This document shows positions 1-64,000 of a stretch of 64,000 bases of DNA, in pieces. The notes below the pieces were generated by a model that saw nothing but the letters and a program-made list of their open reading frames with translations, was not told where the DNA came from and did not search any database. Location of the stretch: contig NC_014150.1 of assembly GCF_000092845.1 (NCBI RefSeq), positions 992,001-1,056,000 of the forward strand. Reading direction: 5' to 3'. Position numbers and translations under genes: made by a program. Origin of the DNA: Brachyspira murdochii DSM 12563 (GTDB lineage: Bacteria > Spirochaetota > Brachyspiria > Brachyspirales > Brachyspiraceae). The first letter of the stretch is position 1. Every line of letters starts with the position of its first letter.

Positions 1-123
1 CATGTTATAATATTATAAGATTTTAATATAGATTTAACTGTAAAAAACTATATTGTTTACAGTATAAATAAATAGTATAATTAAAATTATAAAACATAAA
101 TTATAAAAAATAAAGATTGGAAT

Positions 124-1431
124 ATGAAAAACTTTTATTTAGAAAATTACGGCTGCCAAATGAATAAGGCAGATTCAAACAGTTTAATTAATTCACTCAT
201 GCAGGAAGGTTTTATACAAACAGAAAATTATGAAAATGCTGATAATATAATAATAAATACATGCAGTGTAAGAGCACATGCTGAAGAGAGAGTATTTTCA
301 AGAGTAAAACTATTTAATGCAAATAGAAAAAAGAATAAAAAAGACACAAAAATAATAATTATGGGCTGTATGGCTCAAACTTCAAAAGAAAAATTGGAAA
401 GTCTTGGGGTTAATAAAATATTTGATGTATATAACGAAGTAAATATAATAGATTATCTTAAAGACGAAGAAGTTTTTGTAAGGAAGTTTAATGATAATTA
501 CATATTTAATAAGTCATACGTAGATGAAGATAAGCCGCATAAGGCATTTATACCTATATCGCATGGCTGTAATAATTGGTGCACATACTGTATAGTACCT
601 CATACACGCGGTAAAATGGTAAGCAGAAAATCATACGAAATTATAGAAGAATTAAAAAGATTAATAGACGACGGAGCTAAAGAGATAACCCTTTTAGGGC
701 AGAATGTTAATTCATACGGGCTTGACATTGATAATGAGATTAATTTTACAGAATTATTATACAAAATTGATAAAGTTATTGATGAAAAAAGTAAAAATAA
801 AGTGTGGATAAGATTTTTAACTTCTCACCCGAAAGATTTTGATAAGGATTTAGCTGATGCTATATGGAATCTAAACAGTTTATGCAAGCATATACATTTA
901 CCTTTTCAAAGCGGTTCAGACAGAATATTAAAACTTATGAATAGAAAATATACAAAGGAAGAATATTTAACAAAAGTATCATATTTAAGAGATTATGCTA
1001 AAGATTTCCCTATTTCTACAGATGTAATAGTAGGTTATGCCGATGAAACAGAAGATGAATATAATGAAACATTAGAACTACTTGAAAGTATAGGTTTTGA
1101 AGAAGCATATTTATATAAATATTCTGAAAGAGAAGGCTCTATAGCATACAAGAAAAGAGTAGAATATGATAAAGCATCAGGGGCAAGAAGACTCACAAAA
1201 TTAGTAAATTATCAAAGAGAATTGGCTCAAAAACTATTAGCTAATCAGGTTGGTAAAAAAACTTCTGTTATGATAGATGATACAGCAAAAGATAATATGC
1301 ATTATTTATGCAGGAGTAAAGAAAACAGGATAATACTCATAAAAAAAGAAAAAGAACTTAATATGGGTGATATTTTTAATGCGGAAGTTGCCGAAATAAA
1401 AAGCCATACACTAATAGGAAAATTTATTTAA
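124..1431 (+). CDS. miaB: tRNA-2-methylthio-N6-dimethylallyladenosine synthase MiaB
   Basis: A 435-residue radical-SAM methylthiotransferase that adds a methylthio group to isopentenyl-adenosine at tRNA position 37. The N-terminal UPF0004 domain begins with ENYGCQMNKADS and carries further cluster cysteines in NTCSVRAHAEERV and MGCMAQ. The radical-SAM CxxxCxxC motif is seen as CNNWCTYC (Cys149, Cys153, Cys156) followed by PHTRGK, and a C-terminal TRAM-like region closes the protein. Length is usual for the family. The motif NTCSVRAHAEERV separates MiaB from RimO, which is encoded separately near 36.5-37.8 kb. The next gene starts 17 bp downstream in the same direction, so the two may be co-transcribed. 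Confidence 0.96.
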   Translation: MKNFYLENYGCQMNKADSNSLINSLMQEGFIQTENYENADNIIINTCSVRAHAEERVFSRVKLFNANRKKNKKDTKIIIMGCMAQTSKEKLESLGVNKIFDVYNEVNIIDYLKDEEVFVRKFNDNYIFNKSYVDEDKPHKAFIPISHGCNNWCTYCIVPHTRGKMVSRKSYEIIEELKRLIDDGAKEITLLGQNVNSYGLDIDNEINFTELLYKIDKVIDEKSKNKVWIRFLTSHPKDFDKDLADAIWNLNSLCKHIHLPFQSGSDRILKLMNRKYTKEEYLTKVSYLRDYAKDFPISTDVIVGYADETEDEYNETLELLESIGFEEAYLYKYSEREGSIAYKKRVEYDKASGARRLTKLVNYQRELAQKLLANQVGKKTSVMIDDTAKDNMHYLCRSKENRIILIKKEKELNMGDIFNAEVAEIKSHTLIGKFI

Positions 1432-1448
1432 ATTATAAGGTTAATTTT

Positions 1449-2057
1449 ATGACTTACTTAGAATACAGCTTTAATGAAAATAGCGGCAGAGAGAACTCAA
1501 GAAAAACATTAGAAAATATTATACTTTCTATGGCTAATACTCATTATAATAAAAATAACCTTACTATAGAGAGAGCGGAAAATAAAAAACCTTATTTCAA
1601 AAATGAAAATATATATTTCAACGGCACTCATACTTCAGATTTATTTGCTTCTGTTATGAGTGAAGATTATGATGTAGGGATAGATGCAGAAAAAATAAAA
1701 AAAAGAGATTTTTTTGATATAGCAAAAGAATATTTTTATGAAAGCGAAATTAAATATCTTGAGAATACTCACAAATTGGAAATAGATTTTTTTACTATAT
1801 GGACAATAAAAGAAGCGTATATAAAAATGCTTGGGAAAACTATATTCGATATAAAAAATGCTCCGGAAGTTGATTTAATTGAAAGAGTAATAAAAAATGC
1901 TGATGATATATTTTTTGCTTCTTTTATACTTGATGACTTATATATAATAAGCATATGCCTTAATACTAAAAATGAAGTTAATCTAAGTCTTAAAGATTTT
2001 AATTTAAATATGCTATTTACCTACCCTACTTTGCCAAATATTGATATAAAAATATAA
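1449..2057 (+). CDS. 4'-phosphopantetheinyl transferase (Sfp-like)
   Basis: A 202-residue protein of the 4'-phosphopantetheinyl transferase superfamily, which moves the phosphopantetheine arm of CoA onto a serine of carrier proteins. The two signature motifs are visible: GIDAE (residues 77-81, Mg-binding Asp/Glu) and WTIKEAYIK (118-126, catalytic Glu/Lys). The N-terminal part is divergent, so it could serve either fatty-acid ACP or a specialised carrier protein. The start is preceded by AAGG. It follows miaB closely, probably in one transcript, but no carrier protein or synthase gene is visible nearby. Confidence 0.88.
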   Translation: MTYLEYSFNENSGRENSRKTLENIILSMANTHYNKNNLTIERAENKKPYFKNENIYFNGTHTSDLFASVMSEDYDVGIDAEKIKKRDFFDIAKEYFYESEIKYLENTHKLEIDFFTIWTIKEAYIKMLGKTIFDIKNAPEVDLIERVIKNADDIFFASFILDDLYIISICLNTKNEVNLSLKDFNLNMLFTYPTLPNIDIKI

Positions 2058-2150
2058 ATTTTATTAGTATTGACTTTTTTAATTCAAAAATATAAACTTG
2101 TATTACTTAGTGGGATTTGTTATGTTTTTTAATTTTACTAAGGAGTATTT

Positions 2151-3149
2151 ATGATAAATAGAATATTTTTAATACTATTTGCTTTATCATTCAGCAATAT
2201 TTTATTATCTCAGGATATTTCTTTTAAAGTTACTGGAATATCCGGAATAGCTTTTATAGAAAAAACAGATATAAATAAATCATTGAGAGCCTTCAGAGGA
2301 AGCGAAATACATAAAGAATACAGATTAAGGACAATTTCTAATACTCAAGTTGAACTTACTTTAAGCAGAAGAGGCGATAAAGTAGGAGAAATTATAGTTC
2401 CTCAAAATACTATAATACTTGTTAATCCTCCGCTTACAAAAGATGATAATACAATTTCATTATCATTATTAGGAGGATATATAAGTGTTTATATAGAAAA
2501 AAATATGGGAGTTTCTATTGAAATACATACAGCAAATACATCTTCTATAGTAAAAGGAACGGAATTTGAAGTAGCATTTGCTGAAAACGGCTCTAGTATC
2601 GTTATTCTTAAAGACGGAAATGTTGATATTGTTACAGATAATGATGAAACTATATTAAAGCCTAGAGAAGCATATATAAATACGATAGATAATAATTATA
2701 AAGTAATTAATCAAAACTCTGACAGCGATCCTATAGTATTTTTAAATAAAGGCGAAGAAGCTTCCAGAGAAAATTTTTTATCTACAATAGAAAATTTAAT
2801 GAATGCTATGGAAAATATACCAAATAACAATAATAACTATAATTTTGTTTCATTTACAAGTACAGAAATAGAAGAAAATGAGAAGAAAATAAAAGAGCTT
2901 GAATTAAAACAGCAGAGAATGACAGCAGCAAATGAAGGATATTACAATACCATAATAAAATTAATTAATTTAAACTCTGATAATAGAAATGAGATGATAT
3001 CATATGCAAGAAAGTCATTAAGCATATATATGGCCAATCAGAGAGCTATATCAAAAATGAATAATGCTGTTTATAAAACAAGAGAAAAATTTGATAGAAT
3101 AAGAAAGAAATTTGATGATAGAATGAGTGCTTCAGCATATAATAATTAA
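2151..3149 (+). CDS. exported FecR-domain protein
   Basis: A 332-residue protein with an N-terminal signal peptide (hydrophobic stretch after MINR, ending near LLSQ). Residues of about 25-180 read as a FecR-type beta domain: a short sequence about ionic/repetitive strands, then HTANTSSIVKGTEFEVAF and ILKDGNVDIV, which match the FecR pattern of a periplasmic scaffold. The C-terminal third is charged and helical (EENEKKIKELELKQQR), probably coiled coil. There is a good AAGGAG site before the ATG. No sigma/FecA partner lies beside it, so it is probably a structural or binding protein and not a classical iron regulator. Its stop codon overlaps the stop of the convergent gene. Confidence 0.75.
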   Translation: MINRIFLILFALSFSNILLSQDISFKVTGISGIAFIEKTDINKSLRAFRGSEIHKEYRLRTISNTQVELTLSRRGDKVGEIIVPQNTIILVNPPLTKDDNTISLSLLGGYISVYIEKNMGVSIEIHTANTSSIVKGTEFEVAFAENGSSIVILKDGNVDIVTDNDETILKPREAYINTIDNNYKVINQNSDSDPIVFLNKGEEASRENFLSTIENLMNAMENIPNNNNNYNFVSFTSTEIEENEKKIKELELKQQRMTAANEGYYNTIIKLINLNSDNRNEMISYARKSLSIYMANQRAISKMNNAVYKTREKFDRIRKKFDDRMSASAYNN

Positions 3150-4591
3150 TAATCAAATATATTTTTTATTTCCGAATATTTTCTAAGTTTAGATATATAA
3201 AAATTTCTGTCATATTCTGCTAAAAGTATCTTAGCCCTATTTATAAACTCATCTTCATCATAAACTATTAAATCTATATAAATATTATTTATACCAATGG
3301 CTCCGCCAAGTAAAAGCCCTATATCCTTTCCCCTATAACCCAAAACTTCCTTTTCTAATCTTTCAAGTATCTCATATCTTTCATTAAGTATTTCTCTTCT
3401 TATCTCATCATTATCATTTTCATCATCATAAGTATAACTTAAAAACAAAGCCCTTGCACCGCATTTTGATATTTCTACTATATCATAAACATTTTCATTA
3501 TAATAATCATTAATAGTTTCATAATATAAAGTATTTCCAGCTATTATGTCATACCTAAGTATATCAATATTTTTAGGTTCAAAAGTATATGAAAAATACT
3601 GTTTTAGAGGATCTCTTATAAATTCTTTTCTGTAAAACTGTAATGTCTTTTTTATATACTCTTCAAGTTCTGTAAGAGATATCATATTATATAGTTTATT
3701 GCTGCTTATATCAACATATCTTATATATATCCTAGACAATCCCTCCCCTATAGAATTTTCCATCATAATAAAAAATATATTATACGCTTCTTCTTTATCC
3801 AAATTATTTAATTCCGTATTATAAAATATCAAATCGAATTTATCATTTTCTTCATCAAACTCTATTTTTATAAGAACTTCCTGCATTTCTATCTTTTTAT
3901 TTTGAACCTCTATAGAAAAATTAATCCCCTCAGAACTAGGAAGATAAGGCAAAAAAGTCCATTTTTCTTTTAATTTATAAGGCATAGAAGATATTACTTT
4001 AGGTATAAGATAAAAAAGATAATTTTTCCCGTCTACAGTAAAAATAAACTCATAATTTTTATTAATATTAAATGATATATTATCTGATATAATTTTAACT
4101 CCGCTTGAAACAAAATTAACCAAATCATCATGATTATTTTCAATCATACTTGAAATATATGCTTCATTTTCTTCAAACCATTTCCAAAATAGATTAATTC
4201 TTTCTATAAAATTTATACCATTATCATCATCTTCAAAACATAAAGTATATAATCTTTTAGCTGATTCTTCTATTTCTATATTTTTATGTCCGTCCATAAG
4301 TTCTATAGTTTTATAAAAATATTGTTTTGCTTTATCTTTTTCATTTTTATAAAAATAAGAATACCCTGCCCTGAAATTCCATAAAGGATCATCTATTCCG
4401 TCCTCTCTAATATACATAAGATTATCCAATGCTTCATCATAATTTTGAGTATTATTCAAAGCCCTTGCAAGTAATGATATAGCATCATAATCTCTCTCTG
4501 ATTCCTCCATAGAATATACAATCTCTATTATTCTATAATGTTCGTCATTATTATGTAAAGTCTCTATTTTTTCTAATAATTTTTTATCCAT
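3146..4591 (-). CDS. TPR-containing hypothetical protein
   Basis: A 481-residue acidic cytoplasmic protein without signal peptide. The first roughly 110 residues form two to three tetratricopeptide-like repeats (for example DAISLLARALNNTQNYDEAL and PLWNFRAGYSYFYKNEKDKA). The remainder is a larger globular region with no family I recognise; its end carries GLLLGGAIGINNIYIDLIVYD. The TPR part suggests a protein-protein interaction role, but the function is unknown. The gene converges on the FecR-domain gene and the two stop codons overlap by four bases. Confidence 0.7.
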   Translation of the reverse strand: MDKKLLEKIETLHNNDEHYRIIEIVYSMEESERDYDAISLLARALNNTQNYDEALDNLMYIREDGIDDPLWNFRAGYSYFYKNEKDKAKQYFYKTIELMDGHKNIEIEESAKRLYTLCFEDDDNGINFIERINLFWKWFEENEAYISSMIENNHDDLVNFVSSGVKIISDNISFNINKNYEFIFTVDGKNYLFYLIPKVISSMPYKLKEKWTFLPYLPSSEGINFSIEVQNKKIEMQEVLIKIEFDEENDKFDLIFYNTELNNLDKEEAYNIFFIMMENSIGEGLSRIYIRYVDISSNKLYNMISLTELEEYIKKTLQFYRKEFIRDPLKQYFSYTFEPKNIDILRYDIIAGNTLYYETINDYYNENVYDIVEISKCGARALFLSYTYDDENDNDEIRREILNERYEILERLEKEVLGYRGKDIGLLLGGAIGINNIYIDLIVYDEDEFINRAKILLAEYDRNFYISKLRKYSEIKNIFDY

Positions 4592-4695
4592 TCCTAATAG
4601 CCCTATAAATATATTACAATACTTTTACAAAAAAATCTATTTATTATAATATATTAATTTATTTGTAAGTTAGTATCAGTTTTTTGTTTTTATGC

Positions 4696-4724
4696 TTGAC
4701 AAAATTATATTATTGTAGTATCAT
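4696..4724 (+). promoter_or_regulatory. sigma-70 promoter for rplU-prp-rpmA
   Basis: TTGACA at 4696-4701 and TATCAT at 4719-4724 are separated by 17 bp. The rplU start lies 57 bp downstream of the -10 element, leaving a leader with a GGAG site at 4769-4772. This is the only good promoter seen before the ribosomal protein genes. Confidence 0.7.
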
Positions 4725-4781
4725 ATGTTACTCATAGTACTGTAAAAAATAAAAATATATATAAATTGGAGATAAGCTATA

Positions 4782-5093
4782 ATGTATGCAATTGTAGAAG
4801 TAAAAGGCAAACAATATAAGGTAGAAAAAGGCCAGGATATCTTAGTAGAATATCTAGGCGATGAAGCTAAAGATGCTCCGGAAATAAAAACACTGCTTCT
4901 CAAAAAAGATGATGAAAGTGTTTTAGTGGGTACTCCTTATGTTGAAGGCGTAAAAGTAAGTTCTAAAATAATAGAAATGATGAAAGGCGATAAAGTAGTT
5001 ATAGGAAAACATAAAAGAAGAAAAGACTACAGAAGAAAAACAGGTCATAGACATAAATACCATAAAATCACTATTGAAGATATATCTCTTTAA
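4782..5093 (+). CDS. rplU: 50S ribosomal protein L21
   Basis: A 103-residue protein, the standard L21 length. It begins MYAIVEVKGKQYKVEKGQ and ends with the basic rRNA-binding region KHKRRKDYRRKTGHRHKYHKI, diagnostic of L21, which binds 23S rRNA in the large subunit. It is the first gene of rplU-prp-rpmA. The stop codon TAA shares one base with the ATG of prp, indicating translational coupling. A GGAG site lies nine bases before the start. Confidence 0.98.
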   Translation: MYAIVEVKGKQYKVEKGQDILVEYLGDEAKDAPEIKTLLLKKDDESVLVGTPYVEGVKVSSKIIEMMKGDKVVIGKHKRRKDYRRKTGHRHKYHKITIEDISL

Positions 5094-5449
5094 TGGCTTC
5101 TTTTGTTCATATAGTTTATAATAGTAATTCTATTATGAAATGTATAACAGTTGAAGGTCATGCTGGTATAAAAAAGTTCGGCGAAGGTTATGAGGTTTGT
5201 ATAGCTTTAAGCGTACTTACTCAGGCTATGTACAAAGCCCTTTTATCAACTATTGGAAAAAAATTCCTGCAATATAAGAAAGATGACGGGCTTTTAAGTT
5301 TAGAGTTAATCAATTTTGATAAGCTTGATACTGATAAAATAAAAGAATATGAATTAGTTAGTAATGGATATTTGATAGGTATAAAATCTTTAATTAAAGA
5401 GTATCCTGATTTTATAAAATATAAAGAGGAGTATAAAAATGGCACATAA
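5093..5449 (+). CDS. prp: ribosomal-processing cysteine protease Prp (YsxB family)
   Basis: A 118-residue member of the Prp/YsxB family encoded between L21 and L27, the usual place. The catalytic dyad is present: His23 in VEGHAG and Cys36 in [11 protein letters not shown], corresponding to the His/Cys pair of Staphylococcus Prp. In Firmicutes this enzyme removes an N-terminal extension from L27. Here the neighbouring L27 begins directly with MAHKKGGG and has no such extension, so the substrate is unclear. The start overlaps the rplU stop by one base and the end overlaps rpmA by 11 bases. Confidence 0.9.
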
Positions 5450-5693
5450 AAAAGGCGGAGGAAGTTCCAAAAACGGACGCGACAGCCAATCTAAACGCTT
5501 AGGTGTTAAAGTTTACGGCGGTCAAAAAGTTATATCAGGCAACATTATAGTTAGACAACGCGGTACTCAGTTCCATGCAGGAAACAATGTTGATATAGGC
5601 AGAGATCATACTATATTCGCTACCGCTTCTGGTTATGTTAAGTTCCATACTAACAAATTTGGAAAGAAAACTATTTCAGTTGTTGCTGAATAA
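5439..5693 (+). CDS. rpmA: 50S ribosomal protein L27
   Basis: An 84-residue L27, with [22 protein letters not shown] at its N terminus and the conserved [10 protein letters not shown] and GRDHTIFA segments. The N terminus of L27 reaches the peptidyl-transferase centre. The ATG is preceded by AGAGGAG at a good distance. The in-frame codons upstream run to a TGA at 5406 and contain no ATG, GTG or TTG, so there is no room for the cleavable extension found in Prp-processed L27. It is the last gene of the unit and is followed by a terminator. Confidence 0.98.
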
Positions 5694-5723
5694 TTAAAAT
5701 AATTTTTTATTTGATAAAATTTG

Positions 5724-5757
5724 ATATCTCAGTTAATTTTAACTGGGATATTTTTTT
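5724..5757 (+). terminator. intrinsic terminator after rpmA
   Basis: A 13-bp stem (ATATCTCAGTTAA with TTAACTGGGATAT, one G-T wobble) with a two-base loop is followed by a run of T. It closes the ribosomal unit before the restriction-modification genes. Confidence 0.85.
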
Positions 5758-5804
5758 AATATATTTATCCAGTAAAAATATAAAAATTAATAACTATATA
5801 AAAG

Positions 5805-6551
5805 ATGATTAACAAAGAAGAATTAAAAGAAATACAAGAAATAGAATCTAAATATTATATGATTCCTCTAATTAAAAGACTAAGTAATTATGCAATAAAT
5901 AATAATTGGATATTAGCTTTCAACTACTTATATAATGTTATAGTAGATTCCAAAGAAGATGTTGAAATATTAATAGAAAATCGTATTAAAAATAATGAAA
6001 TAAAAGACAAAAGTCAAGCAAGAAAATCAATAGCAGGTAATGCATTTCAATCTATATTAATATATACATTTCTTAAATGTAAAGAAAATAACTTAATAAG
6101 AAATGATATTTTTATAACATCTAAAAAAAATAAATTAGATTTCCTAAATGATTTATATACAATAAAAGTTGGTGAAGAAACTCAAAAACCAGATTGTGAT
6201 ATTGTAATATATAAATTGGATAAAACTAATAATTTACAATCATGCTTAATACTATCTTTAAAGACTTCATTAAGAGAAAGAGCAGGTCAAACTTATAAGT
6301 GGAAATTGTTAATGGAAATAGCAATAGATGATAGTAATAAGATTAAAGATAAATATGAATTAGAATACAATCCAAAGGTAAAACCTTATGTTGGATTTGT
6401 CACAGTAAATTTTTATAATGAAATAAATAATCCACAGCAAAGAGGAATGTTTAAATTTTTTGATAAAGCTTTTATAGCAAAACAATTAGATAATTATAGT
6501 TTTATATCCCCTCTTTCAAGTATAGTCGATTTTTTAAATAAGGATTTTTAA
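5805..6551 (+). CDS. putative type II restriction endonuclease (BsaWI-like)
   Basis: A 248-residue protein immediately upstream of a DNA methyltransferase. Visible features resemble the PD-(D/E)xK nucleases of the BsaWI-type group: a helix with AGNAFQ (residues 77-82), an acidic strand KPDCDIVIY (128-136) and the core strand SLKTSLRERAGQT (151-163), whose Lys153 would be the catalytic lysine. The partner methylase supports the assignment. Codon choice is very AT-rich, around a fifth to a quarter GC by eye in places, and lower than in the flanking genes. The ribosome-binding site is weak. The cut site cannot be read from the sequence; a CCGG-containing target is only a guess from the family resemblance. 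Confidence 0.72.
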   Translation: MINKEELKEIQEIESKYYMIPLIKRLSNYAINNNWILAFNYLYNVIVDSKEDVEILIENRIKNNEIKDKSQARKSIAGNAFQSILIYTFLKCKENNLIRNDIFITSKKNKLDFLNDLYTIKVGEETQKPDCDIVIYKLDKTNNLQSCLILSLKTSLRERAGQTYKWKLLMEIAIDDSNKIKDKYELEYNPKVKPYVGFVTVNFYNEINNPQQRGMFKFFDKAFIAKQLDNYSFISPLSSIVDFLNKDF

Positions 6552-6554
6552 TAT

Positions 6555-7793
6555 ATGTATAATTCTTTTTACAATCAAAAATATGACTTTAAAGAAATTA
6601 CATATTCTAAATCATTTCCCAATTTACATAAATATCCAGCTGCTATGCTTCCTCAAATAGGTATAGAAATATTAAATGAGTTAAACATAAAAAATGGTAA
6701 ATTATTAGATCCATATTGTGGCAGTGGTTCCTCTTTTATATCAGCATTAGAATCTAATATATACAATTTTGAAGGATATGACTATAACCCATTGGCAATA
6801 CTAATATGCAAAGTAAAATTTACTAAAATAGATATAAATATGCTCATTAAAGAATATAATCTTATAAAAAATAAAATTAATAGCAAAAATTATTTTGATA
6901 GTGTAAAAGATAAATTATATGACTACATTCCAACTTTTAAAAATATGGAATATTGGTACTCAGAAAATGTAAAAATAAAACTTGCATTGCTAAAGTGTAT
7001 AATTTCGGATATTAAAAATAATGATAATATTAAAGATTTTATATTGCTTACATTTTTAGAAACAGTTAGAACATTTTCTTATACAAGAAATAATGAATTT
7101 AAATTATATAGAATAAAAAATGAAGATATAATATCTTTTAATGAAGATGTTAATTCTTATTTTTTAACTAGATTAATGACTAATATAGAATTTTATAAAA
7201 ATTATTATTATAAATATTTTAATAATAAAATTAATGCTGTATTTTATAATGAAGCCTTTTCAAATAAAGAAAAAAAATTTAATGTTGTATTAACTAGTCC
7301 TCCTTATGGAGATAGTAAAACTACTGTTGCATATGGTCAATTCTCTTTCTTTGCTAATTTATGGCTTGGTAACAATGATGCTAGAAAAATAGATAATATG
7401 CTAATGGGAGGAAAAAATAAAAAACAATTACTAAATGATTCTATAATATCAGAACAAATTTATAATATTAATAAGATAGATAAAAAAAGAGCTTTAGAAG
7501 TATCATCATTTTATATTGATTTAAGAGATTCAATTAAAATTGTTTCAAACAGCATACTTGATGGAGGTTATGCTATATATATTGTTGGAAATAGAGTTGT
7601 AAAAAATGAATATTTAAATACTGATAAATTTATAGCTGAGAGTTTTGAAAGAGAAAATCTAAAACATTTATTTACTTATAAAAGGATAATAAGCAACAAA
7701 AGAATGCCGCTTAAAAATTCTCCAACAAATAAAAAAGGATTATTATCAAATACTATGACAGAAGAATTTATAGTTGTACTTAGAAAAAGCTAG
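6555..7793 (+). CDS. site-specific DNA methyltransferase, probably cytosine-N4
   Basis: A 412-residue SAM-dependent DNA methyltransferase. An N-terminal LHKYPAAMLPQ motif (residues 24-34) is followed by the SAM-binding motif DPYCGSG (52-58), a long middle region that could hold the target-recognition domain, and the catalytic motif TSPPYGDS (247-254). The TSPPY form is most common in cytosine-N4 enzymes. The C terminus (KRIISNKRMPLKNSPT and EEFIVVLRK) also matches this group. The gene starts three bases after the endonuclease stop, so the two form an operon that protects host DNA and cuts foreign DNA. Base composition is as AT-rich as the endonuclease, consistent with joint acquisition. Confidence 0.88.
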   Translation: MYNSFYNQKYDFKEITYSKSFPNLHKYPAAMLPQIGIEILNELNIKNGKLLDPYCGSGSSFISALESNIYNFEGYDYNPLAILICKVKFTKIDINMLIKEYNLIKNKINSKNYFDSVKDKLYDYIPTFKNMEYWYSENVKIKLALLKCIISDIKNNDNIKDFILLTFLETVRTFSYTRNNEFKLYRIKNEDIISFNEDVNSYFLTRLMTNIEFYKNYYYKYFNNKINAVFYNEAFSNKEKKFNVVLTSPPYGDSKTTVAYGQFSFFANLWLGNNDARKIDNMLMGGKNKKQLLNDSIISEQIYNINKIDKKRALEVSSFYIDLRDSIKIVSNSILDGGYAIYIVGNRVVKNEYLNTDKFIAESFERENLKHLFTYKRIISNKRMPLKNSPTNKKGLLSNTMTEEFIVVLRKS

Positions 7794-7794
7794 T

Positions 7795-7822
7795 TTGACA
7801 TTTTCTATCATTTTAGTATAAT
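7795..7822 (+). promoter_or_regulatory. sigma-70 promoter for selD
   Basis: TTGACA at 7795-7800, a 16-bp spacer and a perfect TATAAT at 7817-7822 lie directly after the methyltransferase stop codon. The selD ATG at 7853 is 30 bp downstream. Confidence 0.8.
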
Positions 7823-7852
7823 TTTAAATAATATTTTTTATAGGTGTTTATT

Positions 7853-8929
7853 ATGTCAAATATTACAAATAATTCGGAAGAAAATAAAGAACAAATTCAG
7901 CTTTTATCATGTGCTTTGGAAGGAGGCTGTTCAGCTAAAATTCCTCCAGACCTGCTTGAAAAAACTCTAGCTCCAATAATGCAGACTAAGGTAGACTCTA
8001 ATCTACTTTCTGATGTAGATATAGGAGATGATGCGGGAGTTTATAAAATCTCTGATGATAATGCTATAATATTTACAGTAGACTATTTCCCTCCTGTTAT
8101 AGCAGACCCTTACGGATTTGGTCAGATTGCTGCCTGCAATGCCATAAGTGATATATACGCTATGGGAGGAGAACCTAAACTAGCTTTAAATATCACAATG
8201 TTTCCTAAAGATGATTCATTAAATATATTAGCAAGCATATTAAAAGGCGGTCAGGATAAGGCTGCAGAAGCAGGAGTATTGGTTGTAGGAGGACATACTA
8301 TAACAGACACCAATGTAAAATATGGAATGGCTGTTGTAGGCTTTGCTAATCCTAATAAAATTACAACAAATGCTGCTGCTAAAGAAGGAGATATAATTAT
8401 ACTTACTAAACCGCTTGGTACAGGTGCTTGTCTTGCTGCTATGAGGCAGGGACTTATAAAAGAAGAAGATATAAAAGATGTTTTTAACTCTATGAAAACA
8501 TTAAACAAAAAAGCATGTGCTGTTATGAACAAATATAATGTTAAATGTGCTACTGATATTACAGGATTTGGACTTATAGGACATTCATACAAAATGGCTA
8601 AAGCAAGCGATGTTACAATAGAAATACAGTTATCTGCTTTACCTATGTTTAATAAAAGCTATGAAGTACTTGATATGGGCTGCATACCTGGTGCTGCTTT
8701 TACTAATATGCGTTATGTAGGGGAAAATATATTAGCAGATGATGATGTTGACTATAATTTAAAAATGCTCTCTTTTGACCCTCAGACAGCAGGAGGTTTA
8801 TTTATATGTGCTGATAAAAATAATGCAGAAAATATTCTTGCTGATTTATGGAGAGAAGGAATTGACTGTGCTTCCATAATAGGTAAAGTTCATAAAAAAG
8901 AAAAAGAATACATACATTTGGTTAAATAA
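7853..8929 (+). CDS. selD: selenide, water dikinase (selenophosphate synthetase)
   Basis: This enzyme makes selenophosphate from selenide and ATP, the selenium donor for selenocysteine and selenouridine. The catalytic region reads EGGCSAKIPP; its Cys and Lys align with Cys17 and Lys20 of the E. coli enzyme, so this is the cysteine form and not a selenoprotein. GDDAGVY and GGHTITD are typical of the AIR-synthase-like fold. A longer frame opens with GTG at 7844, but AGGTG at 7842-7846 is a ribosome-binding site six bases before the ATG at 7853, so I choose that start (358 residues). No other selenium gene is seen in the window, so the use of selenophosphate cannot be judged here. Confidence 0.95.
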   Translation: MSNITNNSEENKEQIQLLSCALEGGCSAKIPPDLLEKTLAPIMQTKVDSNLLSDVDIGDDAGVYKISDDNAIIFTVDYFPPVIADPYGFGQIAACNAISDIYAMGGEPKLALNITMFPKDDSLNILASILKGGQDKAAEAGVLVVGGHTITDTNVKYGMAVVGFANPNKITTNAAAKEGDIIILTKPLGTGACLAAMRQGLIKEEDIKDVFNSMKTLNKKACAVMNKYNVKCATDITGFGLIGHSYKMAKASDVTIEIQLSALPMFNKSYEVLDMGCIPGAAFTNMRYVGENILADDDVDYNLKMLSFDPQTAGGLFICADKNNAENILADLWREGIDCASIIGKVHKKEKEYIHLVK

Positions 8930-8956
8930 ACTATTAATAAATAAATTTTTATTAAA

Positions 8957-8998
8957 AAGCCTGCAAAGTATAAAAAATACAATGCAGGTCTTTTTATT
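8957..8998 (+). terminator. intrinsic terminator after selD
   Basis: CCTGCA at 8960-8965 pairs with TGCAGG at 8983-8988, extended outward by A-T pairs, and is followed by a T-rich tract. The loop is 17 bases. Confidence 0.75.
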
Positions 8999-9008
8999 TT
9001 TTATATAT

Positions 9009-9346
9009 TAGACTTGTTTCAAAACTAAATTAAAAAAATATTTATACTATTTTAATTTTCAGTATTTTTGTTTTTATAACTGGGGCTTTGCCCTTACGAA
9101 GTACACAGAGTGCCGCTCTGCGTGCTTACGCAAAGCCCTACTTCTTTTGCCGTCCGCTCTGTGTGCCGTAGGCAGGCGAGAAGCAGGCACAGCCCACAGT
9201 CGCGAAGGACTACATATTTATATATTAAAGCGATAAATTATACAACATGTAAAACATATAATTTATGTAATAATTAATATTATATAAATTAGCATAAAAT
9301 AACAAACTATTAAAATTATTTGTCAAGTACTTTTGAAACAAGTCTA
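9009..9346. mobile_element. MITE-like element with 16-bp terminal inverted repeats
   Basis: TAGACTTGTTTCAAAA at 9009-9024 recurs as its exact reverse complement at 9331-9346, bounding 338 bp of non-coding DNA. The termini both begin with TA, compatible with a TA target duplication. The inside is AT-rich at both sides with a GC-rich core that belongs to a second repeat family (see the next entry). No transposase is encoded, so any mobility would depend on an enzyme elsewhere. The element lies between selD and the DUF2271 gene, ending ten bases from that gene's stop codon. Confidence 0.6.
9080..9215. repeat. GC-rich dispersed repeat, copy A
   Basis: This GC-rich block stands out against the AT-rich background. 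Reverse-complemented, it matches a block at 18810-18950. Shared segments include GGGGCTTTGCCC, CCGTCCGCTCTG followed by GTGCCGTAGGCA, and GAAGCAGGCACAGCCC, while copy A lacks a stretch of about 25 bases present in copy B. Short internal palindromes are frequent. No gene is visible in the 8930-9355 interval apart from this repeat and the surrounding inverted-repeat element. Confidence 0.8.
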
Positions 9347-9355
9347 TTTAACTAA

Positions 9356-9904
9356 TTAAGGAATAAAACTTACAGTAACATTTTTTATTATATCAATAGT
9401 TTTAGCCTCTTCTTTAGAATATTTAGCCTCTGACTTTTTGGTCTCAGCATTATTTCCTATATTTATATAAGAAGTGTAAAGCACATTATTATCCTGATAT
9501 ATTGTGGCTTCCACAACTATTTTATATGTTCCATTTTTAACTGCCCTACCCTTTGAATCTTTACAGTCCCAAACTATATTAACTTTACCAGTTTTAGGTG
9601 TAGATTTTGACACTGCATCAACTATTCTTTTATCTAAATTAACAGCATCAGCTTTAATCTGCCAGTTATTCAAAGACTGAGGTCTTCTCTTCCAGCCTTC
9701 CCTTCTTCCAGTGAAATCTGTGATATATATAGTAGTTATATAATTACCCTTATCATCTTCTGCCCAAACAGCTATTTGATTGCTTGAATATCCAGCTCTT
9801 TTGGTATAGTCAAAACTAATATTAACTTTTTTAGAAGAACTTTGAGCATAATTTTCATTTGCATAAAAAGATATAAAAATCATAAATATTATAAGTTTTT
9901 TCAT
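9356..9904 (-). CDS. exported DUF2271-like protein
   Basis: A 182-residue protein with a clear signal peptide (KKLIIFMIFISF, cleavage near NYAQ). The mature part resembles DUF2271: AVWAEDDKGNYITTIYITD, then a tryptophan-rich RREGWKRRPQSLNNWQ. A later segment, DCKDSKGRAVKNGTYKIVVEA, looks like a FlgD/Ig-type beta-sandwich motif. In this family such proteins are periplasmic or surface-exposed; the biochemical role is unknown. AAGGAG precedes the ATG. Confidence 0.75.
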   Translation of the reverse strand: MKKLIIFMIFISFYANENYAQSSSKKVNISFDYTKRAGYSSNQIAVWAEDDKGNYITTIYITDFTGRREGWKRRPQSLNNWQIKADAVNLDKRIVDAVSKSTPKTGKVNIVWDCKDSKGRAVKNGTYKIVVEATIYQDNNVLYTSYINIGNNAETKKSEAKYSKEEAKTIDIIKNVTVSFIP

Positions 9905-9979
9905 AAGATAAAACTCCTTTATTTATAAATTTATTTTTTATCACAGTTCTTTTATTTATAATATTAATTATTAAATATA

Positions 9980-10489
9980 TTAATATTTTTCATAGTGTAT
10001 TTTATTAGGTTCAAATCTATCAGGCATTTGGGGTTCTCCGTCAGCATACCCTACAACTACCATTCCCAAAGGCTTAATATGTTCTGGTAAATTAAATAAT
10101 TTTATAACCTCATTCATTCTCTCTTCACGCGGAGCAAGCCCAATCCATACAGTACCCAAATCTTTAGCCTTAGCAGCAAGCATCATATTTTCCAAAGCAG
10201 CCGAACAGTTCTGCTGCCAATAAAGTTTACCAGACTCATCAGATAAATCTCCGCATATAATAATAGCCATAGGAGCAGTTTCAAGCATTTTAGCATATGG
10301 GTGAAAATCCATTATTTTATCAAGTGTATCTCTATTTTTTATAACGATAAACTCCCAATTTCTCCTATTATTAGCTGAAGGAGCATACATAGCAGCTTTA
10401 AGCATATATTCTACCTTTTCATCTTCAACTTGTTTGCCTTTGATGTATTTTCTTATGCTTCTTCTTGTAAAAAGAATATCTTCGCTCAT
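9980..10489 (-). CDS. nitroreductase family flavoprotein
   Basis: A 169-residue short-form nitroreductase, FMN-dependent and NAD(P)H-using. It starts with RRSIRKYIKGKQVEDE, the conserved FMN-phosphate contact, followed by APSANNRRNWEFIVI, then ENMMLAAKAKDLGTVWIG and the C-terminal MVVVGYADGEP. The usual dimeric enzymes reduce nitro groups or quinones; the natural substrate cannot be named. A strong AGGAGG precedes the start. It stands 75 bp downstream of the DUF2271 gene start and probably belongs to its own or the same leftward transcript. Confidence 0.92.
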   Translation of the reverse strand: MSEDILFTRRSIRKYIKGKQVEDEKVEYMLKAAMYAPSANNRRNWEFIVIKNRDTLDKIMDFHPYAKMLETAPMAIIICGDLSDESGKLYWQQNCSAALENMMLAAKAKDLGTVWIGLAPREERMNEVIKLFNLPEHIKPLGMVVVGYADGEPQMPDRFEPNKIHYEKY

Positions 10490-10744
10490 TTTTTATCCTC
10501 CTAAAATAAATTGTTATAGTATTATAACATTAATAAAAAAATTGTAAATTAAAGGTTAAAACTCATAGCTATTTTGAATTATGTATACAAAAATTGAATA
10601 TATTATTATTGTAAATAATTAATCTCTTGCAAATATTACATTAATTATTTATAATATACTTGTTATAGTAATAAAAATATCTTTCATTGTTAAAATACAC
10701 TTATTTTGAAGTTTATTAATATTTAGTTTATTTAGAGGATATAT

Positions 10745-11281
10745 ATGGCAAGAGATGAAGATGATATTATTTTTCAAAAATTAAGGCAGAATGTTCAAAG
10801 AAATTTCCCAAGAGAAGATGATAAAAATAATTATAGTATGAATAATTATAAAAATGAAAATTATTCTAATAAAGATAGTTTAATAATCTTAGAAACTCAA
10901 AGAAATGTAGAAAAAATTACAGATTTATCAAAAAAAATAAACGATGCTGAACTCACTCCGGCATTAAAAGAAATGATATCAATATTAGAAGAAATGGTAA
11001 ATTACAGCAAGGTAAATAAAGAGGGAGAGAAAAAACTTGAAAAAATTAATGAGTATCATCTTCCAACCGCTGTAAAAATGCTTAATTCATATATAGATTT
11101 CTGCAATTTTCCTGTAAAAAATGCTAATATGGAAAAAACAGCTCAGGAAATAGAAGATGTTATAATAAAATTAAATGAAGCGTTAAAAAGTATGCTTGTA
11201 GAAATGAATCAGAATAAACTAATGGATATAAACAGCGATATAGATGTATTAAAAACTATGCTTGAAAAAGATGGTTTATAA
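10745..11281 (+). CDS. XpaC-like protein
   Basis: A 178-residue soluble protein. The C-terminal two thirds resemble the XpaC family (annotated in Bacillus as 5-bromo-4-chloroindolyl phosphate hydrolysis protein): KKLEKINEYHLPTAVKMLNSY, then DINSDIDVLKTMLEKDGL at the end. The N terminus lacks the membrane segments of Bacillus XpaC. It is followed after 31 bp by a TelA-family gene, the classical xpaC-telA arrangement, which supports the call. The exact molecular role of the pair is not established; proposals include membrane stress or toxic-anion tolerance. Confidence 0.7.
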   Translation: MARDEDDIIFQKLRQNVQRNFPREDDKNNYSMNNYKNENYSNKDSLIILETQRNVEKITDLSKKINDAELTPALKEMISILEEMVNYSKVNKEGEKKLEKINEYHLPTAVKMLNSYIDFCNFPVKNANMEKTAQEIEDVIIKLNEALKSMLVEMNQNKLMDINSDIDVLKTMLEKDGL

Positions 11282-11312
11282 TAAAAAATAATATAAAATA
11301 CGGAGAAATTTT

Positions 11313-12632
11313 ATGGAAAATAATAATAACGAAAATCAACTAAACAATACAGAAGAAAATCAATCTAATAATCAAAACGGCATGACAGCCGACAATCATC
11401 AAAACACAGTACCTAACAACATGCAAAACGCATATAATCAGCAAAGCATGACAGTTAATAATATGCAAACCCCAATGACTAATAGCATTCCTATGCAAAA
11501 TACAATGCCTAACAATATGCAGAACTTTCAAAATAATACTCAGCCTATTATGAATTATCAGCCGCAGAATGCTGCAGCAGAAGTATTGAATCATATGAAT
11601 AATCAATTTTCTAATGAAGACTTGCAAAAGATAAACGAATTATCAAACAGTATAAATCTAAAAGATTCAGTATCAATAATGTCATATGGTTCGGCTGCTC
11701 AAAACAAAATGATTCAGTTTTCTGAAAATACTTTAAGCAATGTTATGAATAAGGATTTAGGCGAAGTTGGAGAGGCTATTACTGACGTTATAACAGAACT
11801 TAAAGGTTTTGATATAGAAAGTGAAACTAAAGGAAAAGGACTATTCGGATTTTTCAAAAAAGCTGGAAATAATTTAGGTAAATTAAAAACCAAATATACA
11901 AATGTTGAAACTAATATTGACAATATAGTAAAAACATTGGAAGCACATCAAAGAAACTTACTAAAAGATATAAGCATTTTGGATCAGATGTATAATTATA
12001 ACTTGGAATACTTAAAAGAATTAGAAATATATATAGAAGCAGGAAAACAAAAACTCAATCAATTAACAGCTAATGAAATACCTGCACTAGAAGCCAAAGC
12101 TATGACAAGTAATTCCCCTCAAGATGCTCAAATGGCAAGAGATATTAAGGATTTGGCAAACAGATTTGAAAAAAGAATACATGACCTAGAACTTACTAGA
12201 GCAATATCTGTACAAACTATACCTCAAATACGTTTGGTACAGAATAATAATGTTATAATGACAGAAAAAATACAGTCTACTATATCAAATACTATACCTC
12301 TTTGGAAAAATCAGATGGTTTTAGCTATAGGGCTTCATCATTCTAATGAGGCAGCAAAAGCACAGAGGGCTGTTACTGACACTACAAATGAACTATTAAG
12401 AAAAAATGCTGAAATGCTAAAAACTTCTACTGTAGAAACAGCAAAAGAATCAGAAAGAGGAATAGTTGATATTGAAACATTAAAATATACAAATGAACAG
12501 CTTATATCTACTTTAGACGAGGTAATGAAAATACAAACAGAAGGCAGAGAAAAAAGAAAAGCTGCTGAGGCAGAATTAAGAAATATAGAAAATGAACTTA
12601 AAGCAAAAATATTAAATATATCAAAAAATTAA
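11313..12632 (+). CDS. TelA/toxic anion resistance family protein
   Basis: A 439-residue protein. Residues 1-90 are low-complexity, rich in Asn, Gln and Met. The remainder matches the TelA (toxic anion resistance, YceH-like) family: long helices including MYNYNLEYLKELEIYIEAGK, PLWKNQMVLAIGLHHSNEA and an extended coiled coil to the C terminus. The family was linked to tellurite resistance, but its molecular action is unknown and it often accompanies XpaC, as here. A CGGAG site lies before the start. A terminator follows. Confidence 0.88.
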   Translation: MENNNNENQLNNTEENQSNNQNGMTADNHQNTVPNNMQNAYNQQSMTVNNMQTPMTNSIPMQNTMPNNMQNFQNNTQPIMNYQPQNAAAEVLNHMNNQFSNEDLQKINELSNSINLKDSVSIMSYGSAAQNKMIQFSENTLSNVMNKDLGEVGEAITDVITELKGFDIESETKGKGLFGFFKKAGNNLGKLKTKYTNVETNIDNIVKTLEAHQRNLLKDISILDQMYNYNLEYLKELEIYIEAGKQKLNQLTANEIPALEAKAMTSNSPQDAQMARDIKDLANRFEKRIHDLELTRAISVQTIPQIRLVQNNNVIMTEKIQSTISNTIPLWKNQMVLAIGLHHSNEAAKAQRAVTDTTNELLRKNAEMLKTSTVETAKESERGIVDIETLKYTNEQLISTLDEVMKIQTEGREKRKAAEAELRNIENELKAKILNISKN

Positions 12633-12650
12633 TATAAAATTTGATAAATA

Positions 12651-12695
12651 AAAAATGCTCATATGTATATAAAAAATATAGATGAGCATTTTTTT
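12651..12695. terminator. terminator between telA and the convergent paralog gene
   Basis: AAAATGCTCAT pairs with ATGAGCATTTT (outer stem 12652-12662 and 12682-12692) and T-runs are present on both strands, so it can serve both convergent genes. Confidence 0.85.
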
Positions 12696-12710
12696 ATAAA
12701 ATACTAAAAA

Positions 12711-13991
12711 TTAATTAAATAAATAAGCCAAATAATGATCTTTATTTATATACTCTTTTATATTCTTATAATCGATAAATATTTTTCCGCAGCCTTTTTC
12801 ATTCATTATTATGATAAATGAATCAGTTATGCCAAAAATTAAACTATCTATATTAGAATAAAAATCACTAGGGGCATTATATTTTTTTAATAATGCTTCA
12901 GAATCATTTACAAAGTCTTTAATATAAGGACTAATCAATTTTTGACTTTCCAACTCAAATGTCATAAACATATTATCTATTTCGGCAAGCTTCAAATCTT
13001 CCAGCTTTGAAACTCTTTTATATAAAGATATTGTTTTATCATCATAGTATAATATATTAAAACTTTTAAACTCTTTAAGTTCATTATAATAATCAGCATA
13101 ATTATCAATATAATTTAATATACTCTCGTCCATTAATGATTTCCAATGTCTTTGTTTAGATTCTTTTACATACGATTCTACTATATTCTTATTTTCATTT
13201 ATTTTATCTTTTAAAAACTCATCTGAAAACTCTTTCACTCCATTAATAGAAGAATTTATTTTTTCTTTTCCATTTATAAAAAGATAATCAAAATTAAATA
13301 CATTACCTGAGAATATTCTCTCAGAACTGAATAAAATACTTTCAACATTATACAAACCAAATATGTCTGCATTATGCAGTCTTATTATTTCTGCTTCATC
13401 TTCTTTTATAATTTCAAAAGTTCCTTCTATTTTTACAGGCTCTCTTAAAGTTTTTTTAATATTATCACCAACATAGTCAACAATACTGTCATAAGGCTTA
13501 AATTCAATAATATATTCAATTTGTGATTTTGATATATTATCTAATTTTGTCTTGAATTTTATTTCAGCAAAAGTTTCAGGCTCATATCCATAAGATCTAT
13601 TACCCTCTGATGAGTGCTTATTAATTAAAATTGGATTATCTTTATCATAATAATTTTTAACTCCTATTCTTTCAGATGAAAAATAAACATCATTTATAAT
13701 AAATCCATTATCATTATTTATATATACCCTTCCTAAATATGGAAACACATTATCTCTAGGTAAGTATAAATCATTATAATTATCATTTTTCTTGTGTTCA
13801 TAAACATAAACATATATATTGTTTACTTTATCTTTAAGCATGAAAAAATTATTTTTGTAAAATCTTACAGGATTTTTTTTAGCCTTATTTTTAGGTATAT
13901 TAAGAATTATTATTACAGCAGCTACTAAAATCACTACTGCTAACAAAATTATTATATCTTTATCCATAAATTTAGTTATTAAATTTTTCAT
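12711..13991 (-). CDS. membrane-anchored hypothetical protein, island paralog 1
   Basis: A 426-residue protein with one N-terminal membrane segment (IIILLAVVILVAAVIIILNI) and a large domain that I do not recognise. Shared with the next two genes are NNFFMLKDKVNNIYVYVYEHK near the N terminus, the LFNFDYLFINGKEKINSSI-type segment, the LDILYYDDE-like FNILYYDDKTISLYKR, an SSYLKDLV-like region and a C-terminal GITDSFIIIMNEKG. This is the most divergent of the three. The domain probably lies on one face of the membrane, but its function is unknown. AGGAG precedes the ATG within a leader shared with the other paralogs. Confidence 0.75.
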   Translation of the reverse strand: MKNLITKFMDKDIIILLAVVILVAAVIIILNIPKNKAKKNPVRFYKNNFFMLKDKVNNIYVYVYEHKKNDNYNDLYLPRDNVFPYLGRVYINNDNGFIINDVYFSSERIGVKNYYDKDNPILINKHSSEGNRSYGYEPETFAEIKFKTKLDNISKSQIEYIIEFKPYDSIVDYVGDNIKKTLREPVKIEGTFEIIKEDEAEIIRLHNADIFGLYNVESILFSSERIFSGNVFNFDYLFINGKEKINSSINGVKEFSDEFLKDKINENKNIVESYVKESKQRHWKSLMDESILNYIDNYADYYNELKEFKSFNILYYDDKTISLYKRVSKLEDLKLAEIDNMFMTFELESQKLISPYIKDFVNDSEALLKKYNAPSDFYSNIDSLIFGITDSFIIIMNEKGCGKIFIDYKNIKEYINKDHYLAYLFN

Positions 13992-14305
13992 AATAGCTCC
14001 TATTATTGTTATGCTCGCCTTTTATTATTGCTAATAAAAATTGTTCGCTAATTGTATCTAGCAAATAAATTTGCTAGATGCTCACAATTTTTATATTTAG
14101 ATTTCTAATATTTCATTATGTTTGCATTTTATTGTTGCTAGTGAGTAAACTTACTAGCTGACTTTGGCTTAGCTTATTAATCCTTATGTTCTCCCGCTAC
14201 TAACTCGGCATATAATAACCTATTTGCTCTTGTTTAATTCTATATTCAACTTTTATATTTTAAATTATACCCTCAGCATTATATAAAAATTAATTATAAA
14301 AACAA
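13992..14305. repeat. palindrome-rich leader between paralogs 1 and 2
   Basis: There is no gene here. Small palindromes occur in series, for example TCTAGCAAATAAATTTGCTAGA near 14070-14092 and a GCTAGTGAGT/ACTTACTAGC hairpin near 14137-14158. The phrase TTATTGTTATGCTCGCC beside the paralog 1 start recurs next to the starts of paralogs 2 and 3. Confidence 0.65.
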
Positions 14306-15724
14306 TTATTGCCTATCAAAAAAACTAAATAAAGAATGACTTCTATTTAAATAATTTTTTAAATCATTTGATGAAATAAATATTCTACTTGCAATTTTTT
14401 CATTTGTATTTTCCAAATCATAATCTTCATCGCTAAGAATTAGATTTGTATATTCAGGCATTACTATAATACCTGTATCTGTTAAAAGAAATATTAAATT
14501 ATCTATATTGTCGTAAAAATAGTCGCCAACTACATAATTAGATAATAACTCTTTACTATCAATAACTAAATCTTTTAAATAGGAACTTACACTTTTTTCT
14601 CCGTTCAATTCAAATATAAAAGAATGATTTTTTACTATAGCTTCATAGCTTCTCTCATCTGCTTTTACACTTCTTTTGTATATGCATATTAATTCATCGT
14701 CATAGTATAATATATCAAAGCATCTAAAGTCTTTAAGTTTCTTATAATATATAATACCAATTTTATCAGCATAATAGGCTTTGTTTTGATCATAATGATA
14801 GAATTTTTCTATAATAAGTTCTTTATTTTTTAATTCTTCTTCAAGCTCTCTTCCTTTTTCTTCTTTGAATCTTTCATCAAAATTGTAAGCTCCGCTGATA
14901 GCCATATTTATTCTTTCTTTGCCTCTAATAAAAGGATAATTGAAATTAAATAAATAATTAGTGAGCATTTTTCTTACTTCGTCCATACCAAGATAAGCTG
15001 AATATTTATCATCAGTAAAAGTAGTCTGTTCTACTGGAATATAAAACTCTCTTATTTCCATTTCAGGCTTTCTAATAACCTCAAAAACTCCTTCTACTCT
15101 TCCGCCTTCAATATCCATAGTATATTCAATTTCTGATGTTCTTTCATAATCGAATTCTCTTTTGAATTTTATCTTTAATAAAATTTCTCTATTGTTTTCT
15201 TTTGAACTCCAACCGCCAAATTTACGTGCTTCTTTCCATGAATTTTTATAAGGATCATCGTATTTAAATTGCTTTTCTTCTAGTCTTTCAAAATAAGACA
15301 TATCATAATCACGGTAAACATTAATTTGATTATTATTTAATTCATTAGTTTCACGAATCATTAACTTATTTTCGCTATTTATAAACATTTGACCTGTAAA
15401 AGAAGCAAAATATTCACGTGCAAAATTATCAAATTTTGATTTAAGTACATACTTAATTTTACCGCGATATTTTCTGTACCATTCATCATAATTATTATCT
15501 TTATATTTATAGCAATTAATATATATATTATTTACTCTATCTTTCAGCATAAAAAAACTTTTTTCATATACCAATATTTTATTTTTAACATACCATTTTT
15601 TTGCTTTCTTCTCAATTGTAAAAATTACAGCTAGAAAAATAGCAATCGATCCAAACAAAATAGGCCAGAAATAGTCACTAATAAGAAAAAGTCTTAATGG
15701 TTCCAATATTCCAAATGATATCAT
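14306..15724 (-). CDS. membrane-anchored hypothetical protein, island paralog 2
   Basis: A 472-residue paralog with an N-terminal membrane segment around residues 12-36 followed by basic residues (KKAKKWYVKNK), suggesting the large domain follows on the cytoplasmic side. Strongly similar to the 16153-17466 product in ENELMLKDRVNNIYINCYK-like, FTGQMFINSENKLMIRETN, YTMDIEGGRVEGVFEVIRKPE, FNFNYPFIRGKERIN and NLIFLLTDTGIIVMPEY regions. The family is not one I recognise. It differs by insertions such as the KKKY-rich stretch at about residues 65-95. AGGAG precedes the ATG. Confidence 0.75.
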   Translation of the reverse strand: MISFGILEPLRLFLISDYFWPILFGSIAIFLAVIFTIEKKAKKWYVKNKILVYEKSFFMLKDRVNNIYINCYKYKDNNYDEWYRKYRGKIKYVLKSKFDNFAREYFASFTGQMFINSENKLMIRETNELNNNQINVYRDYDMSYFERLEEKQFKYDDPYKNSWKEARKFGGWSSKENNREILLKIKFKREFDYERTSEIEYTMDIEGGRVEGVFEVIRKPEMEIREFYIPVEQTTFTDDKYSAYLGMDEVRKMLTNYLFNFNYPFIRGKERINMAISGAYNFDERFKEEKGRELEEELKNKELIIEKFYHYDQNKAYYADKIGIIYYKKLKDFRCFDILYYDDELICIYKRSVKADERSYEAIVKNHSFIFELNGEKSVSSYLKDLVIDSKELLSNYVVGDYFYDNIDNLIFLLTDTGIIVMPEYTNLILSDEDYDLENTNEKIASRIFISSNDLKNYLNRSHSLFSFFDRQ

Positions 15725-16152
15725 AAATAACTCCTATTATTGTTATGCTCGCCTTCGCCTAAAGGTTTGACTTAATAAATTAAGTCAAAGGCTTCGGCTC
15801 GCTTGTTAGTTGCTATGTTAGCCTCAGCTTAATATGATCTGCCAACTAAAGTTGTCAGTTGCTCGTTTATTGCTTTAAAAATTATTTTTTATTGTTATGT
15901 TAGCCCACACGAAGTGTGCCTACTTGGTTCGCCTAAAGGTTTGACTTAATAAATTAAGTTACACGTCTGTATCCCTGTGGGAAAGGCTTCGGCTAGCTTA
16001 TTAATTATTATGCTCATAGCGATAAACTTACTTAATATATACTGACAATTTTTAAGTTTGTCAATTTTTATATTTTTTCAACTTTTTCCCGCCTTCGCTC
16101 TGCGGACTTCGTCAAAGTTGCAAAAAATGCAAATACAAAATATAAAAATTAA
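15725..16152. repeat. palindrome-rich leader between paralogs 2 and 3
   Basis: There is no gene here. The module GCCTAAAGG followed by TTTGACTTAATAAATTAAGT occurs twice (near 15757 and 15928) and forms an almost perfect hairpin in the first copy, enclosed by GCC/GGC arms. A further hairpin, CTGCCAACTAAAGTTGTCAG, lies near 15840. The end (16048-16150) resembles a block at 18672-18760, including TTTTTCCCGCC and a CAAAAA-TGCAA segment. Confidence 0.7.
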
Positions 16153-17466
16153 TTATCTCCTATTAAAAAATTTAAATAAGTAATGACTTTTATTTAGATA
16201 ATTTTTTAAATGATCTGTAGCTATAAATATTCTTTCTGCCGTATTTCCTAAATTCATATCTCTATCATTAAGCTCCATATTTGGGTATTCAGGCATTACT
16301 ATAATTCCTGTATCTGTTAAAAGAAATATTACATTATCTATATTATTAGAAAAATTATCAGTAAGTTCATAATTAGATAATAATTCTTTACTATTAGAAA
16401 CTAAATCTCTTAAATAAGAACTTATACTTTTTTCGCTTTCTAATTCAAATATAAGAGAATGATTTTTTAATATAATTTCTTTAGGTGCTTCTACTTCTAC
16501 AGTTCTTTTGTATAAACATATTATTTCATCATCATAGTATAATATATCAAGGCATCTAAAATTACTAAGTTTATTATAATATGCAATACAAGTTTTATCA
16601 TCAAGACAGAATTTATCTTCTAAAAGCTCATCTTTATGGTTCAATTTCTCTTCAAGCTCTTTTCCTTTTTCTTGTTTGAATTTTTCATCATAATTATAAG
16701 CTCCGCTAATAGCCTTATTTATTCTTTCTTTTCCCTTAATAAAAGGAAAATTGAAATTAAACAAATAATTAGTCATCATGTTATTCATGTCAGACCAAGC
16801 TGTATCATAGGAATCTATCTGTTCAATTGGAAGAAAAAATTCTTTTATTTCTATTTCAGGCTTTCTAATAACTTCAAAAACTCCTTCTATTCTTTTATTT
16901 TCAATATCCATAGTATATTCAATTTTTGATGCTTTTTCATAATCTAATTCTTTTCTGAATGTTATTCTTGTCAATTTATCTCTTATTCCTTCTTTTGACT
17001 CAAATTTATCTCTCTCTTGTATAGCTGAATGATTTTGTTTGAAATATATTTCTTTAAAATATTTAACATCATAATCATGATAAACTATAATTTGATCTAT
17101 GTATAACGGACTAGTTTCACGAATAATTAATTCATCGCTGTTATTTATAAATATTTGCCCTGAAAAAGAGTCAAAATATTCATGTGCCCACAAATCGAAA
17201 TCTAATGAAGGAGATACATCTCTCAGCTTACGGCAGGATGCCCCGTATGAATAATAATGTTCATCATATTTAATTTTATAGCAATTAATATATATATTAT
17301 TTATTTTATCTTTCAGCATAAATAATTCTTTTTCATTTAACCATATTTTATTTTTAGAATACCATTTCTTTAGCGACGGTAGAATTTTACCAATATTAAG
17401 ATATAATACCAGAGGACCCAGAAATACAATAAAAACTAAAATACCTATGATAAGTTCAATATCCAT
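16153..17466 (-). CDS. membrane-anchored hypothetical protein, island paralog 3
   Basis: A 437-residue paralog. The first 25 residues form a membrane segment (IELIIGILVFIVFLGPLVLYL), then WYSKNKIWLNEKELFMLKDK. It is closest to paralog 2, sharing YDVKYF, YTMDIENKRIEGVFEVIRKP, LFNFNFPFIKGKERIN, FRCLDILYYDDEIICLYKR and FLLTDTGIIVMPEYPN. No catalytic motif is recognisable, so the role is unknown. The tandem arrangement suggests duplication. AGGAG precedes the ATG and the leader shares the TTATTGTTATGCTCGC phrase with its sisters. Confidence 0.75.
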   Translation of the reverse strand: MDIELIIGILVFIVFLGPLVLYLNIGKILPSLKKWYSKNKIWLNEKELFMLKDKINNIYINCYKIKYDEHYYSYGASCRKLRDVSPSLDFDLWAHEYFDSFSGQIFINNSDELIIRETSPLYIDQIIVYHDYDVKYFKEIYFKQNHSAIQERDKFESKEGIRDKLTRITFRKELDYEKASKIEYTMDIENKRIEGVFEVIRKPEIEIKEFFLPIEQIDSYDTAWSDMNNMMTNYLFNFNFPFIKGKERINKAISGAYNYDEKFKQEKGKELEEKLNHKDELLEDKFCLDDKTCIAYYNKLSNFRCLDILYYDDEIICLYKRTVEVEAPKEIILKNHSLIFELESEKSISSYLRDLVSNSKELLSNYELTDNFSNNIDNVIFLLTDTGIIVMPEYPNMELNDRDMNLGNTAERIFIATDHLKNYLNKSHYLFKFFNRR

Positions 17467-17573
17467 AAATAACTCCTATTATTGTTATGCTCGCTTGTTA
17501 ATTGTTATGCTCGCCTTTTATTATTGCCAGCGATAAACTTGCTTAATAATATAATCGTTTATCGCTGTAAAAA
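17467..17573. repeat. palindrome-rich interval before paralog 3
   Basis: ATTGTTATGCTCGC occurs twice in tandem. An 11-bp perfect inverted repeat, CAGCGATAAAC at 17528-17538 and GTTTATCGCTG at 17557-17567, lies just after the stop of the 17574-17963 gene. It lacks a T-run, so I do not call it a terminator. Confidence 0.65.
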
Positions 17574-17963
17574 TTATTTTTTTTGTTTTATTACATTGAT
17601 TATAATGGGTTCTTCGCCTCTAATATTATAAATAAGTTCAAGTGATGTATCAGTAAATTTAAATTCTGCATAATTGCCGTCTTCATCTGCAGTTTTATAA
17701 TAATTATCTGACACTTTCAATAAGTTTTCATTTAGCATACCGCCTTTATAATTTTCTCCACTTATCATAATTCTTATACCTTCAGAACCTACTGTTACAA
17801 TCATTTTTCTTATTTTCTCTTCAGAATTATTAGGATCTCCAACATAAGTGCCGTACCATTTAGGAGATATTACACCTGATTCTTTAGGATATGCGGATAA
17901 ATTCATAACTAAAAAACTTGGAACTAATAAAGCGAATAAAAATTTTAAAATACTATTTTTCAT
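17574..17963 (-). CDS. small exported protein
   Basis: A 129-residue protein with an N-terminal signal sequence (KFLFALLVPSFLVMNLSAYP). The mature part contains PKWYGTYVGDPNNSEEKIRKMIVTVG, then LKVSDNYYKTADEDGNYAEFKFTDTSLEL. This layout (a YGTY/YGQY opening, a VSD-HYKT repeat and a final beta strand) is shared with the next gene at 18013-18465, so the two are paralogs, but this one appears to have no lipobox cysteine. No known domain is recognised. AGGAGG precedes the ATG. Confidence 0.75.
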   Translation of the reverse strand: MKNSILKFLFALLVPSFLVMNLSAYPKESGVISPKWYGTYVGDPNNSEEKIRKMIVTVGSEGIRIMISGENYKGGMLNENLLKVSDNYYKTADEDGNYAEFKFTDTSLELIYNIRGEEPIIINVIKQKK

Positions 17964-18012
17964 ATAACCTCCTTATTGTATCTAATTATAATTTTTCACA
18001 TTAAGATATTTT

Positions 18013-18465
18013 TCAATATTTTTTTCCTAATTTAGGCAAATTAATTGATCTAACCTGCTCTGTTCCTTCATAAACAGACATTTCAAGTACTCCATTAGTA
18101 AATTTAAACTCCAAGTGAGCATCATTTGTAGATATAGTTTTATAATGATTATCTGATACTTTTGATAAATCATCATTTCCTATATCGCATTTTACAGCTC
18201 TGTCGCTTTCTAGTACAACATCAACACACTTTTTTACAACTTCTATTGTAGATTCATCATTAGGATAATCAATTTCTAATCCATCATAACCTACAATTAC
18301 ATAAACCGATTTCATATATGTTTCATTTGGCGACATAAAATATTGCCCGTATAGGTCTTCAGGAATATTTGTGTTTTCTTCTGTTTTCTTAGAACATGAA
18401 ATATTAATGAATAAAAAACTTGAAATTAATAAAAATAATGAAAAATTTAAAATTCTACCTTTCAT
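18013..18465 (-). CDS. small lipoprotein, paralog of the adjacent exported protein
   Basis: A 150-residue predicted lipoprotein: a signal peptide ends in the lipobox INISC with Cys24, followed by SKKTEENT. The mature domain resembles its neighbour (LYGQYFMSPNETYMKSVYVIVG and LSKVSDNHYKTISTNDAHLEFKFTNGVLE). It probably sits in the outer or inner membrane by its lipid anchor; function unknown. AGGAGG lies before the start. The gene is followed after 49 bp by the related gene in the same direction, so the pair is probably transcribed together. Confidence 0.78.
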   Translation of the reverse strand: MKGRILNFSLFLLISSFLFINISCSKKTEENTNIPEDLYGQYFMSPNETYMKSVYVIVGYDGLEIDYPNDESTIEVVKKCVDVVLESDRAVKCDIGNDDLSKVSDNHYKTISTNDAHLEFKFTNGVLEMSVYEGTEQVRSINLPKLGKKY

Positions 18466-18809
18466 ATCATATAACCTCCTATAGTATAGGATTATAAATA
18501 CATTTTGTAATTATGTCAATAAAAATTTATTTATGTATAAAAATATTTGATGTTCTTTACTTAGCTTCATTATAAACTATATTCACTTCTATAAAATATA
18601 GTATTAAATTATACTAATAAAAATTATTATTAAAAAATTTTGTTTTATAATCACAAAACAAAATATATACTAAAAATTTTTAAGTTTATCAATTTTTTTA
18701 TTGTTCTTTTTCCCGCCGCAAAAAGAACCAAAAAGTGCAAGTATAAAATTAATACTAAATCATACTAAAATTGTTTTACATGTAAAATAGATTATTAATT
18801 TAAGCAAAA
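18466..18809. other. non-coding interval with hairpins
   Basis: There is no gene here. AT-rich DNA carries the hairpin TTTTGTTTTATAATCACAAAAC near 18640. A block at 18672-18760 resembles the end of the interval at 16048-16150 (TTTTTAAGTTT, TCAATTTTT, TTTTTCCCGCC, CAAAAAGTGCAA). Confidence 0.55.
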
Positions 18810-18950
18810 ATATAGCCCTTCGCAACTGCGGGCTGTGCCTGCTTCTTTGGGGCACCACCGAGTAGGTGCCTTGCCTACGGCACGCAGAGCGGACGGTAAA
18901 AGAAGTGGGGTGTTGCGTAGCACACAGCGTGGTGGGCAAAGCCCCGCAAA
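18810..18950. repeat. GC-rich dispersed repeat, copy B
   Basis: This is the inverted partner of copy A at 9080-9215. It contains an additional stretch with its own palindrome (GGCACCACCGAGTAGGTGCC). It lies downstream of the sodium symporter gene and is not enclosed by the 16-bp terminal repeats that bound copy A. The rest of the interval to 19043 is AT-rich and apparently empty. Confidence 0.8.
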
Positions 18951-19043
18951 TATTTTAAATTTAAAAAATTAATTTTTGACAAAATATAGTTGTTTAGGTA
19001 TATATCAATTTTATTTATATTCAAAATTAAACTGACTAATTAA

Positions 19044-20429
19044 TTAAATAAAAAACCTATTTACATAATCTATCACAAATATAGCAAGCACTATAAAAGG
19101 AAGTATATAAGACACATAAAATCTAGCCCATTTAGGAAATTTAATTCCTTTTCCAGTGTCAGCCTCTTTTATAAAATTATCCCAACCCCAGCCAAAATTT
19201 CTAGTACAGAATATAAGTATTATTATACCGCCTAAAGGAAGGAAATTATTGCTCACCAAAAAATCAAGCCCATCAGCTATAGTGCTTCCCTCTCCAAGAG
19301 GTTTTATAAATGAAAGTACATTAAATCCCAATGCTGTAGGCAAACTTAATATAAATATACTTACCGCTACGATTATAGTAGTTTTTTTACGAGGCATTTT
19401 AGTTTCAGACATAGTAAAAGCTATTATATTTTCAAATACAGCTATGATTGTTGTTAAAGCTGCCATAGCTAAAAACAAGAAGAATAAAGCCCCCCAAAGT
19501 CTTCCCAAAACCATAGAATTAAATATATTAGGCAGAGTAACAAATGCCAAACCAGCACCTTCCCCCGGATTAATACCGAAAGCAAATGTAGTAGGAAATA
19601 TTACAAGTCCAGAAAGAAATGCTATTAAAGTATCAAGTCCTACAACCATAATAGATTCTCCTGTAAGAGAATAGTCTTTTTCTATATAGCTTCCGAATAT
19701 AGTCATAGCACCAATACCTAAGCTCAAAGTAAAAAATGACTGCCCTATTGCCGCATAAGCTACAGAGAAAAATCCTTTTATTCCTCCGCTGAACATTTTA
19801 TTAAAATCTGGTAAGAGATAGAATTTTAATCCCTCTTTAGCATTAGGCAAAGTAATAGCCCTTATTATAAGCACAAAAAGAACAAGCAAAAGTAAAGTCA
19901 TCATTACCTTTGTAACTTTTTCCACTCCATTTTCAAGCCCCATCATACAAACAATAGTTGCTATTACTACAGATACAGTCATCCATAGTATTAATGTATA
20001 AGGAGAAGCAAGCACAGTATTAAAAAACTCCCCAACCTGCTGCGGATTGAGTCCTTGAAGTTTTCCAGCCGCCATAAAATAACAGTATGATAAACACCAG
20101 CCTGCTATAGTAGTATAAAACATCATAAGAAGCACACAGCCGAATAACTGTATATATCCTACAATATGCCATTTATATCCTTTTTTTTGTAAAGCTCTGT
20201 AAGAACCAGCCAAATCTCTTTTTCCAGCCCTTCCAACAGAAAACTCCATAATAAGTATAGGAAGCCCCAATATAACAAGCGATATAAGATAAAGCACAAC
20301 AAATAAAGCTCCGCCGTACTTTCCTGTAATATAAGGAAATCTCCACACATTGCCAAGCCCTATGGCACAGCCTGCTGAAACTAATAAGAAACCTAATCTG
20401 CTTGAAAGTTTTTCTCTGTCATTATGCAT
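19044..20429 (-). CDS. sodium-dependent transporter, NSS/SNF family
   Basis: A 461-residue polytopic membrane protein of the neurotransmitter:sodium symporter family. The signature GCAIGLGNVWRFPYITGKYGG (residues 20-40) forms the unwound TM1 that holds sodium and substrate. About eleven to twelve hydrophobic segments follow, with FFTLSLGIGAMTIFGSYI for TM6 and neighbours. Bacterial relatives (LeuT, TnaT, MhsT) import amino acids, so an amino-acid substrate is likely but not assignable. The gene ends near the GC-rich repeat and has no strong ribosome-binding site. Confidence 0.92.
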   Translation of the reverse strand: MHNDREKLSSRLGFLLVSAGCAIGLGNVWRFPYITGKYGGALFVVLYLISLVILGLPILIMEFSVGRAGKRDLAGSYRALQKKGYKWHIVGYIQLFGCVLLMMFYTTIAGWCLSYCYFMAAGKLQGLNPQQVGEFFNTVLASPYTLILWMTVSVVIATIVCMMGLENGVEKVTKVMMTLLLLVLFVLIIRAITLPNAKEGLKFYLLPDFNKMFSGGIKGFFSVAYAAIGQSFFTLSLGIGAMTIFGSYIEKDYSLTGESIMVVGLDTLIAFLSGLVIFPTTFAFGINPGEGAGLAFVTLPNIFNSMVLGRLWGALFFLFLAMAALTTIIAVFENIIAFTMSETKMPRKKTTIIVAVSIFILSLPTALGFNVLSFIKPLGEGSTIADGLDFLVSNNFLPLGGIIILIFCTRNFGWGWDNFIKEADTGKGIKFPKWARFYVSYILPFIVLAIFVIDYVNRFFI

Positions 20430-20484
20430 AAGTATATACCCAAAAATTGTTATTTTTATATTGATTAATTATTATATAATAAAA

Positions 20485-21048
20485 TTAAAGATTTGACATT
20501 ATTAATTTATTTATATAGTTAGTATATATATTCATATCATTAGTATTTTCTATCAAAATAAACTCAACTCTTCTATTTTTTTTGATATCTTTATATTCAC
20601 TAAGTAAATCCTGAAGTCCGTAATTGGTTAATTTGCTTGTATCTCCATTAGTTATAGATAAAAACACATTATATGAACGCTGATACGATAAATCCTCAAG
20701 ATTTCTTCTGTTGTAAAGAAATAGTATATCTTTTTTATCATAACCATTTGTAATTCTTTTTATTTCATCGCTGCTGGAATGTCCTTCAATAATAATATTC
20801 ATAATATTTGTACTAGCAGTTACATCACCTACATATTTCAATGTTTTTAAATACTTTTTTAAATCAAGACTGCTGCTGTTGAAATCAAATAATATATTTG
20901 TAGGAACTATTAATACCTTACCTCTTTCTGTAAGTTTATATTTATATTTGATTACTTTAGGCTTTTTGTATGTTGAAATAACTATAGCTCCATAAGCATT
21001 AATGGCTATTAAAAATGCTATAATTATTATATTAATTTTTTTTAACAT
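20485..21048 (-). CDS. OmpA-like domain protein
   Basis: A 187-residue protein with an N-terminal membrane or signal segment (INIIIIAFLIAINAYGAIVI). The domain resembles the OmpA/MotB peptidoglycan-binding fold: ILFDFNSSSLDLKKYLKTL, then IIIEGHSSSDE and a LSYQRSYNVFLSI helix, finishing with NRRVEFILIEN. A conserved Asp/Arg pair that would grip diaminopimelate is suggested by these segments. It probably links the envelope to peptidoglycan in the periplasm. GAGGAAAC lies before the ATG. Confidence 0.8.
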   Translation of the reverse strand: MLKKINIIIIAFLIAINAYGAIVISTYKKPKVIKYKYKLTERGKVLIVPTNILFDFNSSSLDLKKYLKTLKYVGDVTASTNIMNIIIEGHSSSDEIKRITNGYDKKDILFLYNRRNLEDLSYQRSYNVFLSITNGDTSKLTNYGLQDLLSEYKDIKKNRRVEFILIENTNDMNIYTNYINKLIMSNL

Positions 21049-21225
21049 TTATATGTTTCCTCTTTTTATTTTAATTATACAACAGATGAAAAAAATTTAA
21101 ATATCTTTTTAATATTCGACTAAGATATATTGAAATTTTAATTTAAGTATATTAATATAATATCCATTTTTATATCATAAAAACCTAAATAATAAAAAAA
21201 ATTTACATAAATATTCATAATCAAA

Positions 21226-21253
21226 TTGACAATAAGAAAAATACTATTATACT
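21226..21253 (+). promoter_or_regulatory. sigma-70 promoter for ppdK
   Basis: TTGACA at 21226-21231, a 16-bp spacer and TATACT at 21248-21253 precede the ppdK ATG by 54 bp. A GAGGAG site sits before the start. Confidence 0.7.
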
Positions 21254-21307
21254 AGTAATAGTAAGTTTAAATTTATATAAATATTTTATTTTAGAGGAGA
21301 GTTTATT

Positions 21308-24283
21308 ATGGCATCAAAAAAGTTGGTTTACTTCTTTGGCAATGGTAAATCTGAAGGCGCTAAAGAAACTAAAGCACTCCTAGGCGGTAAAGGTTTAGGA
21401 CTTGCCCAGATGACAGAAAGTAAGGTACCAGTACCTGCCGGCTTTACTATCACTACAGAAGTATGTGATTATTATTCAAAAAATAAGTCATATCCTAAAG
21501 GCTTGGAAAAACTAGTTGATGAAAATATTAAAAAACTAGAAAAAGCAATGAATATGCAGTTTGGAAATGCTGATAAGCCGCTTTTAGTATCTGTACGTTC
21601 AGGTGCTGCTATTTCAATGCCTGGTATGATGGATACTATACTTAATTTGGGTATTAATGAAAAAGTGGTAGAAGGTATAGTTAAGAAAACTAATAATCCT
21701 AGATTTGCTTGGGACGCTTATAGAAGATTTATACAAATGTTCGGTGATGTTGCTATGGGCGTTGATCATGATAAATTTGAGGAAATTTTGGACGAAGCAA
21801 AAAAATCTATAGCATCTAAAGTAGGAAAATCAGAAAAAGAGGTAAAAGATACTGATTTAGATGTTGAAGATTTGAAAGTAGTTGTTGAAAAATACAAAGC
21901 TATGTATAAAGAAGAAAAAGGCGAAAGTTTCCCAGATGATCCTAAAGTACAATTATGGCATGCTATTAATGCTGTATTTAGAAGCTGGAACAACCCTAGA
22001 GCTGAAGCATACAGAAAATTAAATGACATAAGAGGTCTTTTAGGTACTGCTGTTAACGTTCAGGCTATGGTATTTGGAAATATGGGAGACACTTCTGCTA
22101 CTGGCGTATGTTTCTCACGTAACCCTGCTACTGGTGAAAACAAATTCTACGGAGAGTTTTTAATCAATGCACAAGGTGAAGATGTTGTTGCAGGTATCAG
22201 AACTCCTCAGGAAATTACATTAGAAGGCAGCTTGGAATGGGCTAAAAACAATGGCATAAGCGAAGAAGATAGAAAAAATAAATATCCTTCTCTTGAAGAG
22301 GTTATGCCTAATGTATATAAACAATTAGTAAGCTATAAAAATCAATTAGAAAAATACTACAGCGATATGCAGGATATGGAATTTACTATTCAGGAAGGCA
22401 AACTTTATATGCTTCAAACACGTAATGGTAAAAGAACTGCTGCTGCTGCTGTAAGAATTGCTGTTGAACTTGCTGAAGCTAAGATAATATCTAAAGAAGA
22501 AGCTATAATGAGAGTTAATCCTTCAGATTTGGATCAATTACTTCACCCTATGTTTGACCCTGCTGCTAAAAAATCAGCTAAAGTTATAGCTAAAGGATTA
22601 AATGCTTCTCCTGGTGCTGCTGTTGGTAAAGTAGTATTTGCTGCTGACAGAGCTGAAGAAATGAAAGAGGCTGGAGAGCAAACTATACTTGTACGTATAG
22701 AAACTAGCCCTGAAGATATTAAGGGAATGAATGCCGCTGAAGGTATATTAACTGCAAGAGGCGGTTCTACTTCACATGCTGCTGTTGTTGCACGTGGTAT
22801 GGGTAAATGCTGTGTTGCAGGCTGCAGTGCTTTAGAAATTGATTATGAAGCAAAATCTATGAAAGTAGGCGATGAAACTGTAAAAGAAGGCGACTATATA
22901 TCTATAGACGGTTCTACTGGCGAAGTTATGCTAGGAAAAGTTGCTACTAAAGAAGCTGAAATGTCTGAAGACTTCAAAAAACTTATGGAATGGGCTGATG
23001 CTGCTAGAAAATTAGAAGTACATACTAATGCCGACACTCCTCATGATGCACAAATTGCTAGAAGTTTTGGTGCTGAAGGTATAGGTTTATGCCGTACTGA
23101 ACATATGTTCTTCAATGCTGACAGAATTAAAAGCGTAAGACAGCTTATACTCGTTGCTGAAGAAGTAAAACAATTAAAAGAAAAATTAGAAGCTGCTGAA
23201 AAAATAGGCGACAAAAAAGCTATAGAAGAGATTGAGCCTCTATATAAAGAACCTAGAAAACTTTATGATGATGCTTTAGCAAATATTCTTCCTATGCAAA
23301 GAGAAGACTTTATCGGAATATTCACTGCTATGAGCGGATATCCAGTAACTATAAGACTTTTAGATCCGCCTTTGCATGAGTTCATTCCTCATGAAGATTC
23401 TCAGTTGCAAGAGCTTTCTAGTGAAATGAATGTTTCTTTTGATAAACTTAAAGCTATAAGAGATTCTTTACATGAATTCAACCCTATGCTTGGACACAGA
23501 GGCTGCCGTCTTGGTATTACTTATCCGGAAATATATGATATGCAGGCTAGAGCTATTATTGAAGCTGCTGTTAAAGTTAAGAAAAATGGTGTTGATGTTC
23601 ACCCTGAAATAATGATTCCTCTTGTAGGTACTTTAAAAGAATTAAAAATCATTAAAGACAGAATTATCAAAATAGCTGATGAAGTATTTGAAAAAGAAGG
23701 TTCTAAAGTTACATATAAAGTAGGTACTATGATAGAAGTTCCTAGAGCTGCTTTAGTTGCTGATAAAATTGCTACTGAAGCTGAATTCTTCTCATTCGGT
23801 ACTAATGACTTAACTCAAATGGGCGGCGGTTTCTCAAGAGATGATGCAGGTAAATTCTTAAAAGATTATGTTAATAAAGAAATATATGAGAGAGATCCTT
23901 TCCAATCATTAGACCAAGAAGGTATCGGAGAGCTTTTAAGAATAGGTGTTGCTAAAGGAAGAGCTGCAAATAAAAAACTTGTTATTGGTATATGCGGTGA
24001 GCATGGTGGAGATCCTGCTACTGTTATGTTCTGTAATGATATAGGACTAGATTATGTAAGCTGTTCTCCTTACAGAGTACCTATAGCAAGACTTGCTGCT
24101 GCTCAGGGGGCTATAAAATCTAAACCAGCTAAAAAATCTGCTGCTAAGAAAGCTCCTGCTAAAAAGGCAAGTGCTAGTGCTAAAAAAACAGCCGCTAAAG
24201 TAGAAGTTAAAAAATCTGCTGCTAAAAAAGCTGCTGTTGCTAAAAAAACACCTTCTAAATCTTCAAGTAAGAAAAAGAAATAA
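21308..24283 (+). CDS. ppdK: pyruvate, phosphate dikinase with lysine/alanine-rich C-terminal tail
   Basis: A 991-residue enzyme interconverting pyruvate, ATP and phosphate with phosphoenolpyruvate, AMP and pyrophosphate. The N-terminal ATP-grasp part has LGGKGLGLAQM and SVRSGAAISMPGMMDT. The phosphocarrier domain has GGSTSHAAVVARGMG with His490. The PEP/pyruvate barrel has GTNDLTQM, the catalytic-site GICGEHGGDP with Cys896 and SCSPYRVPIARLAAAQ. The enzyme body ends about residue 935, near the family's normal length. The last 55 residues are a repetitive Lys/Ala/Ser tail (AAKK, PAKK, KKTPSK) like the tail of histone H1 or HU-like proteins. The reading frame is open throughout, and the gene uses many GCT codons. 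Confidence 0.96.
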   Translation: MASKKLVYFFGNGKSEGAKETKALLGGKGLGLAQMTESKVPVPAGFTITTEVCDYYSKNKSYPKGLEKLVDENIKKLEKAMNMQFGNADKPLLVSVRSGAAISMPGMMDTILNLGINEKVVEGIVKKTNNPRFAWDAYRRFIQMFGDVAMGVDHDKFEEILDEAKKSIASKVGKSEKEVKDTDLDVEDLKVVVEKYKAMYKEEKGESFPDDPKVQLWHAINAVFRSWNNPRAEAYRKLNDIRGLLGTAVNVQAMVFGNMGDTSATGVCFSRNPATGENKFYGEFLINAQGEDVVAGIRTPQEITLEGSLEWAKNNGISEEDRKNKYPSLEEVMPNVYKQLVSYKNQLEKYYSDMQDMEFTIQEGKLYMLQTRNGKRTAAAAVRIAVELAEAKIISKEEAIMRVNPSDLDQLLHPMFDPAAKKSAKVIAKGLNASPGAAVGKVVFAADRAEEMKEAGEQTILVRIETSPEDIKGMNAAEGILTARGGSTSHAAVVARGMGKCCVAGCSALEIDYEAKSMKVGDETVKEGDYISIDGSTGEVMLGKVATKEAEMSEDFKKLMEWADAARKLEVHTNADTPHDAQIARSFGAEGIGLCRTEHMFFNADRIKSVRQLILVAEEVKQLKEKLEAAEKIGDKKAIEEIEPLYKEPRKLYDDALANILPMQREDFIGIFTAMSGYPVTIRLLDPPLHEFIPHEDSQLQELSSEMNVSFDKLKAIRDSLHEFNPMLGHRGCRLGITYPEIYDMQARAIIEAAVKVKKNGVDVHPEIMIPLVGTLKELKIIKDRIIKIADEVFEKEGSKVTYKVGTMIEVPRAALVADKIATEAEFFSFGTNDLTQMGGGFSRDDAGKFLKDYVNKEIYERDPFQSLDQEGIGELLRIGVAKGRAANKKLVIGICGEHGGDPATVMFCNDIGLDYVSCSPYRVPIARLAAAQGAIKSKPAKKSAAKKAPAKKASASAKKTAAKVEVKKSAAKKAAVAKKTPSKSSSKKKK

Positions 24284-24313
24284 TAATAAAATATTTATAT
24301 AAATAATAAAGAG

Positions 24314-24350
24314 GGGCTTGCAGTAGTAATCTGTAAGCCCTAATTTTTTA
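24314..24350 (+). terminator. terminator after ppdK
   Basis: GGGCTTGCAG at 24314-24323 pairs with CTGTAAGCCC at 24331-24340 (one G-T pair) with a seven-base loop, followed by a T tract. Confidence 0.88.
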
Positions 24351-24364
24351 ATAAAATTAACTAA

Positions 24365-25222
24365 TCATCTCTTACTTCCAATAACCATAGTAATAGTTGA
24401 AAGTATTATCAAAACAGAGCCGATAACTATATTAAAAGTTAAATCTTCATTATATATAAAAATAGAAGCTGCAACTGTAGTAGTAGGTTCAAACATATTA
24501 AGTATCGATGCTAGAGAAGAGCCTAATTTTTTTACTCCGTAAAGTAAAAGACCTAAAGAAAATATAGTGCATAAAAGTGATACAGCAATAAAATTGTAAA
24601 AAACATTAATATTGTTTAAAACCTGCAAAGAATTTGTAAATATTCCAGCTATAAAAAAGGTTAAAGAAACAATCAAAGACATATAAAAAAGAGAAACAAT
24701 AGTATCAATACTAGAAAAGCTGCATTTTTTATTTGCAACTATATAACTTCCGTATGTAACTGTTGTAACGAGTGCATATATTATTCCCAAAAATGATTCC
24801 ACCCTTACAACTTTTGTAAGAAGAACTATTCCAGAAACAGCAAACAGCATTGAAAGTATTTTTAATATATTTATCTTTTCTTTAAATAAAAATATCATTA
24901 TAAGTAAAACTACAACAGGATACCCGAAATGTATCATATTGCTAAGTCCTGCCGATATATAAAGCAATGACTGCGACAAAAAGAAAAAAGTAAGTCCAAG
25001 TCCTGTAATACTGAATATTAATAATTCTATAAATTGTCTTTTTGTTATCTTAAAACTTTTTCTTGTAACAAGTATTATTATAAACAAAAAAACAGCAGTA
25101 AAAAAATATCTATAAAAAACTATAGAAAGAGATGAATAATTATATGCTATAATATTTTTAACAAAAATTGGTAAAAACCCATAGGCAATAGAGCCTATTA
25201 TAACTAATAAAACATTTAACAT
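24365..25222 (-). CDS. EamA/DMT-family transporter
   Basis: A 285-residue membrane protein with about ten hydrophobic segments in two repeats of the EamA type (IIGSIAYGFLPIFVKNIIAYNY and later GIIYALVTTVTYGSYIVANKKC). The repeat containing SLGLLLYGVKKLGSSLASIL and MFEPTTTVAASIF is the conserved second-half signature. Relatives export amino acids or other metabolites; the substrate is unknown. It is convergent with ppdK. A second, separate EamA gene lies at 41847-42758. Confidence 0.88.
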   Translation of the reverse strand: MLNVLLVIIGSIAYGFLPIFVKNIIAYNYSSLSIVFYRYFFTAVFLFIIILVTRKSFKITKRQFIELLIFSITGLGLTFFFLSQSLLYISAGLSNMIHFGYPVVVLLIMIFLFKEKINILKILSMLFAVSGIVLLTKVVRVESFLGIIYALVTTVTYGSYIVANKKCSFSSIDTIVSLFYMSLIVSLTFFIAGIFTNSLQVLNNINVFYNFIAVSLLCTIFSLGLLLYGVKKLGSSLASILNMFEPTTTVAASIFIYNEDLTFNIVIGSVLIILSTITMVIGSKR

Positions 25223-25522
25223 TGAAATCCTCTATAATTAAAAATTTAGAATAAAATATTTGAATACAGTTTAAAATTTATGAAATAAAAGAAATTATTA
25301 ATGCATATATTAACCCTAAAATTAATTATGATTATTAATCATATACAATATTTTTAATAAATCAATAGAAAATATAAAATTATGTATTTTATTCATTAAT
25401 TATTTACTTTTAAAAATCAATTTTTTCTACTTTATTATATTTACATTTTATGTTATTATTGAGTTTTAATAAAAAAATGTTATTAGTTTAGACAATTTTA
25501 CCTTTAAGGAGATTTATATCTG
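25223..25522. other. divergent intergenic region before secA
   Basis: This is 300 bp of very AT-rich DNA between the divergent DMT transporter and secA. I see no gene and no high-quality promoter match. AAGGAG at 25505-25510 serves secA. Confidence 0.5.
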
Positions 25523-28465
25523 ATGGGAGCAATGGATTTAGTATTCAAATTGATATTCGGCTCTAAAGAACAAAATGACGCTAAAGTATTAAAACCTATA
25601 GCAGAAAAGACATTATCATTTGAAGAAGAGATAAAAAAATTAAGTAATGAAGAACTTACAAATAAAACCAAAGAGTTCAGAGAAAGAGTAGAAAAACATA
25701 TAGGCTGCAAAACAGAAGAATTAGATTTAAGCAAAGAAGAAAACAAGAAAAAACTTCAGGATATATTGGACAGTATACTTCCAGAGGCATTTGCAGTTGT
25801 TAGAGAAGCTAGTATAAGAACTACAGGAATGAGACACTTTGATGTTCAGGTAATGGGTGGAACTGTACTTCATCAGGGAAGAATTGCTGAGATGAAAACA
25901 GGTGAAGGTAAAACACTTGTTGCCACTCTTGCAGTGTACCTTAATGCTTTAACAGGACTTGGAGTGCATGTAGTTACAGTAAACGATTATCTTGCCAAAA
26001 GGGACGCTGAATGGATGACTCCTATATATTCTATGCTTGGAATATCTGTCGGCATACTTGATAATACTAGACCTCATTCTCCAGAAAGACGTGCTGTTTA
26101 TAACTGCGATGTTGTTTATGGTACTAATAATGAGTTTGGATTCGATTATTTAAGAGATAATATGGTTACAAGAAAAGAGGATAAAGTTCAGAGAAAATTC
26201 TATTTTGCCATAGTGGATGAGGTAGACAGTATCTTAATAGACGAAGCTAGAACTCCTCTTATAATATCAGGACCAGCTGAAAAAAACATAAAAATGTATT
26301 ATGAAATTGACAGAATAATACCTATGCTTAAACAGGCTGAAGTAGATGAGAGAATGCGTGAGGTTGCAGGTACTGGTGATTATGTACTTGATGAAAAAGA
26401 TAAAAATGTATACCTTACAGAAGAGGGAGTACATAAAGTAGAAAAACTCCTTAATGTAGAAAACTTATACGGTGCTCAAAGCAGTACAATAGTTCACCAT
26501 GTCAATCAGGCTTTAAAGGCTCATAAAGTATTCAAAAAAGATGTTGACTATATGGTTACAGACGGAGAAGTTTTGATTGTAGATGAGTTTACAGGACGCG
26601 TACTTGAAGGAAGAAGATACAGCGACGGACTTCACCAAGCAATAGAAGCCAAAGAAAAAGTTGCTATACAAAATGAATCACAAACTTATGCTACAATAAC
26701 ATTCCAGAACTATTTTAGAATGTATCCTAAACTTTCTGGTATGACAGGTACTGCAGAAACAGAAGCAGAAGAGTTTTATAAAATATATAAATTGGATGTG
26801 GCAGTTATACCTACCAATAAACCTATAGCAAGACAGGATTTATCAGACAGAATATACAGAACTAAAAAGGCAAAATTTGAAGCATTGGCAAAATATATAA
26901 AAGAACTTCAAGACGCTGGAAAACCTGCACTTGTTGGTACTGTATCAGTAGAGATGAACGAAGAACTTTCTAAAGTGTTCAAAAGACATAAAATTAATCA
27001 TGAAGTATTAAATGCTAAAAACCACTTAAGAGAGGCACAAATAATAGCACAGGCTGGAGAACCGGGAGCTGTTACTCTTGCGACAAACATGGCAGGACGC
27101 GGTACCGATATTGTACTTGGAGGAAACCCAGTTGCTAAAGGTGTATCTGAGATAGAACAGGTGCTTGTGCTTATGAAGGACAAAGCATTTAAAGAAAGAG
27201 ATCCTTACAAAAAAGAAGAATTAACTAAAAAAGTAAAAGCAATAGACCTTTATAAAGAAGCATTTGTAAGAAGTGTTATTGCTGGAAAAATAGATGAAGC
27301 TAAAGAATTGGCAGAGAAAAATAATGCCGATGAAATGATAGAAAAAATTGACAGAATTATTCAGATAAATGAAAAATCTAAAATAGATAAAGAAAAAGTT
27401 CTTGCAGCAGGCGGTTTGCATGTTATAGGAAGCGAGAGACATGAAGCAAGGAGAATTGATAATCAGCTTAGAGGAAGAAGCGGAAGACAGGGAGATCCGG
27501 GGCTTAGCGTATTTTTCTTATCGCTTGAAGATGATTTGATGCGTTTATTCGGAGGCGAGAGAGTATCAAGAATGATGCTTGCTATGGGAATGGGCGAAGA
27601 AGAAGAACTTGGTCATAAGTGGCTTAACAAATCAATAGAAAATGCTCAGAGAAAAGTAGAAGGCAGAAACTTTGATATAAGAAAGCATTTGCTTGAGTAT
27701 GATGATGTTATGAATCAGCAGCGTATGGCAGTTTACGGAGAAAGAGACTATATACTTTATTCTGATGATATATCTCCTAGGGTAGAAGAAATTATAGCTG
27801 AAGTAACAGAGGATACTATTAAAGATATAAGCGACAATAAAAAACATGTTGATCCTTTGGAAGTAACAAAATGGCTTAATAGTTATTTAATAGCAATAGA
27901 TGAAGATGCAGCAAATAAAGCTGTAGAAGGCGGTGTTGATAATGCTGTGAAAAATCTTACTAATCTGCTTTTAGAAGCATACGGAAAAAAATCTTTGGAA
28001 GTAAATGAAAAAATATTCAGAGAAGTAGAAAAAAACATATTCCTATCAATAATAGATAACAGATGGAAAGATCATCTATTTGCTATGGATAGTTTAAGAG
28101 AAGGTATAGGTTTAAGAGGATATGCTGAAAAAAACCCTCTTACTGAATATAAACTTGAAGGATATAAAATGTTTGTAGCTACTATGAATGCAATACACAA
28201 TGAACTTGTAAACTTAATTATGAGAGTACGTATTATACCTAATTCATTTGATGCTATGGAAAGAGAAAGTGCCTTTGACGGCGGAGTTGAGGAGAAAAGC
28301 AGTGCTAGTGCTATGAATGGAAACAACAATCAAAACATTCAAAGCAAAGTAAAAACTGCTCAGCCTAATGTAAAAATGACTCAGAAAATAGGAAGAAATG
28401 ATCCTTGTCCTTGCGGAAGCGGAAAAAAATATAAACACTGTCATGGAAAAGATAATCAGCAGTAA
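25523..28465 (+). CDS. secA: preprotein translocase ATPase SecA
   Basis: A 980-residue SecA that drives preproteins through SecYEG. Visible are the DEAD-motor motifs [20 protein letters not shown] (Walker A), [17 protein letters not shown] (Walker B), [14 protein letters not shown] and [28 protein letters not shown]. The C terminus holds a SEC-C zinc motif, [19 protein letters not shown], used for SecB or lipid contact in other bacteria. A longer stretch in the second nucleotide-binding domain (around residues 560-625, Lys/Glu-rich) is an insertion relative to the E. coli enzyme. The start has AAGGAG twelve bases upstream; a second in-frame ATG at 25532 is an alternative. Confidence 0.97.
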
Positions 28466-28490
28466 AATAATATAAAAAACATAATTTTTA

Positions 28491-28525
28491 AAAGGCATAT
28501 ATACTAATTATATATGCCTTTTTTA
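28491..28525 (+). terminator. terminator after secA
   Basis: AAAGGCATATATA at 28491-28503 pairs with TATATATGCCTTT at 28509-28521 and is followed by more T. Confidence 0.85.
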
Positions 28526-28648
28526 CTGGTATAAAAATATATCTATATAATTGCATTCGTAAAAAACAATAATAGTCTATCAAATTATTAAAAATTATAT
28601 TTTGTAAAGAATGTATTCAATATTTTTATTATAAGGACTAAAATAATA

Positions 28649-29860
28649 CTATTGAATATCCACTATATCTATCACATAATGCGATATAGGCCTGCTTGAA
28701 GAAGCATATAAATCTGAACCTATTGCCCCCATATTTGTAATGACATCTAAAAAATATTTATTTGCTTTGTAATTGGCATCATTTAATATTGATTGATAAC
28801 AGGCATTTTGTATTGCAGAAGTATCTCCTCCGCTTGCAACTAAAGATAATGCTTTTGTTAAAGATTCTTGTGCTTGCATCTTATAAGTATTCATATCACT
28901 TATTAAATCGTTTATTTTATACATTTCACCACCGCCATGCTCTACCAAACGTACTAGATAATATTTTCCATTCTTTTTAACAGGTAAAAGCCATAACTGA
29001 CTAGCAGAAGCAGTAGAGCCAATATATACATAATTAGTATCATTGTTCAAATAGTTTGTAGGATTTAATCTAAAGTGTGAATCAGAACTTCCGTCTTCGT
29101 TTAATCCTATATCAAACATATGATGATTATTAAAATCTTCTTCTTTGAAGTCGAATTTAGTTTCTAATCTTTGAGCTAACTGCTTCATTCTGTCGGATAA
29201 TCTTGATATACTAAATTCTCTAGCACCCGGAGAATACATATAAATATATATTTTTCCATTTTGAGATGTTATAGGTATTCTGTATTGGTCTATAGCTTTT
29301 TTTATAGATGCATCTGTAGGTATTTGATTTATTTCAGTCCAAGTTATAAGGTCTTTACTTGAGTAATATTTATTGCCGTCTTCTATAAATATAGTATCAG
29401 CATTTGTATATGCTTCTCCATTAACTATCATTGTAAAGGCTCTTATTATTCTTGCATCATCACCTGAGTAATTAATATTTGTTCTTACTTCCTTCATATA
29501 AAAATTATCATTTACATCTATTTCTAACAAATTATAATATGATGTATTGGTATATTTTACAGTTTTATCTTTAGAGTTATAAGAGCATTTATCAATAGCA
29601 GTTAAATAATATCTTCCATTAAAATCAAAAAAATTTCTATAATTATTATAAATTAACCATGTATATGATTCACTGCTGTATATACTTTCAATAGGTGTAA
29701 CTTCTACAGCTGCGTCTTTAGATGGTATGCTTAAATTTGCTATAGGGTCTTCTATGAATTCTGTTCTTTGAGGTATGTTGGGATTAAATACATTTCTTCT
29801 GCACGAAAATATAGTTAACATAATTAATATACAGGATATGATTATTAATATTTTTTTCAT
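28649..29860 (-). CDS. large lipoprotein of unknown function
   Basis: A 403-residue predicted lipoprotein. The signal peptide ends at the lipobox IFSC with Cys20 followed by RRNVF. The mature part is rich in Tyr, Asn and Ser, with DGNKYYSSKDLITWTEINQIP suggestive of a beta-propeller-like blade, and a C-terminal helical stretch (YKMQAQESLTKALSLVASGG). No family is recognised. It is likely exposed in the envelope. AGGAG precedes the start. A long AT-rich interval without genes separates it from the divergent nuclease gene. Confidence 0.72.
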   Translation of the reverse strand: MKKILIIISCILIMLTIFSCRRNVFNPNIPQRTEFIEDPIANLSIPSKDAAVEVTPIESIYSSESYTWLIYNNYRNFFDFNGRYYLTAIDKCSYNSKDKTVKYTNTSYYNLLEIDVNDNFYMKEVRTNINYSGDDARIIRAFTMIVNGEAYTNADTIFIEDGNKYYSSKDLITWTEINQIPTDASIKKAIDQYRIPITSQNGKIYIYMYSPGAREFSISRLSDRMKQLAQRLETKFDFKEEDFNNHHMFDIGLNEDGSSDSHFRLNPTNYLNNDTNYVYIGSTASASQLWLLPVKKNGKYYLVRLVEHGGGEMYKINDLISDMNTYKMQAQESLTKALSLVASGGDTSAIQNACYQSILNDANYKANKYFLDVITNMGAIGSDLYASSSRPISHYVIDIVDIQ

Positions 29861-30407
29861 TATTTATCTCCTAATTTGAAATTGTTTATTATAAAAAATT
29901 GATATGTTTGTTTTATTGGTTTTATGAATAAATATACTATTAAAATTTTGTATTTTATGATATCAGTATATGATATAATATATACAATTTTGAATATTTT
30001 ATCGGTTTCATATTATTTATATATTTTGTTAATAATAGAAAATGATAGTAATATGATGTTTTGAAAAAATAGATATGTTTTTTTAATGAAAATAGAAAGT
30101 TTAAAGTATTAGTCTGTTCTGTTCTGTTTATTATTCATAATAAAGATATATACTCCAAATATATATGTACATACTATCATAATTATAAATATTTTCAAGT
30201 ATTAAAAAAAACAGCTGTAATATCATTTTTTATAAATTACATAATAAAGTATTATTCATAGATAGGTAAGAAACAATATAAGATGATACCAAATATAAGA
30301 TGAATTTCTACTAAAAAAATATAAAAGTCATCTTTTAAAATGTTGTATACAGCCAAATATTAATTATAATATATCAATTAAACTAATCGATAATAAATCA
30401 TGTAATT
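29861..30407. other. long AT-rich intergenic region
   Basis: This is 547 bp between a leftward lipoprotein gene and a rightward nuclease gene. No ORF, RNA gene or clear promoter could be supported. Short tracts such as TCTGTTCTGTTCTGTT near 30115 stand out, as does a repeated ATATAAGATGA at about 30280-30305. Confidence 0.5.
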
Positions 30408-30986
30408 ATGAAAAAATATATTTTTTATTTAATGCTTATATTATTTTTAGTTTCCTGCAAAACAGTTCAGGTATACAATATAAGAGATGATTCTGATAAA
30501 TCTCATTTTGTAAAAATAAACAGAGTAGAATATTTAAAGCCCAATATAAAATATAATATAGACGGAACAGAATATAACACTGATACACTATCAAGAATAT
30601 ACAAAGTTACAAGAAAAAATAGTTTGATACTCTCTAATGCTAAGCGAAATAATTATGCTCAGAGAAAAATAGTAGAACTTTACGGCATAAAAGACTGCGA
30701 TCAGGGAGGGCATATTATAGGCAGACAATTCGGTGGCTCTCCTAATATTGATAATTTAATACCAATAAGCAAAAGTTTAAATATAGGCGAAATGCTAAAA
30801 ACAGAGATGGAATGGAGAGATAATCTCAATGAAGGCAATGAAATAAAAGATATAATAATAAATATAGAATATGTATACACAAATATGCGTCCTAATATAA
30901 TAAGAATTAATTATACAGTAGATAAAGATTATACCAATTATAAAGTAATAAAAATATTTACAAACATAGCAGAAACAAACAATTAA
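30408..30986 (+). CDS. lipoprotein DNA/RNA non-specific endonuclease
   Basis: A 192-residue protein with a lipoprotein signal (LFLVSC, Cys17). The catalytic segment DQGGHIIGRQFGGSPNIDNLIP (residues 98-119) carries the conserved His102 and downstream Asn of the Endonuclea_NS_2 group of beta-beta-alpha-metal nucleases, followed by EWRDNLNEG and a RPNIIRINYTVD strand as in that family. Such enzymes cut DNA or RNA outside the cytoplasm, either for nutrient uptake or as toxins. No immunity gene is seen alongside. The start has only a weak ribosome-binding site. Confidence 0.8.
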   Translation: MKKYIFYLMLILFLVSCKTVQVYNIRDDSDKSHFVKINRVEYLKPNIKYNIDGTEYNTDTLSRIYKVTRKNSLILSNAKRNNYAQRKIVELYGIKDCDQGGHIIGRQFGGSPNIDNLIPISKSLNIGEMLKTEMEWRDNLNEGNEIKDIIINIEYVYTNMRPNIIRINYTVDKDYTNYKVIKIFTNIAETNN

Positions 30987-31022
30987 AAAACGCCCCAAAA
31001 TTATAATACAATTTTGAAGCGT
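30984..31022 (-). terminator. terminator after clpC
   Basis: An imperfect hairpin (ACGC at 30990-30993 with GCGT at 31019-31022, and CAAAATT at 30996-31002 with AATTTTG at 31010-31016) is followed on the minus strand by a run of T. It lies between the convergent nuclease and clpC. Confidence 0.65.
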
Positions 31023-31048
31023 CTTAAATATTTATAGGAGTATGTTAA

Positions 31049-33535
31049 CTAACTTTTGGATAATTCCTTATCTTCAGTCTTAACTGACTTAGTATAAGAA
31101 AATATCAAAGAGCCATCATTAGCATCAACATTAATAATATCACCCTCTTCTATATTACCAAACAATATTTCTGTACTCACATAATCTTCTATCTCTTTTT
31201 GTATAGCTCTTCTTAAACTTCTAGCACCATACTTCTTATCAAAGCCTTTATCTATAATATAGCTTTTGGCTTCTTCAGTCAAATTAATTACTATATTTCT
31301 TTCTTTAATAGCTTCATTCAATTCTTTAAGCATTATATTAATGATATCTTTAAGATCATCTTTAGTGAGGGTATGGAAAACTATAATATCATCTATTCTG
31401 TTTAAAAACTCCGGATTAAAGTTTTGTTTTAATTCTTCTAAGGCAAAATTTTTGATATCATTAGTATCTTTTTCGCTTCCAACTGCATTAAATCCTAAAG
31501 AGCTGCCTTTAACTATATCTCTGGCACCTAAATTACTTGTTATTATAATGATAGTATTAGAAAAATCAACCTTTCTTCCAAAATTATCAGTAAGCTGCCC
31601 CTCTTCAAGCACCTGCAAAAGTATATTAGTAACATCAGGGTGAGCTTTTTCTATTTCATCAAAAAGTATAAGAGAATAAGGTTTTCTTCTTACTTTTTCA
31701 GTAAGTCCGCCTCCTTCTTCATAACCGACATATCCCGGAGGAGCTCCTATAAGTCTGCTTACAGCAAATTTTTCCATAAACTCACTCATATCTATTCTTA
31801 TAAGTGCATCGCTGTCTCCGAACATAAACTCTGAAAGCACTTTAGCTAAAGCAGTTTTTCCAACTCCAGTAGGTCCTAAGAAAATAAAACTTCCAAGCGG
31901 TCTTTTAGAAGTTTTAAGTCCTGCTCTGCTTCTTCTTATAGCTCTTGATATAGAAGCTATAGCCTCTTTTTGACCTACAACCTTCTGATGAAGTTCATCT
32001 TCCATGCCTATAAGTCTTTTGCTTTCTGAGTTTAGAAGTCTTTTTATAGGTATATTAGTTATTTCTGATATTACATGTCTTATATCATCTTCTTCTATAT
32101 AAGTTTCAATTTTTTCTCTTTCTTCACGCCATTTCTCTTCTTTTTTAGAAAGCTCTTCCTGCAAAGCTGTAATTTCATCTCTTATTTTAGCAGCCTCTTC
32201 AAAGTTCTGATTATCAACAGCATTCTTTTTATCCTGATTAAGCTCTTCTATTTTCTTTTCTAAATCTTTAAACTCCTGAGGTCTTGTCATATTCATAAGC
32301 CTTGCTCTTGAACCAGCCTCATCTATCAAATCTATAGCCTTATCAGGCAAATGTCTTTCAAAAATATATCTTTTACTTAAAACAGCAGCTGCTGTAATAG
32401 CCTCATCAGTATATTTTACTTTATGATGTTCTTCATATTTTGATTTTATACCATTTAATATTTCTATAGTATCTTCTATGCTAGGCTCTTCAACATTGAT
32501 AGGCTGAAATCTTCTAACCAAAGCACCGTCTTTTTCTATATATTTTTTATATTCATTTATTGTAGTAGCTCCTATACATTGAATTTCACCGCGTGAAAGA
32601 GCAGGTTTTAACATATTAGCAGCATCTAAAGCACCCTCAGCTCCTCCCGCACCTATTAATGTATGAAGCTCATCTATAAATATTATTATATTATTAGCTT
32701 TTTTAATTTCCAAAACTATATTTTTTATTCTCTCTTCAAATTCACCTCTATATTTAGTACCTGCAACAACAGATGACAAATCAAGAGTTAATACTCGTTT
32801 TTTGAGAAGTATATCAGGCACATCAGCAGATACTATTTTCTCTGCCAAACCTTCAACTATAGCCGTTTTACCTACACCTGGCTCACCTAAAAGTATAGGA
32901 TTATTCTTTTTTCTTCTTGAGAGAATCTGTACTACTCTCATAACTTCATTTTCTCTTCCTATAACTTTGTCCAAAGCCTTATCACGTGCTAGTTTAGTTA
33001 AATCGCGGGCAAACTGATCTAATGTAGGAGTTTTTACTTTTTTTACTGTTTCATCTTGATGAGTCTGCTCTGAAGAAGATATACTGCTTCCAGCTACACC
33101 AAGCATTTTTAATATTTCCTGTCTTAATATAGTAAGTTCAAGCCCCATACTTGTAAGTACATTATATGCTGTACCGCCCTCTTCTCTTAAAAGTCCAAGA
33201 AGTAAATGTTCTGTACCTATATAGTTATGGCTTAAAGCTCTAGCCTCTTCTGCCGACCTGCTTATGAGTTTTTGTACTCTAGGAGCAGTAGGTAATGTAC
33301 CAAATACTTTTGTAGATGAAGATTTAACCATAGCAGATTCAAGCTCAAGTTTTAATCTGTCCAAATCAATTTTCAATCTAAGTAAAACACGTGTAGCCAA
33401 AGCCTCTGATTCATGAAGAAGCCCCAAAAGAATATGCTCTGGAGTAACCATATCATGATTTAATCTTTTAGCCTCTTCCTGAGCATATAATTCTATAACC
33501 TTTTTTGCTTTACTTGTTAAATGAAATTGAAACAT
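31049..33535 (-). CDS. clpC: ATP-dependent Clp protease ATPase subunit ClpC
   Basis: An 828-residue Hsp100 ATPase. Two N-terminal Clp_N repeats (about 1-150) are followed by AAA-1 with [15 protein letters not shown] and a [17 protein letters not shown] Walker B, then a UVR-type coiled region ([14 protein letters not shown], about residue 440) which marks ClpC as opposed to ClpA or ClpB, then AAA-2 with [12 protein letters not shown] and an [12 protein letters not shown] Walker B. The LGF loop [10 protein letters not shown] would dock ClpP, so it probably works with a ClpP encoded elsewhere to unfold and degrade proteins. AGGA lies before the ATG. Confidence 0.96.
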
Positions 33536-33712
33536 ATTACAATCCTATATATAACATTATATATAATATATAATTATCTTTATAATTTTTAATTTAATAG
33601 CTATTATTATCGGCTATAATAGAAATACTATTATTAATTAAAGCCCGATAAAATCATAGATTTTACATATAATGATGCTAAGAGATAAAAGCATTAACAG
33701 CAATTTTTTATT

Positions 33713-34042
33713 TTAAATAAAACTGCTGTTAGCTACATTAACAACATTTATATTATTTCTCGTAGTTGATGCAGTATTTGTCTTAATATTAGTATCATCT
33801 TGAGGGGTTGAATATAATAATGATAATACCAATGCTAAAACTATTGCCGAAGACAAAGCAAAAGAAAGCCTAGCAGAACACATAAAAGCATAAAAAGGAT
33901 TAAATTCATTTTTCTTAGAACTTTCCATCTTAGCCCTTTGAAGCATGTACTGCCATTCTCTATCAGGCAAACTAGGCAAATCGAAATAATGTTTTCTTCT
34001 TTCAATTTTGCTTTTAAATTGCATCATCTCATGTAATTTCAT
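33713..34042 (-). CDS. short single-pass membrane protein, putative anti-sigma factor
   Basis: A 109-residue protein with a cytoplasmic N-terminal part (EMMQFKSKIERRKHYFDLPSLPDREWQYMLQ), one membrane segment at about residues 58-77 (RLSFALSSAIVLALVLSLLY) and a short extracytoplasmic tail. It starts within the stop codon of the ECF sigma gene (ATGA overlap), the usual layout of a sigma/anti-sigma pair. It lacks the HxxxCxxC zinc motif of many anti-sigma factors and is very short, so the assignment is contextual only. Confidence 0.6.
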   Translation of the reverse strand: MKLHEMMQFKSKIERRKHYFDLPSLPDREWQYMLQRAKMESSKKNEFNPFYAFMCSARLSFALSSAIVLALVLSLLYSTPQDDTNIKTNTASTTRNNINVVNVANSSFI

Positions 34043-34611
34043 AAAAGAGTCCTTTCTTTTTCTAATAGCGATTTCATTTTTTTAAGGGCATAAGAATAGT
34101 TGCTCTTAGCCGAATCGCTTGATATATTTAAAATATCTGCTATTTCTTTATATGAGTAATTCTCATAATATCTCAATATAAAGACATCTCTCTGTTTTCC
34201 CTTCAATTTTCTAGAGGCATTATATATTTTCTCCTGAAGGTATATCCTCTCATATTCTTTTTCGGTATTATACCTCTTATCATCTACTACCTCTAATTTT
34301 TCCAAATAAGGCGACTCTCTCCTATAAGCCTTAGAATACATGTTTATAGCGGTATTGCTTATTATACGGTATAGCCAGCCTTTGAAATAATTACGTTCTT
34401 CATATCTGTCTATAGCTTTATAAACACGTATAAGTACATCTTGTGTTAAATCCATAGCATCTTCATAATTATGCATGAAACGATATGATAAATTAAATAT
34501 ATAATTTTTATATCTAGTTAATAATAAGTCTAATGCTTCGCTGTCGCCTTTTTTATGTGCCTCTATAAGTTCATAATCTTTTAATAATTCTTTTTCTTTA
34601 GTTTCTATCAT
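34039..34611 (-). CDS. ECF-type RNA polymerase sigma factor
   Basis: A 190-residue sigma factor of the RpoE group. Sigma region 2 reads DLTQDVLIRVYKAIDRY then FKGWLYRIISNTAINMYSK, and region 4 reads RDVFILRYYENYSYKEIADILNISSDSAKSNYSYALKKM. I start it at ATG 34611: the longer frame opens with TTG at 34626, but the TTGGAG there is itself a ribosome-binding site nine bases upstream of the ATG. The overlapping downstream gene encodes a small membrane protein, probably its regulator. The target regulon is unknown. Confidence 0.92.
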   Translation of the reverse strand: MIETKEKELLKDYELIEAHKKGDSEALDLLLTRYKNYIFNLSYRFMHNYEDAMDLTQDVLIRVYKAIDRYEERNYFKGWLYRIISNTAINMYSKAYRRESPYLEKLEVVDDKRYNTEKEYERIYLQEKIYNASRKLKGKQRDVFILRYYENYSYKEIADILNISSDSAKSNYSYALKKMKSLLEKERTLL

Positions 34612-34690
34612 CTCTGCAAACTCCAATTATCTGTTCTTAAAATAATATATACACATTATTTATAACAAATACAATAACATTTAAGTAAAA

Positions 34691-36505
34691 TCAGGCCATA
34701 TAACTTTCTTTGACAAAATTCTTATTAGAACCGTCAGTTTTCTTTTTATCATTTCCTGAGTTTACTGCCTCTTTCTCATTAAACGCACACTCTATATCAT
34801 ATTTAGTAAGAGTGAGAGTATTGCCTTTTATACCGTCCAAATTAAAAAGTATATTGACCATTGCTGTTTCTACTATACTTTTTAATGACCTTGCCCCCAT
34901 ATTCATACTAGAAGCCTTATCAACTATAAAGTTAATAGCTTCTGAAGTTACAGTAAGTTTTTTACCTATACTTCTAAAAAATTCCGTGTATTTTATGATA
35001 GGAGATTCTTTAGTTTTTGTCAAGATATCTTTTAAATTTTCCTTAGTAAGCTCATTTAAAGTTACTATTATAGGTATTCTTCCTATAAACTCCGGTATCA
35101 TACCATATTTTTCTATATCTTTAACATCAACTTGACTTAATATTCTATCCTTTTGAAGTTTATTAATAACTGCATTAGAACCGAAACCTAAACTATTTTC
35201 TCCTTTCAAACGCATTTTTATAATATCATCAAGCCCAACAAAAGCACCGCCGAATATGAATAATATATTTTTAGTGTTCATAAGTATGCCGTCGCTTGAA
35301 TGCATCATACGCCTATCTCCGAACTCCGGAACCCTTATGTCCTCTCCATTCATCATAGAAAGCAAAGCCTCCTGAACAGCCTTATCTGAAGGGTTGCCGG
35401 TAGTAGACTGATGTGCATCTGCCTTCGCTATCTTATCAACTTCATCTAAAAATACTATACCATGCTGAGCATGCTCCAAATCTCCATTAGCCTTTCTATA
35501 TAGATTGTACAAAACAACCTCTACATCATCTCCTACATATCCTGTTTCTGTAAGTGTAGTAACATCGGCACGTGCAAAAGGAAGTCCTAAAATATCGGCT
35601 AATGTCTTTACCAAATAAGTTTTTCCAACACCTGTAGGTCCTATCATAAGTATATTAGACCTAAAAGGTATTTCTTTATTTCCGCTTATTCTAAGGCAAT
35701 GCAGATATGCATGTACTGCCAATGCCTTTTTAGCCTCATCCTGACCTATAACTGTTTTATCAAGTTCTGCTACTATTTCTTTTGGTGTAAGTATATCTGA
35801 TGATTTTTTCTTACCTGATGCCTTATTTTCTGATGTATATTTTCTTATAACTTCTTCGCTGTTTATAACTCCTTCTATAATACTATAATTCTCTTTCTCC
35901 AAAAAAGCAAAAATGATTTTAGAGTTAATAAATGTTATAAGCGTATTTGATATCTCTAATATGCCGCCGCTTGGATACGGTTCATGAGATAATGTAAATA
36001 TACCGCTTGACATTAATTTACCTTTAGGGTCAAAATAATGATATTTATTTATATATATATCTGAATTTAGAGTAATAAGTTCTAATATACGTCTGATAGA
36101 TATGGCAGACATAGAATCCCCATAAATTGTATATACTAAAACTGAATATAATATAAATCTCTCATCTAAATTAAGTTCTCTTTCAGTTATAAATTTTTCT
36201 ATATTAAAATTATATTTCTTAAAACCAGATATTTTTCTTACATCACTCTTTAATGAATTAACAAGCAAATCAACCTCATTGGCATTATTAACAGCTTTTT
36301 CATTGTTAGAAGTCATTTCATCTTCATACCCTAAAGCTCTGTCAATATTGCTTGATAATCTTCTAGTCATATCATTTCTATCGGATATCAAATTTAATGT
36401 ATAAACTATCTTAGTAATTATTTCAAAATATGCCCTGAAAGCATCGTCTCTGTCTTTGTATTTTTCCTGATTTTCTTTAGCTTCTTCATTATTTTTCTTC
36501 TTCAT
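34691..36505 (-). CDS. ClpX-like AAA+ ATPase with a divergent N-terminal domain
   Basis: A 604-residue protein. From about residue 236 it is a ClpX-type AAA+ module: GPTGVGKT (Walker A, 289-296), pore loop GYVG (322-325), VFLDEVD (Walker B, 351-357), and the ClpP-docking loop SLGF (438-441). The usual ClpX zinc-binding domain (four cysteines) is absent: the first 240 residues contain no cysteine and instead include LDERFILYSVLVYTIYGDSM and FDPKGKLMSSGIFTL, somewhat like a winged-helix adaptor domain. The RKH pore loop of ClpX is replaced by RRMMHSS. It probably unfolds substrates for ClpP but with its own recognition domain. rimO ends 17 bp before it, on the same strand. Confidence 0.88.
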   Translation of the reverse strand: MKKKNNEEAKENQEKYKDRDDAFRAYFEIITKIVYTLNLISDRNDMTRRLSSNIDRALGYEDEMTSNNEKAVNNANEVDLLVNSLKSDVRKISGFKKYNFNIEKFITERELNLDERFILYSVLVYTIYGDSMSAISIRRILELITLNSDIYINKYHYFDPKGKLMSSGIFTLSHEPYPSGGILEISNTLITFINSKIIFAFLEKENYSIIEGVINSEEVIRKYTSENKASGKKKSSDILTPKEIVAELDKTVIGQDEAKKALAVHAYLHCLRISGNKEIPFRSNILMIGPTGVGKTYLVKTLADILGLPFARADVTTLTETGYVGDDVEVVLYNLYRKANGDLEHAQHGIVFLDEVDKIAKADAHQSTTGNPSDKAVQEALLSMMNGEDIRVPEFGDRRMMHSSDGILMNTKNILFIFGGAFVGLDDIIKMRLKGENSLGFGSNAVINKLQKDRILSQVDVKDIEKYGMIPEFIGRIPIIVTLNELTKENLKDILTKTKESPIIKYTEFFRSIGKKLTVTSEAINFIVDKASSMNMGARSLKSIVETAMVNILFNLDGIKGNTLTLTKYDIECAFNEKEAVNSGNDKKKTDGSNKNFVKESYMA

Positions 36506-36522
36506 AAATAATCCTCCTAAAA

Positions 36523-37845
36523 CTATTTAACCAAATCACCTATTAAATCATATTCTGTATGATGAGTGATATTTACTTTAACTATATCACCTATATTTAT
36601 ATCATAATTATTTTCATTATAAACCTCAACACAGCCGTCAACCTCTGGGGCATCATATTTGCTTCTTCCTATAAACTTATTATCATCTTCTTTTTCTTCT
36701 ATCAATACATCTATAGTTTTTCCTATAAATCTTTCAAGCCTCTCTTCAGAAACCTCTATAGCAGCCCTCATAAGTCTCTCTCTAAGCATCATTTTTTTGT
36801 TTCTGCTTATTTTAGGCTTATCTATAGTCAATGCTTTTGTATTCTCCTCTTCGGAATATGTAAACACCCCTACCCTATCTATTTTGGCACTTCTCACAAA
36901 TTTTATTAACTTCTTAAAACTCTCTTTGGTTTCACCCGGAAAACCTACTATTAAAGAAGTTCTTATTACAGCATTTTCATCATAGCTTCTTATTCTATTA
37001 ATCATATTTCTGTAAAATTTGTATGCTCTTTTTCCTCTATTCATATCTTTAAGTATTTCTTCATCAACATGCTGCAAAGGTATATCAAAATAAGGAACAA
37101 CTTTATCTATAGTAAAAAATGCTTTTATTATATCATTATTTAGTACAACAGGATTTTGATATAATACCCTTATCCATTCAATACCTTCAATCTTTGAAAG
37201 TTCTTTTAGCAAATCCGGCAAAGCTAATCTTTTATAAATATCATGTCCGTAATATGTAGTTTCCTGTGCTATTAAATTAATCTCCTTAGCACCATTTCTA
37301 GCATAATTCTCTGCCTCTTTAACTATATCTTCAATCTTCCTGCTTCTATGATCTCCCCTAATACCGGGTATAGCACAAAAACTGCAATTAGCATGACAGC
37401 CGTCACTTATCCTTATATAAACACTATATTTAGAACCAGTATTTATTCTATCCCCATACTCTTTATATTCGGTATTATCTTCTCCGTCATAAAAACCGTC
37501 TTTATTTACAGCTTCCAATATCTTTTCCAAATCATGTATACCTATAGCAGCATCAACCTCTTTAAACATATCAAGAAAATTATCTTTATACCTTTCACTC
37601 ATACAGCCGGATACTATAAGTCTTTTACATTTTCCGTATTTTTTGTACATAGAATGGTCAAATATAGCATCAATTGATTCTTTTTTTGAATCTTCTATAA
37701 AAGCACAAGTATTTATAACTATAACATCAGCATCTTCCGGATTATTGGTAACATTAAATCCGTTTTTCTGTAATATAGCTAATATATGCTCTCCGTCAAC
37801 CGTATTTTTCTCGCAGCCCAAACTATGTAAATATATATTCTTCAA
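36523..37845 (-). CDS. rimO: ribosomal protein S12 methylthiotransferase RimO
   Basis: A 440-residue radical-SAM enzyme that methylthiolates an aspartate of ribosomal protein S12. The N-terminal domain opens with LHSLGCEKNTVDGE, followed by NTCAFIEDSKKESIDAI, which identifies RimO and not MiaB. The radical-SAM cluster is CHANCSFCAIPGIRGDHRSR. It ends with a TRAM-like region. Start codon is TTG at 37845, preceded by AAGGA. It is followed after 17 bp by the clpX-like gene. Confidence 0.95.
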   Translation of the reverse strand: MKNIYLHSLGCEKNTVDGEHILAILQKNGFNVTNNPEDADVIVINTCAFIEDSKKESIDAIFDHSMYKKYGKCKRLIVSGCMSERYKDNFLDMFKEVDAAIGIHDLEKILEAVNKDGFYDGEDNTEYKEYGDRINTGSKYSVYIRISDGCHANCSFCAIPGIRGDHRSRKIEDIVKEAENYARNGAKEINLIAQETTYYGHDIYKRLALPDLLKELSKIEGIEWIRVLYQNPVVLNNDIIKAFFTIDKVVPYFDIPLQHVDEEILKDMNRGKRAYKFYRNMINRIRSYDENAVIRTSLIVGFPGETKESFKKLIKFVRSAKIDRVGVFTYSEEENTKALTIDKPKISRNKKMMLRERLMRAAIEVSEERLERFIGKTIDVLIEEKEDDNKFIGRSKYDAPEVDGCVEVYNENNYDINIGDIVKVNITHHTEYDLIGDLVK

Positions 37846-37984
37846 TTAATTATCCTTTATATTAAACTTTGTATCACATAAACTTTATATTCACTTAACT
37901 TAATAAAGTTACAATATATTTATAAAAAAACTATAACAATTTAATAATTTCTTATAAAAATAATTATTTTTTAATCCAAAAATA

Positions 37985-39310
37985 TTATTTAGTATCTGAC
38001 ATAATAAGATTATATCTAGTAGAATCATTAAGATTCTTAACCCATTTTATAGTCTTATTAACAGTCTCTCCAGCACCGCCCACATTAATAACTTTTCCAT
38101 TAACCTTAACTACTACCTCGCCAGCATTACCTATAGTAAGCATAACAACATCTTTAGCTTCTAAATATAATGTCTTTCCGCTTAAAAGGTTTGTTGTAGC
38201 AGGTCTGTTGGAATCTATAAAATATCTTACATATACAAAATGCTTAGCAGTTATCTCTATTCTAATATCAACTTTTTCTGTATCCTGCTCTATATAAGTT
38301 TCACCGTTTATAACAAGAAGATTAGTAGAAACTGTATTATTATAGTTTGTACTGTTTAATTCTGCCTGATCTATTTCTGTATTATAACCTGTATTAACCA
38401 TCTGATTTTCTTCAAGCCTTTCCATCTCAACTGTGGCAGAATTATCATATACTTCTATAACGCTTATCTTAAAATCATTTATACCATTTCCGTTTAAATC
38501 TAATATTATAGGATTGCTCTTAGAAAATGATAAATCCTGACCATTTATATTAATATGAACAACATTACCTATAGTATTAAATCTTATAGTAGCTGATATG
38601 CCTAGAGGCTTAAAATATATAATGTCTCCTACCTTAACACTCTGTCTTGCCTTACTGTCAACTATATTTTTAGATATTTCTGTCTCATTTCTGTTTTGTT
38701 TTTTACTTGGAGTAAAAAAGCCCAATATATTATTTCTATTAACAAATATAACAGCAAGAACTACAATTACAGCAAGTATAATAATAATTGTAGGAATTAC
38801 AGATTTATTTTTATTTCTTAATTTATACAAATCTCTTTTTGCCATAAAAAGTAAATCTGCTTCGGCATTATTAGAATTCATATTTTTATTTTTTTTATTT
38901 GTTTCTTTTATAGTTTTTTCTTCATTTTTTTCTGTATTTATGGCATCTTTTAGACTTTCTTTTGCAGGCGTCTGATTCTCTTTTTCTTTACTGTTATCCT
39001 GTTCAGTATTTTCTTTTACTTTTTTTACATTCTTACTGCTTTTAGTATTTTTTAATAGATCCTGTTCTGATTTTATGCCGTTTTTCTGTAAATTATATCT
39101 CTCCAAAACCATATTGGCATCTAATGATAATTTGTCGCTTAGATTCTTTATAAATCCTTTAACATATATCTCACCTGGCAGTACATCAAATTCCTCATTT
39201 TCCAATGCTTTTATAAATCTAGCAACTATATGAGTAGAAGCCTCTAATTCTTCTATTGTAAGCCCTTTTTTTTCCCTAGCATTCTTTAATATTTGACCAA
39301 TAGTTTCCAT
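37985..39310 (-). CDS. RodZ-like helix-turn-helix membrane protein
   Basis: A 441-residue protein: an N-terminal helix-turn-helix of the RodZ type (GQILKNAREKKGLTIEELEASTHI to about residue 70, including GEIYVKGFIKNLSDKL), a Lys/Glu-rich linker, one membrane segment (VIPTIIIILAVIVVLAVIFV, about residues 170-190) and a large extracytoplasmic part ending in a beta region like DUF4115 (SGKTLYLEAKDVVMLTIGNAG). RodZ links MreB to the envelope and controls rod shape; here it would bear on the helical cell body. lolA lies upstream, with 15 bp between the genes. Confidence 0.85.
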   Translation of the reverse strand: METIGQILKNAREKKGLTIEELEASTHIVARFIKALENEEFDVLPGEIYVKGFIKNLSDKLSLDANMVLERYNLQKNGIKSEQDLLKNTKSSKNVKKVKENTEQDNSKEKENQTPAKESLKDAINTEKNEEKTIKETNKKNKNMNSNNAEADLLFMAKRDLYKLRNKNKSVIPTIIIILAVIVVLAVIFVNRNNILGFFTPSKKQNRNETEISKNIVDSKARQSVKVGDIIYFKPLGISATIRFNTIGNVVHININGQDLSFSKSNPIILDLNGNGINDFKISVIEVYDNSATVEMERLEENQMVNTGYNTEIDQAELNSTNYNNTVSTNLLVINGETYIEQDTEKVDIRIEITAKHFVYVRYFIDSNRPATTNLLSGKTLYLEAKDVVMLTIGNAGEVVVKVNGKVINVGGAGETVNKTIKWVKNLNDSTRYNLIMSDTK

Positions 39311-39325
39311 ATAAATCCTTAAAAA

Positions 39326-40063
39326 TTAATTATTTGGTACTAAACCATCTTTCAATACTTGCATATTTTCTTCTATTACTGGTTCAAAATCTTTGTTTCC
39401 GTCTTCATATTTTGGGTTATATCTTATACTTGTAAATAAATACTCTACTGGAACATTAGTTGTAGTTATGCCTAATATTCTTATAATCATACCAGTATCA
39501 TCTACCCATAGATGTATTTTTGTAAAGCCTGTTCTATCCACACTGGCCTGCTTAGAAGTCAAAAGCATATGATAGGCTCTTCTGTTATCATTGCCGGCAT
39601 AAGAGGCACTATTGTATTTTGCAATGCCGAGTTCTGAGTCTTTAAAACTATTAACAGATACCAATTCGCGTTCATTATAAAAATCTATATTGAATTTACT
39701 CGTTAATCTTAATATACCTTCCGCTGTATAAATAGCTCCGGAATCGCCGTAATTAAGTTTCTGCTCTGCTACAACATTATTTCTAGGAAAAATTATCCAT
39801 AAAGTCTCTCCGTTGCAGTATATTGACTGTCCGTTGGCACCGCTTGTATATTCCATTTTAAATAGATTTGGATTTTTAGTTATTAATTTGCCGTATGACA
39901 ATTTTTCTCCGTTACGCTCTACAAAATTAGCTGAAAACCCGTTTATTTTTGAAAATCTATTGGATATCATGCTGACAACTCTTTCGGGAGTCATTATTTG
40001 AGTATATGCTATTGAAGATAATGATAGAGATAATAGTATAATAAAAAGTATTATTTTTTTCAT
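39326..40063 (-). CDS. lolA: outer membrane lipoprotein carrier protein LolA
   Basis: A 245-residue protein with a signal peptide (LFIILLSLSLSSIAYTQ) and a LolA-type domain: MISNRFSKINGFSANFVERNG, GKLITKNPNLFKMEYTSG, GETLWIIFPRNN. It ferries lipoproteins through the periplasm to the outer membrane. It is the first gene of the leftward lolA-rodZ pair. The many lipoproteins encoded in this window would be clients. Confidence 0.85.
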   Translation of the reverse strand: MKKIILFIILLSLSLSSIAYTQIMTPERVVSMISNRFSKINGFSANFVERNGEKLSYGKLITKNPNLFKMEYTSGANGQSIYCNGETLWIIFPRNNVVAEQKLNYGDSGAIYTAEGILRLTSKFNIDFYNERELVSVNSFKDSELGIAKYNSASYAGNDNRRAYHMLLTSKQASVDRTGFTKIHLWVDDTGMIIRILGITTTNVPVEYLFTSIRYNPKYEDGNKDFEPVIEENMQVLKDGLVPNN

Positions 40064-40389
40064 AGATATTTTTATTTGTCCTTAAATGAAATAGATGTAA
40101 TTTATACTAATATTATATGATATAATAAAAATATATAAAAAACAAGTATTTTATTTTTTATTTGTAAATTACGAAAAATTCATACTCATTTTTAGCAAAA
40201 AACGAGTATGAAACTTGAATTTTTTATCTATATATATATTTTTTATCAATTATAGGAACTATATATTACATCAAATTAATGACTTATTTTAAATATAGAG
40301 TATATTTTTAACGTATAAATAATTATTAAAACAAATCACATTATACATAAAAATAAGTTATATATATTTGAAAAAATAGGAGGATAACT
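40064..40389. other. divergent intergenic region with a hairpin
   Basis: This is 326 bp without a gene. A hairpin at 40179-40212 (TTCATACTC with GAGTATGAA, plus inner T/A pairs) is followed by a T-rich stretch and could be a weak terminator or a leader structure. AGGAGG at 40379-40384 serves the 40390 gene. Confidence 0.55.
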
Positions 40390-40635
40390 ATGAAAATAAA
40401 AAAAATAGATAATACGAAATATAATATGTCAAAATATAAAAGCATATACAGTAACAGAAGTGCAATAATACAAAATGATGAAGAAATAGTGCTTCTTCTT
40501 GGAAATGAAATGCGTAAAGAAGGGGTTGTAGATGTAGAAACTGCTGTATATTTATCTTTGCCTAGTTTTCTAAGACTATATGATACTTTAAAAGAAAAAG
40601 TTGATATGTTCAGAGATGGAGGAAATTTATTATAG
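40390..40635 (+). CDS. small hypothetical protein
   Basis: An 81-residue basic-then-acidic protein without signal peptide or membrane segment. It reads KYKSIYSNRSAIIQNDEEIVLLLGNEM, then VETAVYLSLPSFLRLYDTLKEKVDMF. I recognise no family. AGGAGG close to the ATG makes translation likely. It is followed after 21 bp by a STAS-like gene, so the two probably act together. Confidence 0.7.
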   Translation: MKIKKIDNTKYNMSKYKSIYSNRSAIIQNDEEIVLLLGNEMRKEGVVDVETAVYLSLPSFLRLYDTLKEKVDMFRDGGNLL

Positions 40636-40656
40636 TAAAAGGAGATTATTAAGTTT

Positions 40657-41001
40657 ATGATAAAAGAATACTGCATTAAAAATAATAAAAATATAATTCT
40701 TATAATAGAAAAAGATATTAATAAAAAAATGTATAATGAGCTTTACTGCATACTAAACAGAATTCTTGAAAATGGAAGCAAAAACATTATCATATATTTC
40801 AGAAACAGTATAAAATATATTATTTCAAATGCGATATATTTAATGCTTGAAACACAAAAGGTTCTTGAGTTTAGAGGAGGAAAAATGATACTTACCGGAT
40901 TAAACGAATATGCAAAATGGTCTGTAAAATCATTGGAAGCTCATAAAAAAATAAAGATATTTGATAATATTCAAAATGCTATAAAAGAAATTACAGCATA
41001 A
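40657..41001 (+). CDS. putative STAS-domain protein
   Basis: A 114-residue protein whose hydrophobic strand and helix pattern (NKNIILIIEKDINKKMYNELYCILNRIL, NGSKNIIIYFRNSIKYIISNAIYLML, GKMILTGLNEYAKWSV) resembles the STAS fold of anti-anti-sigma factors. The conserved phosphorylated serine is not obvious, so a regulatory role is inference. AAGGAG lies about 13 bases before the ATG. A terminator follows. Confidence 0.6.
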   Translation: MIKEYCIKNNKNIILIIEKDINKKMYNELYCILNRILENGSKNIIIYFRNSIKYIISNAIYLMLETQKVLEFRGGKMILTGLNEYAKWSVKSLEAHKKIKIFDNIQNAIKEITA

Positions 41002-41021
41002 TAAAAACATATAATAAATAA

Positions 41022-41055
41022 AAAGCAAGGATAAAAATCTCCTTGCTTTATTTTT
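41022..41055. terminator. terminator after the STAS-like gene
   Basis: AAAGCAAGGA at 41022-41031 pairs with TCCTTGCTTT at 41040-41049, followed by a T tract. It lies between convergent genes and could serve both. Confidence 0.85.
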
Positions 41056-41090
41056 ATAATAAAAAATATACAAATCATAAATAATAAAAA

Positions 41091-41486
41091 TTAATTCTGA
41101 TTAGTTAATACAGCATTTACAAAATCTGCATAATTAACATTAGCCAAATTATAAACATGAAGAAAACCATTAGTAAACATTATAGCAGATGCTATTGCAG
41201 ACCTATTCCCGCTTCTGCAGTAAACTATATACTCTTTATTTTTATCTAAAAGATTTACTTTGCTTGTAAAATCAGTATTTAACACATCAATATTAATAGA
41301 ATTAGGAGCACTTCCAGACATATATTCTTCAGGAGTCCTTACATCCAAAAGAACTAAATTTGTAGATTTGCTAATTAAATCTAATGCCTTTTTCATATTA
41401 ATATTATCATAGCCGTTTTTGGAACATGATGATATCATTAATAAAAATCCTAAAATCAAGGCAAAACATAATAAATATTTTCTCAT
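41091..41486 (-). CDS. rhodanese-like lipoprotein
   Basis: A 131-residue predicted lipoprotein: lipobox SSC (Cys21), then a single rhodanese domain with LLDVRTPEEYMSGSAPNSINI and the active-site loop YCRSGNRS, whose Cys90 would carry a persulfide. Rhodaneses move sulfane sulfur; as a lipoprotein it would act outside the cytoplasm. It converges on the STAS-like gene. AAGGATATATAAA precedes the start. Confidence 0.85.
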   Translation of the reverse strand: MRKYLLCFALILGFLLMISSCSKNGYDNINMKKALDLISKSTNLVLLDVRTPEEYMSGSAPNSINIDVLNTDFTSKVNLLDKNKEYIVYCRSGNRSAIASAIMFTNGFLHVYNLANVNYADFVNAVLTNQN

Positions 41487-41660
41487 ATTTTATATATCCT
41501 TTTATAATTATTTTTTAAATATTATGTTAATTAATAATATTAATAATATTATATTTATATATTTTGTCAAACTCTTTTAATAATAAAATAGTTTTAATTT
41601 TATATTTTCTTTACTTTTCTGTTTTATATAGTAAAACTTTTATACGGGAAATTTTAAATA

Positions 41661-41816
41661 ATGATAAAGAAAATATATTGTTTATTAAGTATAATAATGT
41701 TATTATTAATATCATGTGCTGATAAAAGTGAAAAAGAATCAAAAGAAAAAAAATCTCCCAACATTATGGAAGATGATGAATATATAAAAAATATAATAAA
41801 GGATTCTTCTAAATAA
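41661..41816 (+). CDS. very small lipoprotein
   Basis: A 51-residue ORF: MIKKIYCLLSIIMLLLISC then ADKSEKESKEKKSPNIMEDDEY, ending KDSSK. The signal peptide ends with LLISC, a clear lipobox with Cys19, and the mature part is a short charged, probably unstructured chain. GGGA lies about twelve bases upstream. It precedes the DMT transporter gene by 30 bp on the same strand. Such mini-lipoproteins are common in this genome type; a role is unknown. Confidence 0.6.
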   Translation: MIKKIYCLLSIIMLLLISCADKSEKESKEKKSPNIMEDDEYIKNIIKDSSK

Positions 41817-41846
41817 TTTAAAAGCATTAAAAAATGGAAAACAATC

Positions 41847-42758
41847 ATGTTTATTAATCAAAAAACAAAAGCCTATGCTGGAACTATTTTCAGCGTATTA
41901 ATTTGGGGTGTAACCTTTATTTCTACAAAGATATTATTGAATGATTTTTCACCTATAGAAATTCTTTTAAGCAGATTTGTATTAGGCTTTATACTTTTAA
42001 TGATAATATATCCTAAAAACAATAAAATATATTCAAAAAAAGAAGAAGCATTATTTGCAGCTGCCGGAATAACTGGAATAACGCTTTACTATCTATTTGA
42101 AAACATGGCATTAAATTATTCTCTTGCTTCAAATGTAGGAATCTTGGTTGCAGTTGGTCCTCTATTCACTGGTATTTTTTCATCTTTAATATTAAAAGAA
42201 AAATTAAGAATAAATTTTATTATAGGATTTATATTTGCAATAGTTGGAATATCAGTTATAACATTTAATGGAAAGTTTATATTAAAAATAAATCCTCTTG
42301 GAGATATGCTGGCTATTCTTGCTGCTGTTATGTGGGGGATTTATTCTGTACTTATAAAGATGATAGGAGATATGGGATTTCATTCTGTTACAATAACAAA
42401 AAAGACATTTATGTACGGCATAATATTTATGATACCAATAATGTTTTTTATGGGGTTTGATGTTAATATTAGTGATTATATAAAACCTATAAACATTATA
42501 AACTTTTTATTTTTATCATTTGCAGCATGCACTTTATGCTTTATAGCTTGGACATATTCTACTAAAATTTTAGGTGCTGTAAAAAATAATACTTATATAT
42601 ATTTCATACCAATAATAACTCTTATAGCTTCAAAAATAATATTAAATGAAAACATTACAATATTTGCTTTAATAGGAGTAGTATTAATATTATTAGGTGT
42701 TATAATATCAGAGTCAAATTTGGCATCTTTTTTATTAAAGAAGAATAATAATATTTGA
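41847..42758 (+). CDS. EamA/DMT-family transporter
   Basis: A 303-residue membrane protein with ten predicted membrane segments in two EamA repeats: GTIFSVLIWGVTFISTKILL at the start and AILAAVMWGIYSVLIKMIG in the second half, then CTLCFIAWTYSTKILGAVKNN and a final IGVVLILLGVIIS. Members export metabolites such as amino acids or purines; the substrate is unknown. It is not a close duplicate of the gene at 24365-25222. Confidence 0.9.
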   Translation: MFINQKTKAYAGTIFSVLIWGVTFISTKILLNDFSPIEILLSRFVLGFILLMIIYPKNNKIYSKKEEALFAAAGITGITLYYLFENMALNYSLASNVGILVAVGPLFTGIFSSLILKEKLRINFIIGFIFAIVGISVITFNGKFILKINPLGDMLAILAAVMWGIYSVLIKMIGDMGFHSVTITKKTFMYGIIFMIPIMFFMGFDVNISDYIKPINIINFLFLSFAACTLCFIAWTYSTKILGAVKNNTYIYFIPIITLIASKIILNENITIFALIGVVLILLGVIISESNLASFLLKKNNNI

Positions 42759-42832
42759 TGCTATAAGTATATTATATACTCTACAAGCTCAGATACGCTT
42801 CACAAAAATACAAGTATAAAAATGATACAATT

Positions 42833-43516
42833 TTATTTACTTTTTTTAGAAGACTTTTTATCTTTATATTCATTTTTAAAATAGTCGCAATACTGTGATA
42901 CAGTGCATTTAGAGCATAAAGGAGAAATAGGCTTGCATAGATTCTGCCCATACACTACCAAAGTATCATTATAAATACGCCAATACTCTTTAGGAAGTTT
43001 ATCACGCAAGGCAAACTCAGTTTCTTCAGGTGTTTTTGTATGAACATAACCAAATCTGTTTGATATTCTATGCACATGAGTATCAACACATATTCCGTCC
43101 TTATCAAATGCTTCAGTTACTACCAAATTGGCAACCTTTCTTCCAACACCTTTAAGTTTAAGAAGTTCATCTATTTCATCAGGTACTTTTCCGCCGAAAT
43201 CATCTATAATCATTTTTGATACTTCAAGTATATTTTTTGCCTTTACTTTATAAAAACCTACAGGATATATAAGTTTTGCTATTTCCTCTTCTGTGAGTTT
43301 TAGCATGTCTTTAGGACTGCCTGCTTTTTCAAACAAACGCATAGAAGCATCTCTTGTAGTAGGGTCTTTTGTTCTTAGAGAAAGCATTGTAGATATTAAA
43401 ATTTTATAAGCATCTCTATTTGTAATTATTTTTATTTCAGTTACAACAGGCATAGGCATTTCTTTTGTAACTTTAGTAAGTTCTTTCATTATTGGGTGAA
43501 TATCATTGTCATTCAT
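42833..43516 (-). CDS. nth: endonuclease III
   Basis: A 227-residue DNA glycosylase/AP lyase of base-excision repair. The helix-hairpin-helix [17 protein letters not shown] supplies the catalytic Lys, and [16 protein letters not shown] the catalytic Asp. The C terminus has the [4Fe-4S] cluster cysteines [17 protein letters not shown]. It removes oxidised pyrimidines. The next gene downstream in this leftward direction is on the opposite strand, so nth ends its unit. Confidence 0.96.
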
Positions 43517-43544
43517 AAAATAAAACCTTTATTTATAATAATTA

Positions 43545-44597
43545 TTATTGTTTATCAAATAAATACCAAAATTTAGAATCTCTTTTTACAAAAGGTTTTA
43601 ATTCTAAATATGTAAAATCAATTTCTATAATACCCTGAGCATATCCTGATATTTTATATAATGGCCATATAAATTTGATACCTGAAGGAGTAATATCAAA
43701 TACATCGCTAAGTTCTATAGAATAAAAATCAAAAAAATCTCTTTCAGTAAAGTTTCTAAGCAATTTACTTTGCATTAAATTGATAAGCTCTCTGTCATTT
43801 TTATTTTCTAAAAGTTCTGATGAATTAAGTCCTATTCTCTCACCGGTTGAAATTAAATATATAGAAGGTATAAAATTATATATTCCATGTGTTCCGCCTG
43901 CATATGAATAGTTATAAACAGAAAAAGATATTATTTTTTCATCTAAAAAAGAAACATTAATTTCCTTCTTCATATAAAAATCTGAACTGCTGTAAGATGA
44001 ATCTTTCCAGCTTTTATAATCATCTATAATCTCATTATTTAAAAGTAATTCCATTCTTTCCGAATTAAGAGACCTTATGCCGTCAACATCTAAAGAAATT
44101 TTATCTACAGAATTGAGTCCCTTATCATTATCAACAATAACAGCATCTTTACTCGATTCAAAAATATAATCTCCGTAATCTATTTTTAATGATGAATTAA
44201 TAATATCTAAATTATTTATAGGATAAGATTTATTATTTGCAAACTCAAAATTATATTTACTGTTTCCATCATAAGAAGACCATTCTCCTGAAAATACCAT
44301 ATCCTCTGAAACAGTACCATTAAAATATCCAGTTATTCTATTATTTACTTTTTCATTTATATCAATAATATTATTTGATATGCTGCCTTCTATATTGATA
44401 AACTGATTTATACCATCATAATAATATTTTCCTGTAACGGCTTTATCATTAATATATAAGTATAAATATATTTTAGAGTTTCCTATATTACCGCTGCAAA
44501 AATAAAATTTTTTTACATATGCTTTTGGCAATTGAGAAAATAAGATATTTGAATAAAAAACAAATACCAATATAAAAAAAATTCTAAACAGCTTCAA
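43545..44597 (-). CDS. exported DUF3298-like protein
   Basis: A 350-residue protein with a signal peptide (FRIFFILVFVFYSNILFSQ). The C-terminal half fits DUF3298/RsiV-like domains: YSYAGGTHGIYNFIPSIYLISTGE, ELINLMQSKL and ITPSGIKFIWPLYKISGYAQG. The N-terminal half (YLYINDKAVTGKYYYDG and FSGEWSSYDGNSKYNFEF) is a beta-rich part typical of proteins that sense or bind sugars or cell-wall material. The start is TTG with AAGAG upstream. nth lies 28 bp downstream. Confidence 0.75.
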   Translation of the reverse strand: MKLFRIFFILVFVFYSNILFSQLPKAYVKKFYFCSGNIGNSKIYLYLYINDKAVTGKYYYDGINQFINIEGSISNNIIDINEKVNNRITGYFNGTVSEDMVFSGEWSSYDGNSKYNFEFANNKSYPINNLDIINSSLKIDYGDYIFESSKDAVIVDNDKGLNSVDKISLDVDGIRSLNSERMELLLNNEIIDDYKSWKDSSYSSSDFYMKKEINVSFLDEKIISFSVYNYSYAGGTHGIYNFIPSIYLISTGERIGLNSSELLENKNDRELINLMQSKLLRNFTERDFFDFYSIELSDVFDITPSGIKFIWPLYKISGYAQGIIEIDFTYLELKPFVKRDSKFWYLFDKQ

Positions 44598-44684
44598 ATT
44601 ACACTCTTTTATGAGATTTTTAATTTTATTATATATATTTATAAAAAATAAAACAAGTACTTTATAATCATATTTTAATATAAT

Positions 44685-44720
44685 GCAAAAAAGAGTACAT
44701 CATATAAAATGACATACTCT
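44685..44720 (-). terminator. terminator after tpiA
   Basis: AGAGTA at 44692-44697 pairs with TACTCT at 44715-44720, with inner TCA/TGA pairs; on the minus strand it is followed by a T-run. Confidence 0.75.
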
Positions 44721-44742
44721 ATAATATTAAATACTTTAATTT

Positions 44743-45504
44743 TTATTTAGCAATATAATTAACTATTCTAGCGAATTTATCAGCTACTAATGAAGCTCCT
44801 CCAACCAAAGCACCGTCTATATTAGGCATATTAAGCAAATCATCAGCATTTTTTTCATTAACACTTCCGCCGTAAAGTATAATCATTCCTTCGGCAACGC
44901 TTTCATTATAAAGAGATTTTAAAGTTTCTCTTATAGTTTTATGCACTTCATCAGCGTCCTGAGGAGTAGCTGTTTTGCCAGTACCAATGGCCCAAACAGG
45001 TTCGTATGCTATAACAACTTTTTTAGCTTCAGCTTCGCTTAAACCTTTGAATGCTTCTTTAGTTTGACTGCTTACTATATCAGAAGTAATTCCTTTTTCT
45101 CTTTCTTCTAAATGCTCGCCTACGCATAAAACAGGTATTAGATTTTTATCTAAAGCTCTTTTTACTTTTTTATTAATAAGTTCATCTTTCTCACCGAAAA
45201 TATCTCTGCATTCAGAGTGTCCTACAATAACATATTCGCATCCTACAGCCAAAAGCATATCAGCAGAAATTTGACCAGTAAAAGCACCTTTCTCTTCAAA
45301 ATATAAATTCTGAGCTCCCAATTTTATATTACTTCCTTTAACAGCATTATGTACATCACTTAAACAAGTAAATGTTGGAGCTATCATAATATCTCTGTCT
45401 TTAACATCTTTAACTAAATTCTTTAACTGATTAACTAATTCCAAAGCTTCTTTATTAGAATTATTCATTTTCCAGTTACCAGCAATAAGTTTTCTTCTAG
45501 CCAT
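44743..45504 (-). CDS. tpiA: triosephosphate isomerase
   Basis: A 253-residue glycolytic TIM-barrel enzyme interconverting glyceraldehyde 3-phosphate and dihydroxyacetone phosphate. Visible are AGNWKMN (Lys substrate contact), VIVGHSECRDIFGE (catalytic His), VIAYEPVWAIGTGKTATP (catalytic Glu and loop 6), and ILYGGSVNEKN with DGALVGGASL for phosphate binding. Length is normal. CGGAGG lies before the ATG. The isochorismatase-fold gene is 29 bp upstream in the same transcript direction. Confidence 0.98.
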   Translation of the reverse strand: MARRKLIAGNWKMNNSNKEALELVNQLKNLVKDVKDRDIMIAPTFTCLSDVHNAVKGSNIKLGAQNLYFEEKGAFTGQISADMLLAVGCEYVIVGHSECRDIFGEKDELINKKVKRALDKNLIPVLCVGEHLEEREKGITSDIVSSQTKEAFKGLSEAEAKKVVIAYEPVWAIGTGKTATPQDADEVHKTIRETLKSLYNESVAEGMIILYGGSVNEKNADDLLNMPNIDGALVGGASLVADKFARIVNYIAK

Positions 45505-45533
45505 TTTAAAAATCCTCCGATTATTTTTTAATA

Positions 45534-46094
45534 TTATTCTTTTAATAATTTACTAACTTCTTTAAAGCAATCAACTTTACAATGTTCTATATGACCAAAA
45601 AGTATCATTTCGGTACTTACTATATTAGCACCCAGTTTTCTCATTTGATTCAAAGCTATTTCTTTATTCTCTTTAGTTCTTGAAGATACAGCATCAGCAA
45701 CAACATAAACATTATATCCATTTTCTATTAAATGAACTACACTATAATAAACACATACATGAGCTTCTACACCAAAAACAATAATATTTTTCTTATTAAT
45801 AAAATTAAATTCCTTAACAAAATCTTCAGAACCAAATACAGTAAAATACTCTTTAGCAAACAGCTTATGATTTTTAGGAAGAATTATTCTTTCATCAGTA
45901 GCTCCAAGTCCTTTAGGATATTGTTCAGTTATAAGTGTAGGTATATTATGTATATCAGCTGTTCTAAATAAAAGATTTGTATTTTTGATAACTGTATCTA
46001 TATCATTAATGGCAGGCATAAGTTTAGCCTGCAAATCTATACAAAGATATAAAGAATCTTCCTTTTTAATTAATGGTTCATTCATTATATTCAT
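45534..46094 (-). CDS. isochorismatase-family hydrolase
   Basis: A 186-residue cysteine hydrolase of the isochorismatase/nicotinamidase fold. The triad is visible as Asp in LCIDLQAKL, Lys in TEQYPKGLG and Cys in VFGVEAHVCVYYSV. Members hydrolyse small amides or ethers; the YcaC-like group fits this length. The substrate is not predictable. AAGGAG precedes the start. tpiA follows closely. Confidence 0.88.
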   Translation of the reverse strand: MNIMNEPLIKKEDSLYLCIDLQAKLMPAINDIDTVIKNTNLLFRTADIHNIPTLITEQYPKGLGATDERIILPKNHKLFAKEYFTVFGSEDFVKEFNFINKKNIIVFGVEAHVCVYYSVVHLIENGYNVYVVADAVSSRTKENKEIALNQMRKLGANIVSTEMILFGHIEHCKVDCFKEVSKLLKE

Positions 46095-46165
46095 AAATAA
46101 AACTCCTTTATTATTTTACTCTATAATTGTTAATTATAAAATAAAATAATAAAAAATACAAATAA

Positions 46166-46196
46166 AAAAGGGGAAACTTTCCAGTTTCCCCTTAAT
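46166..46196 (-). terminator. terminator after flaA
   Basis: AGGGGAAACT at 46169-46178 pairs with AGTTTCCCCT at 46183-46192 with a four-base loop, and the minus strand continues into a T-run. A strong terminator suits a highly expressed gene. Confidence 0.9.
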
Positions 46197-46226
46197 TTTC
46201 ATATTTAGTTATACTAAAACTGATTA

Positions 46227-47174
46227 TTATTGAGCTTGCTCTTGAGCAGCACCTGTATCATTATCAGCAGTACCTTGTTCTTGAGTACCGTCACCGATAC
46301 GTCTTTGTTCAAGATCTCTTAATTCTGCTTGTTCACGTATTCTAGCAGCTTCTATAGTTTGTTTTCTATCATTTTCAGTTTTTAAGATCTGCCAAGTACC
46401 TTCATCATCGATATCTTCTTCAGGATCAACAACTACTACATCGTACTCAACTGTTACATCTTTAACATAAGTAATGAAATCGCCGCCTTGAGTATCTTTA
46501 GTTCTGTAGAAACCTAAAGAATCTAATTTGATAGAAGGAACCATTCTAGGATAAAGAGGTTCTCTTACTAATACTCTGTCGCGAACATTAGGCAAATATT
46601 CTCTGTTTTCCCATCTTACTTGTCTCCAACCATTGAAGTAAACAGTACCCATAGGATAAGATTTTAATTCACCGAATTCATTTTGTAAGTTTACAAAATA
46701 GCTAACTAAGAAATTACGTCCATAAATCCAAGAACTTATAGATTTAATTTCGCCAACATTATGTATAACACCTTTACCTTCTGTATATTTAGTACCGTCA
46801 GTACCGCCATACATTTCAAGTTCATATACTGGTTTTACTAAAGCATAGCTGTTCCAAGCTGCTAATGGGAAATGTACTCTTATACCAAGAACTTTACCAG
46901 CTTCCCAAGCACCATTGTTACCTTTACTGTCTACGTTAGTAACATAAGAATTTCTGCGATTTTCTGTTAATCTAGCAGATTCATTCAACCACACTACCCA
47001 GTTATCATTATAAAGATTTTCTGCAACTGGAACTAATTCATTTGTATCACCTTCTCCACCTTGTAAGTTATCAGCATTACCAGTTAAAGCAAAATCAATT
47101 AAAACTGAGTTTGTTAAACCGTAAGCAGATGCAGCGATAAAAATGGAAGTTAATACTACGAATAACTTTTTCAT
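46227..47174 (-). CDS. flaA: flagellar filament outer layer (sheath) protein FlaA
   Basis: A 315-residue exported sheath protein of the spirochaete periplasmic flagellum. It has a signal peptide ([17 protein letters not shown]) and the FlaA pattern [62 protein letters not shown] and [22 protein letters not shown]. FlaA coats the FlaB core. The C-terminal tail is acidic and Gln-rich. A TTGACA/TATAAA promoter lies upstream. It supports the spirochaete, probably Brachyspira, identification. Confidence 0.94.
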
Positions 47175-47221
47175 AATTTATTGCACTCCTTGTACTAATT
47201 AATAAGCATAATAATACAACT

Positions 47222-47250
47222 TTTATACACTAAATTTCTTAATTTGTCAA
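47222..47250 (-). promoter_or_regulatory. sigma-70 promoter for flaA
   Basis: On the minus strand TTGACA (47250-47245) and TATAAA (47227-47222) are 17 bp apart, 47 bp upstream of the flaA ATG. This is a housekeeping-type promoter and not a flagellar sigma-28 sequence. Confidence 0.75.
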
Positions 47251-47279
47251 GCAAATTTAATTAAAAAATAAATCATTAT

Positions 47280-47307
47280 TTGACATTATCTATTATTAAT
47301 GTACAAT
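47280..47307 (+). promoter_or_regulatory. sigma-70 promoter for the SDH-family protease
   Basis: TTGACA at 47280-47285, a 16-bp spacer and TACAAT at 47302-47307 precede the 47360 gene and diverge from the flaA promoter. Confidence 0.7.
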
Positions 47308-47359
47308 CTTTTAAAGAAATGTAGTTATGTAAATTAAACAGATAAAAAAAGGATAAGAA

Positions 47360-48376
47360 ATGGCTTCAAAAAAGACATCTAATAAAACTAATACTATTAA
47401 ACCGCCGATACTCTTTTCAAAAACGCAGGAAATTATTAATAAAATAACAAAACAATTAGATGCTCCGCTTCTTTCTTACTGGAATTCCAATGGAGGAAGT
47501 GTATGTCAGAATGATGTTATAGTATTATCTGATGTACTTAAGCATATTGGCAAATGTGATAAAATATATTTCTTTATAAAAAGTTCAGGAGGAAGCGGAC
47601 AGGCTTCTTTAAGGATAGTACATCTATTAAGACAATCATTTAAAAAAGTAATTGCTCTTCTTCCATTAGAAGCGGCAAGTGCTGCTACTATGCTGTGTTT
47701 AGGGGCCGATGAAATACAGATGGGACCTTTAGCATTCATAACAGCTGTAGATACTTCTATTCAGCATGAATTATCCCCTGTAAATAAAGACAATAATTTA
47801 GTTTATGTAAGTCAGGACGAATTGGCTAGAGTTATAAAGCTATGGAAAGAGCAGTCTGTAAACGATGATAATAATCCTTATGAGCATATATACAAATACA
47901 TACATCCTTTAGTTTTGGGTGCTGTTGACAGAGCATCAAGTTTATCAATAAAACTATGCAAAGATATTTTATCATACCATATGGACAATCAAAAACTAAT
48001 AGATAATATATCAAACTCTCTTAATTCTGCCTATCCTTCTCATAATTACCCTATAACTATAAGAGAAGCCAAAAAATTAGGTCTCAATGTAAAAGAAATG
48101 GATGAAAAATTAAATGAATCATTAATGTCTCTAAACGAATACTATTCTGAAATGGGTCAGAAATCATGTACTGATTATGATGAGTTTAACTACCATGATA
48201 ATGAAATACTTAATATACATGAAGGTACCGGAGTTCAAATATACTATCAGGAAGATAAAGACTGGCATTACAGAACAGAAGAGAGAAGATGGATACCTAT
48301 GAATGACAACAGCGGATGGATAAAAAATACTTTAATAAACGGAAAACAAAATAAAAGCATATTCCATATAAGATAG
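47360..48376 (+). CDS. SDH-family (SppA/ClpP-fold) serine protease
   Basis: A 338-residue protein of the crotonase/ClpP-fold group annotated as serine dehydrogenase proteinase. Visible are FFIKSSGGSGQASLRIVHLL (oxyanion glycine region), LLPLEAASAATMLCLGADEI (nucleophile Ser107) and GPLAFITAVDTSI. Such proteins may degrade peptides without ATP. It has no signal peptide, so it is probably cytoplasmic. The C-terminal part after about residue 260 is divergent, with DKDWHYRTEERRW. It is divergent from flaA and has an AAAGGATAAG ribosome-binding site. Confidence 0.82.
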   Translation: MASKKTSNKTNTIKPPILFSKTQEIINKITKQLDAPLLSYWNSNGGSVCQNDVIVLSDVLKHIGKCDKIYFFIKSSGGSGQASLRIVHLLRQSFKKVIALLPLEAASAATMLCLGADEIQMGPLAFITAVDTSIQHELSPVNKDNNLVYVSQDELARVIKLWKEQSVNDDNNPYEHIYKYIHPLVLGAVDRASSLSIKLCKDILSYHMDNQKLIDNISNSLNSAYPSHNYPITIREAKKLGLNVKEMDEKLNESLMSLNEYYSEMGQKSCTDYDEFNYHDNEILNIHEGTGVQIYYQEDKDWHYRTEERRWIPMNDNSGWIKNTLINGKQNKSIFHIR

Positions 48377-48389
48377 TTTTATATAGGTA

Positions 48390-49373
48390 TTAATTAATCA
48401 ATTCTTCAAACTTCCTTATAACTTCATCAGGTTTTATAATTTCTCTGCATTCAAAAGTATTAAGCTCGCACTTCTTTCCGCCGCATATACAGGCTGGATT
48501 ATCAGGCTTTTTCTCTATTGCCTGACTATTTATGCCTATTGGAAAATTTTGATATGCTGGTGTTGCAAAATAAAGTGCTAAAGTAGGTATGCCGACTATA
48601 GAAGCTACATGCATAGCTCCGGAATCATTTCCTATAAAACCATCGCATAAACTTAAAATTGCTGCTATCATATCAAGAGACATATACGGTATAATAGGAT
48701 CATTGTAAAGCATAGCCGATATTCTGTCTGATATCTCTTTCTCATTCGGAGTAGTAATAAATAAAGTCAAAGCATCATATTTCTTTGATAAATAATTAGC
48801 CGTTTCAGCAAAATATTCCTCCTTCCAAATCTTTCCAAAGCTATTAGTTGCCCCTATACCATATGCAAATATTTTTTTATTATCCGGATTTACAGTTTTT
48901 AAATAATCTTTAGCTTTATTTAATAGTTTTTCTTTTATATTAAGTTTGATAACAGGTCTTTTTTTATCTATTCCTATAGCCTTAAGCAAATTAACGTAAT
49001 AATCTGCCGTGTGTATCCACCTCACTCCCTTTCTATCAACGGCGTCTGTAAGCATAAGGTCTCTGTAATCAGCCCTATATCCTATACGCCTTTTTATACC
49101 ATGACCGAAAACCCTAAAAGCACTCTCAAATGAATTTGGAAACAATATTACAGTATCAAAACGATATTTTCTTAAATGCGGAAACCTTTTTAATTCCAAA
49201 CACTCATCAACCAAGCTGCTAGCTTTGAATATGCCAAACATAGATTTTTTTGTCATTACTGTAATTTTCGCATCTTTGTATCTTTCTTTTATAAGGGAAA
49301 TAGCGGGAAAAGACATAATGATATCACCAAGCCAATTAGGCGAATGTATAAGTAAATTTTTAATATCTCTCAT
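48390..49373 (-). CDS. GT9 family glycosyltransferase (WaaF-like heptosyltransferase)
   Basis: A 327-residue glycosyltransferase of family 9. It begins LIHSPNWLGDIIMSFPAISLI, as in ADP-heptose:LPS heptosyltransferase II, and has YGIGATNSFGKIWKEEYFAE and DGFIGNDSGAMHVASIVGIP, the nucleotide-sugar binding signature. It would add a sugar to lipooligosaccharide at the cytoplasmic face. C-terminal CICGGKKCELNTFEC is an unusual Cys cluster, possibly metal-binding. Donor and acceptor are unproven. Confidence 0.9.
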   Translation of the reverse strand: MRDIKNLLIHSPNWLGDIIMSFPAISLIKERYKDAKITVMTKKSMFGIFKASSLVDECLELKRFPHLRKYRFDTVILFPNSFESAFRVFGHGIKRRIGYRADYRDLMLTDAVDRKGVRWIHTADYYVNLLKAIGIDKKRPVIKLNIKEKLLNKAKDYLKTVNPDNKKIFAYGIGATNSFGKIWKEEYFAETANYLSKKYDALTLFITTPNEKEISDRISAMLYNDPIIPYMSLDMIAAILSLCDGFIGNDSGAMHVASIVGIPTLALYFATPAYQNFPIGINSQAIEKKPDNPACICGGKKCELNTFECREIIKPDEVIRKFEELIN

Positions 49374-49403
49374 AAATAAACCAATCTTAAAAACATAATA
49401 AAT

Positions 49404-50177
49404 TTAAAGATCATCTAAATCGTCCAAATCTATAAAATCGTCCATAAATCTTTCATAACCCGATATTATGTTTTTATAAACACTTCCTTCCATAATTAAA
49501 TTGTTAGATTTTCTAAGATTTATAAAATATTCATAAAGCATAGAAAAATCATTTTTAAAAGTATTTTTCCACACATCTTTAGCAGATTCAATAACATCAA
49601 TATTATGACAATTTATTATCATATATCTTAGTCTATTACTATTTGCTGACTGAGTGGAAATAACTATGTCTATATGCTTATCATTAACAAATGCTAATTG
49701 ATCCTGACAATAAATAGAATTAATAACTCCCTCATCTACAGGTATTAATTTCTCATTTTCATCTAAACAATTATTGGCATAATAGTTAATACCGTTAAAT
49801 ATCAAAGTAATATAAAAAGGCTCTATACTTTTATTCATAGACTTAAGCTCTATTAATGTATTAGCTAAATTAGTCAAAGCTATATCATTCAACTTAATTT
49901 TTATCTGAACATCTGATATATACATGTCCTCTATTATAGAACTATGCATCTGATTAACGCCTATATAATCAACACTTTTTCCTAATCTTGACGAATTAGA
50001 AAATAAAAAATTCTTATAAACGTTGTCAGAAACATAACACCTTTCAAAAGTTTCATCGTCTAAAATAATAGCATCTTTATCTGAACGTCCCTGATACTGA
50101 CTATAAAACACAGTTTCATATACACTTGGCGAAAGCATAGAAGCTATCTCATATAATCTGACGTTATTATAATCCAT
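49404..50177 (-). CDS. hypothetical protein paired with a P-loop ATPase
   Basis: A 257-residue cytoplasmic protein with no recognised family. It contains SMLSPSVYETVFYSQYQGRSDKD and TLIELKSMNKSIEPFYITLIFNG and ends in a strongly acidic tail (DDFIDLDDLDDL). I prefer the ATG at 50177; a TTG at 50183 is the longer option. The gene starts about nine bases after the stop of the ATPase gene, so it is probably its partner. Confidence 0.65.
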   Translation of the reverse strand: MDYNNVRLYEIASMLSPSVYETVFYSQYQGRSDKDAIILDDETFERCYVSDNVYKNFLFSNSSRLGKSVDYIGVNQMHSSIIEDMYISDVQIKIKLNDIALTNLANTLIELKSMNKSIEPFYITLIFNGINYYANNCLDENEKLIPVDEGVINSIYCQDQLAFVNDKHIDIVISTQSANSNRLRYMIINCHNIDVIESAKDVWKNTFKNDFSMLYEYFINLRKSNNLIMEGSVYKNIISGYERFMDDFIDLDDLDDL

Positions 50178-50186
50178 AATCAAAAA

Positions 50187-50873
50187 CTAAAAAACATTTC
50201 CCATACTTTTTATATCATAATCCATCACAAATAAATCATATCTAGAAGTTATATTAGGATTCCTGCTGTAAAAACCCTTATCAACACAAGTAAACTTAAC
50301 CGGAATATTTTTTTCTTTTGAAATTTCAGAAGCTATCATCTCGCCTTTTTCTATATCTTCTGCTGAAGTATAATTCATTAAATGGGTATTATTAATTATA
50401 GCTGTAGCCTTTAACCCAAGAACTGCCTCTATGCTTATTAAATGACCAATAGCATATTCTGCTGTAGAGTTTTCATCTCTGTTGGCATTAAGTACAAAAA
50501 ATACATCTGTTTCATTTATATCTGCATTATCTCTGAAAGTGGCAAAAGATAAACTTCCAGCAGAGTTTCCTCCCATATCTACTATTCCTATAATATCTTT
50601 TCTGTCAAATATGGAGTAAACTTCAGCAGATACAGCAGGTATATCAGCTCCAGACTGAGGAAGATAGGTACCTATCACTTTAATATTTTTATTTTTTAAA
50701 TACTCTGAATGTTCTCTAGACCTAAAATAAGGATTTACTACATCCAAATCGGCTATATAAATTTCTTTATCTGTATTTTTCCTAATATACAAACTATAGT
50801 TAATAGAAAAAGTAGTTTTTCCAGATCCGTAATGACCGCATATTATTGTTACGCGATTATAGTATTTACTCAT
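50187..50873 (-). CDS. P-loop ATPase of the MinD/CobB-like group
   Basis: A 228-residue ATPase. Walker A is GHYGSGKTTFSINY, followed by DLDVVNPYFRSREH and VDMGGNSAGSLSF. It resembles the simple P-loop proteins of the MinD/ParA/CobQ superfamily that load metals or position other proteins, and its partner gene may provide the substrate. The start is ATG 50873 with AGGA seven bases upstream; a TTG at 50876 would only add one residue. No specific function is assignable. Confidence 0.75.
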   Translation of the reverse strand: MSKYYNRVTIICGHYGSGKTTFSINYSLYIRKNTDKEIYIADLDVVNPYFRSREHSEYLKNKNIKVIGTYLPQSGADIPAVSAEVYSIFDRKDIIGIVDMGGNSAGSLSFATFRDNADINETDVFFVLNANRDENSTAEYAIGHLISIEAVLGLKATAIINNTHLMNYTSAEDIEKGEMIASEISKEKNIPVKFTCVDKGFYSRNPNITSRYDLFVMDYDIKSMGNVF

Positions 50874-51023
50874 CAAATAATCCTAATAAATTTACCAATA
50901 TAAAATATTTAATAATTTTTTCAAATTTTTTTTATATATAATAATTTATTAATTATAAAATTTATTCTCATAATGTCAAATTTAATATACCCAAAAATCA
51001 CTATAAAAAATAAAAATTAGTGC

Positions 51024-51051
51024 TTGAAAATTCAAATAAAGCCGATATTAT
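51024..51051 (+). promoter_or_regulatory. probable promoter for the 51109 gene
   Basis: TTGAAA at 51024-51029 and TATTAT at 51046-51051 are 16 bp apart, about 57 bp before the ATG. Confidence 0.5.
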
Positions 51052-51108
51052 ATAGTAAGATTGTATTTTACTATATTAATTAAAAACTAAAATGATTAGG
51101 AATAAGCT

Positions 51109-51780
51109 ATGAAAAAATATATAATTATCTTGATATTTTTATTTGGCTGTTATCTGTTTCCGCAGTATGCTACAAACGATGCATATGTACCAAATAATAA
51201 TAATAACACAGTAACAGAAGAAAATAATAATAATCAGGATAATAACAATACAGAATATATAACCAATGATGCAGTTATGGGAAGAAAGCCTGCTGTAATA
51301 AATACTCCTATAACTGGTTTTAAAAATATTAAACTTGGAGCAACAAGAGAAGACACTATAAATGCAATATTAGGCGACAACACTATGACTTTGCCTAAAC
51401 AATATATGACTGGTACTGTAGATTTATCGGCTGAAGAAAGTGCTGATTTCTTAGCATTGGAAGAAAATAAATTCTACAAAAGCGGTTATTTTGTTTTTAA
51501 AGATGATTCGCTTTATTCAATAACTATAAATTTTCAGCCTAATCAGGTTGATTTTTTGGAGATTTTATCTGCATTAAATGCTAAATATACTAAAGGATCA
51601 TTCCTAGATGCTAATACTGTTGCTTGGCAGAATGGAGATATAAGAATAATATTAGAAAGACCTAGCGTAGTTAAATATCTTAATATGAGCGATATTACAA
51701 GTACTTCGGATACGAGAATAAAAGAAAAAGAAGAGACTCCGCCTCAAAATATAAGGAAATCAATACTGGAAGGACTTTAA
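51109..51780 (+). CDS. exported hypothetical protein
   Basis: A 223-residue protein with a signal peptide or lipoprotein-like start (KKYIIILIFLFGC, a possible lipobox Cys14). A stretch of Asn-rich low complexity (NNNNNTVTEENNNNQDNNN) follows, then a globular part with ITGFKNIKLGATREDTINAIL and YSITINFQPNQVDFLEILSALNAKYTKG. I recognise no family for it, although this part looks like a small alpha/beta sensor. AGGA lies before the ATG. The next gene begins five bases after the stop. Confidence 0.68.
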   Translation: MKKYIIILIFLFGCYLFPQYATNDAYVPNNNNNTVTEENNNNQDNNNTEYITNDAVMGRKPAVINTPITGFKNIKLGATREDTINAILGDNTMTLPKQYMTGTVDLSAEESADFLALEENKFYKSGYFVFKDDSLYSITINFQPNQVDFLEILSALNAKYTKGSFLDANTVAWQNGDIRIILERPSVVKYLNMSDITSTSDTRIKEKEETPPQNIRKSILEGL

Positions 51781-51785
51781 TAAAA

Positions 51786-52289
51786 ATGCATAAATATACA
51801 TTAGTATTAATCATTACAATAATATTATTAATATCATCATGCAGCAATAATAATAAAGAAAATATACAGAAAAGAGTAGAAATTATTTTAAAAGATGATA
51901 TAGACAGTATAGAAAATAGAGAAGTAATAGAATATGATGAAGATAAATTAAAACAGCTTGCTTTATCTTCTTTAAAAGAGTTCTATTCAATGCCTTACAA
52001 TCAAGAAAATGTACGCATAGCTTATGAAAAATTCTATTCTGCAAACTATAAAGAAATATTAAGAAAAAGCAGAAATATAAAAAATGCTGATGAATATGTA
52101 CAAAGTAATCCTTCACTTGATTTTGAATTTGAAACTAAAATAGATAAAGTATATGATATAAAATTAGACGGACAAAAAGCATATATTGATGCCGACTCTT
52201 CAGTATATGACAGAGTGGAAGATACTACTTCAAAAGCAAGACAAACTTTTATAATGTGCTATGAAAATAACAAATGGGTTATTTTATAA
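51786..52289 (+). CDS. lipoprotein of unknown function
   Basis: A 167-residue predicted lipoprotein: LLISSC lipobox (Cys19), then a charged linker and a helical domain with LALSSLKEFYSMPYNQENVRIAYEKFYSANY, then DADSSVYDRVEDTTSKARQTFIMCYENNKWVIL. The last part fits a SnoaL/DUF4878-like fold loosely. It is probably the second gene of a two-gene unit with 51109. Confidence 0.72.
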   Translation: MHKYTLVLIITIILLISSCSNNNKENIQKRVEIILKDDIDSIENREVIEYDEDKLKQLALSSLKEFYSMPYNQENVRIAYEKFYSANYKEILRKSRNIKNADEYVQSNPSLDFEFETKIDKVYDIKLDGQKAYIDADSSVYDRVEDTTSKARQTFIMCYENNKWVIL

Positions 52290-52701
52290 AAATTGTAATA
52301 GACTTAATTTAATGATAAAACAAATAAGAATTTATTAGAGCATTTAAAATATATTTTTATTACCAAATAATTATAAATATAGCTCTAAGAAAAGAAATAA
52401 TGAAATGTTTTGATGAATATATAAATGCATATCTTCATTGAACAATATAAAAATCCAAGTTTATAAATCTAAAATTTTTGCTTATTTAGAAACAATAAAA
52501 AATACAATAAATATAATATATAAAGAAGAAAATAAAAATTATATTGATAAAGATACATTGTACATAGAAAATATTTATTTAAATGAATTAATAACTTTCT
52601 TATATAATGAAATTAAAATGATAAAAAATAATCATTAATCATACTCTATATTTTTCCGACACTATTAACATAATATTATACTATTTAACTAGGAGTTTAC
52701 C
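52290..52701 (+). other. intergenic stretch with a doubtful small ORF
   Basis: A TTG-started frame of 66 codons (52438-52638) reads KIQVYKSKIFAYLETIKNT and LYIENIYLNELITFLYNE, and a 13-codon ATG frame just before it (MKCFDEYINAYLH) would join it only through a frameshift. Neither has a ribosome-binding site. It could be a decayed gene, but support is poor. AGGAG at 52691-52695 serves ftsA. Confidence 0.35.
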
Positions 52702-53949
52702 TTGAAAGAGCCAATTATAGCGGGATTAGATGCAGGAAGTGCATCAGTAAAAACTGTCATTGCCCGTGTTAATGATGATAAATTAGATATTATAGGAATA
52801 GGTGAAAGTGAAAGCGAAGGCATCAAAAAAGGGGTAATAATCAATATAGATGCTGCTGCTAATGCCATAGAAAAATCTATCAATGAAGCCGAACATATGG
52901 CTGGCTTACAGGCTCCTGATATAATTGCGGCAATAGGCGGAGATCATATTAAAGGATTAAACAGCAAAGGCGTTATTGGGGTAAACACAAAAGATAAAGA
53001 AGTTACTCCTCTTGAAATTGACAGAGTTTTAGAAAGTGCTAAAAATATATTAATACCTGCTGACAGAGAAATAATAGAAGCTATAGAACAGGAATACTCG
53101 TTAGACGGACAAGATGAAATAAAAAATCCTATAGGTATGTCTGGTACAAGACTCGAAACCAAAGTGCATATTATAACAGGTCTTAAACATGTAAGTGAGC
53201 ATCTTAGAAAAACTTTAAATAAAATGCGTTTTTCTGGAAAGGATTTTATAGTTAATATACGCGGAAGTGCTGAAGCATGCCTTACTGATGATGAAAAAGA
53301 ATTAGGTGTTGTTGTATTTGATATAGGACATTCTACTACTTCTATGATGGTATATTTGGAAGGTTCTGTTTGGCATACTGCCGTTATACCTGTCGGAAGT
53401 CAGCATATTACTAATGATATAGCTGAAGGACTTAGAATAACAATACCTTCCGCTGAAAAATTAAAAAAAGATCATGGATTTGCTTTTATAGACATGGTAG
53501 GAGAAAAAGAAATTATTGAAGTACCTACTGCAAGCGGACAAATGCGTACTATACCTAAAAGAGTTTTAACTGAAATTATACAGCCTAGAGTGGAAGAAAT
53601 ATTCAGTTTATGCGGAAAAGAATTAAGCAAAATGAAATATATTGATTCTCTTTCTGCTGGAATGGTATTTACTGGAGGAGGAGCATTACTTCCTGGGCTT
53701 GTGGAGCTTGCTAAGGCTTATCAAACTGCTGTTAAAGGGGCAGCACCAATAACTGCAAGAATAGGTGTACCTGATAAAATAGAAGGTATAAGAGATATAG
53801 CAAATAATCCTGCCTACTCTGCTGTTGTTGGAATACTTATGATGAGTTTAGACGAAGCTACTCAGGTTAATGTACCTCATAAAAAAACTTCTGAAAAAGG
53901 TAAGTTTAAATTCAACTTTAAAAATCCTTTCTCTGAGTTTTTCAAATAA
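52702..53949 (+). CDS. ftsA: cell division protein FtsA
   Basis: A 415-residue actin-like ATPase that tethers FtsZ to the membrane. Visible are GLDAGSASVKTVIARV (phosphate-1), VVFDIGHSTTSMMVYLEGS (phosphate-2), GMVFTGGGALLPGLVELAKAY (adenosine motif) and the C-terminal Phe/Lys-rich helix KFKFNFKNPFSEFFK, the membrane-targeting helix. Start is TTG with AGGAG six bases upstream. ftsZ, usually next, is not in this window downstream; instead a terminator and a transposase-like gene follow. Confidence 0.95.
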   Translation: MKEPIIAGLDAGSASVKTVIARVNDDKLDIIGIGESESEGIKKGVIINIDAAANAIEKSINEAEHMAGLQAPDIIAAIGGDHIKGLNSKGVIGVNTKDKEVTPLEIDRVLESAKNILIPADREIIEAIEQEYSLDGQDEIKNPIGMSGTRLETKVHIITGLKHVSEHLRKTLNKMRFSGKDFIVNIRGSAEACLTDDEKELGVVVFDIGHSTTSMMVYLEGSVWHTAVIPVGSQHITNDIAEGLRITIPSAEKLKKDHGFAFIDMVGEKEIIEVPTASGQMRTIPKRVLTEIIQPRVEEIFSLCGKELSKMKYIDSLSAGMVFTGGGALLPGLVELAKAYQTAVKGAAPITARIGVPDKIEGIRDIANNPAYSAVVGILMMSLDEATQVNVPHKKTSEKGKFKFNFKNPFSEFFK

Positions 53950-53976
53950 TTTGAAATTTAATATATCAACATAATT

Positions 53977-54020
53977 AATATTATACCTCATATATAACTT
54001 ATTGAGGTATAATATTTTAT
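53977..54020 (+). terminator. terminator after ftsA
   Basis: AATATTATACCTCA at 53977-53990 is perfectly complementary to TGAGGTATAATATT at 54003-54016, with a 12-base loop and a short T-rich tail. It ends the ftsA transcript. Confidence 0.8.
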
Positions 54021-54091
54021 TATACCCAATAATCAGATATTCATAACTTTTATAATAAATATTATAATACTCAAAATCAACCATATACATT

Positions 54092-54120
54092 TTGACAAAT
54101 TAAATCATTTTTAGTATAAT
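54092..54120 (+). promoter_or_regulatory. perfect consensus promoter abutting the Rpn nuclease start
   Basis: TTGACA at 54092-54097, a 17-bp spacer and TATAAT at 54115-54120 match the sigma-70 consensus exactly. The ATG is at 54127, where transcription would begin, so the mRNA is predicted to be leaderless. There is no Shine-Dalgarno between them. Confidence 0.8.
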
Positions 54121-54126
54121 TAAACT

Positions 54127-55067
54127 ATGAAAGAGATTAACAGACTTAATGATTTATTTGTACGATACTTAATCGGTACTGAAGGCGATGAAGATATATT
54201 AGAAAATATTGTTAATGCCGTTTTAAACGATGCAGGCTTTGAATCTGTGAGTAATCTTGAAATTATAAATCCTTACAACTTACCTGAAAATGAAAATTTA
54301 AAAGAATCCATACTTGATGTTAAAGCAAAAACTAAAGATGGTAAGAAAGTGCTTGTTGAAATACAATTAGTAGGCAACAATAATTTTATAAAAAGGATAT
54401 TATACTACATAGCTAAAAATATAGTTTCTGAATTAAAAGAAAGTGATTTATACATTAATATAAGCCAGATGATTAGTATTAGTTTTATAAATTTTAATTT
54501 AGATATTGGAAGTGAAGCTGATATAAAAAAGAACATAAATGTTTAACATTTGCTGATATTAACAATCCCAGCATTAGACTGGACGATTTCCAGATACATT
54601 TTATCGAAATTAAAAGATTTGAAGAAATATTAAAAAATGCTAGTACTAATGACTATAACAAAAATAAACTTTTATCTTGGATTGATTTTTTTACAACAAA
54701 AGATTTAGAAAAAGATATTAATAAACTTATAGGAGGTAATGATATAATGACTAAAGTTATAGATAAATATAAAAGATTTGTAGCCGATGAAAAAGAAATG
54801 TCTGCCTATAATGAAAGAGATACTTTTCTTTACGGACAGTCTGTAATGCTCCAGTATGAAAGAGAAGCAGGAAAAAAAGAAGGTATAGAAATAGGATTTC
54901 AGCAGGGTATAGAGAAAGGTATAGAACAGGGTATAGAAAAAGGTATAGAAAAAGGTGAAATAAATAAAGCAAAAGACATAGCATTAAATTTAAAAAATAT
55001 GAATATGAGTAATGAAGATATAAGCAGAATAACAGGTTTAAGTATAGATGAAATAAAAAAATTATGA
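54127..55067 (+). pseudogene. Rpn-family PD-(D/E)XK nuclease/transposase, frameshifted
   Basis: The N-terminal frame (54127-54546, 139 codons) encodes the nuclease core of the recombination-promoting nuclease/PDDEXK_2 transposase family: LFVRYLIGTEGDEDILENI, then ESILDVKAKTKDGKKVLVEIQ with Asp64, Glu78 and Gln80. The frame ends early. The other frame continues with LTFADINNPSIRLDDFQIHFIEIK and runs to 55067, including the usual GIEKGIEQG tail. The switch fits a one-base shift in the run of six A at 54525-54530, and the site is A AAA AAG, a canonical -1 slippery heptamer. It is therefore either a one-base decay or a programmed frameshift. Confidence 0.85.
54882..54953 (+). repeat. six 12-bp tandem units in the Rpn C-terminal coding region
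   Basis: Units of the form GGTATAGAAAAA repeat six times, the second being degenerate, and encode GIE(K/Q) repeats. Perfect or near-perfect units could change number by slippage without breaking the frame. Confidence 0.8.
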
Positions 55068-55268
55068 GCATCTGATAAGTTTACTTATCAGGTATTTTTA
55101 TAGAATAATTTTTTATGTATAAATAAAGAAATAGAAGAACTACATTAAAATGTTATGTATTATTGCTGATAAGTCTTTTATAGTTAAATATAAATAAAAA
55201 AATTTAAATTTTACAAAATCATTATTGAAAAGTTTTTAATAAAAAATTAATTATACGGAGATTAGATT

Positions 55269-55784
55269 ATGGGCTGTTTAGGAGTATTATTTGCTTTAAG
55301 CGATAAAGATTTAAATAAATTATTAAAAACTTCAAGACTTGAAAGACCTGATTTTGTTTGTGAATATTTAGAAGAAATATACTTTGAAAAGCATAGAAAA
55401 TATATTTATGAACTTGATAAATCTTGGGACGCTATGCATAGATGTCTTTCTAATGATGGGCTTTTGGTATTTGGTGATGATAATTATCCTTTAGGCTCTG
55501 TAATAATGGGAGGCGATGTTTTATACGGAAATGGTGATGAAGAAGAGGATTATATTATCACATTAAAAAAAGCAAATGTAGTTAAAGATATAGCTCAAAA
55601 AATAGAAACTATAACAAAAGAACAGTTCAAAGAAAAGTATTTTAAAATAGATGAAAAAGGTTATGAGTATCCGTTAAATGATGAAGACTTTGAATATACT
55701 TGGGACTATTTTTACAGAAGTATAGAGTTTTGGAAAAATGCTTCTGAGTCAAACAGAGCTATGATATTTACAGCTGACCAATAA
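55269..55784 (+). CDS. DUF1877 (YfbM-like) protein
   Basis: A 171-residue soluble protein matching the DUF1877/YfbM family: GCLGVLFALSDKDLNKLLK at the start, YELDKSWDAMHRCLSNDG, then PLGSVIMGGDVLYG and a C-terminal YFYRSIEFWKNASESNRAMI. The family fold is known only from structural genomics and the role is unknown. GGAG precedes the ATG. Confidence 0.85.
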   Translation: MGCLGVLFALSDKDLNKLLKTSRLERPDFVCEYLEEIYFEKHRKYIYELDKSWDAMHRCLSNDGLLVFGDDNYPLGSVIMGGDVLYGNGDEEEDYIITLKKANVVKDIAQKIETITKEQFKEKYFKIDEKGYEYPLNDEDFEYTWDYFYRSIEFWKNASESNRAMIFTADQ

Positions 55785-55798
55785 AATTATTATTAATA

Positions 55799-56419
55799 AT
55801 GAATAAATATTTTATTTTTTTATTTTTTACTATTTATATAAATGCTTTTTCAATTATGGCTGATGATATTTATAAATTAAGCGATTTAAAATATAAAGGC
55901 TATGACATACACAGAGAAAACTCTGATATAATAGGTTTTCATAAAGATGAATATAATTACAATTTATTTTTAGAAGATAATAATTTTGACACTAATAATT
56001 TATATATAGAAACATTTGATAAAGATGCAGATATTGAATTAAAAATAACTGCAAATCAAAATCAAAAATACAATATAAAAATTTTAGAAATAAATATAAT
56101 GAAATTAGGGCATATATTAAGCACATATAAAATCAATATATACCCTACTCTATTCAATATAGAAATCACAGACGGATATAATAATTATAAACCTATAAAA
56201 GAAAACAAATTGCTCCTAATACAAATACCAAAAAATATTTATGACAGTATAAATGAAAAAAATATAAACTCATTTCTAAAAATAAACTTCTTTTTTAATG
56301 GCAGTAAAAAAATAAAACATTATAAAGAAAAAAATAATTATAAAACTTTTGATATAGAGCTTTTCAGCAGATATCCTTATTATTTTAATATTTATAATAT
56401 AAAGCTAGTATATAACTAA
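55799..56419 (+). CDS. exported hypothetical protein
   Basis: A 206-residue protein with a signal peptide (KYFIFLFFTIYINAFSIMA). The mature part is Asn/Ile/Lys-rich with GYDIHRENSDIIGFHKDEYNY and probably all-beta. No family is recognised. It starts 15 bases after the DUF1877 gene and has no clear ribosome-binding site, so it may be translated by coupling. Confidence 0.62.
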   Translation: MNKYFIFLFFTIYINAFSIMADDIYKLSDLKYKGYDIHRENSDIIGFHKDEYNYNLFLEDNNFDTNNLYIETFDKDADIELKITANQNQKYNIKILEINIMKLGHILSTYKINIYPTLFNIEITDGYNNYKPIKENKLLLIQIPKNIYDSINEKNINSFLKINFFFNGSKKIKHYKEKNNYKTFDIELFSRYPYYFNIYNIKLVYN

Positions 56420-56432
56420 TCTTAAAAAAACA

Positions 56433-57293
56433 TTATCTATTATCAGGATCAAATCTCTGTAAAAGTCTTATAAGGAAATAAGCCGCTAAAAACATTATAG
56501 GACATAATGCCCACTCTATGCCTTTTGGAAGTCCGGGAAAAACCTGTATAATAGAACCTAATACAAAACCGGATATTATTAAATAGGAAGCCTTTACATA
56601 ATGCTCCATCCAATATTCTAAAATTTTAGTAGTAAGCACAACCCCTAAGATAGCACCTATAGCTAAAGGAATTAAATAAGGGAAATAAAGATTATGTAGT
56701 GCATCAATAGTTTCCTGATATATACCCAAAAGTAAAAACATATATGACACACTTATACCCGGAAGTATCATAGCAATGGCTACTATTAAACCAGCTATTA
56801 TAAGTATAAAATACATAAATACTTCGCTTCTGTCTGATGAGCTGCTGAAAAAACCTTCTGGTATAATTGATATTAAATATACTATCGCTGCTCCTAATAG
56901 TATGTATATAATACTCACAAAATTGAATTTATAAGCTTTAGTCTTATTATAAACTGTATTAAAACCTCCAAGTGCTGCCCCCATAAAAAAGAAGGCAGAA
57001 ACAGTGTAATACTTATCTATCAGGTTTGATAAAGGCTTTGATATTATCACCATTCCTAAAAGAGATCCCGCACAAAAAAATATTAAAAATAAAAAGTTAA
57101 ACTTATTTTTAATTAAATAATTTTCGTTTTTTGAAAAAGTTAAAATACCGCTTAAAGAGGATATTAATTTATCATATATACCAAGTATCATAGCCATAGT
57201 TCCTCCGCTGAAACCCGGTACAAGCATTGAAGCTCCTATAATAAAACCCTTTATAACTGTGTATATATAATTCATAAATCCTAAAAATTTCAT
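56433..57293 (-). CDS. DUF368 polyprenyl-phosphate transporter (PopT-like)
   Basis: A 286-residue polytopic membrane protein of the DUF368 family. The hallmark GFIIGASMLVPGFSGGTMAMILGIYDKLI is at the N terminus, and a second related repeat IAMILPGISVSYMFLLLGIYQETI follows around residue 180. DUF368 proteins are reported to flip undecaprenyl phosphate for cell-envelope synthesis. AGAGGA precedes the ATG. Leftward orientation, alone. Confidence 0.85.
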   Translation of the reverse strand: MKFLGFMNYIYTVIKGFIIGASMLVPGFSGGTMAMILGIYDKLISSLSGILTFSKNENYLIKNKFNFLFLIFFCAGSLLGMVIISKPLSNLIDKYYTVSAFFFMGAALGGFNTVYNKTKAYKFNFVSIIYILLGAAIVYLISIIPEGFFSSSSDRSEVFMYFILIIAGLIVAIAMILPGISVSYMFLLLGIYQETIDALHNLYFPYLIPLAIGAILGVVLTTKILEYWMEHYVKASYLIISGFVLGSIIQVFPGLPKGIEWALCPIMFLAAYFLIRLLQRFDPDNR

Positions 57294-57459
57294 ATTTTTT
57301 ATAATCCTCTAAAATATAATTTTTTACTTCATATTAGAGAAAGGATAATACAATGTAAAACAATTTTAATCAAGCATATTTTTACAATTATTTTACAATA
57401 TTTACAATTAAATCAAAATTTAAGCTATTTTTTAAGAATATATACAATAATTTTTTACT

Positions 57460-58794
57460 TTAATTAATTATAGGAGTGTATCCAGTCTCTTCAACTAAAT
57501 ACTGACCTTGTTCTGAAAGTATGAAATCTATTAATTTTTGAACATTTGGATTCTCTTCCAAAGCTCTTTTAGTTGTTGCAGCATAAAATGTAGTTGACAG
57601 AGTGTAAGAACCATTTTGTATATTTTCTTTATTTGGTTTTATATTATCTATAGCAAGAGTTTTTATTTCATTGTTGTTTATCATTTCATGAATATTAAAT
57701 AAAAATGAATATCCTATAGCATTTTTTCTATTGCGGTATTCTTTTACATTTTCAGTAAATCCAGAATTCAAATCAAATCCTATTTTTGTATCAGGCTTCA
57801 TTATGCTATTTTCAGCATTCATTGAAGCCATAAAGTTTGTAAATGTAATTTGCCATTTTCCAATATTATCCATTTGATAGGCTCTTATTTTCATGTTATC
57901 TCCTCCAACTTCTTTCCAATTATTGATTTTTCCTGTGTATATGTCCTTTATATTCTCTTTTGAAAGATTATCTATTTTGTTTTGAGAGTTTACAAAAAAT
58001 ACAAATGCCTCTTTTCCTATAGGTATTAATATAAAATCTATATTATTAGTTTTAGCCATTTCTATATCTTTATTAGAAGGTGCATTTACAAAAACTATAT
58101 CAACTTTACCATTTATAAGATTTTTATAAACATTATCATATAAAAAGCTTTTATAAGTGTTGTAATAAATTGTTGAGCATAAAACATAAGCTGTATCATA
58201 ATTGCTGTTTGTTGCTCTGTCGTAAATAGTTTCTATTGTTCCATCATCATTAGTTAGCATGTACTCTTCAAATGGAACTTGCTTTAAAAACATATTAGTA
58301 TATTTATTATTTGTAACTGTTATTTTATAAACAGCATCTGCAAATGCTGAATAAATCGGAAAAAATTCAATTTCACCATCAAGTCTTGGAAAATTATTTG
58401 TTATTATTAAACTTGATTCATTTGTGAGCTTTACCACTTTTGAATTAGTGTTTCTTATATCAGTAAAAGGATAATATAAATCAGCTATTACATAATTATT
58501 AACTTCTTTAAAATTTATATCCCTGTTATTATAAATATATATAATATTAATAAATATTATTATCAATGAAAATACAAATGTTAATGAAAATATTATAGTA
58601 AATGTTTTATAATTATTTTTTATAAATAACATTATAGAATTGATTATAAAAACTATAGAAGCTGCAATCATAAGATAATATGTAATCATAACATAATCTG
58701 AAATTATCATTATTATTGAAGAAATAAAAATTAATAAAATAGAAATTGGTATTAAAATAACTGCAAATATATTGATTAATGTTTTTGTATTCAT
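57460..58794 (-). CDS. membrane protein with PstS-like phosphate-binding domain
   Basis: A 444-residue protein with about four N-terminal membrane segments in the first 110 residues, then an extracytoplasmic domain resembling the PstS/PBP-like substrate-binding fold: FPRLDGEIEFFPIYSAFADAVY, KVDIVFVNAPSNKDI, IPIGKEAFVFFVN, NKIDNLSKENIKDIYTGKINNWKEVGG, RAYQMDNIGKWQITF, and a C-terminal LIDFILSEQGQYLVEETGY. The last segments are shared by PstS proteins. It may be a tethered phosphate sensor or scavenger. No ABC genes lie nearby. No good ribosome-binding site. Confidence 0.72.
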   Translation of the reverse strand: MNTKTLINIFAVILIPISILLIFISSIIMIISDYVMITYYLMIAASIVFIINSIMLFIKNNYKTFTIIFSLTFVFSLIIIFINIIYIYNNRDINFKEVNNYVIADLYYPFTDIRNTNSKVVKLTNESSLIITNNFPRLDGEIEFFPIYSAFADAVYKITVTNNKYTNMFLKQVPFEEYMLTNDDGTIETIYDRATNSNYDTAYVLCSTIYYNTYKSFLYDNVYKNLINGKVDIVFVNAPSNKDIEMAKTNNIDFILIPIGKEAFVFFVNSQNKIDNLSKENIKDIYTGKINNWKEVGGDNMKIRAYQMDNIGKWQITFTNFMASMNAENSIMKPDTKIGFDLNSGFTENVKEYRNRKNAIGYSFLFNIHEMINNNEIKTLAIDNIKPNKENIQNGSYTLSTTFYAATTKRALEENPNVQKLIDFILSEQGQYLVEETGYTPIIN

Positions 58795-59245
58795 AATTTT
58801 TTATCTTATAATAATTTTTGATAATAATACAGTAAAATAAATTATACTTCAATAGGGTATTAAAATCTTTTTCTTTTTTGCTTTATTTTAATTCCCGCCC
58901 TATATATTTAGTATTCTGTTTATGATAATAACTATTATATTTTTTATAATCTTCTCTGTAATTACAGCACCCGCCCAAAATTTTATTAAAATTTACAATA
59001 TCTAAACCGCACGCAGAATCAAATTAAAAATACAAATATATTAATAATAACATACAAACTATATAAAAAAAATCGCTCACCGTGCGTTTAATATAGCAAC
59101 AAATTTGTAAGCACTAATTATCTGAGTTATAATAAAATAAAAAATGTACGCCAAATTTAATTACAGTAATAATAAAAAAAGACAGCTTCTTAAGAACTTT
59201 AAGAAACCGTCTTTTTATATTCTCATTTTAATTTAAATAATAAAA
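58795..59245. other. long intergenic region
   Basis: This is 451 bp without a gene. It contains short GC-rich fragments (for example CACCCGCCC near 58969 and ACCGTGCG near 59080) that look like decayed repeats. At 59176-59216 an imperfect hairpin (AAAAAGAC with GTCTTTTT, plus TTCTTAA with TTAAGAA) acts as the terminator of the leftward symporter gene. Confidence 0.55.
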
Positions 59246-60427
59246 TCAAGCAGCATCTTTTTTAACTTTATTTTGATAATACCAATCAACAAATACAGCA
59301 ATAGCATTATCTCCAGAAACATTAGCAGCAGTACCAAATGAATCCTGAGTTAAATATAATGCTATCATAAGTCCCTGCAATTCTTCTCCAGTGATTCCAA
59401 CCATATAAAGGAAAGGCAAAGCACTCATTATAGCACCGCCCGGAGCACCGGGAGCAGCAACCATAGCAATTCCCAACATAAGTATAAAAGGAAGTATTGA
59501 ACTATATGTAGGATTTTGTCCTAATATTAATATAACAGCAGTAGAACAGCATGTAATAGTTATCATAGAACCTGCCAAGTGTATAGTAGCACAAAGAGGT
59601 ATTACAAATTTTCTAATTTGTTCGGATACTCCGTTTTTCTCTGCCGCTATCAAACTAACAGGTATAGTTGCCGCACTGCTTTGAGTACCTATAGCTGTAA
59701 AGTAAGGAGGTATTTGATTTTTGATAAGCATTAAAGGAGATTTCTTTCCTATAATACCCGAAATAATAAATAAAGCTGTTATATAAAGCAAATGAAGAAT
59801 AATAACAACAACAAAGACTTTAGCAAATATCACTATAATATGCTGTATGCTTCCTGCATATGCTAAATTAGCAAATGTACCCAAAATATGAAGAGGAAGT
59901 ATTGGAATAATAATATTTTTTAATATAGTTTGTATAACCTCTTCAGAATCTTTTACTATAGAAAATAATTCTGCCCCCTGTCCTTTAGGTCTTAACAAAG
60001 TAATTCCTATACCTAATATAAATGCAAATATTACAGCTGATGTAACATCAAATAAAGGTTTTAGTGGTATAGTAAAATAACTTTCCAAACCAGATTCCAA
60101 TTTTATATTGCTTAAAGTAGCAGAACCCAAAAGCGTAGGAAATAGATTTGAAGCTACAAAAAATGCTATACTTCCTGCTATCAATGTAGAAGCATATGAT
60201 ATAATAACTGTAATACCTATTAACTTAGGAGCTCCTTCCGTTAAATTAGCAATACCATACCCTATAAATGTTACTACCATCAAAGGTATAATAAAATTTA
60301 AAAATAAACTGAATATCGCACTTATAGTTACAAATATTCTCACTATAGGTGCTGGAAGAAACATACCAACTAATATACCCAAAATTATACCTATTATAAT
60401 TCTAGGTAAGAGACCTATTTTTTTCAT
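59246..60427 (-). CDS. dicarboxylate/amino acid:cation symporter (DAACS)
   Basis: A 393-residue polytopic membrane protein of the DAACS/GltP family. It has LPRIIIGIILGILVGMFLP, a serine-rich hairpin loop region around TAIGTQSSAATIPVSLIAAEKNG, the TM7 signature CATIHLAGSMITITCC and a C-terminal LYLTQDSFGTAANVSGDNAIAV, which holds the substrate and sodium sites. It imports dicarboxylates or acidic amino acids. I start it at ATG 60427: a longer frame reaches 60484 but only the 60427 ATG has a ribosome-binding site (CGGAG) upstream. Confidence 0.92.
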   Translation of the reverse strand: MKKIGLLPRIIIGIILGILVGMFLPAPIVRIFVTISAIFSLFLNFIIPLMVVTFIGYGIANLTEGAPKLIGITVIISYASTLIAGSIAFFVASNLFPTLLGSATLSNIKLESGLESYFTIPLKPLFDVTSAVIFAFILGIGITLLRPKGQGAELFSIVKDSEEVIQTILKNIIIPILPLHILGTFANLAYAGSIQHIIVIFAKVFVVVIILHLLYITALFIISGIIGKKSPLMLIKNQIPPYFTAIGTQSSAATIPVSLIAAEKNGVSEQIRKFVIPLCATIHLAGSMITITCCSTAVILILGQNPTYSSILPFILMLGIAMVAAPGAPGGAIMSALPFLYMVGITGEELQGLMIALYLTQDSFGTAANVSGDNAIAVFVDWYYQNKVKKDAA

Positions 60428-60606
60428 CTGTCTTGCTCCGTAATTTTTTCTATACATAGTATTATATAAATTTTTTCTATGCATTCAATGTATATATATA
60501 GAATTTAATTTTTTTTAATGTTTACATTATATTAAACATGTATTTAATACTACATATAAAACATATAATAAACTATATGATTAATATTTAAGGTACATAA
60601 AATAGT

Positions 60607-60634
60607 TTGACAAATTAATCTATTTTTGTATAAT
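60607..60634 (+). promoter_or_regulatory. sigma-70 promoter for ispF
   Basis: TTGACA at 60607-60612, a 16-bp spacer and TATAAT at 60629-60634. It overlaps the 5' part of the long ispF frame, which argues for the downstream ATG at 60668. Confidence 0.78.
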
Positions 60635-60667
60635 TTATACATAAAAATAAAACAGGAAATTAATAAA

Positions 60668-61147
60668 ATGAGAATAGGTAATGGTTACGATTTGCATATA
60701 CTTACTGAAAATCGTAAGCTAATATTGGCAGGCATTGAAATACCATATGAATTAGGGCTTAAAGGTCATTCCGATGCTGATGCAGTTATTCATGCGGTTA
60801 TAGATTCTATATTTGGAGCATTAGCTCTTGGAGATATAGGAAGCCATTTTCCAGATAATGATGAAAAATATAAAGACATATCTTCAGTTATTTTATTAAA
60901 AGAAACTGTTTCTATAATGAAAGAAAAAAACTATAATATCGGAAATATAGATATTACAATAATTTTGGAAAAACCAAAACTAAGAAATTATATAGATACA
61001 ATGAGAGAAAATCTATCTAAATTACTATCAACTGATATAGAAAATATTTCAATAAAAGCAAAAACAAATGAAAAGATGGACTCTGTAGGTAAAGGAGAGG
61101 CTATTGCTGTTCATTGCGTATGCTTATTAGAAAAAATAAAGTGTTAG
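60668..61147 (+). CDS. ispF: 2-C-methyl-D-erythritol 2,4-cyclodiphosphate synthase IspF
   Basis: A 159-residue trimeric MEP-pathway enzyme making the cyclodiphosphate precursor of isoprenoids. It begins MRIGNGYDLHILTE with metal ligands Asp8 and His10, followed by GLKGHSDADAVIHAVIDSIFGALALGDIGSHFPD and the KAKTNEKMDSVGKGEAIAVH C terminus. I start it at ATG 60668 with AGGA upstream. The longer frame beginning at 60626 lies within the -10 element and is not used. The squalene-synthase-like gene follows 12 bp downstream. Confidence 0.96.
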   Translation: MRIGNGYDLHILTENRKLILAGIEIPYELGLKGHSDADAVIHAVIDSIFGALALGDIGSHFPDNDEKYKDISSVILLKETVSIMKEKNYNIGNIDITIILEKPKLRNYIDTMRENLSKLLSTDIENISIKAKTNEKMDSVGKGEAIAVHCVCLLEKIKC

Positions 61148-61159
61148 GAAAAATAATAT

Positions 61160-62152
61160 ATGGCTGCTGCAAAAATTAATACTAAATATTTACTAGACCT
61201 TGTTTCAAGAAGTTTTGCTTTAACTATACCTTTACTAGATAAAAATAAAAAAAATAAAGTAGAAGTTCAGTACTTACTTGCAAGGATAATAGATACTATA
61301 GAGGATTCAAGCCATACAGCACAGGATAAAGAAACATTAATAACTGGATTTATAAATATTTTAAAATCAGAAAATACTGATAATTTAGAAAACTTTAAAA
61401 AGGTAGTTATAGATCATACTATCAATGAAAATGATAAAATATTAATAGAAAATATAGAAGTAGTATTGAAGGCATTTTTTGCTTTTAAACAGGAAATAAA
61501 AAATATGTCAGTATCCTATTTAAGAGAAATGGGCTATGGAATGGTATATTATCAGGATCACACTATATCTACATTTGAAGATTTAGACGATTACTGTTAT
61601 TATGTAGCAGGTACTGTTGGAGTTTATCTTACAGAACTTGTAAAAATGCTTGATAATTTGGAACTAGACAGAGAAAAAGCTAAAAGTTTAGGAAGATTCC
61701 TACAAAAAGTAAATATTATAAAAGATGCCAAAATTGATTATAAAGAAAAAAGAGTGTTCTGGCCTTTAACATTATTTGATAATGAAAATCCAGCTCCATA
61801 TTTTGAAGATGGTGCTTATATGGATAAATCTATGGAAATTTTAAGTAAAATGATAGAGTCAGCTATGCATGAGTTTAAAAACTCCATAGAATACATAATG
61901 ACTATAGAAAAAAAATCTCTAGGCTACAGACATTTCTGCCTTCTTACAACACTTATGGGATATGAAACCATAAAACTTATGAAAAATAATTATAATATCT
62001 TTATGGGCGAAACTATAAAAATACCTAGAAAAACTACTTTAGAAATAGCAGCCAAAGTAAAAGCTGACTTTTATACTAATAAAAAATTAGAAGATTTGCT
62101 TGAAAAGGCATTTGCAAAAGAAGCTGAAGAAAAACCTAAAGAAGAAGAATAA
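61160..62152 (+). CDS. squalene synthase-like prenyltransferase
   Basis: A 330-residue protein of the squalene/phytoene synthase family, which joins two prenyl diphosphates head to head. The first aspartate motif is ARIIDTIED (Asp45-Asp49). The second is GRFLQKVNIIKDAKIDYKEK (178-197), where Asp189 and Asp193 replace the more usual RDxxED. The later IFMGETIKIPRK resembles the corresponding segment of eukaryotic-type squalene synthase. It sits 12 bp after ispF in one probable operon. The product (squalene, hopanoid precursor or carotenoid) is not known. Confidence 0.88.
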   Translation: MAAAKINTKYLLDLVSRSFALTIPLLDKNKKNKVEVQYLLARIIDTIEDSSHTAQDKETLITGFINILKSENTDNLENFKKVVIDHTINENDKILIENIEVVLKAFFAFKQEIKNMSVSYLREMGYGMVYYQDHTISTFEDLDDYCYYVAGTVGVYLTELVKMLDNLELDREKAKSLGRFLQKVNIIKDAKIDYKEKRVFWPLTLFDNENPAPYFEDGAYMDKSMEILSKMIESAMHEFKNSIEYIMTIEKKSLGYRHFCLLTTLMGYETIKLMKNNYNIFMGETIKIPRKTTLEIAAKVKADFYTNKKLEDLLEKAFAKEAEEKPKEEE

Positions 62153-62268
62153 TTAAATCATTTCTTTTATACTCTCTTAAAAATATATACATATTTTGTA
62201 TATTGATATAAATGCCGATATATATTAAAATTATGTAAACTTTAAAAAATTCTGGAGTTATGAGTAGT

Positions 62269-64000
62269 ATGTTTAGACTTATTAGTATTGTATTGCTGAT
62301 TTTTAGTATGGCAGCTGGTATATCATTTGCCCAAACTAATGAAAAAAATGTGTATGAAGGTTCACAGTATATAAGAAATGAAGAAGAAGCAAAAGCAGCT
62401 TATACTTTAGCTTTGTATTATAAAGAAAGAGCATTAGCTTCTAAAACGGCAACAGCAGAAACTATTAAAGACTTGGAAAGTGCAAAAGTGATACTTTTAG
62501 AAGTTCTTAAATATGTTCAAAATAAAGATATATATATAACATTAGCAGAAACTCATGAAGCTTTGGGAGAATATTATCAAAGTTCAAAAATTTATGATAA
62601 TTTAGTTCTAAATAACCCTGAAGATACAGAACTGTTAGTTAAAGCAGCCGAAAGAAATATTTTTATAATAAACAATATAGACAAAGCAAGATACTATCTG
62701 CAGACTGCTTATGAAATAGATAATACAAATAATGATGCATTGATATTATTAGGTTTTACATACTATCAGAAAAGAGAATTTGAACAGGCTGTATATTATT
62801 TTAATAAAGTAAATGAAAATAACAAAGCAAGCAATAATTATATACAGTATTATAATTTTTATTATGGTATGAGCGAGTTTTATTTAAGCAAATTTAATAA
62901 TGCTCTATTAAGATTAAATAAACTTCAAAATGTTCAGTTAGCTCCTAGTGATGAGTATAGTGCTTCTTATGCAGTAGTAAAAAGCTATCAGGCTTTAGAA
63001 AAATATAATGAAGCCTATTCCAACAGTATTATAATTGATGATGCTTTATTTTTAAGTGCATATTTAAGTTTTATGGCTGATAAATATAATAATGAATTAT
63101 TTGATGAAATAGATCCTTCATACCCTAATACTCCTAAAATATTATCAATAATTATGGAAGCAGAAACTAACGGATACAGCAATGCATTAAATATGATAGA
63201 AACTGATTTAGACAGAAGAGAAATAGATTTGGATATTATACAAACATATTATAAAATGATAACTGAAACAGGAAGCAAAGATGATAAAATAAAATCAGAA
63301 ATGGATATAATATCATTCTATCTTATGATAAAAAATATAGATGCTTTACCTAAACATATAGACAATTTAATAAATTATGATAAAAGCGGAAAGTTTAATA
63401 ATCTATATCTTCAGGCTGCATTAGAGTTTAAAAACCAAAATAATTATAAATCATCTAAAGAAATGATAGAAAAATATTTATCTTTGGATAATAAAAATAT
63501 AAAAGAAAATGAATTAGTATCATTGGTATTAACAGCAAGCGATATAGGAGAGGCTAATTTAGCAATAAGTGCCGCTGAAAAATATGAAAAAACACAATAT
63601 TCATTCAGCTACTTAAAAGCATATGCATCATTTGTTAATAAAGATAGTGAGAATACTATTAAATATTTAAATGAAGACTTTGAATATTTTTCTAATAATA
63701 AATCAAACACAAATGATTACAGAATAAATATTCCATATGTAACAGCATTAGCAGCAAATAATAAAGACTCAGCATTGCTTTATGCTAATTATAAATATTC
63801 ATTAGACACAAACTCAGCAGAAAATATAAACAGCCTATCTTGGGCATTAACTGATTTAGGAGAGGATTTGGACAGAGCAATAAGTCTCTCAAAAAATGCT
63901 GTATCATTAGAACCAAAATCTCCTCACTATATAGATACTTTAGGAGTGGCATACTATAAGAAAGGCGATTATGATAATGCTTTAAGAACTTTATTAAAGG
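62269..64000 (+). CDS. exported TPR protein, cut by the window end
   Basis: A partial CDS of at least 577 codons continuing past the window. It has a signal peptide (FRLISIVLLIFSMAAGISFAQ) and a series of tetratricopeptide-like repeats, for example ALILLGFTYYQKREFEQAVYYFNKV and a late SPHYIDTLGVAYYKKGDYDNAL. I choose ATG 62269; another ATG at 62260 lies only two bases after GGAG, too close. It is likely a periplasmic scaffold; the exact role is unknown. Confidence 0.82.
   Translation, partial: MFRLISIVLLIFSMAAGISFAQTNEKNVYEGSQYIRNEEEAKAAYTLALYYKERALASKTATAETIKDLESAKVILLEVLKYVQNKDIYITLAETHEALGEYYQSSKIYDNLVLNNPEDTELLVKAAERNIFIINNIDKARYYLQTAYEIDNTNNDALILLGFTYYQKREFEQAVYYFNKVNENNKASNNYIQYYNFYYGMSEFYLSKFNNALLRLNKLQNVQLAPSDEYSASYAVVKSYQALEKYNEAYSNSIIIDDALFLSAYLSFMADKYNNELFDEIDPSYPNTPKILSIIMEAETNGYSNALNMIETDLDRREIDLDIIQTYYKMITETGSKDDKIKSEMDIISFYLMIKNIDALPKHIDNLINYDKSGKFNNLYLQAALEFKNQNNYKSSKEMIEKYLSLDNKNIKENELVSLVLTASDIGEANLAISAAEKYEKTQYSFSYLKAYASFVNKDSENTIKYLNEDFEYFSNNKSNTNDYRINIPYVTALAANNKDSALLYANYKYSLDTNSAENINSLSWALTDLGEDLDRAISLSKNAVSLEPKSPHYIDTLGVAYYKKGDYDNALRTLLK

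Follow-up and report, generated by a model that had tools for sequence, protein, structure and literature searches.

Adaptors, and many of the substrates that the AAA+ unfoldase ClpX handles, usually enter through the zinc-binding domain at its front end, and HslU, a member of the same wider AAA+ clade, has an inserted I-domain. Brachyspira murdochii possesses the canonical system: its clpX gene (2298337–2299569 of the genome) adjoins clpP, of which the genome has one clear copy, in the order tig–clpP–clpX, and the four N-terminal cysteines of the product form the zinc-finger pattern CxxC...CxxC. This gene, which a preliminary description of the locus analyzed here had suggested looking for, was recovered by searching the genome with the protein presented below, to whose core the ClpX-like frame of 417 amino acids is 42% identical. 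An hslU-like gene is also present in the genome.

The locus in question belongs to a stretch of 64,000 nucleotides of the B. murdochii chromosome (hereafter “the window”) and encodes a ClpX paralog without the zinc-binding domain, for which the name ClpX2 was coined in this analysis. With canonical ClpX, ClpX2 has in common the AAA+ core, the Walker motifs, the GYVG pore, the LGF/IGF loop, the arginine finger and sensor 2; it differs from it in having ~237 other residues in place of the four-cysteine zinc domain, in carrying RRMMH where canonical ClpX has RKH, in ending with an (M/L)A tail, and in forming a separate clade. The machine is of a known kind, namely ClpX, and what is new is the combination of a predicted winged-helix front end with a ClpX core. 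No account of a winged-helix ClpX, of a second Brachyspira ClpX or of ClpX2 itself was found in the literature searched, a literature that most subscription journals lie outside of.

The clpX2 gene and its ATPase core

The clpX2 coding sequence extends from 34691 to 36505 on the minus strand of the window and, according to the open reading frame list and its translation, specifies 604 amino acids. It was in exactly this frame that the preliminary description had placed a ClpX-type ATPase, and an intact ClpX-type AAA+ core is indeed present. The large and small AAA+ domains occupy residues 238–560 (34826–35794, minus strand), as judged from the ClpX models and from structure matches: NF003745 scores the protein 366.5 bits over residues 211–572, passing its cut-off of 359, TIGR00382 matches the core portion alone with 325.6 bits, below its cut-off of 370.75, and solved ClpX structures match residues ~219–559 (best E 1.6e-76). 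The HslU model TIGR00390 yields 161.8 bits (cut-off 362.45). One relative (L038) falls under the cut-off of both ClpX models, with scores of 348.9 for NF003745 and 323.5 for TIGR00382.

The preliminary description had credited the protein with all ClpX motifs, LGF loop included, and these are present, the core of the window protein displaying the Walker motifs, the pore loop, IVFLDEVDKIAK, SLGFG, IPEFIGRIP and GARSLKS. On the minus strand, Walker A, GPTGVGKT, is encoded at 35618–35641 (residues 289–296), the pore-1 loop GYVG at 35531–35542 (residues 322–325), Walker B, inside IVFLDEVDK, at 35441–35458 (residues 350–355), the arginine-finger segment IPEFIGRIP at 35072–35098 (residues 470–478) and sensor-2, GARSLK, at 34880–34897 (residues 537–542), each of these motifs being found in 31/31 orthologs; TETGYVG and sensor-1 are likewise intact in all of them. 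The LGF loop, counterpart of the ClpP-docking IGF loop, was located by means of the ortholog motifs at residues 439–441 (35183–35191, minus strand); it reads LGF in 30 of the 31 orthologs and IGF in the remaining one, so that, at the level of sequence, the IGF-type docking loop is kept.

The two other loops have a composition of their own. At the equivalent of the RKH loop, RRMMH (residues 398–402; 35300–35314, minus strand), placed by ortholog motifs and by alignment to canonical ClpX, the window protein carries GDRRMMHSS, in keeping with the RRMMHSS reported earlier; among the orthologs the stretch is GDRRMMH in 30/31 and GDRRTMH in 1/31, as opposed to GGRKH in canonical ClpX, and none of the 31 has the canonical RKH loop. 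This order-wide change could represent a loss of degron reading instead of a new specificity. Where the second pore loop would lie, 31/31 orthologs have STTGNPSD, the canonical ClpX of the same genome having SITRDVSG. The protein ends with YMA (34694–34702, minus strand), the ortholog ends being (Y/F/K)(M/L)A; the last two residues are MA in 29/31 and LA in 2/31, and positions −4 to −20 are variable. The tmRNA tag of the organism is ADEYALAA, and the (M/L)A end of ClpX2 might serve either for docking or as a degron for ClpX2 itself.

The N-terminal domain

The ~237 residues that precede the core contain, from residue 1 to residue 235, not a single cysteine, and the four-cysteine zinc-binding domain of ClpX is absent from this segment, as the preliminary description had maintained. 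A cryptic zinc site was considered and rejected because no column of the N-domain conserves Cys or His: in the alignment A2, comprising 22 of the 31 ClpX2 N-domains, neither the list of invariant positions nor that of the 90% positions includes C or H, and the cysteines scattered among the ortholog N-domains are lineage-specific.

Searches with the N-domain gave little. Pfam yields no match above cut-off for residues 1–235 and NCBIfam nothing useful; Foldseek against the PDB and a search of a viral structure library return no match with E ≤ 0.001, and the profile search of the PDB gives chance-level matches alone (best E 0.081). The AlphaFold2 model, computed from the same 22 N-domains (pLDDT 76.5), consists of a two-helix hairpin and a compact second half, the latter being modeled also by itself with a pLDDT of 78.4. 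The predicted hairpin spans residues 19–93 (36227–36451, minus strand; helices 19–57 and 68–93), and its structure matches are assorted helical proteins (best Z 9.0) and little informative. For residues 100–204 (35894–36208, minus strand), in which the preliminary description had suspected a winged-helix-like stretch, an acidic winged-helix domain is predicted by AlphaFold2, with backing from structure comparison, weak WHD matches and profile comparison. Indeed, when the model of this second half is compared with known folds, winged-helix proteins dominate, among them ORC winged helices, MarR-family regulators, TFIIE and Pol III subunits; the best Z is 7.6 (rmsd 3.5 over 89 residues), all Z values of this half being below 8, a range in which common arrangements also score and which is not proof alone. 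The calculated pI of residues 100–205 is 5.35, which speaks against DNA binding. The N-domain is predicted to be a helical hairpin (coiled coil) followed by a winged helix.

A link to a described family is offered by the Pfam domain WHD (PF22977), which matches 13 of the 22 N-domains at E up to 1 (best E 3.9e-4); none of the N-domains shown reaches the gathering score of 27 bits, the member scores shown being 13.6–16 bits, and PF22977 does not match the window N-domain itself at E ≤ 1. Among 149 Spirochaetota genomes searched with PF22977, five have a match; double-ring AAA proteins are included, and one of the matching proteins is the ClpX2 of genome G103 (E 0.008). Furthermore, hhalign of four WHD segments against A2 gave a probability of 76% (E 2.2e-5) with A2 columns 42–166 pairing co-linearly, and a rerun gave 55% with a score of 35.9, against no more than 18.6 when the columns were shuffled (60 controls) and 17.4 upon reversal; with one WHD sequence alone the probability is 1.7%. 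Taken at face value, these profile data make it likely that the ClpX2 N-domain is distantly homologous to WHD. The earlier claim of a new N-terminal domain stands, then, as far as the difference from that of ClpX and the novelty of its combination with a ClpX core are concerned, but not as regards the domain itself, which looks like a distant WHD type. The likeness to the WHD front ends of double-ring AAA ATPases is weak in both Pfam and profile terms, and the WHD-bearing ATPases have two classical AAA domains whereas ClpX2 has a single ClpX-type core. Two such spirochete double-ring proteins with WHD domains are L087 (genome G020) and L090 (genome G144); part 767–992 of L087 has a weak likeness to IteA, the model of an anti-phage ATPase (171.1 bits, cut-off 510).

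Distribution and co-occurrence with ClpX and ClpP

A profile search with the N-domain detects ClpX2 in 31/31 genomes of the Brachyspirales, an order of gut spirochetes, that of B. murdochii included, with one copy in each. Among 392 Spirochaetota genomes the strong matches are those of these 31, ClpX2 not being convincingly found in the remaining 361. Weak N-domain matches in other spirochetes number 6 with a single sequence and 8 with the profile; three of the latter eight (L051–L053), inspected as candidates outside the order, sit in unrelated proteins, as judged from their sequence, and were rejected. Two short core patterns, which relatives with altered motifs would escape, retrieve from a collection of named-species genomes 20 loci, all of Brachyspira or uncultured spirochetes, and no ClpX2 was found in collections of plasmid, phage and viral contigs. 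In one genome (G132, locus L029) in-frame stops are seen in an A-rich run near the expected clpX2 start, which points to a frameshift or a sequencing error.

Of the 31 genomes, 29 yielded a canonical ClpX, G103 and G159 being the two that did not, and 29 likewise a clear full-length ClpP, the exceptions being G147, which is 88% complete, and G159. The coexistence of ClpX2 and canonical ClpX in 29/31 genomes, together with their same core type, would fit a factor that mainly forms mixed rings with canonical ClpX or regulates it in some other way; nevertheless, a core identity of ~42%, a conserved signature belonging to the ClpX2 family alone, and the presence of ClpX2 without a canonical match in G103 and G159 (where gaps are possible) make this a very unlikely explanation.

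The case of G159 bears also on the main rival reading, according to which ClpX2 is a ClpP-independent remodeller that would unfold or disassemble a specific partner in the manner of the double-ring AAA ATPases with WHD domains or of the lone mitochondrial ClpX, its LGF loop being a remnant or weakly used. In G159 ClpX2 is present (L040) and ClpP is not detectable, the RKH loop is altered throughout the order, and other AAA ATPases that are probably not proteolytic have a similar front end. On the other hand, the docking loop is retained as LGF or IGF in all 31 orthologs in spite of a very long stem branch, and G159 also lacks detectable canonical clpX and tig (the latter sought without a positive control), which lie next to clpP in G144, a relative of this genome. 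Because tig was likewise not found, an assembly gap is possible in G159, gap and loss being indistinguishable, and the missing ClpP was rejected as proof of ClpP independence. A remodeller acting without ClpP is on the whole rather unlikely, and the docking of ClpX2 to ClpP is the reading that we prefer.

Selection and descent

In the six comparisons made, dN/dS of the core is 0.03–0.05 in all, and that of the N-domain 0.07–0.15 in five, the sixth being without usable dS; by this measure ClpX2 is under purifying selection. A tree of 36 cores (12 ClpX2, 14 canonical ClpX, 9 C-terminally extended paralogs and 1 HslU) unites ClpX2 in one clade with 100/100 support and sets canonical ClpX apart with 96/96, the separation of ClpX2 persisting after removal of the other long branches. 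A recent duplication of the Brachyspira clpX was rejected as the source of the gene, the canonical ClpX of Brachyspira grouping with other spirochete ClpX and ClpX2 standing apart. From its place in this tree ClpX2 is a long-diverged ClpX-family branch of Brachyspirales; its exact origin is unsure because the stem is very long (2.5–3.4 changes per column) and long branches meet.

Other Spirochaetota possess paralogs (L122–L136 and L138) that resemble ClpX2 in being the product of a second ClpX-like gene without the zinc domain; unlike ClpX2, they have no long N-domain and no RKH-like stretch, possess a C-terminal extension and form a separate clade. Among 120 Spirochaetota genomes, 16 contain these proteins of ~490–525 amino acids, in which DVDLKTPHDLASQVEAAMEAQ precedes the sensor-1 strand, and not one of the 16 has ClpX2.

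Gene neighborhood

The preliminary description had named rimO and a sigma/anti-sigma pair as the neighbors of the gene. The first is borne out by TIGR01125 (477.5 bits): rimO (36523–37845, minus strand) lies 17 bases upstream of clpX2, and the two are probably co-transcribed. Downstream, an ECF-type sigma factor gene (34039–34626, minus strand) is recognized through the Pfam domains Sigma70_r2 and r4_2. As to its companion, a frame of 109 amino acids (33713–34042, minus strand) for which Pfam gives no family above cut-off, the 4-bp overlap with the sigma gene and one hydrophobic segment suggest a putative anti-sigma partner. Across Brachyspira the sigma factor is 88–100% identical to that of the window and the anti-sigma candidate 49–95%. 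Elsewhere in the window (30408–30986) a small lipoprotein-like frame contains GGHIIGRQFGG and, judged by eye, possibly encodes a secreted nuclease-like protein.

The neighborhood was compared in 25 other genomes, with 32 loci of which 7 are repeat loci of a genome. The sigma gene directly follows clpX2 in the window and in 20/20 other Brachyspira genomes, and rimO precedes it in 19 of these 20, the contig being cut in the remaining one. In the three non-Brachyspira members of the same family rimO precedes clpX2 (3/3) and sigma does not follow it (0/3), and in the two members of a second family neither is beside it. The genes rimO and rodZ–lolA are older neighbors of clpX2 than the sigma pair.

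Anti-sigma factors are known clients of the canonical protease, ClpXP finishing off RseA or RsiW once these have been cleaved. By analogy, ClpX2 might be dedicated to degrading, in a regulated manner, the anti-sigma factor encoded next to it, as the constant position of the sigma gene after clpX2 in Brachyspira would invite one to think; yet the pair is beside clpX2 in 0/5 carriers outside Brachyspira, in which the protein and its N-domain are nonetheless conserved, so that this dedication appears the least probable of the explanations considered. Indeed, since the sigma pair is found beside clpX2 in the genus Brachyspira only, it does not reflect a general function and constitutes weak functional evidence.

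Proposed function and its implications

The reading that we favor, with a probability of about 0.6, is that ClpX2 is a second ClpP-docking unfoldase that operates beside canonical ClpX and has substrates of its own by virtue of its exchanged front end. What is read from the sequence is the core with its conserved motifs, the absence of a zinc site, the single copy throughout the order and the purifying selection, whereas the fold of the N-domain is predicted. Mechanistically, ClpX2 would assemble into a ring as an unfoldase of the ClpX family; its acidic winged-helix front end, in this reading a distant relation of the WHD modules that precede Cdc48-like AAA ATPases, and its altered RKH loop would bind its own substrates or adaptors, substrate choice thus presumably residing at least in part in the N-domain; the bound substrates would be drawn through the conserved GYVG pore and the LGF loops would deliver them to the ClpP shared with canonical ClpX. 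That the substrates are distinct from those of canonical ClpX is likely. More tentatively, an ancient ClpX branch may have taken its winged-helix front end from AAA ATPases of the Cdc48/WHD type and given rise to a second ClpXP protease with a degron code of its own, the RR(M/T)MH loop and the (M/L)A tail included, which all Brachyspirales have kept.

A first consequence concerns annotation: ClpX2 passes NF003745 as a ClpX, and genome-based counts therefore merge two different machines. A second concerns the literature on the genus. According to the introduction of PMC5415613, which cites Movahedi and Hampson, the ClpX of B. pilosicoli was evaluated as a vaccine candidate, and PMC4955376 and PMC4973917 mention PCR tests of clpX; in the portions of these three papers available to us, none says which of the two Brachyspira clpX genes is meant. 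For a Brachyspira “ClpX” considered as an antigen, as in PMC5415613, which of the two genes it is matters. Finally, ClpX2 offers a natural means of testing the contribution of the front end to a ClpX machine, in that the motor and the docking loop are kept, the front is exchanged and the ordinary ClpX is present in the same cell.
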